Shown here piece after piece: positions 1 through 46,537 of a DNA stretch of 46,537 nt. The position numbers and the translations under genes were made by a program. The stretch is from the NCBI GenBank assembly GCA_021824175.1, contig JAKALP010000039.1, positions 1 through 46,537 of the forward strand, read 5' to 3'. This stretch comes from Deltaproteobacteria bacterium. Lineage in GTDB: Bacteria > Desulfobacterota > Desulfobacteria > Desulfobacterales > Desulfosarcinaceae. Below the pieces are notes generated by a model that saw only the letters and a list, made by a program, of their open reading frames with translations, made no database searches and was not told where the DNA came from. How positions within the stretch are numbered: position 1 is the first letter of the stretch; each line of letters opens with the position of its first letter.

Positions 1-98
1 TTTGTTCGAAACACGATGGTTGCCAAATTTGGAATCGAAAAATCAATTTTTGTTTGAAATACATTTTATATCAAATGGTTATACAGTATAAAGAAAAG

Positions 99-910
99 TT
101 AACCGGACAGCAGTGTATTTGCATATATCAGGTTATTGCGTATTATAGTCGCAGCGCGATTAATATTGATTCCATAGCTGGAATTCGCCTCAATTATATT
201 TTGCGAGACTATCGCGCGGGTGGCACCTGATAGTTCTATACCGTGGCTGTTTCCTGTTATACGGTTGTTCTGTATTACCGAACCGTCGCTATCTACAGCC
301 TCAATACCATAAACTTTACCATCACCCATAATAGTGAAACCTGAAATTTTGGCGGAGTGCACTCCTACAACAGAAACCACATGAGCTGTCCCAGGTCCAT
401 GTATAGTCGTCAGCTCATGACCTTGACCGACCACACTAACATCACTTTTAAGTCTTATATTCTCCGTGTACGTCCAGCTGCTACAATTACCGTATCCCCC
501 TTGTCGGCAGAACGAATACCTTGGTTGATGGATTGAAATGGAGATAGCATACTACCGTCACCATTAACATCGCTCCCCGTAGCAGCATTTACATAAATTT
601 TATCGAATACATTAAACTCGGGCTCCAAGGCAATGCCAGTAACCGTCATATCTTGTTCCACCCACTGCCACTCTTCATTTCCATTTGAATTTAGTTTAGC
701 TAAGCCGCCGCTGAATCCTACCCAAACACCACCATCGACATGATCGGCTTCTATGCTTTGGAAAAAAGGATATCCGCCGCTGATATTGACGACGGCTTCA
801 CCAGACATCAGTATTTTGGCCAACCGTCTTTCTTCAGCGACCCAAACACCTCCACTAGTCTGGTCAGCTGAGACATGAGATACTTCCCAAAACCCGATCG
901 GATGAGCCAT
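99..910 (-). pseudogene. Broken beta-propeller / DUF1565-parallel beta-helix protein (frameshift near 472)
   Basis: Two minus-strand reading frames belong to one gene. The upstream part (910 to 455) has two propeller-like blades, each with a GGVWV...LAK core, then a segment starting IYVNAATGSD and running to DTVIVAAG, typical of the DUF1565 start of secreted right-handed beta-helix proteins. It then runs into a stop at 455. The downstream part (434 to 99) continues in another frame with NosD-like helix coils (ITGNSHGIEL, IIEANSSYGI). Restoring one base between 472 and 473 would read AAGTYTENI and join the two frames, so a single-base deletion is the simplest explanation. The gene also lacks a signal peptide, has too few blades and ends early at 99, so it looks like a decaying remnant. 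A sequencing error at 472 cannot be excluded. Local base composition is more AT-rich than the rest of the window. Confidence 0.7.
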
Positions 911-994
911 AAAAAAGGGGGGGAATCGCCGCTCAGACTTTTTCTTTCACTCAATCACAGATAATTCGAAGAGCGGCGCAAACTCCGCGAACCC

Positions 995-2086
995 TCAATG
1001 AGATGGAATCATCTTGGTGATATCGATTGCTTCAAAGGCGTCAGCGTGCACATTATTTAATTCTTCGATTAATACTTCGAGCTTTTCGCTGGTCCAACCG
1101 TCATGGTGTTGGCCAGTGACAAACATATCACTGCCGGTGTCAGCTACGACCACGCCGTACTTTTTCATGGCGCGCAGAATCTTCTGGGTGGGGGCGGAAA
1201 AGCCTGAAATCTCGTAACCTTCCTTCAGGCGCAGACGCTGGCCCATGAGAGGATAACGCGCGTCATCGCCGCCCCGGCCGTCGCTGTGAGTGGCCGGCCA
1301 AACATAACCATTCCGGATGGTGCTCAGGGTGATGCGAAAGGCGTGGTTGATTTCGCCGCTACCAAATACTTCGTCATAGCGCACCAGGCCCGGTAGAATA
1401 GCCAATCCCGAAGCGTCGGCGCTGGTCCAGCCATCGGGGCGCACTTCGTTTTGGTCCAGGTGCCAGATGGCGCCGCTGCCGCCGAACCAGTGGCCGCCGC
1501 TGTCTTTTTCGGCCGCGAATATTTCATAGAGAATACAGGTTCCCTGCTGTAAGAGAAGTATATGCTGATCGCTGCCGCCCTCGATGGAGGGATTGGCGGG
1601 AATGGGGTAGCAGCCGATGGTCGGATCGTTGCCCGGATTGCACGAACTGCTGCCCATGTCGCACTCGTCATAGTAGTCAAAGGTGATGGGCACCAGGGGC
1701 TGATTGGCCGGTATCACATCGAAAGGAATACCGATGTCACTACCCTCCCATTCAGTCCCGAAATCAGGGTGCAAACGAGTACCGGCGCCGATGCTGGAAA
1801 TATAGGCTGCGGAATTGGGGTGCACCGGATATTGGGCCGGATCATCGATGGCCGTATTCCAGAAATTGTCGTCCGGGAAAATCTGGCAGTCAGCGATGCG
1901 TGGCGCGTTCGCTCCGCTGCTGCTGGAACTGCTACTGCTGGTACTGCTGCCGCTGCTGGAGGTCGAACCGCTTGAGCTCTGAGAAGTCCCTGAGGTGCCT
2001 GACCCGCCAGAACCACAGCCGATAAAAAGCATCGCCAAAGCAATAAACGGAATCATCCTGAAAACCCGTGCAAATCGTGCCAGCAT
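995..2086 (-). CDS. Secreted lipoprotein of unknown function with poly-Ser linker
   Basis: 363 residues. A hydrophobic signal segment ends in LFIGC (about residue 24), a probable lipobox with an unusual Phe at -3, so the protein is probably a lipid-anchored envelope lipoprotein. Residues 25-60 are a Ser/Gly/Thr low-complexity linker. The folded part begins RIADCQIFPDDNFWNT and contains several Cys, Asp and Trp residues; I recall similar uncharacterised secreted bacterial proteins but can name no family or activity. An SD (AAGGAG, 6 bases before ATG) supports the start. It begins 12 bases after the stop of the upstream phosphoesterase gene, which carries the same linker type, so the two are probably co-transcribed and exported together. 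Confidence 0.8.
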   Translation of the reverse strand: MLARFARVFRMIPFIALAMLFIGCGSGGSGTSGTSQSSSGSTSSSGSSTSSSSSSSSGANAPRIADCQIFPDDNFWNTAIDDPAQYPVHPNSAAYISSIGAGTRLHPDFGTEWEGSDIGIPFDVIPANQPLVPITFDYYDECDMGSSSCNPGNDPTIGCYPIPANPSIEGGSDQHILLLQQGTCILYEIFAAEKDSGGHWFGGSGAIWHLDQNEVRPDGWTSADASGLAILPGLVRYDEVFGSGEINHAFRITLSTIRNGYVWPATHSDGRGGDDARYPLMGQRLRLKEGYEISGFSAPTQKILRAMKKYGVVVADTGSDMFVTGQHHDGWTSEKLEVLIEELNNVHADAFEAIDITKMIPSH

Positions 2087-2098
2087 GATGGTCTCCTT

Positions 2099-3382
2099 TT
2101 ATTCCAGATGGAATTCATCCACGGGGTTAGCGCCTTGGCTCACACCCAGGCTGAATACCTGGCCGCCAACGGCATTACCGTTGACCGTGATTTTCAAAAA
2201 AGTGGTCATCTGTTCTTCGTAGCTGGTGCTGCCATAGCTGGCCCATTGGCCGGCGGTCGCCGCCGCCAAATCAAAATCCTGGGCCGGTCCTTCGCCTGCA
2301 TATCCGCCGCCGGGGCCGACAGTGATACACACCGTGCCCTCGGCATCATTGCGGGCGCTGTCCTTAACTGGATAAGTGCGAAGATAGAAATGGTTGTGGC
2401 CGTTGAAGTGGATCTTGACATGGTAGCTTTCCAGCAAGGCCCGCAACTGAGGCGCTCCGGCCGTTGGTTGATGATCACCGCTGCCCAATAACACCGCATG
2501 GGAGAAGACAAAGATATGTTCGTAGCGGCTGGTGGCATACTCCAACTGGCGGTGCAACCAATCAAATTGAGCCACATTGTAACACGAATCGTTGCGCACG
2601 GCATCATGAACCAATGAAGGGTCGGAGCAGTAAGCCCCACAGTCAGCATAGCCCGGATGAGTATTGCAGGACATCATTCCGTAGTAATCGTCGTTCTCCC
2701 GCAGTACAATGAAATAGCTGTTCTTGTAAGCAAATGAGTAGTAAAACTCCCGGGCGTAAGCGGAACTGCCTTGCGCGAGGGCGCACATATCCCCTGCATA
2801 ATCATGGTTGATGAAATCAGCGGGGGTCAATGGCAACAGGAACTGGCAAAAGCCCTGGCCGCAGGGATCGGGATACCAGTAATCGCCCCAGTTATTGTCA
2901 TGATTGCCGATAACCGGGAAGTAGGATGACGCCAATCCAGGTACTGGCGCGCGTTCTTTGATGGGGGCCAGCATTTGGGCCATATTGCCATTGGGGATGG
3001 AGCCGTCATCCGAGCACGGCCCCGCGCCGATGGCCGTCACGGGATCACTACCGAAGCACAGGGCCTTGTCGCCATCCACCGTATAACCATCGATGATGTC
3101 GCCGGTCTGGACATAAAAGGCAATGCCCGGCTCAGCCGCCATGGCCGTTACGTTGTTGCGCACCCGCAGATTGCGGCTGCAATCACCGCTGTTTAAATCA
3201 CCGAAGACAATAAAAGAAAAAGCATCAGCCGGAGAACTGCCGCCGGAGCTGCCGCTGCCCGAGCTGCTGCTGGAACTGCTTACACTGTTCGAAGCGCTGC
3301 CGCCGCTCCCGCAGCCGGCGCATACGGTTGCAAGAAAGAAAAAGGCTATCAATAAAGTTGCCAAAAAGGATCTATCTTGCAT
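2099..3382 (-). CDS. Calcineurin-like metallophosphoesterase lipoprotein
   Basis: 427 residues from the ATG at 3382. This start is preferred over an upstream in-frame one at 3505 because it opens a clean signal peptide (MQDRSFLATLL...) with lipobox VCAGC and has a GAAAGG ribosome site. After a poly-Ser linker comes a metallophosphoesterase fold with FGDLN, QTGDIIDG, GNHDNN, a His in FSHAVLLG and a final GHNHFY, the usual two-metal ligand set. Such enzymes hydrolyse phosphomonoesters or diesters; the substrate is unknown. The location is periplasmic or surface, lipid-anchored. It contains many Cys (CGQGFC, CGAYC), consistent with disulfides in an exported protein. It is the first gene of a probable two-gene unit with the lipoprotein at 995-2086. 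Confidence 0.88.
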   Translation of the reverse strand: MQDRSFLATLLIAFFFLATVCAGCGSGGSASNSVSSSSSSSGSGSSGGSSPADAFSFIVFGDLNSGDCSRNLRVRNNVTAMAAEPGIAFYVQTGDIIDGYTVDGDKALCFGSDPVTAIGAGPCSDDGSIPNGNMAQMLAPIKERAPVPGLASSYFPVIGNHDNNWGDYWYPDPCGQGFCQFLLPLTPADFINHDYAGDMCALAQGSSAYAREFYYSFAYKNSYFIVLRENDDYYGMMSCNTHPGYADCGAYCSDPSLVHDAVRNDSCYNVAQFDWLHRQLEYATSRYEHIFVFSHAVLLGSGDHQPTAGAPQLRALLESYHVKIHFNGHNHFYLRTYPVKDSARNDAEGTVCITVGPGGGYAGEGPAQDFDLAAATAGQWASYGSTSYEEQMTTFLKITVNGNAVGGQVFSLGVSQGANPVDEFHLE

Positions 3383-3615
3383 GCAAATACGACCTTTCAA
3401 AACAGTATGATTGAATCCAAGCGAATTCCGTTGGACCAGATGCTTCAAAATACCTTCAACCTCATACCCTGCTCGTTCTACCCCTGCTCTCTGCTTATTG
3501 CGCAAAAATTGTGCACGCCTGGCACCTTTTTGTTACTCTGGCCGTATGATCCGAAATACACACGTTGGCGAAGCTGGTGCGCCGCGCCAATATTTTCACA
3601 GCTTATTGGTTCAAT

Positions 3616-4623
3616 CTAAAAGCGCCAGCCCCAGTAATGCAGGAAGCGTGCAAAGTCCCACATATCCGAATCGTGTCGGCGCCAGGGTTTGAGACTGGTA
3701 TAGAAGGGATTGTCCGTGATGGCCGGATCAGCGTAATCCTTATCCGAGCCCACGAAGAGGTCCAGGCTGATCAGGCTCAAAAAGATCATCTCGAAAGGTT
3801 TGATGGAACCTTTGACGTGCCCTTCGCGCCACCCTTGATCGTAGTAAAAACTGGTGGTGCCCTGGGGCGACGGCAGTTGTTCCAGCGCCGCCATGGGTTC
3901 GACAGTCATGGCAATGGGAATATATCGGTCGTTGGTGATTTGACGCGCCGGAACCACTGCAAGGCTCATCACTCGATGCACGCCCGGCCTCAGATCGACG
4001 ATCAAGACCGGATCTTCGAGACCGTTGTAGTTCAGCTGCGAAGGCAACCGTTCACCATATACAGATTGAATCTGGCTGACATCCCATCCCTCGGGCCGCA
4101 GCCCGGCGGGGATCAAATCAGTGGGCACAAACGCTTTGTAACAGCCACAAGTATGCACCGTGGTCACCAGCAGCGGCCGATTGTCTGCATCCAGAGTAAC
4201 CACCACTATGAGCCCGCCATTGTCGCCGGCCGTGAGGTTGAAGGGGGTTAAGCTGTAAGGCACCTTGGGGAAATGAACCCGGTAGATCAAATTGGTATAT
4301 GTGGCTTTCTCGGTAGTAAATGTACGCCGAAGGAAGTAAACCGTGGGCCGGGCGGTATCGATCCACACTTCGTCGGCATGCTCCGGCACACCGTCAGCCG
4401 TGGGCCGGCCGATGCGGTTGTACTCATCCGCATAGCCATGGGCCACAAAGGCTGGCGCCCATTGCCGGATGAGCGAGTCTGAGGTGGTGACCACCGTATA
4501 AATAGCCGGACGTGGTTCTTCAGGCAGAGCAAACTGGTGCGCACACCCCAGACAGAGCAAAACCCAGATGGCCGTCATGCTCCGTTTCAGGTATGTCCAT
4601 AGGGGCCTGTAATGGGAATTCAT
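3616..4623 (-). CDS. Lipoprotein of unknown function
   Basis: 335 residues. The N-terminal hydrophobic stretch ends in LCLGC (lipobox), so this is a predicted lipoprotein. AAGGAG lies 9 bases before the ATG. The mature part shows no motif I can assign to an enzyme. It is rich in Tyr, Pro and Thr and has a central THTCGCYKAF segment with two close Cys. It is not tightly linked to its neighbours: about 230 bases separate it from the phosphoesterase downstream and about 120 bases from the methyltransferase upstream. I do not recognise the family. Confidence 0.75.
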   Translation of the reverse strand: MNSHYRPLWTYLKRSMTAIWVLLCLGCAHQFALPEEPRPAIYTVVTTSDSLIRQWAPAFVAHGYADEYNRIGRPTADGVPEHADEVWIDTARPTVYFLRRTFTTEKATYTNLIYRVHFPKVPYSLTPFNLTAGDNGGLIVVVTLDADNRPLLVTTVHTCGCYKAFVPTDLIPAGLRPEGWDVSQIQSVYGERLPSQLNYNGLEDPVLIVDLRPGVHRVMSLAVVPARQITNDRYIPIAMTVEPMAALEQLPSPQGTTSFYYDQGWREGHVKGSIKPFEMIFLSLISLDLFVGSDKDYADPAITDNPFYTSLKPWRRHDSDMWDFARFLHYWGWRF

Positions 4624-4659
4624 GGCAATATTCTCCTTGACCCTGGGGGTTGTCCGCAG

Positions 4660-4693
4660 CCCAACTTAAAAAAGTCTTTTGGCCAAATTCCTT
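4660..4693. repeat. Half copy of dispersed AAAAAAG-TCTTTTGG repeat
   Basis: The stretch CTTAAAAAAGTCTTTTGGCC matches the left arm and centre of the hairpin repeats at 10419-10469, 32306-32355 and 41088-41139, but the right arm is missing. It lies between the methyltransferase and the lipoprotein gene. Confidence 0.45.
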
Positions 4694-4742
4694 GTTGTGG
4701 GATGACGCTGTCGAGCAACGGGTTAGGTCTACACTTCTTCTG

Positions 4743-5363
4743 TTATTGCCGCCGTTTTTGCAGCACGCCCAGGGTCCGCGTCATGGGCAAAGCCTCAAAC
4801 TGTCTGGAGGCCAGCGCCATCTGATAGATCTGGTAAGGGGCTTGGCCGCCCTGGGAAGGGTCAGGGAAGAGATCGTGGATCAAAAGATAACCGCCGGGCA
4901 GTATGTGTTTTGCCCAGCATTCATAATCGGTTTTGACGGTTTCATAGGCGTGCCCGCCGTCGATGAAGAGCAGGCCAAGGGGCGTGGCCCAGGCCTTGGC
5001 GGTCACGGCCGAGGGCGCCACGATGGGAACTACGGCGGATTCCAGATTCGCCATCTTCAACGTCCGGCGAAAATGGATAAAGGTATCCACGCTAAAGGAG
5101 CGCGGATCGAATAACGAAGGATCGAAATACTCCTCGCCGGGCTGTTGTTCTTCGGAGCCACGATGGTGATCGATGGAGAAGAGAATGGCGCCTTTCTCCC
5201 GGCAGGCAGTTCCCAGATAGAGGGCCGATTTGCCGCAGTAGCTGCCGATTTCCAGACATGGCCCCAACGGCGCGGCCAGACAAGCCATCTCATAGAGCCT
5301 TTGTCCTTCTTCGGGATCGAGGAAGCCTTTAATCAGATTGGCTAAAGAATAATCTATGGTCAT
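4743..5363 (-). CDS. Class I SAM-dependent methyltransferase
   Basis: 206 residues from the ATG at 5363. In-frame alternatives at 5378 (ATG) and 5384 (TTG) lack a ribosome site, whereas GGGAAAG lies 6 bases before 5363. The glycine-rich SAM motif is LEIGSYCGKSALYLG, followed by an acidic residue in FSIDHH and motif-IV-like LLFIDGGHAYETVKTD and GGYLLIHD, typical of the Methyltransf_24 group often seen near sugar or polysaccharide genes. The substrate is not predictable. Adjacent genes encode lipoproteins, so an envelope role is possible but unproven. Confidence 0.85.
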   Translation of the reverse strand: MTIDYSLANLIKGFLDPEEGQRLYEMACLAAPLGPCLEIGSYCGKSALYLGTACREKGAILFSIDHHRGSEEQQPGEEYFDPSLFDPRSFSVDTFIHFRRTLKMANLESAVVPIVAPSAVTAKAWATPLGLLFIDGGHAYETVKTDYECWAKHILPGGYLLIHDLFPDPSQGGQAPYQIYQMALASRQFEALPMTRTLGVLQKRRQ

Positions 5364-5392
5364 TGGGTACTTTCCCATGATCAATATTCAAT

Positions 5393-5592
5393 AAGGCATA
5401 AAGGCACAAAGGGACTAAGGGGCTAAGGGACAAAATAGAAGCGATTTTTCATGGCCTGTTGCAATCAGAAAAATCATCGAATCCAGAACCTCGGCCACCC
5501 GTGGACTAAAAAGAGTAAATTGCATTGCCTTTGCTTCTCTGTGCCATTAAACTTTGTGCCTTTGCGCCTTTGTGCCTTTGTGCCTTGTGCCT
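5393..5592. repeat. Inverted tandem octamer repeat (AAGGCACAAAGG / CCTTTGTGCC arms)
   Basis: This is the 280-base gap between ftsK and the methyltransferase. The left arm (5393-5430) has degenerate GGCACAAAGG and GGGACTAAGG units. The right arm (5551-5592) is a period-8 array of TTTGTGCC with one TTTGCGCC variant. The arms are complementary in the opposite order, so the transcript could fold into a long imperfect hairpin. No gene is seen in the gap. Confidence 0.7.
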
Positions 5593-5643
5593 GTGGTGAA
5601 ACAATACGTCATCGTAATTACAACCGTGTGTACTAAGCAAACG

Positions 5644-7815
5644 TTACGGTAGATCTTCCAAGTTACGCACCAACACTTCCCGCGGTTTGACGCCATCGGA
5701 AGGTCCCACCACGCCTTCTTTTTCCATGACCTCCACAATGCGCGCGGCCCGGTTGTAACCGATGCGCAAATGGCGCTGGATCATGGAGATAGAGGCCTGG
5801 CCGGTGCGGGCCACCAGGGCCACGGCATCATCATAGCGCTCGTCATACTCTCGCTCTTCTTCTTCGCCCCTTTCTTCCTCGGCGGGCGCTTCGACCACGG
5901 CCAGATCATAATCGGGCTTTTGCTGCTTCTTCAAAAATTCAATGATACGGGCCAGCTCCGATTCGGAGATATAGGCGCCGTGGATGCGTTGCAGCCGTCC
6001 GGTGCCTGGGGGCAGGAAAAGCATATCGCCCATGCCCAACAGATTTTCGGCGCCATTGGCGTCGATAATGGTGCGCGAGTCGGTCTTGGACGATACCTGA
6101 AACGTCAGACGCGTGGGGAAGTTGGCTTTAATGATACCGGTGAGCACATCCACCGAAGGCCGTTGGGTGGCTAATATCAAATGAATGCCGGCTGCGCGGG
6201 CCATCTGGGCCAGGCGGGTCAGGGCCACTTCCACATCCCGGGAGGCCACCATCATGAGGTCCGCCAATTCGTCGATGATGATCACGATATAGGGCAGCGG
6301 TTTGGCGGGAGCAATATTACTTCCCTCGGCGTCGCCCTCTTTGGCTTTGGGTTCCTGCTCTAATTTCTGATTGTACTGGCTGATGTGGCGGGCCTTCTTC
6401 TCAGAGAGCAGGGCGTAGCGCCGCTCCATCTCCCGCACGGCCCAGAACAGGGCATTGGTGGCTTTTTTGGCGTCGGTGACCACCGGTGTAATCAAATGGG
6501 GGATGCCGTCATAGGCTGACAGCTCGATGCGTTTGGGGTCTACCATGATCAGTTTGACTTCTTCGGGTGTGGCTTTGTAGAGAAAACTGCAGATCATGGT
6601 GTTCAAGGCCACGCTTTTACCCGCGCCGGTGGCGCCGGCGATGAGCAAATGGGGCATTTTATCCATGGCCGCGACCACGGGATTGCCCACGATATCTTTT
6701 CCCAAACACAGGGTCAGCTTGGATTTAGACTTTTCAAAAACGCCGGAAGCCACGATCTCCTTGAAACGCACGGTTTCGCGGTCAGTATTGGGCACCTCGA
6801 TGCCAATGGCGGCCTTGCCCGGTATGGGCGCTTCGATGCGCACGCTGATGGCCCGCAGGGCCAGGGCCAGATCATCGGAGAGATTGACGATCTTATTAAT
6901 CTTGATACCTGGCGCAGGCGCATACTCATAAGTGGTGATCACCGGGCCAGGGGTGACGGCCACCACCTGCCCCCGCACGCCAAAATCTTCCAATTTTTTT
7001 TCCAGCAATTTGGATTGGGCCAGCAGATTATCTTCATTGACCGATACCGGCCGTTGTTCCGGGTCTTCCAGGAAATCCACCGTCGGTAGTTGAAATCCAC
7101 TGCCCTCGCGCATGAAGTCAAAGAGCTGCTGCTGGGGCGGAGCCGGCTTCTTAGCGGCCCTTACCAGGGGGGCTTTGATTTCAATTTCCTGGGGCGGTGC
7201 CTCGGCCTTGGCTTTGATGGTTTGGACCCGTTTCTGGGCCTTCACATGCCGTTCGCGCCGTTTGACTAAAGTGGTGTTGACGCGGTCCGCCACCACCGAG
7301 AAGTAGTACCGGCAACGCTGGTAGAAGGCCACCAGCGAAAAACCGGTGGTCATGATAAATCCGATCAGCCAGCACAAGCCGGCAATGATCAGGCCGCCGC
7401 CGAAATTGGCATAGCGCACCAACAAATCTTTCAAGGGCAGACCAATAATCCCGCCGGAAGAAAAACGGTTCCCAAACAACTCATAGGTGTCTTGTTTGAA
7501 CGCCAGCAGGCAGCCGGTGGTAATTAACAGCAAAAATCCGCCGATGGCCAGACTGGCCATCTTTTGCCGTGACTGGGCGCTGAAAAAGTGAATGCTGGCC
7601 AAAAGCAGCAATATGGGCAGCCAAAATGCGCCCAATCCGAAAAGCCCCACAAGGATGCCGGCCGTGTGCGCGCCGATCTTGCCAAAGAGATTGAGCGTGG
7701 CGGTGTTCCCGCCCACGCTGTGGATGGAAGGGTCCGCGTGATGATAAGAGAGCAAGCTGATCAAAGTAAAGATGACCAGAAAGAAAAGAAGTATACCTAT
7801 AATTTCCTTACGCAT
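5644..7815 (-). CDS. ftsK: DNA translocase FtsK/SpoIIIE
   Basis: 723 residues from the ATG at 7815. A GTG six codons earlier overlaps the GAGGAG ribosome site and is rejected. FtsK pumps double-stranded DNA through the closing septum and activates XerCD at dif. Residues 5-155 contain about four membrane segments, followed by a basic linker, then the RecA-like motor with Walker A GATGAGKSV, Walker B IIIIDELADLMM and LILATQRPSVDVLTGIIKAN. A C-terminal gamma winged helix (QASISMIQRHLRIGYNRAAR) recognises KOPS-type sites. The length is that of a short-linker FtsK. It lies 129 bases downstream of the RNase J gene. Confidence 0.96.
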   Translation of the reverse strand: MRKEIIGILLFFLVIFTLISLLSYHHADPSIHSVGGNTATLNLFGKIGAHTAGILVGLFGLGAFWLPILLLLASIHFFSAQSRQKMASLAIGGFLLLITTGCLLAFKQDTYELFGNRFSSGGIIGLPLKDLLVRYANFGGGLIIAGLCWLIGFIMTTGFSLVAFYQRCRYYFSVVADRVNTTLVKRRERHVKAQKRVQTIKAKAEAPPQEIEIKAPLVRAAKKPAPPQQQLFDFMREGSGFQLPTVDFLEDPEQRPVSVNEDNLLAQSKLLEKKLEDFGVRGQVVAVTPGPVITTYEYAPAPGIKINKIVNLSDDLALALRAISVRIEAPIPGKAAIGIEVPNTDRETVRFKEIVASGVFEKSKSKLTLCLGKDIVGNPVVAAMDKMPHLLIAGATGAGKSVALNTMICSFLYKATPEEVKLIMVDPKRIELSAYDGIPHLITPVVTDAKKATNALFWAVREMERRYALLSEKKARHISQYNQKLEQEPKAKEGDAEGSNIAPAKPLPYIVIIIDELADLMMVASRDVEVALTRLAQMARAAGIHLILATQRPSVDVLTGIIKANFPTRLTFQVSSKTDSRTIIDANGAENLLGMGDMLFLPPGTGRLQRIHGAYISESELARIIEFLKKQQKPDYDLAVVEAPAEEERGEEEEREYDERYDDAVALVARTGQASISMIQRHLRIGYNRAARIVEVMEKEGVVGPSDGVKPREVLVRNLEDLP

Positions 7816-7838
7816 GGCCGTTTTACTCCTCACCCCGA

Positions 7839-7860
7839 CCCTCTCCCCGAGGGGAGAGGG
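7839..7860. repeat. Perfect 10-bp palindromic repeat
   Basis: CCCTCTCCCC, a 2-base spacer and GGGGAGAGGG form a perfect inverted repeat just upstream of the ftsK ribosome site. A related half (CTCCCTCTCCCCGTTGGGG) occurs at 46392-46410, suggesting a dispersed element. There is no U tract, so a terminator is not clear. Confidence 0.6.
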
Positions 7861-7944
7861 AGCACTTGCTCGTGAGACCGATGGTATAAACGGTATATTG
7901 GCATATTCCGCTGCCCTTAGGCCTTTAGTCTTCTACCTTCTACT

Positions 7945-9594
7945 TTATACTTCCAGAATAAACGGCATGATCACCGGCCGGCGTCCGATGGTGAAGAAAA
8001 AGTATTGCTTAAGAGCGGTTTGTATCCGGGTTCGGATCACTTCGGCGCGGTCCGGTGTCTCGGGCGGCACATCTTCCACGATCTCCAAAATTACACATTG
8101 GGCGTCATCGAGCAGATGCCCGGTTTCAGTTTCAAAGACAAAGCCCTTGGAGACTACATCAGGCCCGTAGATAATCACACCGGTCTCTTCATCAAAGGCC
8201 ATATTCACCACCACCATGCCCTCTTCGGACAGCATGCGGCGCTCCTTGAGCACGCTTCGGCCCACGTCGCCAATGCCTTTGCCGTCGATCATCAATCGCC
8301 CGGTGAAGACCTGGTCGGCAATGCTAGCACCGTCCGGCCCGAAGGTGATGATCTGGCCGTTTTGGGCCAATAAGATATTCTCCTTGGCAATGCCTTCGGA
8401 TTCGGCCAGGCGGGCGTGCTGCACCAGGTGCCGGTACTCGCCGTGGATGGGAATGAAGTATTTGGGCCGGGTCAGGCGCATCATTAATTTCAGTTCTTCC
8501 TGGAAGGCATGACCCGAGACGTGCACCTTGGCGATTTTTTCGTACACCACGTTGGCGCCATTGCGGAATAGATCATTGATGATGTTGGTGATGGCCTTTT
8601 CATTGCCGGGGATGAACTTGGAAGACAAGATGACGGTATCGTCGGCCTTGATTTTGATTTGACGATGGTTGCCGGCGGCCATGCGCGCCAGGGCCGACAT
8701 GGGTTCGCCTTGACTGCCGGTGGTGACGATGATGATCTCGTCGTCCGAATACTGATTGACCTGGTCGATGTCGATCTCCATCATGGGTGGAATGTACAAA
8801 TAGCCAAGCTGCCGGGCGATATTGACCGACACCTCGATGCTGTGGCCGTTGAAAAGAATCTTGCGATCGGCCTTGAGGGCGATATCCACGATCTGTTGAA
8901 TGCGGCCGATATTGGATGCAAACAAGGCGATGATGATGCGCCCGTTGCACCGCTGGGAGATGGCGGAGAGCGATTCACCGATATCGCAATCCGAGATGGT
9001 ATAGCCGCTGCTCTCCACGTTGGTGGAATCGGATAGCAAGGCCAGCACCCCTTCTTCGCCATAACGGGCAAAGCTGTTCACATCCGTGGCCATGCCAGCG
9101 ATGCATGTATCGCTGAGTTTGAAATCGCCGGTATGGATAATCGTCCCGTAAGGCGTGCGCATGGCGATGCCGACACCGTCCACCACGCTGTGATTGACGC
9201 GGATGAACTCCAGATCAATGGCGCCGATTTTAAGGGTTTCCCGGGGATGGACCGCGTGCAGGGCGGTATTGGAGAGCAGATCGAACTCTTCCAGCTTGTG
9301 CTGGGCCAATCCCAGCGTAAACGGGGTGCCGAACACTGGCGCCCGCACATCCTTGAGCAGATACGGCAATGCACCGATGTGATCTTCGTGGGCATGGGTC
9401 AGGACGATGCCGGCGATTTTTTTAGCGTTCTGCTTGAGGTAGCTCATGTCCGGGATCACATAATCGACTCCCAGCATGTAATCCTCTGGGAACATCAGGC
9501 CCACATCGATGACGAACATGGTGTCCTGGTATTCCACGGCCATCATGTTCATCCCGATTTCGCCCAGTCCGCCCAAAGGAATCAGCTTAAGCAC
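7945..9594 (-). CDS. rnj: Ribonuclease J
   Basis: 549 residues from a GTG at 9594. The next upstream start would extend it with a non-homologous GC-rich leader, and GGAAGGGGG lies 5 bases before the GTG. Metallo-beta-lactamase/beta-CASP RNase with N-terminal LGGLGEIGMN, the zinc motif HAHEDH (67-72), HTGDFKLSD, a beta-CASP segment with TTGSQGEPMSAL, and the later HVSGHA and PIHGEYRHL motifs. RNase J combines endonuclease and 5'-3' exonuclease activity in mRNA decay and rRNA maturation. The start overlaps the end of plsC by 8 bases, so translation is probably coupled. RNase J is typical of Firmicutes and Desulfobacterota rather than enteric bacteria. Confidence 0.95.
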   Translation of the reverse strand: MLKLIPLGGLGEIGMNMMAVEYQDTMFVIDVGLMFPEDYMLGVDYVIPDMSYLKQNAKKIAGIVLTHAHEDHIGALPYLLKDVRAPVFGTPFTLGLAQHKLEEFDLLSNTALHAVHPRETLKIGAIDLEFIRVNHSVVDGVGIAMRTPYGTIIHTGDFKLSDTCIAGMATDVNSFARYGEEGVLALLSDSTNVESSGYTISDCDIGESLSAISQRCNGRIIIALFASNIGRIQQIVDIALKADRKILFNGHSIEVSVNIARQLGYLYIPPMMEIDIDQVNQYSDDEIIIVTTGSQGEPMSALARMAAGNHRQIKIKADDTVILSSKFIPGNEKAITNIINDLFRNGANVVYEKIAKVHVSGHAFQEELKLMMRLTRPKYFIPIHGEYRHLVQHARLAESEGIAKENILLAQNGQIITFGPDGASIADQVFTGRLMIDGKGIGDVGRSVLKERRMLSEEGMVVVNMAFDEETGVIIYGPDVVSKGFVFETETGHLLDDAQCVILEIVEDVPPETPDRAEVIRTRIQTALKQYFFFTIGRRPVIMPFILEV

Positions 9595-10357
9595 CGCCGC
9601 CCCCTTCCGGCCCCTGGGCCATGGCCGCCTCAATGGAGGCACGCACCCGTTCCATCAACTGTTCCTTTTCTTTACGGGTATATGCCGTGGGATCGATGGC
9701 GGGATACATGGTGAGCGTGACATGGCTGCGTCGGATCAGGCTGGTGCCTTTGGGCATAATGCCATAAGTACCCTGAACCGCCATGGGAATGATGGGGACC
9801 CCTGATTCCAACGCTAAAATGAAGCCACCGGACTTGAACGGCAACAGTGAGGCATCGCTGCTGCGCGTGCCCTCGGGGAAAATCAGCACCGATGTGCCGT
9901 TGCGAATGCTGGCCGCGGCCTTCTTAAGGCTTTTAATGGCGGATTTGGAATTGGAACGGTCGATGCTGATGTAGCCGGCCCCGCGCATGCCCCAGCCGAA
10001 AATGGGAATCTTGAACAATTCCGCTTTGGCCAGCCAGCGAAACTGAATGGGCAGGGCGCTGAAAAAAACCGGAATATCATAGTTGCTCTGGTGATTGGAC
10101 ATGTAGATGGCGGAACGGCTGGGGTCAATGTGTTCCATGCCCCGGACCTGGAACTTGATGCCGCTAACCCACAGGATGGATCTCCCCCACCACTGGCCAA
10201 CGCGATGAACGCTGTTGCCGGTTTTGGAAAAGAACGACACCAAAACGGCCAATGATGCAAGCACGAAGGTCCCGAAGATGATCCAAAGGTAAATGATCAC
10301 GGTGTGAAGTAAAACCCAAATAGAGTCTGAGGTGGCTTCTGATTTCATTCTATTCAT
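9587..10357 (-). CDS. plsC: 1-acyl-sn-glycerol-3-phosphate acyltransferase (PlsC family)
   Basis: 256 residues. One or two N-terminal membrane segments (about 14-42) are followed by the acyltransferase core: NHQSNYD gives the HX4D catalytic pair His89/Asp94, and FPEGTRS is the glycerolphosphate-binding motif. It transfers an acyl chain to lysophosphatidic acid at the inner membrane to make phosphatidic acid. The final Gly-rich tail overlaps the RNase J start. An alternative ATG three codons downstream (10348) is possible; neither has a strong ribosome site. Other PlsC-like substrates, such as lysophospholipids or ornithine lipids, cannot be excluded. Confidence 0.9.
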   Translation of the reverse strand: MNRMKSEATSDSIWVLLHTVIIYLWIIFGTFVLASLAVLVSFFSKTGNSVHRVGQWWGRSILWVSGIKFQVRGMEHIDPSRSAIYMSNHQSNYDIPVFFSALPIQFRWLAKAELFKIPIFGWGMRGAGYISIDRSNSKSAIKSLKKAAASIRNGTSVLIFPEGTRSSDASLLPFKSGGFILALESGVPIIPMAVQGTYGIMPKGTSLIRRSHVTLTMYPAIDPTAYTRKEKEQLMERVRASIEAAMAQGPEGGGGA

Positions 10358-10418
10358 GCGCGCTGTCTAAAATTTGGACTTTGTTTCAAGAGAAGCGGGT
10401 AGATGCTGTTATACTTCA

Positions 10419-10469
10419 AGCCATCTCAAAAAAAGGATTTTGGACCAAAAGGCTTTTTTGAGTCGGCTG
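10419..10469. repeat. Dispersed hairpin repeat, copy 1
   Basis: The left arm AGCCATCTCAAAAAA and right arm TTTTTTGAGTCGGCT pair with about two mismatches around a TTTTGGACCAAAAGG centre. It sits between plsC and the small gene at 10484. Related copies lie at 32306-32355 and 41088-41139. Confidence 0.65.
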
Positions 10470-10483
10470 GTAACTTCATTCCA

Positions 10484-10816
10484 TCACACACTGATATTGA
10501 GCGCCTCAAGGACGTCGTCAATCCACTGGATCAGCCAATTGCGTTGGGCCAGACTGGCGTATTGGATGCAATTGCAACGGATCCTGTGCCGTGTGCGCAC
10601 CAGCAGTTCACACGCCAGCCGGTTGGGGCTAAGGTCCAAGGCAAAGTAGTGGGGCCGGCAGGCGTCGTGCTCTTGCTGGATCGGCTCCAGCAGTTCATTG
10701 CCGATGGGCAGCCAATAGAGACCTTCAAACTGTGCCACGGCATAGCGTTCATCCAAATAGGCTTTAAGTTTGGCATGATCTTCGAGCCGCAGTTCATCCA
10801 CCACATACTGTTTCAT
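10484..10816 (-). CDS. Conserved-looking small protein of unknown function
   Basis: 110 residues from the ATG at 10816; a GTG three codons upstream is the alternative. The protein is acidic and predicted soluble, with no signal peptide or membrane segment, and has even residue use (KQYVVDELRLEDHAKLKAYL; YFALDLSPNRLACELLVRTR) that looks like a real folded protein. It has two Cys close together (RCNC). No family is recognised. It stands alone between the ferredoxin and plsC. Confidence 0.65.
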   Translation of the reverse strand: MKQYVVDELRLEDHAKLKAYLDERYAVAQFEGLYWLPIGNELLEPIQQEHDACRPHYFALDLSPNRLACELLVRTRHRIRCNCIQYASLAQRNWLIQWIDDVLEALNISV

Positions 10817-10940
10817 ATGGCTCACTCACTAGCATAAAGCAGACAAATCCGCAAGATATATGTAGGTTAGGAGTCGCTGACAACAAGGGGTTGGGTTTTC
10901 GAGGTTGAATTCTGACTCCTGGCATCTGAATACTTTAAAC

Positions 10941-10978
10941 AAAAAAAGCCCCGAGCGCCAAGGATCAGCACTCGGGGC
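10941..10978 (-). terminator. Rho-independent terminator of the ferredoxin gene
   Basis: On the minus strand, GCCCCGAG and CTCGGGGC form an 8-bp stem, extended by one G-U and two more pairs, around a loop of about 9 bases. A run of seven T follows. It lies about 20 bases after the ferredoxin stop. Confidence 0.88.
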
Positions 10979-10997
10979 ATTATTGAAACGGTTGCGA

Positions 10998-11186
10998 TTA
11001 GGTCTCTTGAATTTCGATGGCGCCGGCTTCGCAAACTTCGACGCAGCTTTCACATCCGAGACATTCATCGGCATTGACTGGCTTGGATTTGCCATCTTCC
11101 ATTTCAAAAACTTCTACCGGGCAAACATCCACGCACTCTTCACAGCCAACGCATTTGTCTTCGTCCACAATGGGATTAAAAGCCAT
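10998..11186 (-). CDS. 2[4Fe-4S] ferredoxin
   Basis: 62 residues. Two cluster motifs, CVGCEECVDVCP and CLGCESCVEVCE, bind two [4Fe-4S] clusters; the protein is a small cytoplasmic electron carrier of clostridial type. The second motif ends in Glu instead of the usual Pro. AAAGGAG lies 9 bases before the ATG. It is flanked by its own sigma70-like promoter (11262-11289) and a strong terminator, so it is monocistronic. Its partners are not visible in the window. Confidence 0.95.
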   Translation of the reverse strand: MAFNPIVDEDKCVGCEECVDVCPVEVFEMEDGKSKPVNADECLGCESCVEVCEAGAIEIQET

Positions 11187-11261
11187 CTCTTTATTCTCCT
11201 TTCATATAGGGATTGCATTTAGTTGAGCAGGTCAACTTTCGTAGCGATACCGAAGTTCCGG

Positions 11262-11289
11262 CTTATACCACTTTCATGGAGTCCGTCAA
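11262..11289 (-). promoter_or_regulatory. Sigma70-like promoter of the ferredoxin gene
   Basis: On the minus strand, TTGACG (11289-11284), a 16-base spacer and TATAAG (11267-11262) lie about 75 bases upstream of the ferredoxin ATG. The rest of the 207-base gap down to 11394 shows no gene. Confidence 0.5.
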
Positions 11290-11393
11290 GCCTTGTCACG
11301 GCTTTTTTTTAGAGGCACCCATAGTTGATTATTGATTTAAGATATCAATAGGATATAGCAGCGAAGAATTTTTTCCACCCCGTCTGGCCGTGC

Positions 11394-12398
11394 CTAAAAT
11401 GAGACCAGGCCCAACACGGTCCTGGTTCCGGCAGTACCTTCCATACCCTGGGCGCTTTCCGTTGGTCTTTTAGGAAGCCATTTCGAAAGAAATTCTCGTG
11501 GCGGGCACCTTGGGATTACGAATAGAATTAACGCAGGACCCGCGGCCGCTGATGGTGCGAGATTCGAGGCCTCAGCCATTGGCGGGACTGGCGCTGGCGA
11601 GGCGGTTAATTGGAGCAAGGTCTGCCTTAATTCAGCCGAGGTTGAAGGCCCAGCCGCCGAATTGGGCACTGCGCTGGCGTTTGGGAGGCTGTATTGCCCG
11701 GCGGGGACCGCTTGGGGCCACTGCTCGAGCAGCTCATCCCACACAGCCCGGCTGGTGGTGACAAAGACGCTGGTTTCGTCCGCGCGATCCAGTGAAAGGC
11801 GGGCCCATGATTCCAGCCGCTGCTGGGTCATGTAATTTCCCAGGTCCTCATGACGGCCGGAGAGATGAGACGAGGACTCCAGCGCCAAATCCCCTTGATC
11901 TGGATCAGGTTCGCCTAAAATGCGCCCCAATTGTGCTTCCATGGATTGCACCCGGCCCAGATCGAGATCAACGGTCGCCTGCTGCTGATCATACGTATGA
12001 GCCAGACATAGAAAAAGGGCGGCCTCAAACCCGTGGTCAGTGCCGGCTGGCAAAACATTGTGTCCGGGCTTTTTTATTTGATCGCGGATCTGATGGGCAT
12101 CGGCCTCCCCTTGGCCGGCGGCCTGCAATTGGCTGCCACGAAATTGGCCGATGAGATCAGCGCCACGCCCCTGATGCAGTTCGGCCCAGGTGGAAAAATT
12201 TGCCAGCACCTGCCGGAGCTGCATCGGGTCGATTCCTGGCGGCGGGACCAACTCCAACACCCCTTTTTCAGCGGCCGCGCGCATATGGGTCGGGGTCAAA
12301 TCGGCCAAAGGCTCACACACCGCGACGGCCCCCAATGCGGAATAAAGCGGTTCTATCAATGCTTCGGGCAGATAGGTAAAAGGCAACAGGTGGATCAT
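11394..12398 (-). CDS. Protein of unknown function coupled to the cysK-cysS fusion
   Basis: 334 residues. The start overlaps the stop of the upstream cysK-cysS fusion by ATGA, so the two are translationally coupled. The protein is predicted soluble and alpha-helical, rich in Ala, Gln and Leu (LRQVLANFSTWAELHQG; ALFLCLAHTYDQQQATVDLD). It has a Pro/Ala/Ser-rich stretch near 240-290 and a C-terminal PRCPPREFLSKWLPKRP segment. No catalytic motif or known domain is recognised. Coupling suggests a role with the fusion protein or its product, but that is inference. Confidence 0.75.
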   Translation of the reverse strand: MIHLLPFTYLPEALIEPLYSALGAVAVCEPLADLTPTHMRAAAEKGVLELVPPPGIDPMQLRQVLANFSTWAELHQGRGADLIGQFRGSQLQAAGQGEADAHQIRDQIKKPGHNVLPAGTDHGFEAALFLCLAHTYDQQQATVDLDLGRVQSMEAQLGRILGEPDPDQGDLALESSSHLSGRHEDLGNYMTQQRLESWARLSLDRADETSVFVTTSRAVWDELLEQWPQAVPAGQYSLPNASAVPNSAAGPSTSAELRQTLLQLTASPAPVPPMAEASNLAPSAAAGPALILFVIPRCPPREFLSKWLPKRPTESAQGMEGTAGTRTVLGLVSF

Positions 12399-14680
12399 GG
12401 CCCCACCTTCCCATCCATGATATGAATTCCCATTTTCTCCAGCTCGTCGCGCAACTCATCCGCCAGTTTCCAGTTGCCCGCGGCCCGGGCTTGAGCCCGT
12501 TGGCGCAACAGTTTTTGCACAATGGGGTCCTCAAAGACCGGCTGGAATTGGAAAATCCCCAATACCGCGTCAATGCTTTTCAGTACGGTGACCACTTTGG
12601 ACACCTGTTCAGGGGCAATATTGCGGCGAGCCACCCGACGGTTGAGTTCTTTAACCACCTTAAAAATCACGGCCAGGGCCACGGAAATATTCAGATCATC
12701 CTCCATGGCCTCATTAAAACCGCTCTTGAGATCATAAAGGAGCTGATCCAGTTCCTTGTACGGTTTGCCGGCCTGCAACTGTTGCAATGCCGCCACGCAA
12801 CCGTCCAGGCGCTGCAGGGTGCGACGGGCATAGACCAGCCGTTCTTCCGAGAAGATCACTGGCTTTTGATAATGGCTGGAAAGCAGCCAGAAGCGGATCT
12901 CCCGGCCGCTCCAACCGCCGGTCAACAGGTCACGTACAGTCAGCCGACCGCCGCGCTCGTCAACCTTTTTGCCTTCCATCAGCACCCCATCGCAATGCAG
13001 CCAGACGCTGGCCAGGGGTTTTTTGTTGAGGGCCCCGGCAATGGCGATTTCATTTTCATGCAGCGGGAAAAGCAGTTCCCGGCCCGAAATGTGGATGTCG
13101 CAAGTTTCACCCAAATACTTCATGGCAAGGGTGGCGCATTGCAATGGCCAGGAGGGTTGTACCTTGCCCCAGGGAGTTTTTGTATAGAGCCCTTTTTTGA
13201 GCTCCGATAGTTTGACCCGCTTGAGCAGGGTGAAATCCCTGGGATTATCCTTTTCATAATCGTCCAGATCCACGGTGGCGCCGATCTTGATTTTATCCAG
13301 GTCGATGCCCGAGAGTTGGCCGTAGCTTTCAAAGCGCGAGATGTCAAAATACAGGGAGCGCAATTTTTCGTAAGCAAAGCCTTTGGCTACCAACTTCTGC
13401 ACGACTTCGACCATGTCGTCGGCATGGGCGCTGGCTCTGGGATAGTGCTCCGCCTTGCGGATCCCCAAATTGTCGCGATCTTGTTCAAATGCCGCAATAT
13501 TGCGGTCCGCGAAGGCCGTTGGCGCCATGCCGGCCGCATCGGCGCCGGCAAAGGTTTTTTCATCCAGGTCGGTGATGTTCATGACATGCTCGACCTTGAA
13601 CCCGCGGTAGCTCAAATAGCGGTCCACCAGGTCGGCAAAGACAAAACGCCGGGCATCGCCCACATGGATGGGCGCATGGGCCGTGGGGCCGGTGGTATAA
13701 ATGGTGACGCGGTCGGCCCGCTGGGGGGAGAAAATCTCCTTGTTGTGGACACGGGTATTAAAAAGCGCCAGGCCCACCTTTTGCCGCTCCACGAACAGCG
13801 AGGTGGAGAGATAGCGCTCGCCGCTGTCGGGCAGGATCACCACGATCAGCCCCTGCGGCATGCCAGCGGCCAGCCGCAGAGCCACGGCCATGGCGGCACC
13901 GCTGCTCATGCCCACGAAAATTCCCTCTTCCCTGGCCAGACGGCGGGCGGTTTCGAAGGCCTCCTCGTCATCGATGTTGACCTTTTGATCAACCCGCTCC
14001 TTTTCAAAAATTTCGGGGATGTAGGATTCTTTTAAATTCTTGAGCCCCTGGATTTTATGCCCCAAATAGGGTTCCACACCCACGATGCGCACCTGGGGCG
14101 CGATCTCCTTGAAACGGCGCGAGATGCCCATCAGTGTGCCGGTGGTGCCGATGGTAGCCACGATGGCGGTCACCTGGCCCTGGGTTTGCTCCCAGATCTC
14201 GTTGGCCGTGCCGTAATAGTGGGCCTGCCAGTTGGCCTCATTGTTGAATTGATCGGTGATGAAATACTCCCCTGGATATTCACGGGCCAGACGATAGGCC
14301 TCCTCGATGGCGCCGTCGGTGCCCAGGTGGCCGGGGGTCAACCGGATCTCCGCGCCCCTGGCGCGCAATATCTTCTGGCGTTCCAGGCTGGCGGTTTCGG
14401 ACATGGTGAGCAGCAATTTGTAGCCTTTGATGGCGCACACCATGGCCAAACCGATGCCGGTATTGCCGCTGGTGGCCTCCACCACGGTCTTGTCACGGGT
14501 CAGCGCGCCAGAACGCTCGGCCGCTTCGATCATGGAGAGCGCGGCCCGGTCCTTAATGGAGCCGCCGGGATTCAGGTACTCCAGCTTGGCCAGGATCGAA
14601 ACCTTGGGATTGGGATTCATCCGCCGGATTTCCACCAGCGGGGTGTGGCCAATTAAATCGAGGAGGGATGAATGTTTCAT
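12395..14680 (-). CDS. Cysteine synthase fused to a degenerate cysteinyl-tRNA synthetase-like domain
   Basis: 761 residues. Residues 1-300 are a PLP-dependent cysteine synthase (CysK/CysM type), with Lys43 in NPGGSIKDR, the TSGNTG loop at 70-75, GTTGT at 178-182, and SSGAA and LPDSGERYLS near 259-293. It would make cysteine from O-acetylserine and sulfide. Residues 305-761 follow the CysRS fold from the GPT segment (331) to a C-terminal helical region. The key residues are altered: the zinc Cys before GPT is Thr330, HIGN reads HVGD, WHIEC reads WPLQC, the zinc His in FPHHENE is Leu (FPLHENE, 538-544), and KMSKS is replaced by GKKVDER. The synthase half therefore looks active, while the CysRS half probably cannot charge tRNA normally. 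It lies between tmk and the coupled unknown gene. Confidence 0.9.
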   Translation of the reverse strand: MKHSSLLDLIGHTPLVEIRRMNPNPKVSILAKLEYLNPGGSIKDRAALSMIEAAERSGALTRDKTVVEATSGNTGIGLAMVCAIKGYKLLLTMSETASLERQKILRARGAEIRLTPGHLGTDGAIEEAYRLAREYPGEYFITDQFNNEANWQAHYYGTANEIWEQTQGQVTAIVATIGTTGTLMGISRRFKEIAPQVRIVGVEPYLGHKIQGLKNLKESYIPEIFEKERVDQKVNIDDEEAFETARRLAREEGIFVGMSSGAAMAVALRLAAGMPQGLIVVILPDSGERYLSTSLFVERQKVGLALFNTRVHNKEIFSPQRADRVTIYTTGPTAHAPIHVGDARRFVFADLVDRYLSYRGFKVEHVMNITDLDEKTFAGADAAGMAPTAFADRNIAAFEQDRDNLGIRKAEHYPRASAHADDMVEVVQKLVAKGFAYEKLRSLYFDISRFESYGQLSGIDLDKIKIGATVDLDDYEKDNPRDFTLLKRVKLSELKKGLYTKTPWGKVQPSWPLQCATLAMKYLGETCDIHISGRELLFPLHENEIAIAGALNKKPLASVWLHCDGVLMEGKKVDERGGRLTVRDLLTGGWSGREIRFWLLSSHYQKPVIFSEERLVYARRTLQRLDGCVAALQQLQAGKPYKELDQLLYDLKSGFNEAMEDDLNISVALAVIFKVVKELNRRVARRNIAPEQVSKVVTVLKSIDAVLGIFQFQPVFEDPIVQKLLRQRAQARAAGNWKLADELRDELEKMGIHIMDGKVGP

Positions 14681-14745
14681 CGTTTTAAAGCATTCCCTGC
14701 AATTCTTCTTTAATTTTTAAGCATGGGTCTGTCTTGTGAGAGCAG

Positions 14746-15387
14746 CTATCGCTTTGCCGGCAGCAAAGCGCCCAGCGTTTTTTCTACGGTGCGGGTAATC
14801 TCCTGAATATCCCCCGACGCATCGATCACTCGGAACCGATGGGGTTCCAGGCGGGCCAGATCCAGATACCCATCTCGCACCTTTTGGTGAAAGGCCAGCT
14901 TCTCCTGTTCAAAGCGCGTCTCCTGGCGGCTGCGGCCGCCGGAGTTGATGGCCTGCCAGGCCCGGGACAAGCCCACCCTGGGTTCCAGGTCGAACAACAA
15001 AGTCACATCCGGCTTGAGATTGCCGCAAACTAGGCGATGCAATTCGGCGATGAGCGTTCGATCCAGGCCGCGAGCATAGCCTTGATACACAAGGGTGGCA
15101 TCAAAAAACCGGTCGCACAATACTACCCGGCCGGCAGCCAGATGCGGTTCGATGAAGGTGCGGATATGCTGCACCCGGTCCGCCACATAAAGCAACAGTT
15201 CAGTGCCGGCATCCATCTCCTTGTTCGCGGGGTTGAGAAGTACCGCCCGAATTTGAGCGCCGATGGCCGTCCCGCCCGGCTCCCGGGAAGTGACGCACTC
15301 ATAGCCCCGGCCCTCTAAAAATGCAACGATCTTTTGGAGTTGGGTGGTCTTGCCCGATCCTTCGATGCCTTCCAGGGTGATGAACAT
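14746..15387 (-). CDS. tmk: Thymidylate kinase
   Basis: 213 residues, normal for the family. It phosphorylates dTMP to dTDP. Visible motifs are the P-loop GIEGSGKTTQ (8-17), SREPGGT, CDRFFDATLVYQGYARG with the DR(Y/F) signature, and an Arg-containing lid (SRQETRFEQE). AAGGGG lies upstream of the ATG. It is embedded in the minus-strand run, 16 bases after the DUF1016 nuclease gene and about 65 bases before the cysK-cysS fusion. Confidence 0.95.
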   Translation of the reverse strand: MFITLEGIEGSGKTTQLQKIVAFLEGRGYECVTSREPGGTAIGAQIRAVLLNPANKEMDAGTELLLYVADRVQHIRTFIEPHLAAGRVVLCDRFFDATLVYQGYARGLDRTLIAELHRLVCGNLKPDVTLLFDLEPRVGLSRAWQAINSGGRSRQETRFEQEKLAFHQKVRDGYLDLARLEPHRFRVIDASGDIQEITRTVEKTLGALLPAKR

Positions 15388-15403
15388 GGCTAAACGTTGC
15401 CCC

Positions 15404-16660
15404 TTAACACTTTGGTGAGTTCTTCAGGCCTGAAGCCTTTTTTGACCGTGCAGCTCTCTGAGAAGCCAAGGTCAATCTTTTTTGCTTTTCAAGCAGTGCC
15501 TGGGTTCGCTCAATTTCAGCGGCCAACTCCTTCTCATCGGGCAGCGCTGTCCGATACTCCGCCGCCATGACTTTGCTGGGGAGCCCCTCCAAAGCATAAC
15601 GGGCCACAGCCTCGTCTTTGCGAGCGCAAAGAATCAGCCCCACGGGCGGATTTTCGTTTTCATGGACCCAGTTTTCACGGGCATAATTAAGGTAAAGATG
15701 TATCTGTCCCGCGTCCGCATGGGTGAATTTGCCGATTTTCAAATCGATGATCACAAGGCAACGCAAACGGCGGTGGAAAAAGACCAAGTCCACTCGATAC
15801 CACTCGTCGCCAATGCGCAATCGTTTCTGCCGGCCAATGAAGCAAAAATCGTTACCCAACTCCAGCAAAAAGGCTTCCAAATGCCGGATCAGAGCGTTTT
15901 CCAAATCCGTTTCGGAATACTCGTCCTTGAGACCGAGAAACTCGAGTACAAACGGATCTTTGATCTCTTCTTCGGGCAGTAGTATGTCTTCCGGCAGAGC
16001 CTTTGCCCCTTTCCGCAGCATCGCCGCTTTGTCTCGGGATAGCGCCGTCCGCTCATAGAACTGGGAGTTTATCTGCCGGTCGAGCTGCCGCACTGACCAG
16101 CCGCCGCGCAATGCTTCTGTTTCGTAAAACTTACGCGCCAGTTCATTCTTTACCCCAAGCAAACGTACATAGGCGGACCAGGGGAGAGGAAAACAATTGG
16201 CGAGATCCTTAAGACACAAGCTTGAAGTCGAGATTTGTAATGCCAATTCAGATGAATGTACTTCGCTTTTAAAATTACGCGAAGATGTCGCGTAATTCCC
16301 TTTCTGATCTTCGTTGGATAATTTACGCGACGTTGTTGCGTATATTCGCGCTTCATTATACAAAAGATAAAAAGTGCGAAAGCGCTGGAGATTATCAACT
16401 CCGAATCCACGACCGAAACGTCTTTCAAGATCATCGGAAAGGCGCTTAAGCAACTCTTCTCCATAAGCAGCGCGCTTTTCGCCCTTTTGCTCACCCTCGA
16501 CAATTCTTCTGCCCACCAGCCAGTAAGCAGCAGTCATGATGCAGTTAACAGAACGCGCGGTCGCGCTTCGGGCAGCATCGAGCACCTTGGCAATATCACC
16601 CAGGACGGAAGGATAGAAAGGATCAGTACCGGCAGCCGTTTTTTTTGATTGCTTTGCCAT
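15404..16660 (-). CDS. DUF1016/YhcG-family PDDEXK nuclease
   Basis: 418 residues from the ATG at 16660. A longer in-frame start at 16843 lies inside the neighbouring gene and adds low-complexity residues; AAGGA lies 6 bases before 16660. The N-terminal half matches the DUF1016 helical region (MTAAYWLVGRRIVEGEQKG, FGVDNLQRFRTFYLLY, WSVRQLDRQINSQFYER). The C-terminal half is a PDDEXK-like nuclease (YRVDLVFFH then CLVIIDLKIG, giving Asp and Asp-x-Lys). This family is associated with restriction/defence loci and mobile DNA; its molecular role is poorly known. A central insertion has a degenerate repeat, IYATTSRKL and NYATSSRNF. The gene fits in an otherwise housekeeping run with 16-base gaps on both sides, and its middle is locally AT-richer. 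Confidence 0.88.
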   Translation of the reverse strand: MAKQSKKTAAGTDPFYPSVLGDIAKVLDAARSATARSVNCIMTAAYWLVGRRIVEGEQKGEKRAAYGEELLKRLSDDLERRFGRGFGVDNLQRFRTFYLLYNEARIYATTSRKLSNEDQKGNYATSSRNFKSEVHSSELALQISTSSLCLKDLANCFPLPWSAYVRLLGVKNELARKFYETEALRGGWSVRQLDRQINSQFYERTALSRDKAAMLRKGAKALPEDILLPEEEIKDPFVLEFLGLKDEYSETDLENALIRHLEAFLLELGNDFCFIGRQKRLRIGDEWYRVDLVFFHRRLRCLVIIDLKIGKFTHADAGQIHLYLNYARENWVHENENPPVGLILCARKDEAVARYALEGLPSKVMAAEYRTALPDEKELAAEIERTQALLEKQKRLTLASQRAARSKKASGLKNSPKC

Positions 16661-16676
16661 GGAAATCCTTCTGCCT

Positions 16677-17624
16677 TCACCCTTTAAAAAACTGCCGCTC
16701 CAGTAACCGGTGATACCCCGTCCAGGATGAATCGTTTTCTTCGGCGGCGATGAATTCGCGGATGGCGTTGACTCGGGAATCGATCTCGTCCACGTAGTTG
16801 AGCAAAACGGCTTCGATGGTCTTGGGCAGCTCGGGCGAGCCAAACTCCCGGGCGCCGTGATGACTGATGATCATGTGTTTAATCAGGGCGGCCGTGGCCG
16901 GTGGGAACCCTTCGATGGTCCTGATCTTGGCCTCCACCATCTCCACGCCGATGACGATATGGCTGAGCAGCCGTCCCTCGTCGGTGTAGTCGATGCGGTG
17001 ATCGTAGGCAAACTCGCGCACCTTGCCAATATCGTGGACCACCGTGCCCACCAGGAGTAAATCCCGGTTGATGCCGCCGTAATGGGGGGCAATGCGTTCG
17101 GCCAAGAGCGCCATGGACAAGGTGTGCTCCAACAACCCGCCGATGTAGGCGTGGTGCATGTTTTTGGCGGCCGGCGCCTTTTTAAAGCGGCGCACGAACT
17201 CATCATCATTCCAGAAGGCATCCATCAAGGCTTTGAGATGGGGCGTGCTCATGCTTTCGGTCAAGGTGCGCAAGCGGGCAAACATCTGTTCAATATCCCG
17301 CGTGGTGACCGGAAGAAAATCGCCCGGCGAAACACTCTCCGCGGGCACGCGGGCCATGGATTTGACCACCATCTGCAGGGCGCCCTTATACTCGCCGGCC
17401 GAACCATTGACGGCCACGAAATCGCCGGCCGCGGCCGACGAGGCCTGCTCCACGTTGTCCCAGAGCACGCCCTTGATCTGGCCGGTGCGGTCTTCCAAGG
17501 TGACGGTCATAAAGGGCTTGCCATCCTTTTTATAGGCAATGTTCTTCTCCGCCAGGGCGAACAGATCCCGGATCACATCACCGGCCTTGATGTCGGCCAC
17601 GAATTTCTTTTTTGCTTCGGTCAT
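16677..17624 (-). CDS. OB-fold/HD-domain 3'-5' exoribonuclease (YhaM-like)
   Basis: 315 residues from the ATG at 17624, with GGA 7 bases upstream; an ATG four codons earlier at 17636 lacks a ribosome site. An N-terminal OB-fold (about 10-100, KPFMTVTLEDRTGQIKGVLW) precedes an HD hydrolase domain with HHAYIGGLLEHTLS, VVHDIGKVREF and HMIISHHGAREFGSPE, the metal ligand set of the YhaM family. YhaM-type enzymes shorten RNA or single-stranded DNA from the 3' end in the cytoplasm. It sits between the REC/DHp gene and the DUF1016 nuclease. Confidence 0.9.
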   Translation of the reverse strand: MTEAKKKFVADIKAGDVIRDLFALAEKNIAYKKDGKPFMTVTLEDRTGQIKGVLWDNVEQASSAAAGDFVAVNGSAGEYKGALQMVVKSMARVPAESVSPGDFLPVTTRDIEQMFARLRTLTESMSTPHLKALMDAFWNDDEFVRRFKKAPAAKNMHHAYIGGLLEHTLSMALLAERIAPHYGGINRDLLLVGTVVHDIGKVREFAYDHRIDYTDEGRLLSHIVIGVEMVEAKIRTIEGFPPATAALIKHMIISHHGAREFGSPELPKTIEAVLLNYVDEIDSRVNAIREFIAAEENDSSWTGYHRLLERQFFKG

Positions 17625-17659
17625 GAGCGGTTCCATTTCATAGGATTTTGACAGGCGCT

Positions 17660-18370
17660 TTACTTCTCATCCGGCGTATCCTCGACGGTCTTTTTAATAT
17701 CGATGATATCCCGTTCACCGGCATACTTGAGGGTGCGCCAATGGGTGATTTCGGCCAGCTTGCGGGTGATGGCGCCCATTTGCTCCACCGATTGGCGGAT
17801 GGACTCCAAGTGCTGATAGGTTTCATTTTCCGGCGGGATATCCATCAACAACAACTGCACCAGCCCCAGCACATACTGCAACGGCTGGTTCAGCTCGTGG
17901 CACACGCCGCCAGCCGTGGCCAGCACCCCTTTGAGCTTCTCCTCCTGGGCCATTTGAAAGGCCATGCGGCGTTGGGCCAGGGCCGCGCGCACCCTGGCCA
18001 GCAATTCCACCTGGCGCACCGGTTTGCGCACATAGTCATTGGCCCCGGCCTCAAAGGCAGCCTGCAGTGTCTGGTCGTCGGTGGTGCCGGTGATGAAGAT
18101 CACCGGAATCTGGCGTGATGCCTCATCCGCTTTAAGCTGTTTACAGGCCTCGATGCCGTCCATGCCCGGCATGACCACATCCATAAGAACCAAATCCGGA
18201 TTGACGGCCGCCACTTTGTCGATCCCCAGCAATCCGTTTTCTGCGGTCTGGACCCGATAGCCGGCATTGGCCAGCATGCTTTCGACAAACTTCTGGCTGA
18301 TTTGATCATCGTCCACCACCAGAATGGTCGCCGGGGTCTCCTGCTGGACTTTTCTTTTTTCTGCCTTCAA
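17660..18370 (-). CDS. Response regulator receiver domain joined to a DHp (HisKA-like) domain, no ATPase domain
   Basis: 236 residues. Residues 15-130 are a receiver domain with acidic pocket DDD (20-22), phospho-acceptor Asp64 in LVLMDVVMPGMDG, and Lys in VRKPV. Residues 140-215 form a dimerisation/phosphotransfer helix pair with H-box GGVCHELNQPLQ (His158). A normal kinase would continue into a HATPase domain, but the protein ends about 25 residues later with an acidic tail and an ordinary stop. No remnant of the ATPase domain is visible after it. It may act as a phosphotransfer intermediate or a dimerising receiver. It is co-oriented with the YhaM-like gene 35 bases downstream. Confidence 0.85.
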   Translation of the reverse strand: MKAEKRKVQQETPATILVVDDDQISQKFVESMLANAGYRVQTAENGLLGIDKVAAVNPDLVLMDVVMPGMDGIEACKQLKADEASRQIPVIFITGTTDDQTLQAAFEAGANDYVRKPVRQVELLARVRAALAQRRMAFQMAQEEKLKGVLATAGGVCHELNQPLQYVLGLVQLLLMDIPPENETYQHLESIRQSVEQMGAITRKLAEITHWRTLKYAGERDIIDIKKTVEDTPDEK

Positions 18371-18400
18371 TCTCTACTCCGCCGTTGGTTACTTATTTGA

Positions 18401-18480
18401 GTTGATTTGTGGATTGGTTTATTGATTCATTGGTCGGGTAGTGGAAGCGTTCTACCAATCAACGAATCAACGAATTAACG
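18401..18480. repeat. Inverted ATTCGTTG/CAACGAAT tandem repeat, copy 1
   Basis: The left arm (GTTGATTTGTGGATTGG and following) and the right arm (ACCAATCAACGAATCAACG) consist of period-8 units and are mutually complementary. It occupies most of the gap between surE and the REC/DHp gene. Confidence 0.75.
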
Positions 18481-18484
18481 ACAC

Positions 18485-19261
18485 TCAGCCAACCTCGACA
18501 TCCCACTGCCGCAGCCGCTCCATGGTATCATAATCAGTCATGTCGCACTGCACCGGCGTGAGGGTGACATAGCCTTTCTCCATGAGGGCGCCGTCCGAAT
18601 CGGGCCGGGCATAGACCGGCTGGGATTCATAGCCCTGCCAGTAGTAACTGCGGTTGCGCGGGTCGCTGCGCTTTTCAATATACTCGTCGTAGAGATCGCA
18701 GCCTTGCCTCGCGATGCGCACGCCGGCAATTTGATCCACGGCCCGATTGGGGAAGTTGATGTTGAGCAGCACGCCGGCCGGTAACCCTTGGGCCAGAACC
18801 TTAGGCGCCAGGCGGGCGATGAAACGGGCGGCCCCATCAAAATCAAAGGTATCCCCGCCCTGAATGGAGGTCGCCAAAGCCGGTACGCCGTAGAGCGTCG
18901 CCTCCTTGGCGGCCGCCACGGTACCCGAATAGTTCAGATTGACGCCGGTGTTGGCGCCGGCATTGATCCCGGAGATCACCAGTTGCGGTGGTTCATCGAG
19001 CAATTCCAGCATAGCCAGCTTGACGCAATCGGCCGGGGTTCCGGTCACAGCCCAGCCCTCGTTGCCCTCATTGAGCGTCACCTTAAAGGCCCGCAGCGGT
19101 TTGTGCAGAGTGATGGCATGGCTCACGGCGCTGCGCTCGCGTTCGGGCGCGACCACCACCGGCCGGTGCACGGATTTCAGAGCGCGATAGAGCGCCCATA
19201 TTCCCGGCGCATGAATGCCGTCATCATTGGTTAGCAGTATATTCAATGGCTTGTTTTCCAT
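18485..19261 (-). CDS. surE: 5'/3'-nucleotidase SurE
   Basis: 258 residues, the usual SurE length. The N-terminal ILLTNDDGIHAPG holds the metal-binding Asp pair, followed by VAPERERSAVSHAITL, VTGTPADCVKLA and VISGINAGANTGVNLNYSGTVAAA, all standard SurE signatures. It dephosphorylates 5'- and 3'-nucleoside monophosphates and short polyphosphate in the cytoplasm. It is divergent from lptD; the 216-base gap contains an 11-bp inverted repeat that could affect both. Confidence 0.95.
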   Translation of the reverse strand: MENKPLNILLTNDDGIHAPGIWALYRALKSVHRPVVVAPERERSAVSHAITLHKPLRAFKVTLNEGNEGWAVTGTPADCVKLAMLELLDEPPQLVISGINAGANTGVNLNYSGTVAAAKEATLYGVPALATSIQGGDTFDFDGAARFIARLAPKVLAQGLPAGVLLNINFPNRAVDQIAGVRIARQGCDLYDEYIEKRSDPRNRSYYWQGYESQPVYARPDSDGALMEKGYVTLTPVQCDMTDYDTMERLRQWDVEVG

Positions 19262-19390
19262 CGTCTTGCCTCATATGCTGAGCTTGAAAAAAGCCGAAAC
19301 ACTGTCTTGTCGCTTATCAATGGATATTGCCAGGCTTCCATCTCACCCACAACGTCTTGAAGACTTCTTTCAAGAGTCATCATCTATTGA

Positions 19391-19422
19391 TTTTTCAATA
19401 TTTATAGCTCTATATTGAAAAA
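19391..19422. promoter_or_regulatory. Perfect 11-bp inverted repeat between divergent surE and lptD
   Basis: TTTTTCAATAT, 10 bases, then ATATTGAAAAA. It lies 56 bases before the lptD start and about 130 bases before surE, in the only divergent intergenic region of this part. It could be an operator or an AT-rich hairpin. The function is not shown by sequence alone. Confidence 0.5.
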
Positions 19423-19477
19423 TTTTAACGGAGGCAAGGAATTAACCCACCACCGCCCAAGGAGCTGAACGTCCGGC

Positions 19478-21748
19478 ATGCACCAACCGCTGAGACCCAA
19501 GAGCCATCGCATCTTGAATATCCCTTTGCCGGCAGCCTGGCTGTTTTTGGTTTTAATGGCCATGAGCGTTTGGCGACATTCCGCCAATGCTGAAGCGCCG
19601 TCCGACCAGACCGATGCCCAATGGCAAATCGATGCGGACGCCATCCAGTACGATCCCCAAAGCAATGAATACACGGCCGAAGGCAACGTGCGCCTGACCC
19701 GGCAGGGGCGCCTGCTCACTGCCGACCACTTGACCCTCAACCAGACCAGTCGCACGGCCCAAGCCTTTGGCCATGTGCATCTAACGGCCGGCGGCGACTC
19801 CTTACAGGGCGAACGCCTCGAATGGCACCTGGACCAGGAGACCGGAACGCTGAGCGATGGCTCTCTTTTCTTCGCTCAGAACCATATGTACCTCAAGGGA
19901 GAAGAAATTAAGAAGACCGGCCCAGCTACTTACCACCTCAAAGACGCCCAGATCACCACCTGTGACGGTCCAGATCCGGCCTGGCACCTGAGCGGCAAAG
20001 AGCTGGATGTGACCGTCGAAGGCTACGGCACAGCCACCCATGCGGCCTTCTGGGCCAAGGAGGTACCCATCCTCTACAGCCCCTACTTGATCTTCCCCGT
20101 CAAAACCAAGCGCCAGTCCGGTTTGCTCATGCCTGAACCGTCCTTCTCGGACCGCAAGGGATTTGATTATCTGCAACCCTTTTTTTGGGCTATCAACGAC
20201 CAAAGCGATGCCACTTTCATTGCCGATTATATGGAGCGGCGCGGCACCCGTTTGGGCGCGGAGTATCGGTACATGGCGAGCGAACGCAGTTACGGCACCT
20301 TAATGGCCGACGGCTTCGAGGACCGCCAGGTGGATGACGGCCAGCCCGAAAACACGGCCAAATGGGGCTATGCGGATGATGCTTATGATCGTCCCAACTC
20401 CGGCCGCTACTGGCTGCGCGGCAAAATCAACCAAGACCTGCCGGCCCAGGTGACCGCCAAGCTCGATGTGGATACGGTCAGCGACCAAGACTATCTCAAA
20501 GAGTTTCAGGACGGCGCCAGTGGCTTCAACTATACCCGCAATCTGTATCTGACCAGCTTCGGCCGTGACATTGATGACTACACCAATCCCGTGCGCATGA
20601 ACCAGCTCAACCTCAACCGTCTTTGGTCCGGGTATACACTCAATGCCGACGCACGCTGGAATGATGACGTCATCAAACGCACCCAGCACTTGCCGGATGA
20701 CACCCTGCAACAACTGCCCACGCTGACTCTGGACGGCACGAAGAAACGCATCGCCGGTTCGCCGGTCTATTTCGATCTGCTCACCAGCTATACCGATTTC
20801 TATCGTCAGGTAGGCACCCGGGGCCAGCGCGCCGATTTCTACCCGCGGCTATACTACCCAACCCGGCCGTTGTATGCGTTCTCCGTGGAGCCTTCGGTGG
20901 GGTTGCGCCAGACCTATTGGCAAGTGGACCAATGGGAACCGCCGGCCCCGGAAAATGATACGCGCTTCCAACGCACTATTTATGACCTGCGCCTGGATAC
21001 CAATACCGAATTTTATCGCGTGTTCGATTTCACCACAGCGGGTTGCGACCGGCTCAAACACTCCCTCAAGCCCCAGGTGGTGTATGAATACACGCCTGAT
21101 CAGGACCAGCAGGATCTGCCCCAATTCGACGAACTGGATCGTATCCCACCCCTGAATCGGATCACTTATGCCCTCACCAACAATTTGGTGGCCCGCAGGA
21201 CCCCTAAGGCCATGAATGGTCAAGAACAACCGGCGCCGATCTACTTGCATTTTTTGCGGTTCAAGCTGGAAGAGAGCTTTGAGATCAACCAGTATAATCA
21301 TGGCTATGACCGGCCCTTTTCACCCATTCTGGCTGAACTGGATCTGACGCCCGATGGCTATATCTTTTTAGACAGCGATGCCCAATGGTCGCCCTATGAC
21401 AGCGAATTCTATGGTTATAACGCCGGTCTGCGGCTGTGGGACAAACGAGGGGACGTGGTGGGCATGGACTATCGTTTTACCCGGCAGCAGCCGGCCGATG
21501 AATATTACGCGGTGGTCACCGGCGTTAAAAGCATCAATCTCTGGGGCTCTTTGCTGGTTACCCCCCATTGGCGCTTGCGCGGCAGCTACGAACGCGATAT
21601 CGAGAGCAACACGCTCATTCAGACGGGCACCGGAATCTCCTATCTCTCGCAGTGTTGGGGGATTGACGTGAATTACAAGGAGGAGATCGAAAACCGCAGC
21701 ATTATGGTTATGGTGCACTTGATGGGATTGGGAAGTTTTGGGCAGTAA
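19478..21748 (+). CDS. lptD: LPS-assembly protein LptD
   Basis: 756 residues. A signal peptide ends near SANAEA. Residues 45-180 form the OstA/LptA-like jelly roll (IQYDPQSNEYTAEGNVRLTR, LTADHLTLNQ), followed by the barrel domain with AFWAKEVPILYSPYLIFPV and KRQSGLLMPEPSFSDRKGFDY, characteristic of LptD. It inserts LPS into the outer leaflet together with LptE. Cys are few (TTCDGP, TAGCDR, SQCWG), compared with the paired disulfides of enteric LptD. AAGGAG lies 13 bases before the ATG, somewhat far. It opens the plus-strand envelope block and precedes the heptose genes after a repeat. Confidence 0.93.
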   Translation: MHQPLRPKSHRILNIPLPAAWLFLVLMAMSVWRHSANAEAPSDQTDAQWQIDADAIQYDPQSNEYTAEGNVRLTRQGRLLTADHLTLNQTSRTAQAFGHVHLTAGGDSLQGERLEWHLDQETGTLSDGSLFFAQNHMYLKGEEIKKTGPATYHLKDAQITTCDGPDPAWHLSGKELDVTVEGYGTATHAAFWAKEVPILYSPYLIFPVKTKRQSGLLMPEPSFSDRKGFDYLQPFFWAINDQSDATFIADYMERRGTRLGAEYRYMASERSYGTLMADGFEDRQVDDGQPENTAKWGYADDAYDRPNSGRYWLRGKINQDLPAQVTAKLDVDTVSDQDYLKEFQDGASGFNYTRNLYLTSFGRDIDDYTNPVRMNQLNLNRLWSGYTLNADARWNDDVIKRTQHLPDDTLQQLPTLTLDGTKKRIAGSPVYFDLLTSYTDFYRQVGTRGQRADFYPRLYYPTRPLYAFSVEPSVGLRQTYWQVDQWEPPAPENDTRFQRTIYDLRLDTNTEFYRVFDFTTAGCDRLKHSLKPQVVYEYTPDQDQQDLPQFDELDRIPPLNRITYALTNNLVARRTPKAMNGQEQPAPIYLHFLRFKLEESFEINQYNHGYDRPFSPILAELDLTPDGYIFLDSDAQWSPYDSEFYGYNAGLRLWDKRGDVVGMDYRFTRQQPADEYYAVVTGVKSINLWGSLLVTPHWRLRGSYERDIESNTLIQTGTGISYLSQCWGIDVNYKEEIENRSIMVMVHLMGLGSFGQ

Positions 21749-21833
21749 TTCGTTGAATAGTTGATTCGTTGATTGGTTCAAAATGGCCGTTCAAATTTAC
21801 GGCTCAACGAATTAACGAATCAACGAATAACGA
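21748..21833. repeat. Inverted ATTCGTTG/CAACGAAT tandem repeat, copy 2
   Basis: It begins right after the lptD stop (GTTGATTCGTTGATTGG) and ends 12 bases before the kinase start with CAACGAATTAACGAATCAAC. It fills the gap between the two genes and abuts the kinase ribosome site. Confidence 0.75.
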
Positions 21834-21845
21834 AAGGACGTAACA

Positions 21846-22841
21846 ATGATTATCGTCAGAACCCCGTTGCGCATCAGCTTTGTGGGCGGCGGATCGGATC
21901 TGAAGGCTTTTTACGGTCAGAGTGACGGCAAGGTGGTGTGCACGGCCATCGACAAATTTGTCTTCGCCATCGTCAAGGAACGTTTCGATGATCTGATTTA
22001 TATCAACTATTCCAAGAAAGAGACCGTGAATTGCGTGGATGAGATCCAGCACGATCTGGTGCGCGAAGCCATGCGCATCACGGGCGTGGAGCGGGGCATC
22101 GAAATCACCACTCTGGCCGATATCCCCTCCAGCGGCTCGGGCCTGGGCAGTTCCAGTTCCATCACCGTGGCCCTGTTGCACGCCTTGCATGCCTACCAAA
22201 ACGATCTGGTGACCGCCGAGCAGTTGGCCCAGGAAGCCTGCCACATTGAAATCAACATCCTGGGCAAACCCATCGGCCGCCAGGATCAATACGCCGCGGC
22301 CTATGGTGGCGTTAACCAGTTTACCTTCAAGGCAGACGACACCACCGTGCGCACCCCAGTGCGCATGAGCAGCGCCAGCCGCCGCAAGTTTGCCTCTTCT
22401 TTGCTGCTTTACTTCACCGGCATCACCCGCAGCGCTGATGAGATTCTCAGCAAACAAAAATCCAACATGAGTGCCCAGGAAAAACGGGCCAAAATGCAGA
22501 GCATGGTGGATCTGGTGGCGCCCTTCACCAAGGCCATGGAAATCGATGACCTGGAAACTTGCGCGCGCCTGCTGGATCAGAACTGGCGCTTAAAGCAGCA
22601 GTTGGCCGAAGGGATCTCCAACAGAGCCATTGACGATATGTATGAATTGGCCAAATCGGCCGGAGCCCAGGCCGGCAAAATCCTGGGAGCCGGTGGCGGC
22701 GGTTTTCTGCTGCTGCTCGTGCCCAGGGAGAACCAGAATAAAGTATTCAAGGCTATGAGTGCATATAGGGAGCTGCCCTTTATGATAGAAGAGAGCGGTA
22801 GCAAAGTAATCTTTGATGACCGAACCTACTCAAGTAAATAG
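21846..22841 (+). CDS. hddA: GHMP kinase, HddA-like (heptose-7-phosphate kinase)
   Basis: 331 residues. N-terminal RTPLRISFVGGGSDL, the GHMP motif PSSGSGLGSSSS and C-terminal GAGGGGFLLLL match the group containing D-glycero-alpha-D-manno-heptose 7-phosphate kinase. It would phosphorylate heptose 7-phosphate at C1 on the route to GDP-heptose. AAGGA lies 7 bases before the ATG. The neighbours SDR, nucleotidyltransferase and gmhA support heptose over other GHMP substrates such as fucose or galactose. The kinase assignment is firm; the exact sugar is inferred from context. Confidence 0.88.
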   Translation: MIIVRTPLRISFVGGGSDLKAFYGQSDGKVVCTAIDKFVFAIVKERFDDLIYINYSKKETVNCVDEIQHDLVREAMRITGVERGIEITTLADIPSSGSGLGSSSSITVALLHALHAYQNDLVTAEQLAQEACHIEINILGKPIGRQDQYAAAYGGVNQFTFKADDTTVRTPVRMSSASRRKFASSLLLYFTGITRSADEILSKQKSNMSAQEKRAKMQSMVDLVAPFTKAMEIDDLETCARLLDQNWRLKQQLAEGISNRAIDDMYELAKSAGAQAGKILGAGGGGFLLLLVPRENQNKVFKAMSAYRELPFMIEESGSKVIFDDRTYSSK

Positions 22842-22920
22842 TTGAATGGTTGATTGGTTTATTGGTTGATTCGGAAGACATTCTTCAACCAGGCAACCAA
22901 TCAACGAATCAAAGAATCGA
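22840..22920. repeat. Inverted ATTCGTTG/CAACGAAT tandem repeat, copy 3
   Basis: The left arm GTTGAATGGTTGATTGG starts at the kinase stop codon. The right arm AACCAATCAACGAATCAAAG ends just before the SDR start. It fills the whole gap between hddA and the SDR gene. Confidence 0.72.
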
Positions 22921-22927
22921 CCAAACA

Positions 22928-24064
22928 ATGCACATCCTCATCACCGGCGGCGCCGGATTCATCGGTTCCCACACCGCGGACGCCCTTATCAGCCAGGGGT
23001 ACCGGGTACGCTTGCTGGACAATCTGCAAGCCACGGTTCACCCCAAGGGCAAACCAGACTATCTCAACCCCAAAGCCGAATTCATGCTGGGCGATGTCCG
23101 CGATCCAGCGGTTTGGCTAAAAGCCCTCACGGACATTGACGCTGTTTATCATCTGGCCGCCTATCAAGATTACCTGCCCGACTTTTCCACATTTTTCAGC
23201 GTCAACGCCGTCTCCACCGCACTGCTCTATGAGATCCTGGTGGCCCATGCCCAACGCTTCAAGGTGCGCAAAGTCATCGTGGCGGCCAGCCAGGCGGTCA
23301 TGGGCGAAGGACGCTACCGCTGTGACTCATGCGCCCGCGGACCGCAAGATTTCGTCTATCCGGATATCCGTTTGGAAGCCCAGTTGGCCAAGGGCCAGTG
23401 GGAACATCTCTGCCCCCAATGCGGCCGGCCATTGCAGTGGCTGCCCTCGGATGAAAGCGTGATCCGGCCCTGCAATCAGTATGCGTTGTCCAAACACTCC
23501 CAGGAGCAGATCGCCATCCAGTTGGGCCGGCGCTACCAGATCCCTTCGGTGGTGATGCGTTACTCCATCGTCCAGGGGCCGCGCCAATCGTTTTACAATG
23601 CCTACTCGGGCGCCATGCGCATCTTCGCCCTGTCGCTGTTCTTCGACCGGCCGCCCCTGATTTACGAAGACGGCCGCCAGATCCGGGATTTTATCGATAT
23701 CGAGGATGTGGTGGCGGCCAACCTGCTGGTGCTTCAAAAGGAGTCGGCCGACTTTCAGGTGTTCAACGTGGGCGGCGGCACGGCCTGGACGGTAAGCCAG
23801 TTCTACGACTGCATGCAACAGACCGTGGGCAAACAGCTCACTCCCAAGATGGAGGGGCTTTACCGCTATGGCGACACCCGCCACATCTTCTCCGACACCA
23901 GCCGCCTCAAAGCTCTGGGATGGACGCCCAAACGCAGCGTGCCGGACAGTATCCGGGCCTATTGGGACTATTTGACCTCGCGCCAGGACCGGGAAGACAT
24001 TCTGGCCTATGCCGAAGCCCAGATGCGCAAGCTCAATGTGATCCGCAAGAGCGAGGTGCGGTGA
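22928..24064 (+). CDS. NAD-dependent epimerase/dehydratase (extended SDR) with zinc-ribbon insertion
   Basis: 378 residues from the ATG at 22928. An upstream in-frame start would translate the repeat and is rejected. The NAD-binding motif is TGGAGFIGS; the active site has Ser in AASQAVMG and YALSK (Tyr185, Lys189). Between these, residues 132-165 carry two CxxC pairs, CDSC and CPQC, an insertion that looks like a structural zinc ribbon and is unusual in GalE/RmlB-type SDRs. The substrate is probably a nucleotide sugar, perhaps a GDP-heptose or a related sugar, given the neighbours. It overlaps the next gene by one base (TGATG), so the genes are coupled. Confidence 0.88.
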   Translation: MHILITGGAGFIGSHTADALISQGYRVRLLDNLQATVHPKGKPDYLNPKAEFMLGDVRDPAVWLKALTDIDAVYHLAAYQDYLPDFSTFFSVNAVSTALLYEILVAHAQRFKVRKVIVAASQAVMGEGRYRCDSCARGPQDFVYPDIRLEAQLAKGQWEHLCPQCGRPLQWLPSDESVIRPCNQYALSKHSQEQIAIQLGRRYQIPSVVMRYSIVQGPRQSFYNAYSGAMRIFALSLFFDRPPLIYEDGRQIRDFIDIEDVVAANLLVLQKESADFQVFNVGGGTAWTVSQFYDCMQQTVGKQLTPKMEGLYRYGDTRHIFSDTSRLKALGWTPKRSVPDSIRAYWDYLTSRQDREDILAYAEAQMRKLNVIRKSEVR

Positions 24065-24786
24065 TGAAGGCATTTTTACTGGCCGCCGGCAAAGGCACCC
24101 GGCTCAAGCCGTACACCGATAGCCATCCCAAATGCATGATTCCCATCCACGGCACGCCGTTGCTGCAGATCTGGATAGAGCTCCTGGCCCGCCATGGAGT
24201 CAGCGAAGTATTGATCAACACCCATCACCATACCGAGCAGGTCGAAGCATTCTTAAATGCGCAACGCGCCAAAACTTCCTTGAAATTGATTACCTTTTAT
24301 GAACCTCAGCTGCTGGGCTCCGGCGGCACCCTGTGGCAAAACCAGCAATGGGTGGCCGGCGAGACCGATTTCATCATTGCCTATGCCGATAACCTGACCA
24401 ATGCCGATCTGAGCCAGATGGTTGCGGCCCACCGCGGCTTTGTGGCCCAGGGCGGTCTATTGACCATGGGGTTGATGCGGGCCCCCGATCCGCGGGCCTG
24501 CGGCATCGCCACGCTGGATCACTCCCAGCGCATTGTGCGCTTCATTGAAAAACCACAGGCCCCCGAAAGCGATCTGGCCAATGGTGGAATTTACATTGCC
24601 AACCCAGCCATCTTTGATTATTTTCCGGACCAAACCGACGATGATGCCCAGGTCATGGATATCGGCTATCATCTCTTGCCCCGCCTGGTGGGCAAAATGT
24701 TCGGAGTCGTGATACCAGGTTATTTAAGAGATATCGGCAATCCCAACGCCTATACCCAAGCCCTGGCCGAGTGGCACGGGCCATAG
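24064..24786 (+). CDS. hddC: Sugar-1-phosphate nucleotidyltransferase, HddC-like
   Basis: 240 residues from the ATG at 24064, which overlaps the SDR stop. Signature LLAAGKGTRLKPYTDSHPK is followed by YADNLTNADL (metal Asp) and FIEKPQAPESDLANGGIYI, typical of NTP_transferase enzymes for GDP- or dTDP-sugars. With an HddA-like kinase and gmhA beside it, D-glycero-alpha-D-manno-heptose 1-phosphate guanylyltransferase is the likely function, but a mannose- or glucose-1-phosphate enzyme is possible from sequence alone. Confidence 0.85.
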   Translation: MKAFLLAAGKGTRLKPYTDSHPKCMIPIHGTPLLQIWIELLARHGVSEVLINTHHHTEQVEAFLNAQRAKTSLKLITFYEPQLLGSGGTLWQNQQWVAGETDFIIAYADNLTNADLSQMVAAHRGFVAQGGLLTMGLMRAPDPRACGIATLDHSQRIVRFIEKPQAPESDLANGGIYIANPAIFDYFPDQTDDDAQVMDIGYHLLPRLVGKMFGVVIPGYLRDIGNPNAYTQALAEWHGP

Positions 24787-24807
24787 TGAATGGAGAGAGA
24801 ACAAGCC

Positions 24808-25398
24808 ATGGAATTCCAAACATCGGCAACCCAATACCTGACACGCTTGCGCGCGGTGCTCGACCAGTTCGACCTGGCGATGTATGAACGCATGGTCAAT
24901 GAAATCCTGGACGCTTATGACCGGCAAGCCCAGATCTTTGTCATGGGAAACGGCGGCAGCGCGGCTACGGCTTCTCATTTGGCCTGCGATATCAACAAAG
25001 GTTGCTGCCTCGATTTGACCAAAAAATTCAAAATGATCTGCCTCAACGACAACATCCCCACCCTGCTGGCCTATGCCAACGACATTTCCTACGCGGCTGT
25101 GTTCGAGGAGCAGCTGAAGAATTTCTTCAACCCCGGCGATCTGGTGATCGGCATTTCGGGCAGCGGCAATTCGGAAAACGTGCTGCGGGCCGTTCGCTAC
25201 GCGGCCGCCAACAATGGCCGCACCATTGGCTGGAGCGGATTCGGCGGCGGCAAACTGGCCACTCTGGTGGACCTGCCCTTCGTGATTCAGAGCCATGACA
25301 TGCAGAAAGTGGAAGACCTCCACATTATCCTGTGCCACATGCTCATGCAGCATCTTTATAAGACATTGAATGGCAAAGAGGCCGCGGGGGCTTGCTGA
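24808..25398 (+). CDS. gmhA: Phosphoheptose isomerase (SIS domain)
   Basis: 196 residues from the ATG at 24808, preceded by GGAGAG; a start at 24790 would overlap that site. SIS fold with FVMGNGGSAATASHLACD, ISGSGNSENV and a His/Gln-rich C-terminal helix (HIILCHMLMQH), as in GmhA. It isomerises sedoheptulose 7-phosphate to D-glycero-D-manno-heptose 7-phosphate, the first step of heptose synthesis, and so feeds the kinase at 21846. The phosphatase gmhB is not in the cluster. Confidence 0.9.
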   Translation: MEFQTSATQYLTRLRAVLDQFDLAMYERMVNEILDAYDRQAQIFVMGNGGSAATASHLACDINKGCCLDLTKKFKMICLNDNIPTLLAYANDISYAAVFEEQLKNFFNPGDLVIGISGSGNSENVLRAVRYAAANNGRTIGWSGFGGGKLATLVDLPFVIQSHDMQKVEDLHIILCHMLMQHLYKTLNGKEAAGAC

Positions 25399-25517
25399 AC
25401 TTTGGGATTTCTCAACGTTCAATTTCGAGATCTCAAATCTTCTTTTTGCCCCCCAACAGCTCGAAGCATAGAAGCTGTGGTGAATGATCCGACCATCAGA
25501 TAAAGAAGAGTATACCC

Positions 25518-26048
25518 ATGACTGTCGATAAGCTAATTCCCGCCTGGTATGTCCTGCATACCAAAAGCCGTTTTGAAAGCGTGGTCAATGAAGGACTTCA
25601 CAAGAAGAAGTTGGAGGTTTTCCTGCCGCTGGTGACCGTGGCCAGCCGGCGTAAGGACCGCAAGAAGATGATCCGCGTACCATTATTTCCCGGCTATGTA
25701 TTTGTCAAAAGCGACTTGCACCCCCACCATCATCTGGATATTGTCAAAACCGCGGGCGCGGTCAAGCTGGTGGGCGACAAGAGCGGCCCGATTTCCGTAC
25801 CTGAGGAGACCATCGCGTCTTTGCAGATCATGGTGGCCTCGGACAGCCCCATTACTACCGGCAGCGCCTTTAGCCAGGGAGACCGTGTGGTGGTAATCAA
25901 CGGGCCGTTTACCGGGGTCATCGGTGTCTTTGAGCGCTACCATGGCGCAGACCGTATCGTGGTCTTCATTGAAGCCTTGGGCCAATTTGCCGCCGTGGAA
26001 GTCAATGTGGAGGATGTAGAACGAGTACCGGCGGTGGTTGTTTCGTAA
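25518..26048 (+). CDS. NusG-family specialised antiterminator (UpxY/RfaH/LoaP-like)
   Basis: 176 residues. The N-terminal NGN domain starts AWYVLHTKSRFESVVNEGL and has the LFPGYVFVK signature. A C-terminal KOW domain is in FSQGDRVVVINGPFTGVIGVF. It lacks the usual housekeeping neighbours secE/rplK, so it is more likely a specialised paralogue that loads on RNA polymerase at particular leaders. Such genes usually control polysaccharide or LPS operons; the GDP-heptose genes end 119 bases upstream and the kdn genes lie downstream. The ribosome site is weak (AAGAAGAG). Confidence 0.88.
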   Translation: MTVDKLIPAWYVLHTKSRFESVVNEGLHKKKLEVFLPLVTVASRRKDRKKMIRVPLFPGYVFVKSDLHPHHHLDIVKTAGAVKLVGDKSGPISVPEETIASLQIMVASDSPITTGSAFSQGDRVVVINGPFTGVIGVFERYHGADRIVVFIEALGQFAAVEVNVEDVERVPAVVVS

Positions 26049-26118
26049 AATTAAGGTGTCTGACGGGCCAACGGGCAAACAGGCTACGGGCAAACGCTCT
26101 CAAAAATCGCATAACTAC

Positions 26119-26148
26119 TTGACTTTTTATATAGTTCCATTTTATAAA
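26119..26148 (+). promoter_or_regulatory. Sigma70-like promoter upstream of the HU/IHF gene
   Basis: TTGACT (26119-26124), an 18-base spacer and TATAAA (26143-26148) lie about 45 bases upstream of the HU-family start. Confidence 0.5.
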
Positions 26149-26193
26149 AAGGCTTTGGAGAGGATGCCTTGACCATGGGTGGAAGGAGGCCCT

Positions 26194-26469
26194 ATGAACA
26201 AACTGGAACTTATCTCCGCGCTAAAGAATGAAGCGGGTATATCCAAAACCGAGGCTGCCAAGGTAGTGCAGATCTTTTTTGATAGCATGACCGATGCCAT
26301 GGCCCGTGGCGAGCGAGTTGAGATCAGGGGTTTGTGCAGCTTCTTCGTAAAGAATTATAAAAGCTACGTAGGGCGAAATCCCAAAACCGGCGAAAAGGTG
26401 ACCATCCGGCCCAAGCGGCTCCCATTTTTTAAATCCGGCAAAGAGCTTAAAGATCGTGTTGATGAGTAG
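26194..26469 (+). CDS. HU/IHF-family DNA-binding protein
   Basis: 91 residues from the ATG at 26194, with GGAAGGAGG immediately upstream. The HU fold is clear: NKLELISALKNEAGISKTEA, GERVEIRGLCSFFVKNY and the DNA-binding arm GRNPKTGEKVTIRPKR. The arm and internal positions resemble IHF-beta or a generic HU; which one cannot be decided. It bends and packages DNA. It has its own promoter-like sequence and is followed by about 220 bases without a recognisable gene before holB. Confidence 0.93.
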   Translation: MNKLELISALKNEAGISKTEAAKVVQIFFDSMTDAMARGERVEIRGLCSFFVKNYKSYVGRNPKTGEKVTIRPKRLPFFKSGKELKDRVDE

Positions 26470-26691
26470 TGCGTCCCAAGGCTCTGAGCGCTGTTTCCCA
26501 CCCAAAGCGGCCTTATCCCACAGGGCATTAGATCTTCCTCTTTACCGGATGTATTCAAGAAGTGCCGATGCCCAGGACGCCCAAGGCTTTTTTCACACCA
26601 CCCGGTCGTTCCGGCATCGCCTGGAAGGCAAAACAAAATTGAATGGCGGCAATGGGGATACCCCTTTGCTGCCGTGCCGATGCTGAGTGTT

Positions 26692-27702
26692 ATGGCCGTG
26701 CCGGGTTTTGAATCCATCGTTGGGCAAGACCTTCCGCTGAGGATCTTGCAAGGCTTCCTCCACAAAGGGGCTGTCCCCCATGCTCTGTTGTTTACAGGCA
26801 GTGCGGGCATCGGCAAACGCACCACAGCCAGACATTTGGCCATGGCCCTGAACTGTCAGGCAACAGCCACGGCCATCCGCCCCTGCCAGCAATGCCGGGC
26901 ATGCCACCAGATCGCCCATGGCAATCATCCCGATATCATTGAAGTCGCCCCGATCAAGGGGGTGCTGCGCATCGACCAGGTGCGCCGCCTGCTCTCCACC
27001 CTGGCCATGCGGCCATTCAGCGCAGGCCAGCGGGTGGTGATTCTCTCCGATGCCCAAACCCTGAACACCGAGGCCGGCAATGCCTTGCTGAAGGTGTTGG
27101 AGGAACCGCCGGCCGGCACCATCCTCATTTTGACGGCCCTGCAACGCAATGACCTGCTGCCCACCATTGCCTCGCGCTGCCGCCACATTCGATTCAACCC
27201 GCTGACGCCCGAAGACTTGGCCGGCTTACTGGTCAAAGAAAAAGGTTGGGCTCAAGACCAAGCCATGACCATTGCCGAAGCGGCCGGCGGCAGCTTCACC
27301 AAGGCGTTGGATCTGGTGCAAGCCCAGTGGCAAGCTCATCGCGATAGGCTGGTGCGCGCGGCAAGCTTGGACCAACCCGATGGGCTTAAAAAACGTTCTA
27401 CCTCCATGACCTTGGCTTTTTCGGCCCTGGTCACTCTCCACAAAGGGGAAATCGATAGCAATTTAGAAATTTTAAGTACCTGGATCAGAGACTTGAGCCT
27501 TTTACCGTTTGCCCCCCGGCAGGTGATTCATCGCGATCGGCTGACAACTCTCCAAAAAGCACGCGCCGGTTTCAATGACCGGCAGTTGACCGCCCTTTGG
27601 GAAACAGTAGAAAAGGCCCAAAAAGACATTGCCGCCAATGGCAACTTGAGATTAACTTTGGATGTCATGACTCTGCGCATGACGGCCGCCATGGCGGCCT
27701 GA
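26692..27702 (+). CDS. holB: DNA polymerase III delta' subunit
   Basis: 336 residues from the ATG at 26692, chosen because family members begin just before the F-x-x-I-x-GQ motif (FESIVGQ). In-frame starts at 26674 and 26680 are possible. AAA+ clamp-loader fold: P-loop GSAGIGKRTT, four zinc-binding Cys (NC...PCQQCRAC), NALLKVLEEPP and SRCRHIRF (SRC arginine finger). It is part of the complex that loads the sliding clamp. The order holB-ricT-metG recalls the holB-yaaT gene pair of Firmicutes, supporting all three calls. Confidence 0.92.
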   Translation: MAVPGFESIVGQDLPLRILQGFLHKGAVPHALLFTGSAGIGKRTTARHLAMALNCQATATAIRPCQQCRACHQIAHGNHPDIIEVAPIKGVLRIDQVRRLLSTLAMRPFSAGQRVVILSDAQTLNTEAGNALLKVLEEPPAGTILILTALQRNDLLPTIASRCRHIRFNPLTPEDLAGLLVKEKGWAQDQAMTIAEAAGGSFTKALDLVQAQWQAHRDRLVRAASLDQPDGLKKRSTSMTLAFSALVTLHKGEIDSNLEILSTWIRDLSLLPFAPRQVIHRDRLTTLQKARAGFNDRQLTALWETVEKAQKDIAANGNLRLTLDVMTLRMTAAMAA

Positions 27703-27726
27703 AACACATTTGGATGGATTTGAAAC

Positions 27727-28542
27727 ATGGCGAAAATAGTGGGTATCCGCTTTCATCAAGGCGGTAAAATATACGATTTCGACAGCGGGGCCTTTGTTTT
27801 TAAAACCGGGGACCCGGTGATCGTTGAAACTGAAAAAGGCCTGGGACTGGGCATGGTAGCACGCCTGCCCTATGATGAAGAGCCGACCGATCCGTCGGAT
27901 GCCACCGCCGCACCGCCCAAGGAACTCAAAAAGGTTCACCGCAAGGCCACTCCGGAAGATTTCGAACAATTGGAAAAGAACCGGGCCCTTGAAAAAGAGG
28001 CGCATGCCTTCTGCGTCAATGCCATCAAGGAGCAGGCTTTGCAAATGTGTTTGTTTGCGGTGGAAGCCACCTTTGATGCCAGCCGGCTGACCTTTTTCTT
28101 CACCGCCGATGGCCGGGTGGATTTCCGCCAATTGGTCAAGGCCCTGGTCAAGCAGTTTCATGTGCGCATCGAAATGCGGCAAGTGGGCATACGCAACATG
28201 GCCAAAATGTGCGGCGGGCTGGGCCGGTGCGGCCGGGAGTTTTGCTGCGCCACTTTCATGGACAAGTTTGATCCGGTATCGATCCGCATGGCCAAGGATC
28301 AAGGGCTCTCCTTGAACCCTACCAAAATATCGGGCCAGTGCGGGCGCCTGATGTGTTGCCTGACCTTTGAAAACAAAGTGTACCAGGAACTCAAGGCCAA
28401 ATTCCCCGCCATCGGCAAGACGGTTAAAACTAAAGATTATAGCGGCAAGGTAGTACGATTAAACTACTTGCAGCAACGCATCGCCCTGAAGGTGGAAGAA
28501 GATCGCGAGGTGGAAATTGGCCTGGATGAGATTATCCAGTAA
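27727..28542 (+). CDS. ricT: PSP1-domain protein RicT (YaaT)
   Basis: 271 residues. PSP1 domain with the Cys-rich signatures CGGLGRCGREFCC and CGRLMCC, which in Bacillus RicT help ligate iron-sulfur clusters in the RicAFT complex that promotes RNase Y-dependent mRNA maturation. A function in this organism without RicA/RicF in view is uncertain. It starts 24 bases after holB and ends 48 bases before metG, so it is probably in one transcript. Confidence 0.9.
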   Translation: MAKIVGIRFHQGGKIYDFDSGAFVFKTGDPVIVETEKGLGLGMVARLPYDEEPTDPSDATAAPPKELKKVHRKATPEDFEQLEKNRALEKEAHAFCVNAIKEQALQMCLFAVEATFDASRLTFFFTADGRVDFRQLVKALVKQFHVRIEMRQVGIRNMAKMCGGLGRCGREFCCATFMDKFDPVSIRMAKDQGLSLNPTKISGQCGRLMCCLTFENKVYQELKAKFPAIGKTVKTKDYSGKVVRLNYLQQRIALKVEEDREVEIGLDEIIQ

Positions 28543-28590
28543 TTGCCGCCGATCAACCCGAAAGAACACCCCAAGCTCCAGGAGAAACAT

Positions 28591-30519
28591 ATGTCGCACC
28601 CATTTTATATAACCACCCCCATTTACTATGTGAATGCGCGGCCCCACCTGGGCCATGCCTACTCCACCATATGCGCGGACGTGATCCGACGCTTTTACAC
28701 CATGGTCACTGATGAGACCTTTTTTCTCACCGGCACCGACGAGCATGGCGACAAAATTATGCGGGCCGCCAAAAAGGAGAATATGAGCCCCAGGGCCTAT
28801 GTGGACCAGATTAGCGGTCTGTTCCGCAACCTGTGGCCCCAGCTGAACATCTCCAACGATCACTTCATCCGCACCACGGACCCCGAACACATCTCGGTGG
28901 TCAAAGCCGTACTGCAAAAGATTTACGACCATGGCGACATCTACTTCAGCGAATACGAAGGCAAGTACTGCTTCGGCTGCGAGCGGTTCTATACCGAGCG
29001 CGAATTGGTCAACGGCAAGTGCCCGGACCACGAAACCGAGCCGGAGATCATTAAAGAATCCAATTACTTCTTCAAAATGAGCCGATACCAGCAGTGGCTC
29101 ATCGACCACATTCAATCCCATCCCCAGATGATCCGGCCCGAGCGCTACCGTAACGAAGTACTCTCTTTTTTGCGTGAGCCGTTGGACGATTTGTGTATTT
29201 CGCGGCCCAAATCGCGCATCCAGTGGGGCATCACCCTGCCCTTTGACAAGGACTATGTCACCTATGTGTGGTTCGACGCCCTGATCAACTACATCTCCGC
29301 CATCGGATATCCCGACGGCCCGCGCTTCACCAAATTCTGGCCCGTGGTCCAGCACATCGTGGCCAAGGATATCCTCAAACCGCACGGTATCTATTGGCCC
29401 ATCATGCTCAAGGCGGCCGGCCTGCCCATCTACCAACACCTAAATGTGCACGGTTACTGGAATGTGGCCCACAGCAAGATGTCCAAAAGCTTGGGCAATG
29501 TGATTGATCCGCTGCAAATGCTTACGATTTATGGGCTGGATGCCTTCAGGTACTTTCTGATGCGTGAAATGACGTTCGGGCTGGATGCCGGCTTCAATGA
29601 AGAGGCTTTAGTGCAGCGCATCAATTCCGATCTGGCCAATGACCTGGGCAATCTCTTCTCGCGAGTGGTCACCATGGCTCACAAATACTTCCAGGGCATC
29701 GTGCCGGAAGCAGACCCGGTCATGGAACGCGAACTGGCCCTGGACATGGAAAGCAAAATCACCCGCACCATCGAAACCTATACCCAGGAGATGGAGAACT
29801 TTGCCTTTCAAAAGGCCCTGACCGCCGTCTGGGAACTGATCAACCAGATGAATAAAATCATCGATGTCACCGCTCCCTGGGAACTGGCCAAAAACAAATC
29901 CAGTCAGCCTCAACTGCAAGCCGTGATCTATAACCTGCTCGAAGGGTTGCGCGTCATTTCTGGCCTCATCTATCCGGTGATGCCAAGCACGGCCGCCACC
30001 ATGCAGAAGCACCTGGGCTGCAACCCGGACTTGCCATTCTATAAAATGGATCAGGTCAGGGTGCGCAAGCAACTTGCCCCCGGTACGCGCCTGCCCAAAT
30101 CGATCACCCTTTTTCCCAGGGTGGATCTCAAAAAAAATCATGAGGCGGACATGCCCAATCCTGAAGTCAAAAGTCTACAACCCGAGCTGAAACCGGAAAT
30201 CACCATCGATGATTTCAGCCGCATCGATCTGCGGGTGGCCAAAGTGATCAAAGCTGAGCCCATACCCCGCGCCAAGAAGTTGCTTAAATTGGAGATCGAC
30301 CTGGGGGAACCGGAATTGCGCACCCTTGTTGCCGGAATTGCCGGTTCCTATACACCCGACGAACTCATCGGGCGTCAAGTCATTGTGGTGGCCAACCTGA
30401 AGCCGGCAAAATTAATGGGCGTGCTTTCCAAAGGCATGCTTCTTGCTGCCAGTTCGGAAGAACAGAGTGTGGCCTTAACTGTGGATAAGGAAGTAAAACC
30501 AGGGACCCCGATCAAATAA
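28591..30519 (+). CDS. metG: Methionyl-tRNA synthetase
   Basis: 642 residues from the ATG at 28591, preceded by AGGAG. An upstream start at 28543 adds residues not seen in the family. Catalytic motifs are HLGH (in NARPHLGHAYS) and KMSKS (HSKMSKSLGN). A zinc knuckle is at CFGCERFYTE...CPDHETE. The anticodon domain is followed by a C-terminal EMAP-II/Trbp111 tRNA-binding domain (DFSRIDLRVAKVIKAEPIP) used for dimerisation. It charges tRNA-Met in the cytoplasm. Confidence 0.96.
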   Translation: MSHPFYITTPIYYVNARPHLGHAYSTICADVIRRFYTMVTDETFFLTGTDEHGDKIMRAAKKENMSPRAYVDQISGLFRNLWPQLNISNDHFIRTTDPEHISVVKAVLQKIYDHGDIYFSEYEGKYCFGCERFYTERELVNGKCPDHETEPEIIKESNYFFKMSRYQQWLIDHIQSHPQMIRPERYRNEVLSFLREPLDDLCISRPKSRIQWGITLPFDKDYVTYVWFDALINYISAIGYPDGPRFTKFWPVVQHIVAKDILKPHGIYWPIMLKAAGLPIYQHLNVHGYWNVAHSKMSKSLGNVIDPLQMLTIYGLDAFRYFLMREMTFGLDAGFNEEALVQRINSDLANDLGNLFSRVVTMAHKYFQGIVPEADPVMERELALDMESKITRTIETYTQEMENFAFQKALTAVWELINQMNKIIDVTAPWELAKNKSSQPQLQAVIYNLLEGLRVISGLIYPVMPSTAATMQKHLGCNPDLPFYKMDQVRVRKQLAPGTRLPKSITLFPRVDLKKNHEADMPNPEVKSLQPELKPEITIDDFSRIDLRVAKVIKAEPIPRAKKLLKLEIDLGEPELRTLVAGIAGSYTPDELIGRQVIVVANLKPAKLMGVLSKGMLLAASSEEQSVALTVDKEVKPGTPIK

Positions 30520-30595
30520 CGTGCCGAGGCCTGGGCAATCGGACCCACTGGGAGTAATAAGTATTCGACCACATTAAAAGATCAAAGGAACAGGG

Positions 30596-32200
30596 TTGAC
30601 CTTGAACTACCGTACCCCCCACGGGCGCCCCAGCTGGCGCGATTATCAGAAACAGCTCCAACGGCCGGCCAAGAATAAGAAGGGCAAACGCTTGATTCTT
30701 CTTACCGTAGTGGTTGGCGCGATTATCAGCTCGCTCTACCTGGGGCTTTCCGCGCCCCAAGCCACTAAAAGTGCTTCACCACCAGTGTCGAAACCAGAAT
30801 TGCCCAAACCCACCGCGGCGGAAGCGCGCATCAAGAAAAGCGATGCCCCGGCCGAACGCGCCAAGCCCGCCCCCACAAGGCCGGAACCAAATGAAGCCCC
30901 GGTCGAGCACGCCATGGTGATGACCACCAAACCGGAAACAAAGGAAGCACCAACCGAGCGTCCAAAAACCAGTGCAGCCAAGCCAGAACCAAGCCAAACC
31001 CAGGCCGAGCCACCCAAAGCCATGGCCGTCAAAAAAGGGGAGTCGGCCGAATCCAGGCTCAAAAAGAGCGAAATCCAGGCTTTGTTCAACAACGTGGATT
31101 TCGCCGAGTTGACCAACAGTAAAACCATTGTTTTGCCGTACAACAATCAACGGGTCAGTGTCGAAACCAGCCTGGACACGGATATGCAACAGCTGCTGCT
31201 CCAGAGCATGGATCGCAAAAATTCACGCTATATCGGCATCGTGGTCATGGATGCGGTTTCGGGCCGCATCCTGTCTCTGGCGGGTTTTGACAAGACCGAC
31301 CCCCGGTCCAACCCTTGTCTGAGCAGCGAATTCCCAGCCGCCAGCCTATTCAAAATCGTCACGGCCACGGCCGCGGTGGACCAGTGCAATTACACCAGTG
31401 AAACCCCCCTAAGTTTCACTGGGTTCAAGCACACCCTCTACAAGAATCAACTAAAAGAAGCGGCAAGCAAATACACCACAACCATTTCATTTGCCGATGC
31501 GTTTGCCCAATCGGTCAACCCGGTTTTTGGAAAAATCGGCAGCCTGCGGCTGGGAAAAGAGGTGCTCCAAGAGTACGCCCAGGGGTTTGGCTTCAATCAG
31601 CCTCTGGATTTCGAGTTACCGGTAACCCCCAGCCACCTCCAAATGCGCGACACCCCCTATCAGTGGGCCGAAATTGCCAGCGGGTTCAACCATGATACTA
31701 CCATTTCACCAGTGCACGCCGCTGAGATCGTCGCGACCGTGCTCAATGATGGCCGCATGGTGGCCCCCAGCCTGGTCGATCAAATCGTGGCCGCCGATGG
31801 GCAAGTGCTGTATCGCTCCCATCCCTCCTGGGAACAACGAGCCATGACCACCCGAGCCTCCAAAGTATTGACCGATTTGATGGAGCGAACGGTGAGCTCG
31901 GGCACGGCCCGCCGCATTTTCCGGATCAAGCGCAAAGGGGACGATGTCATGGGGAATCTGTGTATCGGCGGGAAGACCGGCTCGATTTACAACCGCGACC
32001 ACGACATCAAGATCGACTGGTTCGTGGGGTTTGCCAAAGAGAAACACGGTCCAGGCAAGCTCGTGGTATCCGTCCTGGTGGCCCATGAAGAGTACATTGG
32101 AACCCGCGCCGGCACCTATGCCCGCATGGCCATGACCCATTACTTCGAAAACCGCATGGCCCAGCATACAACACACCGGCCTGAAAAATCGGATGGCTGA
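30596..32200 (+). CDS. Transpeptidase-only penicillin-binding protein with long Pro/Glu/Lys linker
   Basis: 534 residues from a TTG at 30596, with AAGGA 6 bases upstream; no better ATG lies nearby. One membrane anchor (about 32-51) is followed by a low-complexity linker (55-150) made of repeated KPE/APxE units. The transpeptidase domain then shows the active-site set SLFK (Ser250-Lys253), SVN (306-308) and KTG (460-462). There is no glycosyltransferase domain and no recognisable PBP dimerisation domain, so it is a simplified class-B-like enzyme or a beta-lactamase-like D,D-peptidase acting in the periplasm. It starts 76 bases after metG. Confidence 0.85.
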   Translation: MTLNYRTPHGRPSWRDYQKQLQRPAKNKKGKRLILLTVVVGAIISSLYLGLSAPQATKSASPPVSKPELPKPTAAEARIKKSDAPAERAKPAPTRPEPNEAPVEHAMVMTTKPETKEAPTERPKTSAAKPEPSQTQAEPPKAMAVKKGESAESRLKKSEIQALFNNVDFAELTNSKTIVLPYNNQRVSVETSLDTDMQQLLLQSMDRKNSRYIGIVVMDAVSGRILSLAGFDKTDPRSNPCLSSEFPAASLFKIVTATAAVDQCNYTSETPLSFTGFKHTLYKNQLKEAASKYTTTISFADAFAQSVNPVFGKIGSLRLGKEVLQEYAQGFGFNQPLDFELPVTPSHLQMRDTPYQWAEIASGFNHDTTISPVHAAEIVATVLNDGRMVAPSLVDQIVAADGQVLYRSHPSWEQRAMTTRASKVLTDLMERTVSSGTARRIFRIKRKGDDVMGNLCIGGKTGSIYNRDHDIKIDWFVGFAKEKHGPGKLVVSVLVAHEEYIGTRAGTYARMAMTHYFENRMAQHTTHRPEKSDG

Positions 32201-32305
32201 AATGTACCGGTTGAAGGCCAATGGTAGAAGGTGTAAGGTGTGAGGCGGTAGTGGCATGGGGCAGGAACGCAATTGAGGCCTCCCGAGCTCGATCATTGAG
32301 CTTAT

Positions 32306-32355
32306 AAGCCATTTTAAAAAAGTCTTTTGGCCCAAACCTTTTTCTGAGATGGCTT
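32306..32355. repeat. Dispersed hairpin repeat, copy 2
   Basis: The left arm AAGCCATTTTAAAAAAG and right arm CTTTTTCTGAGATGGCTT are complementary with few mismatches around TCTTTTGGCCCAAAC. It lies in the 229-base leader of kdnA. Confidence 0.65.
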
Positions 32356-32429
32356 GCAGCAACAACTAAACCCAATCCTAACAAATTATTCACCGCAAGG
32401 TGTTAAAAGCAGCCCACAGGAGAGCAAAA

Positions 32430-33617
32430 ATGCCTGGATTTGAAATTTTTGGAGAGGAAGAACGCCGGCAGGTACAGGATGTGTTGGATACCGGCGTGCT
32501 GTTCCGCTATGGCTTCGACGCGGCCCGCAAGGGCCACTGGAAGGCCAGAACCTTTGAACAGGAGCTGGCCGCGCGCCTGGGTGCGGCCCACTGCCATCTT
32601 TGCGGCAGTGGCACGGCGGCCTTGAGCATTGCCCTGGCCGCTTGCGGCGTGGGCGCCGGCGATGAGGTGATCATTCCGCCCTTCACCTTCGTGGCCACTT
32701 TTGAAGCCATCCTGACGGCCGGCGCCGTGCCGGTATTTTCCGAAATCGACGAGACCCTTTGTCTTGATCCCCAGGCCATCGAGTCCCGCCTTACCCCCCG
32801 TACCAAAGCCGTGATGGTGGTGCATATGTGCGGGGCCATGGCCCGCATTGATGAACTCAAAGCCCTATGCGACCGCAAGGGGCTGATTCTCATCGAAGAC
32901 ACCTGCCAATCGGTGGGCGCCTCCTTTGAGGGCAAAGCCCTTGGCACCTTTGGCCACATGGGATGCTACTCTTTCGACCCGGTCAAAACCATCACCTGCG
33001 GCGAAGGTGGCGCCGTGGTGACCAATGACGCCAAACTTTATGATCGCGCCCACTCTTTCGCCGACCACGGTCACGATCATATTGGCAATGACCGCGGCGC
33101 CGAACAGCATCCCATCATCGGCTACAACTACCGCATTAGCGAGCTCAATGCGGCCGTGGGGGTGGCCCAACTGCGCAAGCTGGACGATATTTTAAAACGG
33201 CAACGGGCCAATAAAGCGATCCTCAAATCAGCCCTGGCCGAATTCAAGAGCATCAGCTTCCGCCACCTGCCCGACCCGGCCGGCGATTCAGCCACCTTTT
33301 TGAGTTTTATGTTGCCCAATGAGGAGAGCGCCCGCCGAATCGCCCATGAGTTCAACAGCTCGGGCGTGGATGGCTGCTTTTATTGGTATGACAACAACTG
33401 GCACTACCTGCGCAAATGGAACCACCTCAAACAAATGCAGGTGGCGGCCAAACTGCCGGCCCAGCTCAATCCCAACTGCCCGGACTTCAACCAGGTTACA
33501 ATGCCCCGCTCGGACGCCATCATGGGCCGCACCATCTGCATGCAGATCAAGCTGGGCTGGACCCCGGCGCAGATCGAGCAGCGTATTGCCAAGATGAGGG
33601 AAATTCTTGTTCGTTAA
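32430..33617 (+). CDS. kdnA: 8-amino-3,8-dideoxy-manno-octulosonate transaminase KdnA
   Basis: 395 residues from the ATG at 32430 (AGGAG upstream). DegT/DnrJ aminotransferase: PFTFVATFEA, IEDTCQSVGA, and PLP lysine in FDPVKTITCGEGG. The opening PGFEIFGEEERRQVQDVL, RYGFDAARKGHWKAR and HGHDHIGNDRGAEQHP match what I recall of Shewanella KdnA. KdnA aminates C8 of the aldehyde made by KdnB to give Kdo8N, an LPS sugar. The next gene is kdnB, which supports the call. A repeat starts at its stop codon. Confidence 0.88.
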   Translation: MPGFEIFGEEERRQVQDVLDTGVLFRYGFDAARKGHWKARTFEQELAARLGAAHCHLCGSGTAALSIALAACGVGAGDEVIIPPFTFVATFEAILTAGAVPVFSEIDETLCLDPQAIESRLTPRTKAVMVVHMCGAMARIDELKALCDRKGLILIEDTCQSVGASFEGKALGTFGHMGCYSFDPVKTITCGEGGAVVTNDAKLYDRAHSFADHGHDHIGNDRGAEQHPIIGYNYRISELNAAVGVAQLRKLDDILKRQRANKAILKSALAEFKSISFRHLPDPAGDSATFLSFMLPNEESARRIAHEFNSSGVDGCFYWYDNNWHYLRKWNHLKQMQVAAKLPAQLNPNCPDFNQVTMPRSDAIMGRTICMQIKLGWTPAQIEQRIAKMREILVR

Positions 33618-33779
33618 TTCGTTGATTCGTTGAGTGGTTGATTCGTTAATTGGTTAAATCACCCGGCAATCAAATATCATGGCCGAGCCTGTATAAACAG
33701 CGGCACAATTTAGCCATTCCGACAATCGACCACGCAACTCTTTAACGAATCAACGAATCAACCAATAAACGAATAACGA
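33614..33779. repeat. Inverted ATTCGTTG/CAACGAAT tandem repeat, copy 4
   Basis: The left arm (33614-33657) begins within the kdnA stop codon as TTAATTCGTTGATTCGTTG. The right arm (33740-33779) is TTAACGAATCAACGAATCAA followed by further units. About 80 bases lie between the arms, longer than in the other copies. It fills the gap between kdnA and kdnB. Confidence 0.75.
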
Positions 33780-33807
33780 GAACCATCAACCAGCCAGGAG
33801 CAAATAG

Positions 33808-34887
<1,080 letters not shown>

Positions 34888-34952
34888 GTATCTTGCGACC
34901 GCGAGCTGCCAGCAACGCGAAGCATAGATCAATGATGGAGAGAGTAGCGACG

Positions 34953-37900
34953 ATGAAGCCATATGACTCCTCAAAAAATATGACCCAGCGTACGTGGTTA
35001 CGCCCCTTATTCCAGCGCGCCAAAGCGCACGGGTGGCGCTGCCTTGCCATGGCCAGCGAACTGGCCGCCGCTCCGATCTATTGGGGCCGCTGCCCGGCTA
35101 TCCATGTGGGGCCGGCCTGGGTGTTGTTGCCCGGCCAATCCAATACCCTGCATTGCGGCTTGGCGGGATTGATCAGCATCCAGCATAAAAGCGCCGGTGA
35201 CGCCACGGCGTTCCTGCCCTCTCTGGAATCTCCGATGCCGCAAATCGTTGCTCACCCGCTCCATCGTTGTCTGGAAACGAAATTGCCTCTCAAGGCTCAA
35301 TATCTGGGAGGAAGTGAATCCCTGGACAAGCTCTACGCCGCGGCCTGTGCGCTGAAAAATGAAGCCGCTTTTCTGGCCCTGTACGCCGACCCGCGCCTGC
35401 AGCAAACCGTCGTGGAAATCGCGGGCCGCCTTTCGGTCCTGGTGGAGACCGAGGTCAGCGCCCTGCAGCGGCAGCTGGGCTACCTGGCCGCCGCCGACGC
35501 GGAAATTATTGACCAGCGCATTGAAAAGCTAAAGGACACCGCCTGGTGCCTTAAAGTTGAAGTACTGGAGAATATCCAGAAAATCCGCGGCCTGATCGGT
35601 AGCGGCCATCGACAGGCCGATCCCAGGGAAGTCAAAATCTTCCGCAATCTCAATACCGTGCTCAACAGCATCGATCGCCTGGAAGTACGTGGGCGGGATT
35701 CGGCCGGCATCTCCCTGCTGTTTCTCGTCTCCGCCGTGACCTTTGAGGCCCTCAATGATGAATGGAACCGGGCCGGACACGCCGACCTGATTCGCCAGCG
35801 TACCAGCCAAACCGTGCTGAGCAATAGTTCCATTGGCATCCATCCGCAATCCGGCAACGGCTTGACCGGTATCACCCTGACCTACAAAGTGGCCGCGGAA
35901 ATCGGCAGCCTGGGTGATAATATCCGGTTCCTGCGCCAGGAGATCACCAACGACCCCATTTTGCACATTCTGGCGCGCCACCCCCATCAATTTCACACTG
36001 TATCCGCCCATACCCGCTGGGCTTCGGTGGGCGCCATCACCGTTCCCAACTGCCATCCTGTGGATAACGCCACAACCACCCAAAACTGTGCGGCCAAAGG
36101 CATGATCCACGCCTGCCTCAACGGCGATATTGACAACTACCTGGCCCTCAAACAGCAGTGGGAGCAGGCCCAGGATCCCATTCCGGCCGAAATCACCACC
36201 GACACCAAAATCATCCCGCTGCAAATCGAACACCATCTGCGCCAGGGCTGCACGGTGGAGGAAGCCTTCCGCCGCGCGGTGAGTGAGTTTGAAGGCTCCC
36301 ATGCCATCACCATGCACACCGACTTGGCGCCCGGCAAATTCTTCCTGGCCCAACGGGGCAGCGGTCAGGCCATCTTCGTGGGACTGGGCGCCGATTACTA
36401 CCTGCCGACCTCGGAAGTATACGGCTTTGTGGAGCAAACCCCCAGCTTCATCAAACTCAACGGCGAAAAGGTGGTCGAAGGCCTCAACGGCCCCACCCAG
36501 GGCCAGATCTTCATTCTTGACCAGAACAGCAAGGGCGGCCTGGAGGGCATCCAGGCCATGTACTATGACGGCACGCCAGTCACCCTTGAGCAGGAGACGG
36601 TCCAGCGCACCCAGATTACTTCCCGGGACATCGACCGCCAGGAGTTTCCCCATTACTTCCTCAAGGAGATCTCCGAAGCGCCGGTCTCCGTGGCCAAAAC
36701 ATTGCAAAACCGCTGGAAGATCTCCCAGGGAGAAGAGAGCCGTTACACCATCGCCCTGCCCCAGAGCAGCTTTCCCGATCATATTGCCCAGGCCCTGGCC
36801 GGCAATCAGATCCGGCGGGTGTACTTCATCGGCCAGGGCACGGCCGGCATTGCGGCCCAGGCCATCAGTACCATCCTGGATTACTACCTCAATGAGCCCG
36901 CCCTGAAGATCAGCGCCCTCAAAGCCTCGGAACTCAGCGGCTTCCAGATGGATGTCCAGGCCGAAGGCGCCAGTATGGCCGATGCCCTGGTGATCGCCAT
37001 CAGCCAATCCGGCACCACCACCGATACCAACCGCGCCGTAGATATGGTGCGCGCCCGCGGCGCCTTGACCATGTGCATCGTCAACCGGCGCGACTCGGAT
37101 CTGACTTTCAAGGTGGATGGCGTGGTCTACACCAGCAGCGGCCGCGACATCGAAATGTCGGTGGCCTCCACCAAGGCCTTTTACTCCCAGATCGTGGCCG
37201 GCGCCCTCATCAGCCTGAAAATCGCCGAAGTCAAAAAACGCCGCTCGTCCGCCTTCGTGGCCGAAGAGATCAAAGCACTGCTGGCGCTGCCCGACCAGAT
37301 GCGCCAGGTGCTGGCCCTCAAAGAACGCATCCAACAATCGGCCCAGCGCCTGGCGCCCACGCGCACTTACTGGGCCGCGGTGGGCAGCGGCCCCAATAAG
37401 TCCGCGGCCGATGAAATCCGCATCAAGCTCAGCGAGCTGTGCTACAAGACCATCTCTTCGGATTATGTGGAAGACAAGAAGCACATCGATTTGTCTTCCG
37501 AGCCGCTCATCGTGGTCTGCGCCGCCGGCGCAAGCAACACGGTCGTCGGCGATATTGTCAAGGACACGGCCATCTTCAAAGCCCATAAGGCCGCGCCGGT
37601 CGTCATCGTGGACGAAGGCGAAACCCGCTTCGACCCCTATGCCGAAGATGTCATCGCCGTACCCGCCATCGCCTCCCACCTGGCGCCGATCTTAAACACC
37701 CTGGCCGGCCACCTGTGGGGCTACTTCGCGGCCCTGGCCATTAACAACGGCTCACGTTTTCTCTATCGTTTCAGGGAAGAGATCAAACGCACCGTGGATC
37801 AGTACGCCAGCGACGGCCTGGATGTTTATGAAGTCGTGCTGGAGAAGTCTTTCCGCGAAAGAGTGGCGGAGTTCTACACCGAATTCCGGCGCCATCTGAC

Positions 37901-38741
37901 CACCGGCAAACTGCCCAGCACCATCAAACACAGCGCCGATCTCTCGCTGCTGCTCAAATATCTCTCCGGCCGGCTGCCGGTCTCCGATTTTGAGCTCGAC
38001 TTCGGCAAGCGCGGCACGGCCCTGAACATGCTCAACGCGCTCTTCCAGTTTCTGGACGAAGCCATCAACGGCATGTCACGTCCGGTGGACGCCATCAAGC
38101 ACCAGGCCAAGACCGTCACCGTGGGCACAAGCCGCATCAGCGAAAAATTGGAAGGCATCCTCTTCGACACTCTGGCCGCTTATCAGATCAGCGCGTCACA
38201 GCTCATCAACCGCAACATTCTGGTGCTGAAGAATTTGCAACATATCGTGTCCGAAATCAAAGGCGCCATTCTCTACCGCATCGGCGGCCTCAACCTGTTG
38301 GGCGAACCCACCGACGCCACCACCATCGAGATTATCCGCAAAGATGGGGTCCTCAAAGCCATTCCTTCCCGGGTGGAGACTGACCACAGCCTGAAAGGCA
38401 CCAAGCGCATCGTGGCCAGCCAGGGCAATGTCTACATCGCCAAGGGCCGCAAGGATGAACGCAGCATCATCATTATCCCGGCCATCTCCGCCGATGCCAC
38501 CACACCCAGCCGCATCGAGTTCCTGCTGCTGCTCCACATCGGATTCAAGCAGAATGTGGCGCTACCGTTGAAGATCAAGGCCCTGGGCGGCAAATATGAA
38601 AACATCAAAAACATTGTTCAGGAGAACAGTGTCGCCTGGCAAGATGAATTGCTTGAGAAAGTACCCATGGAAGAAATCTTCGGAGTTTCGGCCGAAAAAG
38701 TGGCTGAAATGATCGTAGCGAAAGTTGCCGCCAAGCGATAA
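34953..38741 (+). CDS. Giant GlmS-like protein (split glutaminase domain, two SIS domains, long C-terminal extension)
   Basis: 1262 residues from the ATG at 34953 (GGAGAGAG upstream); an earlier in-frame start lies inside kdnB and is rejected. The order follows glucosamine-6-phosphate synthase: CGLAGLIS (68-75), then after about 170 extra, partly helical residues RGRDSAGIS (246-254), HTRWASVG (353-360), NCHPV (366-370) and NGDIDNY (390-396); SIS domains begin at KEISEAP (571-577), with SQSGTTTD (684-691), STK (739-741) and GSGPNKSAADEIRIKLSE (811-828). About 350 C-terminal residues match nothing I know. GlmS is about 600 residues and uses an N-terminal Cys; here the candidate is Cys68, which would require removal of a propeptide. 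It lies right after kdnAB. It may make an amino-sugar phosphate or be a regulatory paralogue. Confidence 0.85.
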   Translation: MKPYDSSKNMTQRTWLRPLFQRAKAHGWRCLAMASELAAAPIYWGRCPAIHVGPAWVLLPGQSNTLHCGLAGLISIQHKSAGDATAFLPSLESPMPQIVAHPLHRCLETKLPLKAQYLGGSESLDKLYAAACALKNEAAFLALYADPRLQQTVVEIAGRLSVLVETEVSALQRQLGYLAAADAEIIDQRIEKLKDTAWCLKVEVLENIQKIRGLIGSGHRQADPREVKIFRNLNTVLNSIDRLEVRGRDSAGISLLFLVSAVTFEALNDEWNRAGHADLIRQRTSQTVLSNSSIGIHPQSGNGLTGITLTYKVAAEIGSLGDNIRFLRQEITNDPILHILARHPHQFHTVSAHTRWASVGAITVPNCHPVDNATTTQNCAAKGMIHACLNGDIDNYLALKQQWEQAQDPIPAEITTDTKIIPLQIEHHLRQGCTVEEAFRRAVSEFEGSHAITMHTDLAPGKFFLAQRGSGQAIFVGLGADYYLPTSEVYGFVEQTPSFIKLNGEKVVEGLNGPTQGQIFILDQNSKGGLEGIQAMYYDGTPVTLEQETVQRTQITSRDIDRQEFPHYFLKEISEAPVSVAKTLQNRWKISQGEESRYTIALPQSSFPDHIAQALAGNQIRRVYFIGQGTAGIAAQAISTILDYYLNEPALKISALKASELSGFQMDVQAEGASMADALVIAISQSGTTTDTNRAVDMVRARGALTMCIVNRRDSDLTFKVDGVVYTSSGRDIEMSVASTKAFYSQIVAGALISLKIAEVKKRRSSAFVAEEIKALLALPDQMRQVLALKERIQQSAQRLAPTRTYWAAVGSGPNKSAADEIRIKLSELCYKTISSDYVEDKKHIDLSSEPLIVVCAAGASNTVVGDIVKDTAIFKAHKAAPVVIVDEGETRFDPYAEDVIAVPAIASHLAPILNTLAGHLWGYFAALAINNGSRFLYRFREEIKRTVDQYASDGLDVYEVVLEKSFRERVAEFYTEFRRHLTTGKLPSTIKHSADLSLLLKYLSGRLPVSDFELDFGKRGTALNMLNALFQFLDEAINGMSRPVDAIKHQAKTVTVGTSRISEKLEGILFDTLAAYQISASQLINRNILVLKNLQHIVSEIKGAILYRIGGLNLLGEPTDATTIEIIRKDGVLKAIPSRVETDHSLKGTKRIVASQGNVYIAKGRKDERSIIIIPAISADATTPSRIEFLLLLHIGFKQNVALPLKIKALGGKYENIKNIVQENSVAWQDELLEKVPMEEIFGVSAEKVAEMIVAKVAAKR

Positions 38742-38757
38742 CGGCTGGTGTCACCGA

Positions 38758-38786
38758 GGCCGCGCGGACGCAGCAATGGCGCGGCC
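38758..38786. terminator. GC hairpin between convergent genes, possible bidirectional terminator
   Basis: GGCCGCGC and GCGCGGCC form a perfect 8-bp stem with a 13-base loop between the convergent GlmS-like and HtrA-like genes. There is no clear U tract on either strand, so termination is only suggested by position. Confidence 0.4.
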
Positions 38787-38801
38787 CCTATTGCCGGTAG
38801 C

Positions 38802-39824
38802 TCAGGCCGGTGCTTCCTTTGGAACAATGCCCAAGACTTCCCGCGCCGCACCCCGTAGAATTTCGATTTCCGCGGACCGCCCGATGGGCCATTCTGATAA
38901 GAAGCGGTGAAGATCATCCACACTCTGGACCGCCGCGCCGTTGACCGACACGATCAAATCCCCCCGACGCAAGCCCGCGCGCCCGGCTGGACCGTTGGCT
39001 TCCACGGACATCACCTCCACGGCATAATTGTTCTTCAACCCGTGAAACCGGACCAGGCGCCGATCCATCAATCGTTGTCGGGCCGCAATACCGAACGACC
39101 CCCGACGTACTCGGCCATGGGTCAAAATCTGGGAGACCACCCATTTGGCGGTGCTGGCCGGAATGGAAAAGCCGATACCCTGGGCCATGGCGATGATGGC
39201 CGTATTGATACCCACCACCTCGCCGGTTGAATCCACCAGGGCGCCTCCGGAATTGCCGGGATTCAGGGGCGCGGTGTGTTGAATGATGTTCTCGATGAGA
39301 CGCCCCTGGGTGCTGCGCAACGCCCGCCCCAAGGCGCTGACTACCCCGGTGGTGACCGTGGATTGAAACCCAAATGGATTGCCCATGGCTATGACCAATT
39401 GGCCGACCCGCAGCCGCTCCGAGCTGCCCAGGGTGCATGAGGGCAAATAGGCGGCATTGGCCCGAATGACGGCCAGATCCGTGGCCGGATCACTGCCAAT
39501 GGGCGTGGCCGTGAGACTGGTACCGTCCGTGAGGCTCACCACTAGATTTTTCGCCTGCTGGATCACATGATCATTGGTCAGAATATAGCCGTCCGGCGCG
39601 ATCACCACCCCGGAGCCGGCGCCGACTTGTTCGTTGGCCTCCCGGCGGGGCTGGTTGCCCACGGAAATGCTGACCACTGCAGGCCCCACGGCCTCCACCA
39701 CCGCCACCACCGCTCGCGAATACGCATCCAGCAACTCAAGGTCCCGGTCCCCGGCCGTTGGCTTGGCCATCGCGCCGCCCGGATCTACAGAATCGAATTG
39801 GTTTTGAAGCCATCTGAAATTCAT
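38802..39824 (-). CDS. HtrA/Deg-like serine protease with PDZ domain, no signal peptide
   Basis: 340 residues. Trypsin-like domain with His86 (TNDHVI), Asp116 (PATDLAVI) and Ser192 (NPGNSGGAL), followed by a PDZ domain (about 255-335, GPAGRAGLRRGDLIVSVNG). The catalytic triad is complete. HtrA proteins are normally periplasmic, yet the N-terminus (MNFRWLQNQFDSVDPGG) has no signal peptide or membrane anchor, so it may be cytoplasmic or exported in another way. The ATG directly follows the stop of the upstream SDR (TAAATG); a GGAGG lies 13 bases upstream. It is probably the second gene of a two-gene unit. Confidence 0.9.
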   Translation of the reverse strand: MNFRWLQNQFDSVDPGGAMAKPTAGDRDLELLDAYSRAVVAVVEAVGPAVVSISVGNQPRREANEQVGAGSGVVIAPDGYILTNDHVIQQAKNLVVSLTDGTSLTATPIGSDPATDLAVIRANAAYLPSCTLGSSERLRVGQLVIAMGNPFGFQSTVTTGVVSALGRALRSTQGRLIENIIQHTAPLNPGNSGGALVDSTGEVVGINTAIIAMAQGIGFSIPASTAKWVVSQILTHGRVRRGSFGIAARQRLMDRRLVRFHGLKNNYAVEVMSVEANGPAGRAGLRRGDLIVSVNGAAVQSVDDLHRFLSEWPIGRSAEIEILRGAAREVLGIVPKEAPA

Positions 39825-40583
39825 TTATAAAAATATACCTCCGGACGCTTCAATGCGCTGTCCATTGATCCACCCGTTTTCATCGCTGAGCAGTGAAGCA
39901 ATCAGACCGCCGATATCATCGGGCAGTCCCACACGCCCCAGGGATGTCTCGGAAGCGATCATGCGGTTTATGTCTTTGTTGTCCCGCACCATGCCTCCCC
40001 CGAAATCCGTTTCAATAGCGCCGGGCGCCACCGCGTTCACGGCGATTCGCCGCGGCCCCAGCTCCTTGGCCAGATAGCGGGTGAGCACCTCGACCGCGCC
40101 CTTCATGGCGGCATAAGCCGAATAGCCCGCCAAGGAAAAACGGGCCAGGCCGCTGGATAGATTGACGATGCGCCCGCCGTCGGCCATGAGCGGCAACAGG
40201 GCCTGGGTTAGGAAAAAGACCCCTTTGAAATGGATGTTCATCAACCGGTCGAACTGCTCTTCCGTGGTGTCGCTGAAGGTCGCATGCAGCCCGATGCCGG
40301 CGTTATTCACCAGGAAATCGAAGCGATCACGCTGCCAGTACTGCCGCAGGACACTCTTGACCTGCTCGGCAAAGGGCGCGAATCCCTTGCTGTTGCCCGT
40401 GTCCAGTTGCAAGGCCACCGCCTTGCGCCCCATTTGCTGAACCTCGGCCACCACATTGCGGGCCTCGTCCTGACGGCTGTGATAGGTCAAAATGCCATCC
40501 ACGCCCTTTTGGGCCAGATTCAGGATGGTGCTCTTGCCCAATCCCCGGCTGCCGCCGGTCACCAATGCGATTTTATTTTCCAT
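39825..40583 (-). CDS. Short-chain dehydrogenase/reductase (SDR)
   Basis: 252 residues from the ATG at 40583, with AAGGAGAG 6 bases upstream. An upstream in-frame start at 40664 adds a non-homologous leader. Cofactor motif TGGSRGLG (9-16), NNAG, catalytic Ser in NLSSG, and YAAMK (YxxxK). The C-terminal ending with GWINGQRIEASGG is typical of FabG-like classical SDRs. The substrate is unknown. It is immediately followed by the HtrA-like gene with no gap, implying co-expression. Confidence 0.9.
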   Translation of the reverse strand: MENKIALVTGGSRGLGKSTILNLAQKGVDGILTYHSRQDEARNVVAEVQQMGRKAVALQLDTGNSKGFAPFAEQVKSVLRQYWQRDRFDFLVNNAGIGLHATFSDTTEEQFDRLMNIHFKGVFFLTQALLPLMADGGRIVNLSSGLARFSLAGYSAYAAMKGAVEVLTRYLAKELGPRRIAVNAVAPGAIETDFGGGMVRDNKDINRMIASETSLGRVGLPDDIGGLIASLLSDENGWINGQRIEASGGIFL

Positions 40584-40744
40584 GGCGGGCTCTCCTTTTT
40601 CAGTAATGGGTGGCTGGGGCGCCTCAGCCTCCCGACCACCGTCGTGTTCATTTCGTCTGGACAAGGTAAGACGCGGATTTAAAGAATCCAGCCCATGTGC
40701 GGTTCATGTTGTCGCGATGACTCTTTAATAAAAATTTATGCTGT

Positions 40745-40801
40745 CCGTGCCATCCGAGTCATCCGTGGCAAAATTGACCACGGATGACACGAATGACACG
40801 G
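40745..40801. repeat. Inverted repeat of CCGTGTCATTCGTGTCATCCGTGG type
   Basis: Two 24-base arms (40745-40768 and 40778-40801) are complementary with about three mismatches around a 9-base loop. Each arm is itself a tandem of CGTGTCAT-like units. It lies in the gene-poor gap upstream of the SDR. Confidence 0.75.
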
Positions 40802-40839
40802 ATGGGTGATTTGGGTTGGTGGTTTATTAAATTGCTCTC

Positions 40840-41022
40840 ACGCAACGGCGCAACGCAATATCTGGAAGGAATTTACTGCTGGGGATAATGCTCCCGACGG
40901 AAGAAAAGCACCAGCTCACTGCGCCACCCATTCAGTGATCAGTCGCATGGCCTTGAGCACATTGAAACACCACAGATCCGTGAAGTTTTCAGGCAGCGGA
41001 TATTCAGGTTCAGACTGACTTG
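40840..41022 (-). pseudogene. Possible degraded C-terminal fragment of an IS3-type transposase
   Basis: On the minus strand one frame reads SQSEPEYPLPENF, then FNVLKAMRLITEWVAQ, a stop, and then SGALSPAV. The F-x-x-L-x-x-x-R-x-I-T-E-W pattern and the later LSPAV resemble the end of IS3-family OrfB, where a YNxxRPHxxLG segment would lie between. No inverted ends or upstream catalytic part are found. The match is weak and by eye only. The rest of the 40584-41534 gap (about 950 bases) holds the two repeats listed here and no intact gene. Confidence 0.3.
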
Positions 41023-41087
41023 CTTATGTAGATTCATCTTGAACCTCCTGTTTTGGTAATACCCAAATACGGCGGATGACATTACAA

Positions 41088-41139
41088 CAAGCTATCGCAA
41101 AAAAAGTTTTTGGGCCAAGAGACTTATTGAGACGGCTTG
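41088..41139. repeat. Dispersed hairpin repeat, copy 3
   Basis: The left arm CAAGCTATCGCAAAAAAAG and right arm CTTATTGAGACGGCTTG pair imperfectly around TTTTTGGGCCAAGA. It is the most diverged of the three full copies. Confidence 0.6.
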
Positions 41140-41534
41140 CAATTTTCAATGAGCCACACCTGGCGGATGATTTCAAGGTTTGGCGCCGATAGAGTTTTGG
41201 CCTCTGGGCGGAAGCAGATCTAAAGATCATCTCAGCTATCGCGATATTCTTCGCATTTGACCGGCAGTAAGGCGCCGGAAATCCGTATCGTCGGCAACCC
41301 GAAAATTCCAAAGAAACGCAAGAGGGATACGGCGAAATTCTAAATGTCGGACAATTACCGACCCCCCAACGGGGAACGCACCTACCGCAACATCAGACGT
41401 TCGCCGATTTAGTCCGAGCGCTGGCATTATTAACGTAGCCATCAGAAATGACGAACCGCCATCATGAAAGGAATTTTCTTCATGGAAGATTCCACCAAAA
41501 TTGCAAACCAACGATTTGAGAAAGGAAACTGACC

Positions 41535-41975
41535 ATGAAAAATTTTAATAAAATACTAGTCGTAAGCCGTTCCACCAAACACTGCTACAAAGTGTTGAGC
41601 GTGGGGATTTCCCTGGCCCACCAATATAACGCCTCTCTTTACGTGATGCATGTCATCCATGATCCGTTTAACCTGGATGGCTGGAATCTGCCGGTGCCCG
41701 GCCTGGAGCGCGAGTACCAGAAGATGGTCTCCAGCGCCAATGAAGATCTGGAGCGCATGGTGCACGAAGAAAAGAAAAAGGGGCTGCCCATCACGGTCTG
41801 GGTGCGCGACGGTCGCCCGGACAAAGAGATCATTAAAGCGGTCCAGGAGGAGAAGATTGATTTGGTCCTCATGCTGGCCCACGAAGAGGGCCGCCTGGAA
41901 CATTTTCTCTTTGGCAAAACCAACGACGCGCTGATCCGCGCGCTGCCGGCCTCAATCATGCTGATTAAAAAGTAG
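41535..41975 (+). CDS. Universal stress protein (UspA family)
   Basis: 146 residues. Usp fold: KILVVSRSTKHCYKVLSVGISLA, ASLYVMHVIHDP, and VRDGRPDKEIIKAVQEEKIDLVLM. The usual ATP-binding GxxGxxxxxxxxxGS motif is not seen; the corresponding region reads FLFGKTNDALIRALPASI, so it may be a non-ATP-binding Usp. It lies 10 bases upstream of the proton ATPase gene and probably shares its transcript, suggesting a regulatory or stress role linked to the pump. AAAGGA precedes the start. Confidence 0.88.
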   Translation: MKNFNKILVVSRSTKHCYKVLSVGISLAHQYNASLYVMHVIHDPFNLDGWNLPVPGLEREYQKMVSSANEDLERMVHEEKKKGLPITVWVRDGRPDKEIIKAVQEEKIDLVLMLAHEEGRLEHFLFGKTNDALIRALPASIMLIKK

Positions 41976-41985
41976 GAGGTCCGTC

Positions 41986-44490
41986 ATGAATACGGAATCA
42001 CTTAATGCCAACGATCTTCAGAACATTCCCATCGAAGAGTTGAAGATCCGTCTGGAATCCAACGAAAACGGCTTGACCGCCGCCGAGGCCCAAACCCGGA
42101 TCGTCCGGTTTGGCTACAACGAACTTCCCGAGAAGAAAACCAACCCCGTGTTGACCTTCCTGGGATACTTGTGGGGGCCCATCCCCTGGATGATCGAAGT
42201 GGCCGCGGTGCTATCCATCATCGTGCGTCACTGGGTGGATGCCATCATTATTGCCGTCTTGCTGCTGTTCAATGCCGTGGTGGGGTTCTGGCGGGAGTTT
42301 CAGGCCGGCAACGCGGTGGCGGCCCTGAAGAAGAAGTTGGCCCTCACCAGCCGGGTTCTGCGCGACGGCCAATGGCGGACGCTCGACGCCCGCCAGCTGG
42401 TGCCGGGGGATATGATCCGGTTGCGGCCGGGGGACATCATCCCCGCTGACGCCAGGCTGATACAGGGCGATTACCTGAGCACCGACCAGTCCGCCCTTAC
42501 CGGGGAATCGTTGCCGGTCAACAAGGTGGCCGGTGACATTGTCTACTCCGGGGCCATCGCCAAACAGGGCGAGATGACCGCCATGGTTACCGCCACCGGC
42601 CAGCGCACCTTCTTCGGCAAAACCGCCAGGCTGGTGGCCGACGCCAAAGCCGAATCCCATTTTCAGAAAGCGGTGCTCCAGATCGGCGACCACCTGATCT
42701 ACCTGAGCCTGGCGCTGGTGGTGGTGCTGGTACTGGTACAGCTTTTCCGCGGGACCTCCCCCCTGGAGCTGGTGCAGTTCGCGTTGATCCTTACCGTGGC
42801 GTCCATTCCCGTGGCCATGCCGGCCGTGCTATCCGTTACCATGGCCGTGGGGGCCCTGGCCTTGTCCAAACTCAAAGCCATCGTATCGCGGCTGGAGTCC
42901 ATCGAAGAGATGGCCGGCATGGATATTCTCTGCTCAGATAAAACCGGCACCCTGACCCAAAATCAGTTGACCCTCGGAACCCCCATGGCCTTTGCGGCCA
43001 AGAATCCCCAGGAATTGATCCTCGACGCCGCCCTGGCCTCCAAGGCCGAGAATAATGACGCCATCGACACCGCCGTGATCAACGGCGTAAGCGACTCGCA
43101 GAGCCTGCAGGCCTTCCGCCAGCTCAAATTTCTGCCGTTCGATCCCAAAGGCAAGCGCACCGAAGCGCAAATCGTGGATTCCCAAGGGCAGGCCTTCAAG
43201 GTGAGCAAGGGCGCACCCCAGGTGATCCTGGAGTTGGCCAGGGTCGATGCCGCCACCCGGGACAAGGCCGATATCACCATCAACACCCTGGCCGCCAAAG
43301 GCTTCCGCACCCTGGGCGTGGCCCGCACCGCGCCGGATGGGTCCTGGCGGTTTCAAGGTATTCTGCCACTGTACGACCCGCCCCGGCCGGACTCGGCCGA
43401 CACCATCAACCAGGCCAAGGCCCATGGCATCCAGATCAAAATGATCACCGGCGACAACCTCGCCATCGCGCGCGAAACCGCCGCCCAATTAAACCTGGGC
43501 ACATCGATCTACCCGGCCGATCGGCTCTTCGGCGGCAATCCCCCAGAAGGGCAAGCCACTGCCATTATGAGCCGGGAGGCCGAGTCGGCCGACGGTTTTG
43601 CCCAGGTGTTTCCCGAGCACAAATATGCCATTGTGAAAGCCTTACAGGCGCGCAACCACATCGTGGGCATGACCGGCGACGGCGTCAACGATGCGCCGGC
43701 CCTCAAGCAGGCGGACATGGGCATCGCCGTCAGCGGCGCCACCCATGCGGCTCAGGCGGCCGCCGACCTGGTGCTGACCGCGCCCGGCCTTTCCGTCATC
43801 ATCAATGCCGTGGAAGAAGCCCGCCGCATCTTCCAGCGCATGAACAGCTACGCCGTCTACCGCATTACCGAAACCATCCACATCATGATCTTCGTGGTGC
43901 TGGCCATGATCGTGTTCAACTTCTACCCCATCACCGCCATCATGATCATCCTGCTGGCATTTCTTAACGACGTGCCCATCATGACCATCGCCTATGACCA
44001 GACCTGGCTGCCGCCCAAGCCGGTGCGCTGGAACATGCCGCGCCTCATCTCCGTATCCACGGTCATGGGGTTGACCGGCGTGGCCGGCAGCTTTCTGATG
44101 CTGATCCTGGCTCTGGACCGGCTCCATTTGGGGATTGACCAGGTGCAGACGTTCATATTCCTGAAAATGGCCGTGGCCGGACATTTGACCCTGTTCGTGG
44201 CCCGCACCCGCGAGCACTTCTGGAAAAAGCCCTATCCCGCGCCAGTGATGGTCTGGTCGGCCCTGCTGACCAAATTGGCTGGCACCCTGCTGGCCGCCTA
44301 TGGCTTCGGCTTGATCACGCCCATCAGCTGGACGCAAATTGGTCTGATCTGGGCATATGCCATCACCTGGGCCTTTTTCACCGACTGGGCCAAAGTGTGG
44401 GTCTACAAATACTTCGAGCGGCACGCCAAGCCCCGGACCCGCCAATTGAGCCCTGGCCAGCCGAGGATCGCCGTGCATTGGCCCCGGTGA
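41986..44490 (+). CDS. Plasma-membrane-type proton-translocating P-type ATPase (P3A)
   Basis: 834 residues. N-terminal cation ATPase domain (NENGLTAAEAQTRIVRFGYNELPEKK), TGES (172-175), phosphorylation site CSDKTGTLT (Asp318), KGAPQ, MITGDNLAIA and the hinge MTGDGVNDAPALKQADMGIAV. About ten membrane segments. Length and motifs match P3A proton pumps, which expel H+ at the cost of ATP and energise the membrane or protect from acid. Strong AGGAGG 6 bases before the ATG. Co-transcribed with uspA. A divalent-cation substrate is less likely given the missing CPx and PEGL-type motifs. Confidence 0.92.
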   Translation: MNTESLNANDLQNIPIEELKIRLESNENGLTAAEAQTRIVRFGYNELPEKKTNPVLTFLGYLWGPIPWMIEVAAVLSIIVRHWVDAIIIAVLLLFNAVVGFWREFQAGNAVAALKKKLALTSRVLRDGQWRTLDARQLVPGDMIRLRPGDIIPADARLIQGDYLSTDQSALTGESLPVNKVAGDIVYSGAIAKQGEMTAMVTATGQRTFFGKTARLVADAKAESHFQKAVLQIGDHLIYLSLALVVVLVLVQLFRGTSPLELVQFALILTVASIPVAMPAVLSVTMAVGALALSKLKAIVSRLESIEEMAGMDILCSDKTGTLTQNQLTLGTPMAFAAKNPQELILDAALASKAENNDAIDTAVINGVSDSQSLQAFRQLKFLPFDPKGKRTEAQIVDSQGQAFKVSKGAPQVILELARVDAATRDKADITINTLAAKGFRTLGVARTAPDGSWRFQGILPLYDPPRPDSADTINQAKAHGIQIKMITGDNLAIARETAAQLNLGTSIYPADRLFGGNPPEGQATAIMSREAESADGFAQVFPEHKYAIVKALQARNHIVGMTGDGVNDAPALKQADMGIAVSGATHAAQAAADLVLTAPGLSVIINAVEEARRIFQRMNSYAVYRITETIHIMIFVVLAMIVFNFYPITAIMIILLAFLNDVPIMTIAYDQTWLPPKPVRWNMPRLISVSTVMGLTGVAGSFLMLILALDRLHLGIDQVQTFIFLKMAVAGHLTLFVARTREHFWKKPYPAPVMVWSALLTKLAGTLLAAYGFGLITPISWTQIGLIWAYAITWAFFTDWAKVWVYKYFERHAKPRTRQLSPGQPRIAVHWPR

Positions 44491-44588
44491 AGTACTACAA
44501 ACGATTTCAAAATATAGGCAAATTTGTCAATGGGCCAAACGGCATTATAGTAGCGCTTATGAAGTTCACTTGAAAAAAGGATATTTAA

Positions 44589-46247
44589 ATGAAAGCATCC
44601 GACCTGATGATCCGCTGCCTGGAGAGCGAAGGCATCGAGTATGTGTTCGGCGTTCCGGGCGAAGAGAATGCCGATTTTCTTCTATCGCTGGAGCAGTCCG
44701 ATAAAATCCGCTTCATCCTTTGCCGCCACGAACAGGGAGCGGCCTTCATGGCCGAGGTGTACGGCCGCTTGACCGGCAATCCCGCCGTGTGTCTGAGCAC
44801 CCTGGGCCCCGGCGCCACCAACCTGATCACCGGCGTGGCCGATGCCAACATGGATCGGGCCCCTATGCTGGCCATCACTGGTCAGGGCAATTCCATGCGG
44901 CGGCACAAGGAGTCCCACCAGATCATGGATGTGGTGGCCATGTACCGGCCGGTCACCAAGTTCGCCCAATCCGTGCTGCATCCCGACACGATCCCCGAAC
45001 TGATCCGCAAAGCCGTGCGCCAGGCGCGCACTGAAAAACCGGGCGCCTGCCTGATCGAATTGCCCGAAGACATCGCCAAGCTGGAATCCGACGCCGAACC
45101 CCTGGAAGTGCGGCGCTTTCGCCGGCCTGTGCCGGACGACAAAATTGTGGACAAAGCCTGGGAAGTAATCGCCTCGGCCCGGCGGCCCATTATTCTGGCG
45201 GGCAACGGCGCCATCCGCAAACGGGCCAGCAAACAGTTGCGGCGGTTTGTGGAGCAAACCGGCATCGGCGTAATCAGCACCTTCATGGGCAAGGGCGCCG
45301 TGGACATGGACGATGAGCGCTGCTGCTTCACCATCGGCCTGCAAGACCGCGATTACACGGCCTTGGCCGTGGAAGAGTCCGATGTGATCATCACCCTGGG
45401 CTACGACATGGTGGAGTACCCGCCCCGGCTGTGGAACACCACCTGCTGCCATCGCATCGTGCATATCGATTTCATCCCGGCTGAAATCGACGATCGCTAT
45501 CCCCTGGATGCCGAAGTGGTCGGCGATCTGGCCCACACGCTGTGGATGCTCAACGAGCGCGCCGCGGCTGACCCGCGGCCAGCGCAGAATTTCGATCACC
45601 GTCACACCCGCCAGGCCCGGCAGGCCATGCTGGCCGAATTTCGCGAGTATGCCGAAGATACTTCGGTCGGCACCATCAAGCCCCAGAAAGTGCTCTGGGA
45701 TACCCGCCGCGTGCTGGGCCCCGAAGACATTTTACTCTCCGATGTGGGAGCTCACAAAATGTGGGTGGGCCGCTACTACCACAGCCATGAACCCAATACC
45801 TGCCTGATCCCCAATGGCTTCTGCGCCATGGGCTTTGCCCTGCCCGGCGCCATCGGCGCGTCCCTGGTCGCCCCCCTTCGCAAAGTCATGGCCGTGTGCG
45901 GCGACGGCGCGCTATTGATGAACGTGCAGGAGATGGAGACCGCCCGGCGGCTCAACAGCAACATCGTCGTGCAGGTATGGGTAGACAATGCTTACGGCCT
46001 GATCTCCTGGAAGCAGCAGAACCACTACGGACATCACACCGATCTGGGCTTCGGCAATCCGGACTTTGTCCAGATGGCGCGCGCCTTTGGATGGCAGGCC
46101 CATTACTGCGACCGCAGCGCGGAGCTGCAGACCGTGCTGCGCGAAGCATTGGCGGAAGAAGGGCCCAGCCTGGTAGTAATCCCCATTGACTACCGTGAAA
46201 ATGCCAAACTGACCCAACGGCTGGGAAAGATCGGGATGAGGGTGTGA
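44589..46247 (+). CDS. Acetolactate synthase large-subunit-like TPP enzyme
   Basis: 552 residues. TPP-dependent enzyme with catalytic Glu48 in CRHEQGAAFMAE, GPGATNLITGVADA, a central domain (FRRPVPDDKIVDKAW...ILAGNGAI) and TPP-binding GDGALLMNVQEMETARRLNSN ending in DNAYG. Family members join two pyruvates to acetolactate; related enzymes handle oxalyl-CoA or glyoxylate. No small regulatory subunit gene follows, so a catabolic or stand-alone form is likely. AAGGA lies before the ATG. It is about 100 bases downstream of the ATPase and may be separately expressed. Confidence 0.85.
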   Translation: MKASDLMIRCLESEGIEYVFGVPGEENADFLLSLEQSDKIRFILCRHEQGAAFMAEVYGRLTGNPAVCLSTLGPGATNLITGVADANMDRAPMLAITGQGNSMRRHKESHQIMDVVAMYRPVTKFAQSVLHPDTIPELIRKAVRQARTEKPGACLIELPEDIAKLESDAEPLEVRRFRRPVPDDKIVDKAWEVIASARRPIILAGNGAIRKRASKQLRRFVEQTGIGVISTFMGKGAVDMDDERCCFTIGLQDRDYTALAVEESDVIITLGYDMVEYPPRLWNTTCCHRIVHIDFIPAEIDDRYPLDAEVVGDLAHTLWMLNERAAADPRPAQNFDHRHTRQARQAMLAEFREYAEDTSVGTIKPQKVLWDTRRVLGPEDILLSDVGAHKMWVGRYYHSHEPNTCLIPNGFCAMGFALPGAIGASLVAPLRKVMAVCGDGALLMNVQEMETARRLNSNIVVQVWVDNAYGLISWKQQNHYGHHTDLGFGNPDFVQMARAFGWQAHYCDRSAELQTVLREALAEEGPSLVVIPIDYRENAKLTQRLGKIGMRV

Positions 46248-46478
46248 CGGGTTTTGATCGCGTGCACCGCAGGCGTAATGGAATCATAGGGGGTGGCGGT
46301 GTTATGGGCTGTTGCCAGTAGGCGTTGAAAGATGAAACTTGTTTGGTAAAAGGCGCGTCCAGCGAATAAGAAAAACATGACGCACGATCTGCTCCCTCTC
46401 CCCGTTGGGGTGTACAGACCGGGGTCAAGGGTTACAACTGTTCAAGGACATAGGTAACACTTTATTAGTGACTGTTTT

Positions 46479-46537
46479 ATGATTACGAATATCCAAATAA
46501 GCAATGATCTGATTGCAGAACACAACCTCAAGCAAGC
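46479..46537 (+). CDS. Possible partial gene cut by the window edge
   Basis: An ATG at 46479 opens a frame reading MITNIQISNDLIAEHNLKQ to the window end. No ribosome site is evident. The fragment is too short to assign; a transposase or a PurL-like start are only guesses. The preceding 46400-46478 segment contains GTTACAACTGTTC and GGACATAGGTAACAC, which resemble insertion-sequence ends of IS481 type from memory. The rest of 46248-46400 shows no gene. Confidence 0.25.
   Translation, partial: MITNIQISNDLIAEHNLKQ

Follow-up and report, generated by a model that had tools for sequence, protein, structure and literature searches.

Cysteine synthase fused to a degenerate cysteinyl-tRNA synthetase-like half in Desulfobacterota, and a possible link between tRNA-Cys and cysteine production

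We observed in the window (the whole stretch of DNA that was analysed, 46 537 nt) a gene in which a cysteine synthase is joined to a half resembling cysteinyl-tRNA synthetase (CysRS). Fusions of this type make up a single clade; the HIGH and KMSKS motifs of their CysRS-like half have decayed and the charged residues of its anticodon domain have been retained. Loss of the loading machinery along with retention of the tRNA-gripping part suggests that tRNA may be used here to gauge or direct cysteine production. The literature searched contained no description of such a fusion. The features of the locus are as follows.

14746–15387, minus strand: thymidylate kinase (tmk) gene, directly upstream of the fusion (Pfam)
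12395–14680, minus strand: fused gene, cysteine synthase plus CysRS-like half, 761 aa (open reading frame, profile matches, homologues)
13790–14665, minus strand: cysteine synthase domain, residues 6–297 (Pfam and NCBIfam profiles, conserved active-site residues)
12827–13771, minus strand: degenerate CysRS-like catalytic domain, residues 304–618 (Pfam, alignment to E. coli CysRS)
13655–13666, minus strand: HIGH equivalent, reads HVGD, residues 339–342 (alignment to E. coli CysRS)
12953–12967, minus strand: KMSKS equivalent, reads KVDER, residues 572–576 (alignment to E. coli CysRS)
12548–12718, minus strand: DALR_2 domain, residues 655–711 (Pfam)
12407–12526, minus strand: anticodon-binding domain, residues 719–758 (Pfam CysS_C, E. 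coli alignment)
11394–12398, minus strand: 334-aa frame, its ATG overlapping the TGA of the fusion

The fused gene, its family and its neighbours

The fusion frame is open on the minus strand, the longest overlapping frame on the plus strand being 262 aa. Its product matched the Pfam families PALP (residues 8–285), tRNA-synt_1e (317–618), DALR_2 (655–711) and CysS_C (719–758); the score against the NCBIfam model cysKM (TIGR01136) was 376.6 bits with a cut-off of 344.15, and the score against cysS (TIGR00435), 340.3 bits, barely exceeded the cut-off of 340. A two-domain frame conserved across the phylum is far beyond chance, and the fusion is confirmed; the first-pass annotation, which had described a cysteine synthase fused to an apparently disarmed CysRS-like half, is thus borne out by profiles and by alignment to E. 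coli CysRS. According to Pfam and Foldseek the protein has the class I fold with tRNA-synt_1e, DALR and anticodon domains; the best Foldseek matches were 8qhp and 1u0b, the latter being a CysRS–tRNA-Cys complex. The packing of the two halves is not readable from the AlphaFold model (pTM 0.59), nor is the conformation of the loop carrying K214 (pLDDT < 50).

For the family analysis we aligned 99 fused frames from the phylum, 98 of them distinct (the last 400 residues are the same in L093 and L062), with one row, L094, being without the N-terminus. Rows left out of the counts were the truncated L088; L085 and L086, which duplicate L001 and L002; L003, which is the window protein; and L210, which overlaps L189. 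There were 69 unfused loci (L102–L170), of which eleven were used as standalone rows. Of 60 genomes scanned, 49 yielded fused frames for reading; the remaining 11, outside the fusion set, had interrupted or partial frames (G007, G021, G024, G025, G033 and G047) or no fusion listed (G014, G027, G042, G048 and G049). In a quick tree with the motif columns omitted, the fusions (99 rows) were separated as a single clade from standalone CysRS (47 rows) with SH-aLRT of 100. In a scan of named genomes 11 of the best 80 loci were fused: nine carry Desulfo- names and the other two are labelled Deltaproteobacteria, and other phyla may have fusions beyond these 80 loci. Judging by the names of fused loci, the carrier group is Desulfobacterota and includes sulfate reducers.

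Two candidates were rejected. A match in Acetoanaerobium with 99% coverage consists of two pieces across 2.9 kb without annotation and was not counted as a fusion. The 600 residues added at the N-terminus of a 1403-aa frame (G187/L189) were judged by eye to be a chance open frame rather than an extra domain, given the GC-rich, low-complexity sequence.

In the order, 42 of 54 loci have a homologue of thymidylate kinase beside the fusion, versus 1 of 45 other loci, and a homologue of the 334-aa frame, which has no Pfam or NCBIfam match, lies downstream of the fusion in 40 of 54 versus 0 of 45. The 45 other loci comprise 39 from outside the order and six (L096–L101) that include at least two with the name Desulfobacterales or Desulfobacteraceae. 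Because no neighbour cluster recurs in more than 6 of these 45 loci, some of which stop short at the end of a contig, conserved neighbours pointed to no pathway partner.

Catalytic motifs and the anticodon domain

Alignment to E. coli CysRS agrees with the motif readings of the first-pass annotation (Thr330, Leu of FPLHENE, WPLQC, HVGD and GKKVDER). Two of the four zinc ligands are lost (C28 is replaced by T330, H234 by L540) and two are kept (C209 as C515, E238 as E544). The histidine H40 of HIGH aligns with D342; H206 and E208 of WHIEC are replaced by P512 and Q514; in KMSKS, K266 is kept as K572 and K269 is replaced by E575. We take these E. coli residues to be the zinc ligands and the HIGH and KMSKS residues. 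The losses that had been noted at the zinc site and KMSKS are real but partial; the annotation, which gave no strand, did not mention the retained pair of zinc ligands or the retained first lysine of KMSKS.

Intact HIGH (H, G and H/N) was observed in 4 of 99 fusions as compared with 46 of 47 standalone CysRS, and intact KM[SA]K in 0 of 99 as compared with 46 of 47. The fewest changes required on the fusion tree were 31, 27, 25 and 32 for the HIGH columns and 22, 38, 27, 45 and 43 for the KMSKS columns, the median for the CysRS-like half being 24; in 45 standalone CysRS (L001 and L082 left out) each of these columns had 0–3 changes. Thus, the columns of HIGH and KMSKS have drifted at roughly the average rate of this half. 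The zinc site behaves differently: it is intact in 57 of 99 fusions versus 46 of 47 standalone CysRS, and the pocket is lost in several fusion lineages, the window's included. From these counts, the family-wide loss is that of HIGH and KMSKS, and the zinc-ligand loss in the window protein is a detail of its lineage rather than a hallmark of the family. Cysteine sensing was also proposed earlier; sensing through the zinc pocket is unlikely to be general, since the pocket is lost in several lineages.

One may ask whether the losses are only apparent and the CysRS-like half is still a working, if slow or conditional, synthetase. The fusion L171 is near intact, with the zinc site, HLGN and KMSR; 15 of 99 fusions keep KM[SA][KR] if M, F or L is allowed at the M position, and the window protein does just reach the TIGR00435 cut-off. 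Still, the near absence of intact HIGH and KMSKS and their average rate of change speak against charging, as does the finding that 82 of the 87 fused genomes counted have a cysS match apart from the fusion (47 of 49 in one set and 35 of 38 in another; the counts take in a few partial matches at contig ends), and we consider a working synthetase improbable. No separate cysS match was seen in G008, G059, G064 and G273, genomes 64–82% complete, and the exception G082 has a 100-residue fragment. In the window's genome the second, intact cysS for which the first-pass annotation had suggested a search is present (G000:C43, 451.7 bits with TIGR00435), with zinc ligands, HIGN and KMAKS all in place, so the refuting case named there, a genome with no other cysS, does not apply.

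The anticodon domain shows a different history. Residues R728, R732, D741, R744 and D756 of the window protein correspond to R423, R427, D436, R439 and D451 of E. coli CysRS, where R439 and D451 are presumably anticodon contacts. These five charged residues are kept in 99 of 99 fusions (R732 as K in two rows) and in 45 of 47 standalone CysRS, L001 and L082, the two misses, being without the domain; the fewest changes on the fusion tree are 0 for R423, 2 for R427, and 0 for each of D436, R439 and D451. In the accessible text of PMC12684709, R427 and D436 of E. coli CysRS are described as forming hydrogen bonds with G34 of tRNA-Cys, with R423 joining a water network. The window protein has the equivalents of all three G34 recognition residues. 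The conservation implies that the CysRS-like half would bind tRNA-Cys; part of the invariance could be structural.

W432 of E. coli CysRS stacks on G34. At this position 83 of 99 fusions have W and the other 16 have F or Y; the position varies in standalone CysRS too.

A relict or structural domain, serving only folding or oligomerization and with its charged anticodon-domain residues retained for structural reasons, would fit the steady decay of the catalytic motifs. On the other hand, the matches extend through the anticodon domain in aligned fused frames and, although this mini-domain is otherwise variable, its charged columns that contact RNA show no or almost no change. Moreover, other CysRS paralogues are without this domain. 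The CysRS* of Desulfobacterales, from the same bacterial group and with a likely member in the window's genome (G000:C22), has the opposite pattern to the fusion, as it is without the anticodon domain and G000:C22 keeps HIGH-type and KMSKS motifs; the match of the MshC model TIGR03447 to the window protein also stops at residue 708, before the domain. We therefore hold a relict domain to be rather unlikely.

MshC, itself catalytic, has no anticodon domain and has intact ATP motifs; the window protein differs from it in both respects. Like the fusion, MshC is a CysRS paralogue with a role outside tRNA charging, as stated in the accessible part of PMC2922099, and common descent is reflected in the TIGR03447 match, 154.8 bits with a cut-off of 485.1. 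An MshC-like ligase, activating cysteine and joining it to a small molecule, was among the roles proposed earlier. Such a reaction needs ATP activation of cysteine, but HIGH and KMSKS, and in the window protein also the zinc site, are altered; by its fold the protein is closer to CysRS (MshC is at rank 38 by E-value in Foldseek). With the ATP-site motifs gone, the anticodon domain kept and no recurrent neighbour family in the loci mostly outside the order, the ligase is disfavoured, and we give it as little weight as a working synthetase.

Cysteine synthesis in carrier genomes

The synthase half of the fusion shares conserved active-site residues with CysM-type enzymes (cysteine synthase B/O-phosphoserine sulfhydrylase); to our knowledge, known enzymes of this type have no synthetase half. 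K43, which we take to be the PLP lysine, is present in 98 of 99 fused rows, the remaining row having a gap where that part is missing, and SGNTGIG, presumably the substrate loop, is conserved as well. K214 is invariant (99 of 99 rows). Six free-standing CysK from the phylum, including four that come from fused genomes, are 45–49% identical to the window's half; the fused synthase has GLKN[ML]KE where the free-standing CysK have GIGAG.

We compared 40 fused genomes, each at least 90% complete, for synthase and CysE content. In 24 of them no cysteine synthase match other than the fusion was seen, and in 23 of these 24 no CysE match was found at profile E ≤ 1e-15; all 16 genomes with a second synthase had a CysE match (Fisher P = 2.7e-10, without correction for kinship). 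Of the 17 genomes with a CysE match, a single one reaches the curated cut-off of the model, so this threshold could overlook a serine acetyltransferase that is divergent from or unrelated to it. SerA is present in all 23 CysE-less sole-synthase genomes. The window's genome carries both CysE and CysK, so there the fusion is accompanied by another synthase.

The fused synthase is probably independent of O-acetylserine, with O-phosphoserine as the acceptor. CysE-less sole-synthase genomes, SerA in the 23, and K214 in 99 of 99 rows point toward O-phosphoserine use. The CysM structure 2v03, titled O-acetylserine sulfhydrylase, has a basic residue at the K214 position too, and C. jejuni CysM is described in the accessible part of PMC9855970 as rejecting O-phosphoserine.

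The joining of a sulfhydrylase to a half that probably binds tRNA-Cys, in carriers of which 23 of 40 have no CysE match, might also indicate tRNA-dependent cysteine synthesis, with the synthase acting on an amino acid bound to tRNA-Cys in the manner of SepCysS. By its sequence, however, the synthase half belongs with the usual enzymes acting on free amino acids; SepCysS was found in 0 of 25 genomes (the control was found in two methanogens), and with CysRS present Cys-tRNA can be made directly. Of all the explanations considered, this one appears to us the most improbable.

A search of the window's genome for tRNA-Cys with a 13-base pattern gave 17 matches, every one with one mismatch.

Possible coupling of cysteine production to tRNA-Cys

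The explanation we favour, at about even odds, is that an O-acetylserine-independent synthase is linked to a dead CysRS that binds tRNA-Cys, so that cysteine production is coupled to tRNA charging. A duplicated CysRS would have joined a cysteine synthase once, early in the phylum. The synthase half would be active without O-acetylserine, most likely with O-phosphoserine and sulfide; the CysRS-like half would no longer charge tRNA, its ATP and adenylate motifs having drifted freely, and would still bind tRNA-Cys via the anticodon domain. The bound tRNA-Cys may then adjust the activity of the attached synthase, the uncharged form, which builds up at cysteine shortage, being the most likely effector; cysteine production would in this way follow demand in genomes lacking the CysE control point. 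A more specific proposal, that an O-phosphoserine-type synthase is gated directly by tRNA, with the dead CysRS reading the charging state of tRNA-Cys in place of CysE control, is tentative, and we would sooner bet against it than for it. The new role suggested in the first-pass annotation is in this way partly supported: of the roles it proposed, the best fit is tRNA binding combined with regulation of the synthase.

The data implying tRNA binding would equally serve a tether without allostery, where the dead synthetase holds the synthase at tRNA-Cys, and thus at CysRS or ribosomes, and cysteine is made where it is used; free cysteine could then be charged by the separate cysS product. Two proteins competing for one anticodon would, we infer, hinder charging rather than help it, and we consider tethering unlikely, if less so than a relict domain.

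HisZ offers a parallel. HisZ is a class II protein and a separate subunit. The fusion likewise ties a synthetase paralogue to the enzyme making its own amino acid, but it is class I, covalently fused and retains the tRNA-gripping residues. As described in the accessible text of PMC9437257, HisZ is a HisRS paralogue without adenylation activity that regulates HisG and mediates inhibition by histidine. A similar loss of adenylation activity is likely in the fusion, judging from its motifs. With CysRS proper the fusion has in common the fold and the domain order, anticodon domain and its residues included; it differs in being joined to cysteine synthase and in having lost HIGH and KMSKS nearly family-wide and the zinc site in some lineages.

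In GCN2 a synthetase-like domain reads uncharged tRNA. If coupling to tRNA charging is true, the fusion would be a tRNA-gated bacterial metabolic enzyme in a phylum rich in sulfide producers, with GCN2-like sensor logic acting on the biosynthetic enzyme itself, not on translation or transcription. It would explain how cysteine is made and metered without CysE in many bacteria of the phylum (Desulfobacterota by locus names), and would extend the synthetase paralogues that regulate amino acid synthesis by one that is covalently fused and binds tRNA. There is also a risk of annotation error: many fusions score above the cut-off of the NCBI cysteine--tRNA ligase model, with intact KMSK present in 0 of 99.

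Architecture and decay of the fused gene

The window's fused frame joins a cysteine synthase to a CysRS-like protein:

12395-14680, minus strand: cysteine synthase-CysRS fusion gene, 761 residues
Residues 6-297: cysteine synthase domain, CysK/CysM subfamily
Residues 304-760: complete CysRS-like protein (catalytic, DALR and anticodon-binding domains)

In the AlphaFold2 model the domains were mostly confident (mean pLDDT 83, pTM 0.59), with pLDDT <50 at residues 206-222 and 291-301. The top Foldseek matches were CysRS, including the CysRS-tRNA-Cys complex 1u0b; MshC appeared only at rank 38 by E-value. Alignment to E. coli CysRS, with motifs and zinc ligands placed where we take them to be in that enzyme, bore out the losses read in the first-pass annotation: two zinc ligands are replaced (C28 by T, H234 by L), HIGH reads HVGD, WHIEC reads WPLQC and KMSKS reads KVDER, its first lysine being kept. 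The other two zinc ligands, C209 and E238, remain.

We aligned 99 fused proteins (98 distinct) with 47 standalone CysRS. The fusion arose once: in a tree built with motif columns left out, a branch with SH-aLRT of 100 separated the fusions from the standalone CysRS. Of the 99 fusions, 4 retain an intact HIGH (H, G and H/N), none KM[SA]K (15 if R is allowed for the second K) and 57 the zinc site; no fusion has all three, and L171, the least degenerate member, is the only one to do so if KMSR is accepted. The earlier claim of zinc loss is thus true of the window protein, but describes one lineage's version only. Each of the three elements is intact in 46 of 47 standalone CysRS.

Changes were counted by parsimony on a quick tree. 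Among fusions the median column of the CysRS-like half needs 24 changes, HIGH columns need 25-32 and KMSKS columns 22-45; in 45 standalone CysRS (L001 and L082 left out) the HIGH and KMSKS columns need 0-3. The charging chemistry has therefore been freed from constraint, many times over. Zinc-ligand columns were intermediate (3-16 changes). Many fusions lacking KMSKS still pass the cut-off of the cysteine--tRNA ligase model TIGR00435 (340.3 for the window protein, cut-off 340), so automatic annotation may label them charging enzymes.

Separate cysS genes and spread of the fusion

The window's genome (6.07 Mb, 99.5% complete) carries, on contig C43, the second intact cysS that the first-pass annotation had proposed to look for, and a third CysRS-like gene on contig C22. 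In a set of 60 genomes (its own and relatives from genus, family and order) fused frames were read in 49, and 47 of these had a separate cysS match, which is incomplete or in pieces in G016 and G018; no such match was found in G008 (64% complete) and G059 (65% complete).

Across the phylum, probably Desulfobacterota judging from named fused loci, the C-terminal half was matched in 154 of 395 genomes (E <= 1e-120). Among the matches listed, all except three (G130, G393 and the second match of G244) lay in frames of at least 704 aa. One named locus, from Desulforapulum autotrophicum (L093), is identical to L062, from a relative in the window's order. In a second set of 39 genomes all but G130 carry the fusion, and 35 of these 38 had a separate cysS match (only part of the gene in G164 and G193); no match was found in G064 (79% complete) and G273 (82% complete), and in G082 only a fragment of 100 residues.

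With TIGR00435 the standalone cysS in the window's genus scored about 430-455 bits, and that of many order relatives about 570-605 bits. The genus's cysS looks like a different, PRK14536-like subtype (523 bits, below that model's cut-off) from that of many order relatives, suggesting a possible replacement of cysS in this lineage.

Anticodon domain, cysteine supply and putative regulation

The anticodon domain is among the more variable parts of the CysRS-like half (mean entropy 1.93 bits; DALR 2.0, catalytic domain 1.5-1.6). Within it R728, D741, R744 and D756 are unchanged in all 99 fusions, and R732 is kept except for K in two. The E. coli equivalents are R423 (R728), R427 (R732), D436 (D741), R439 (R744) and D451 (D756), the last two presumably having roles in the tRNA-Cys complex. 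In the E. coli complex R427 and D436 hydrogen-bond G34 of tRNA-Cys, a water network links G34 with D436 and R423, and G34 stacks on W432 (PMC12684709). At the W432 position 83 fusions have W and the remaining 16 have F or Y; this position varies in standalone CysRS as well. As 21 further columns of the CysRS-like half likewise never change, invariance alone is no proof of RNA contact. Still, lost catalysis with a retained anticodon grip would be the pattern expected of a tRNA-binding, non-charging module, and we infer that the CysRS-like half binds tRNA. CysRS*, the Desulfobacterales paralogue, has no anticodon domain, whereas the fusions keep theirs; the MshC model match ends before that of the window fusion.

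Cysteine synthases (TIGR01136, E <= 1e-50) and CysE (TIGR01172, E <= 1e-15) were looked for in 40 genomes picked for carrying the fusion, nearly all one per family. Genes may go unseen in incomplete genomes, but each of these 40 is 90% complete or better. The fusion was the only synthase match in 24, and 23 of these gave no CysE match at that threshold. In the remaining one, G111, CysE was matched weakly (2.6e-33), and G111 alone among 25 genomes searched gave no SerA match. CysE was also matched in each of the other 16, which have a second synthase (Fisher's p 2.7e-10 over the 40 genomes, uncorrected for kinship); of the 17 genomes with a CysE match, just one reached the curated TIGR01172 cut-off. 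CysE and CysK are adjacent on contig C34 of the window's genome, and four genomes that lack the fusion (G049, G080, G084 and G130) all possess CysE along with free-standing synthases. SepCysS was found in none of 25 genomes searched.

The window's fused synthase half is 45-49% identical to six free-standing CysK of the phylum (four from fused genomes), whose GIGAG is replaced by GLKN[ML]KE in fusions. Serine synthesis passes through O-phosphoserine. The fused enzyme is probably independent of O-acetylserine, with O-phosphoserine its most likely acceptor. K214 is kept in 99 of 99 fusions; in archaeal enzymes a basic residue participates in phosphoserine recognition (PMC5120207). The CysM structure 2v03, titled O-acetylserine sulfhydrylase, also has a basic residue at the K214 position.

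CysE is the usual point of cysteine feedback, and sulfide is abundant in sulfate reducers. Without CysE that point would be missing while sulfide is plentiful; a dead synthetase reading tRNA-Cys would bring control back, uncharged tRNA-Cys signalling cysteine shortage and the attached synthase responding. Such regulation, and its direction, is how we read the sequences, on which every functional claim made here for the fusion depends. A sensor that reads uncharged tRNA has a precedent in GCN2. In logic the putative regulator comes closest to HisZ, which is paralogous to HisRS, lacks adenylation activity and mediates the feedback control of HisG (PMC9437257). The fusion would be a synthetase-derived regulator, here class I and covalently fused, with the class I module probably binding the anticodon. 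For CysRS the same review of synthetase paralogues, in its accessible parts, names only CysRS* and MshC (PMC9437257), and a search of titles, abstract starts and some passages, with few subscription journals, found no published account of a cysteine synthase-CysRS fusion.

Neighbouring genes and other CysRS paralogues

11394-12398, minus strand: 334-aa frame, conserved protein, directly downstream of the fusion
15404-16843, minus strand: DUF1016/YhcG PDDEXK nuclease gene, between the HD/OB-fold gene and tmk

The 334-aa frame had no Pfam or NCBIfam match. Its start overlaps the fusion's stop (ATGA), and 40 of the order's 54 loci have a same-strand homologue downstream of the fusion; the frame is possibly translationally coupled to the fusion. 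Of 99 loci, the window alone has the nuclease gene next to the fusion. There the HD/OB gene lies 1964 bases from the fusion, compared with a median of 723 in relatives, so the nuclease gene looks like an insertion.

On contig C22 of the window's genome (locus L085, 3697-6985), downstream of a frame resembling formate dehydrogenase, we observed a tRNA-Sec-like gene (UCA anticodon), a SelB-like gene (assigned by eye) and a CysRS that lacks the anticodon domain, a row resembling the SelC*/SelB*/CysRS* system described in Desulfobacterales (PMC7609411). A congeneric genome (G001) encodes a 415-aa CysRS paralogue (L082, 3561-4805, minus strand) without anticodon domain or KMSKS, to which the MshC model gives 299.5 bits against a cut-off of 485.1; it is possibly another cysteine ligase.
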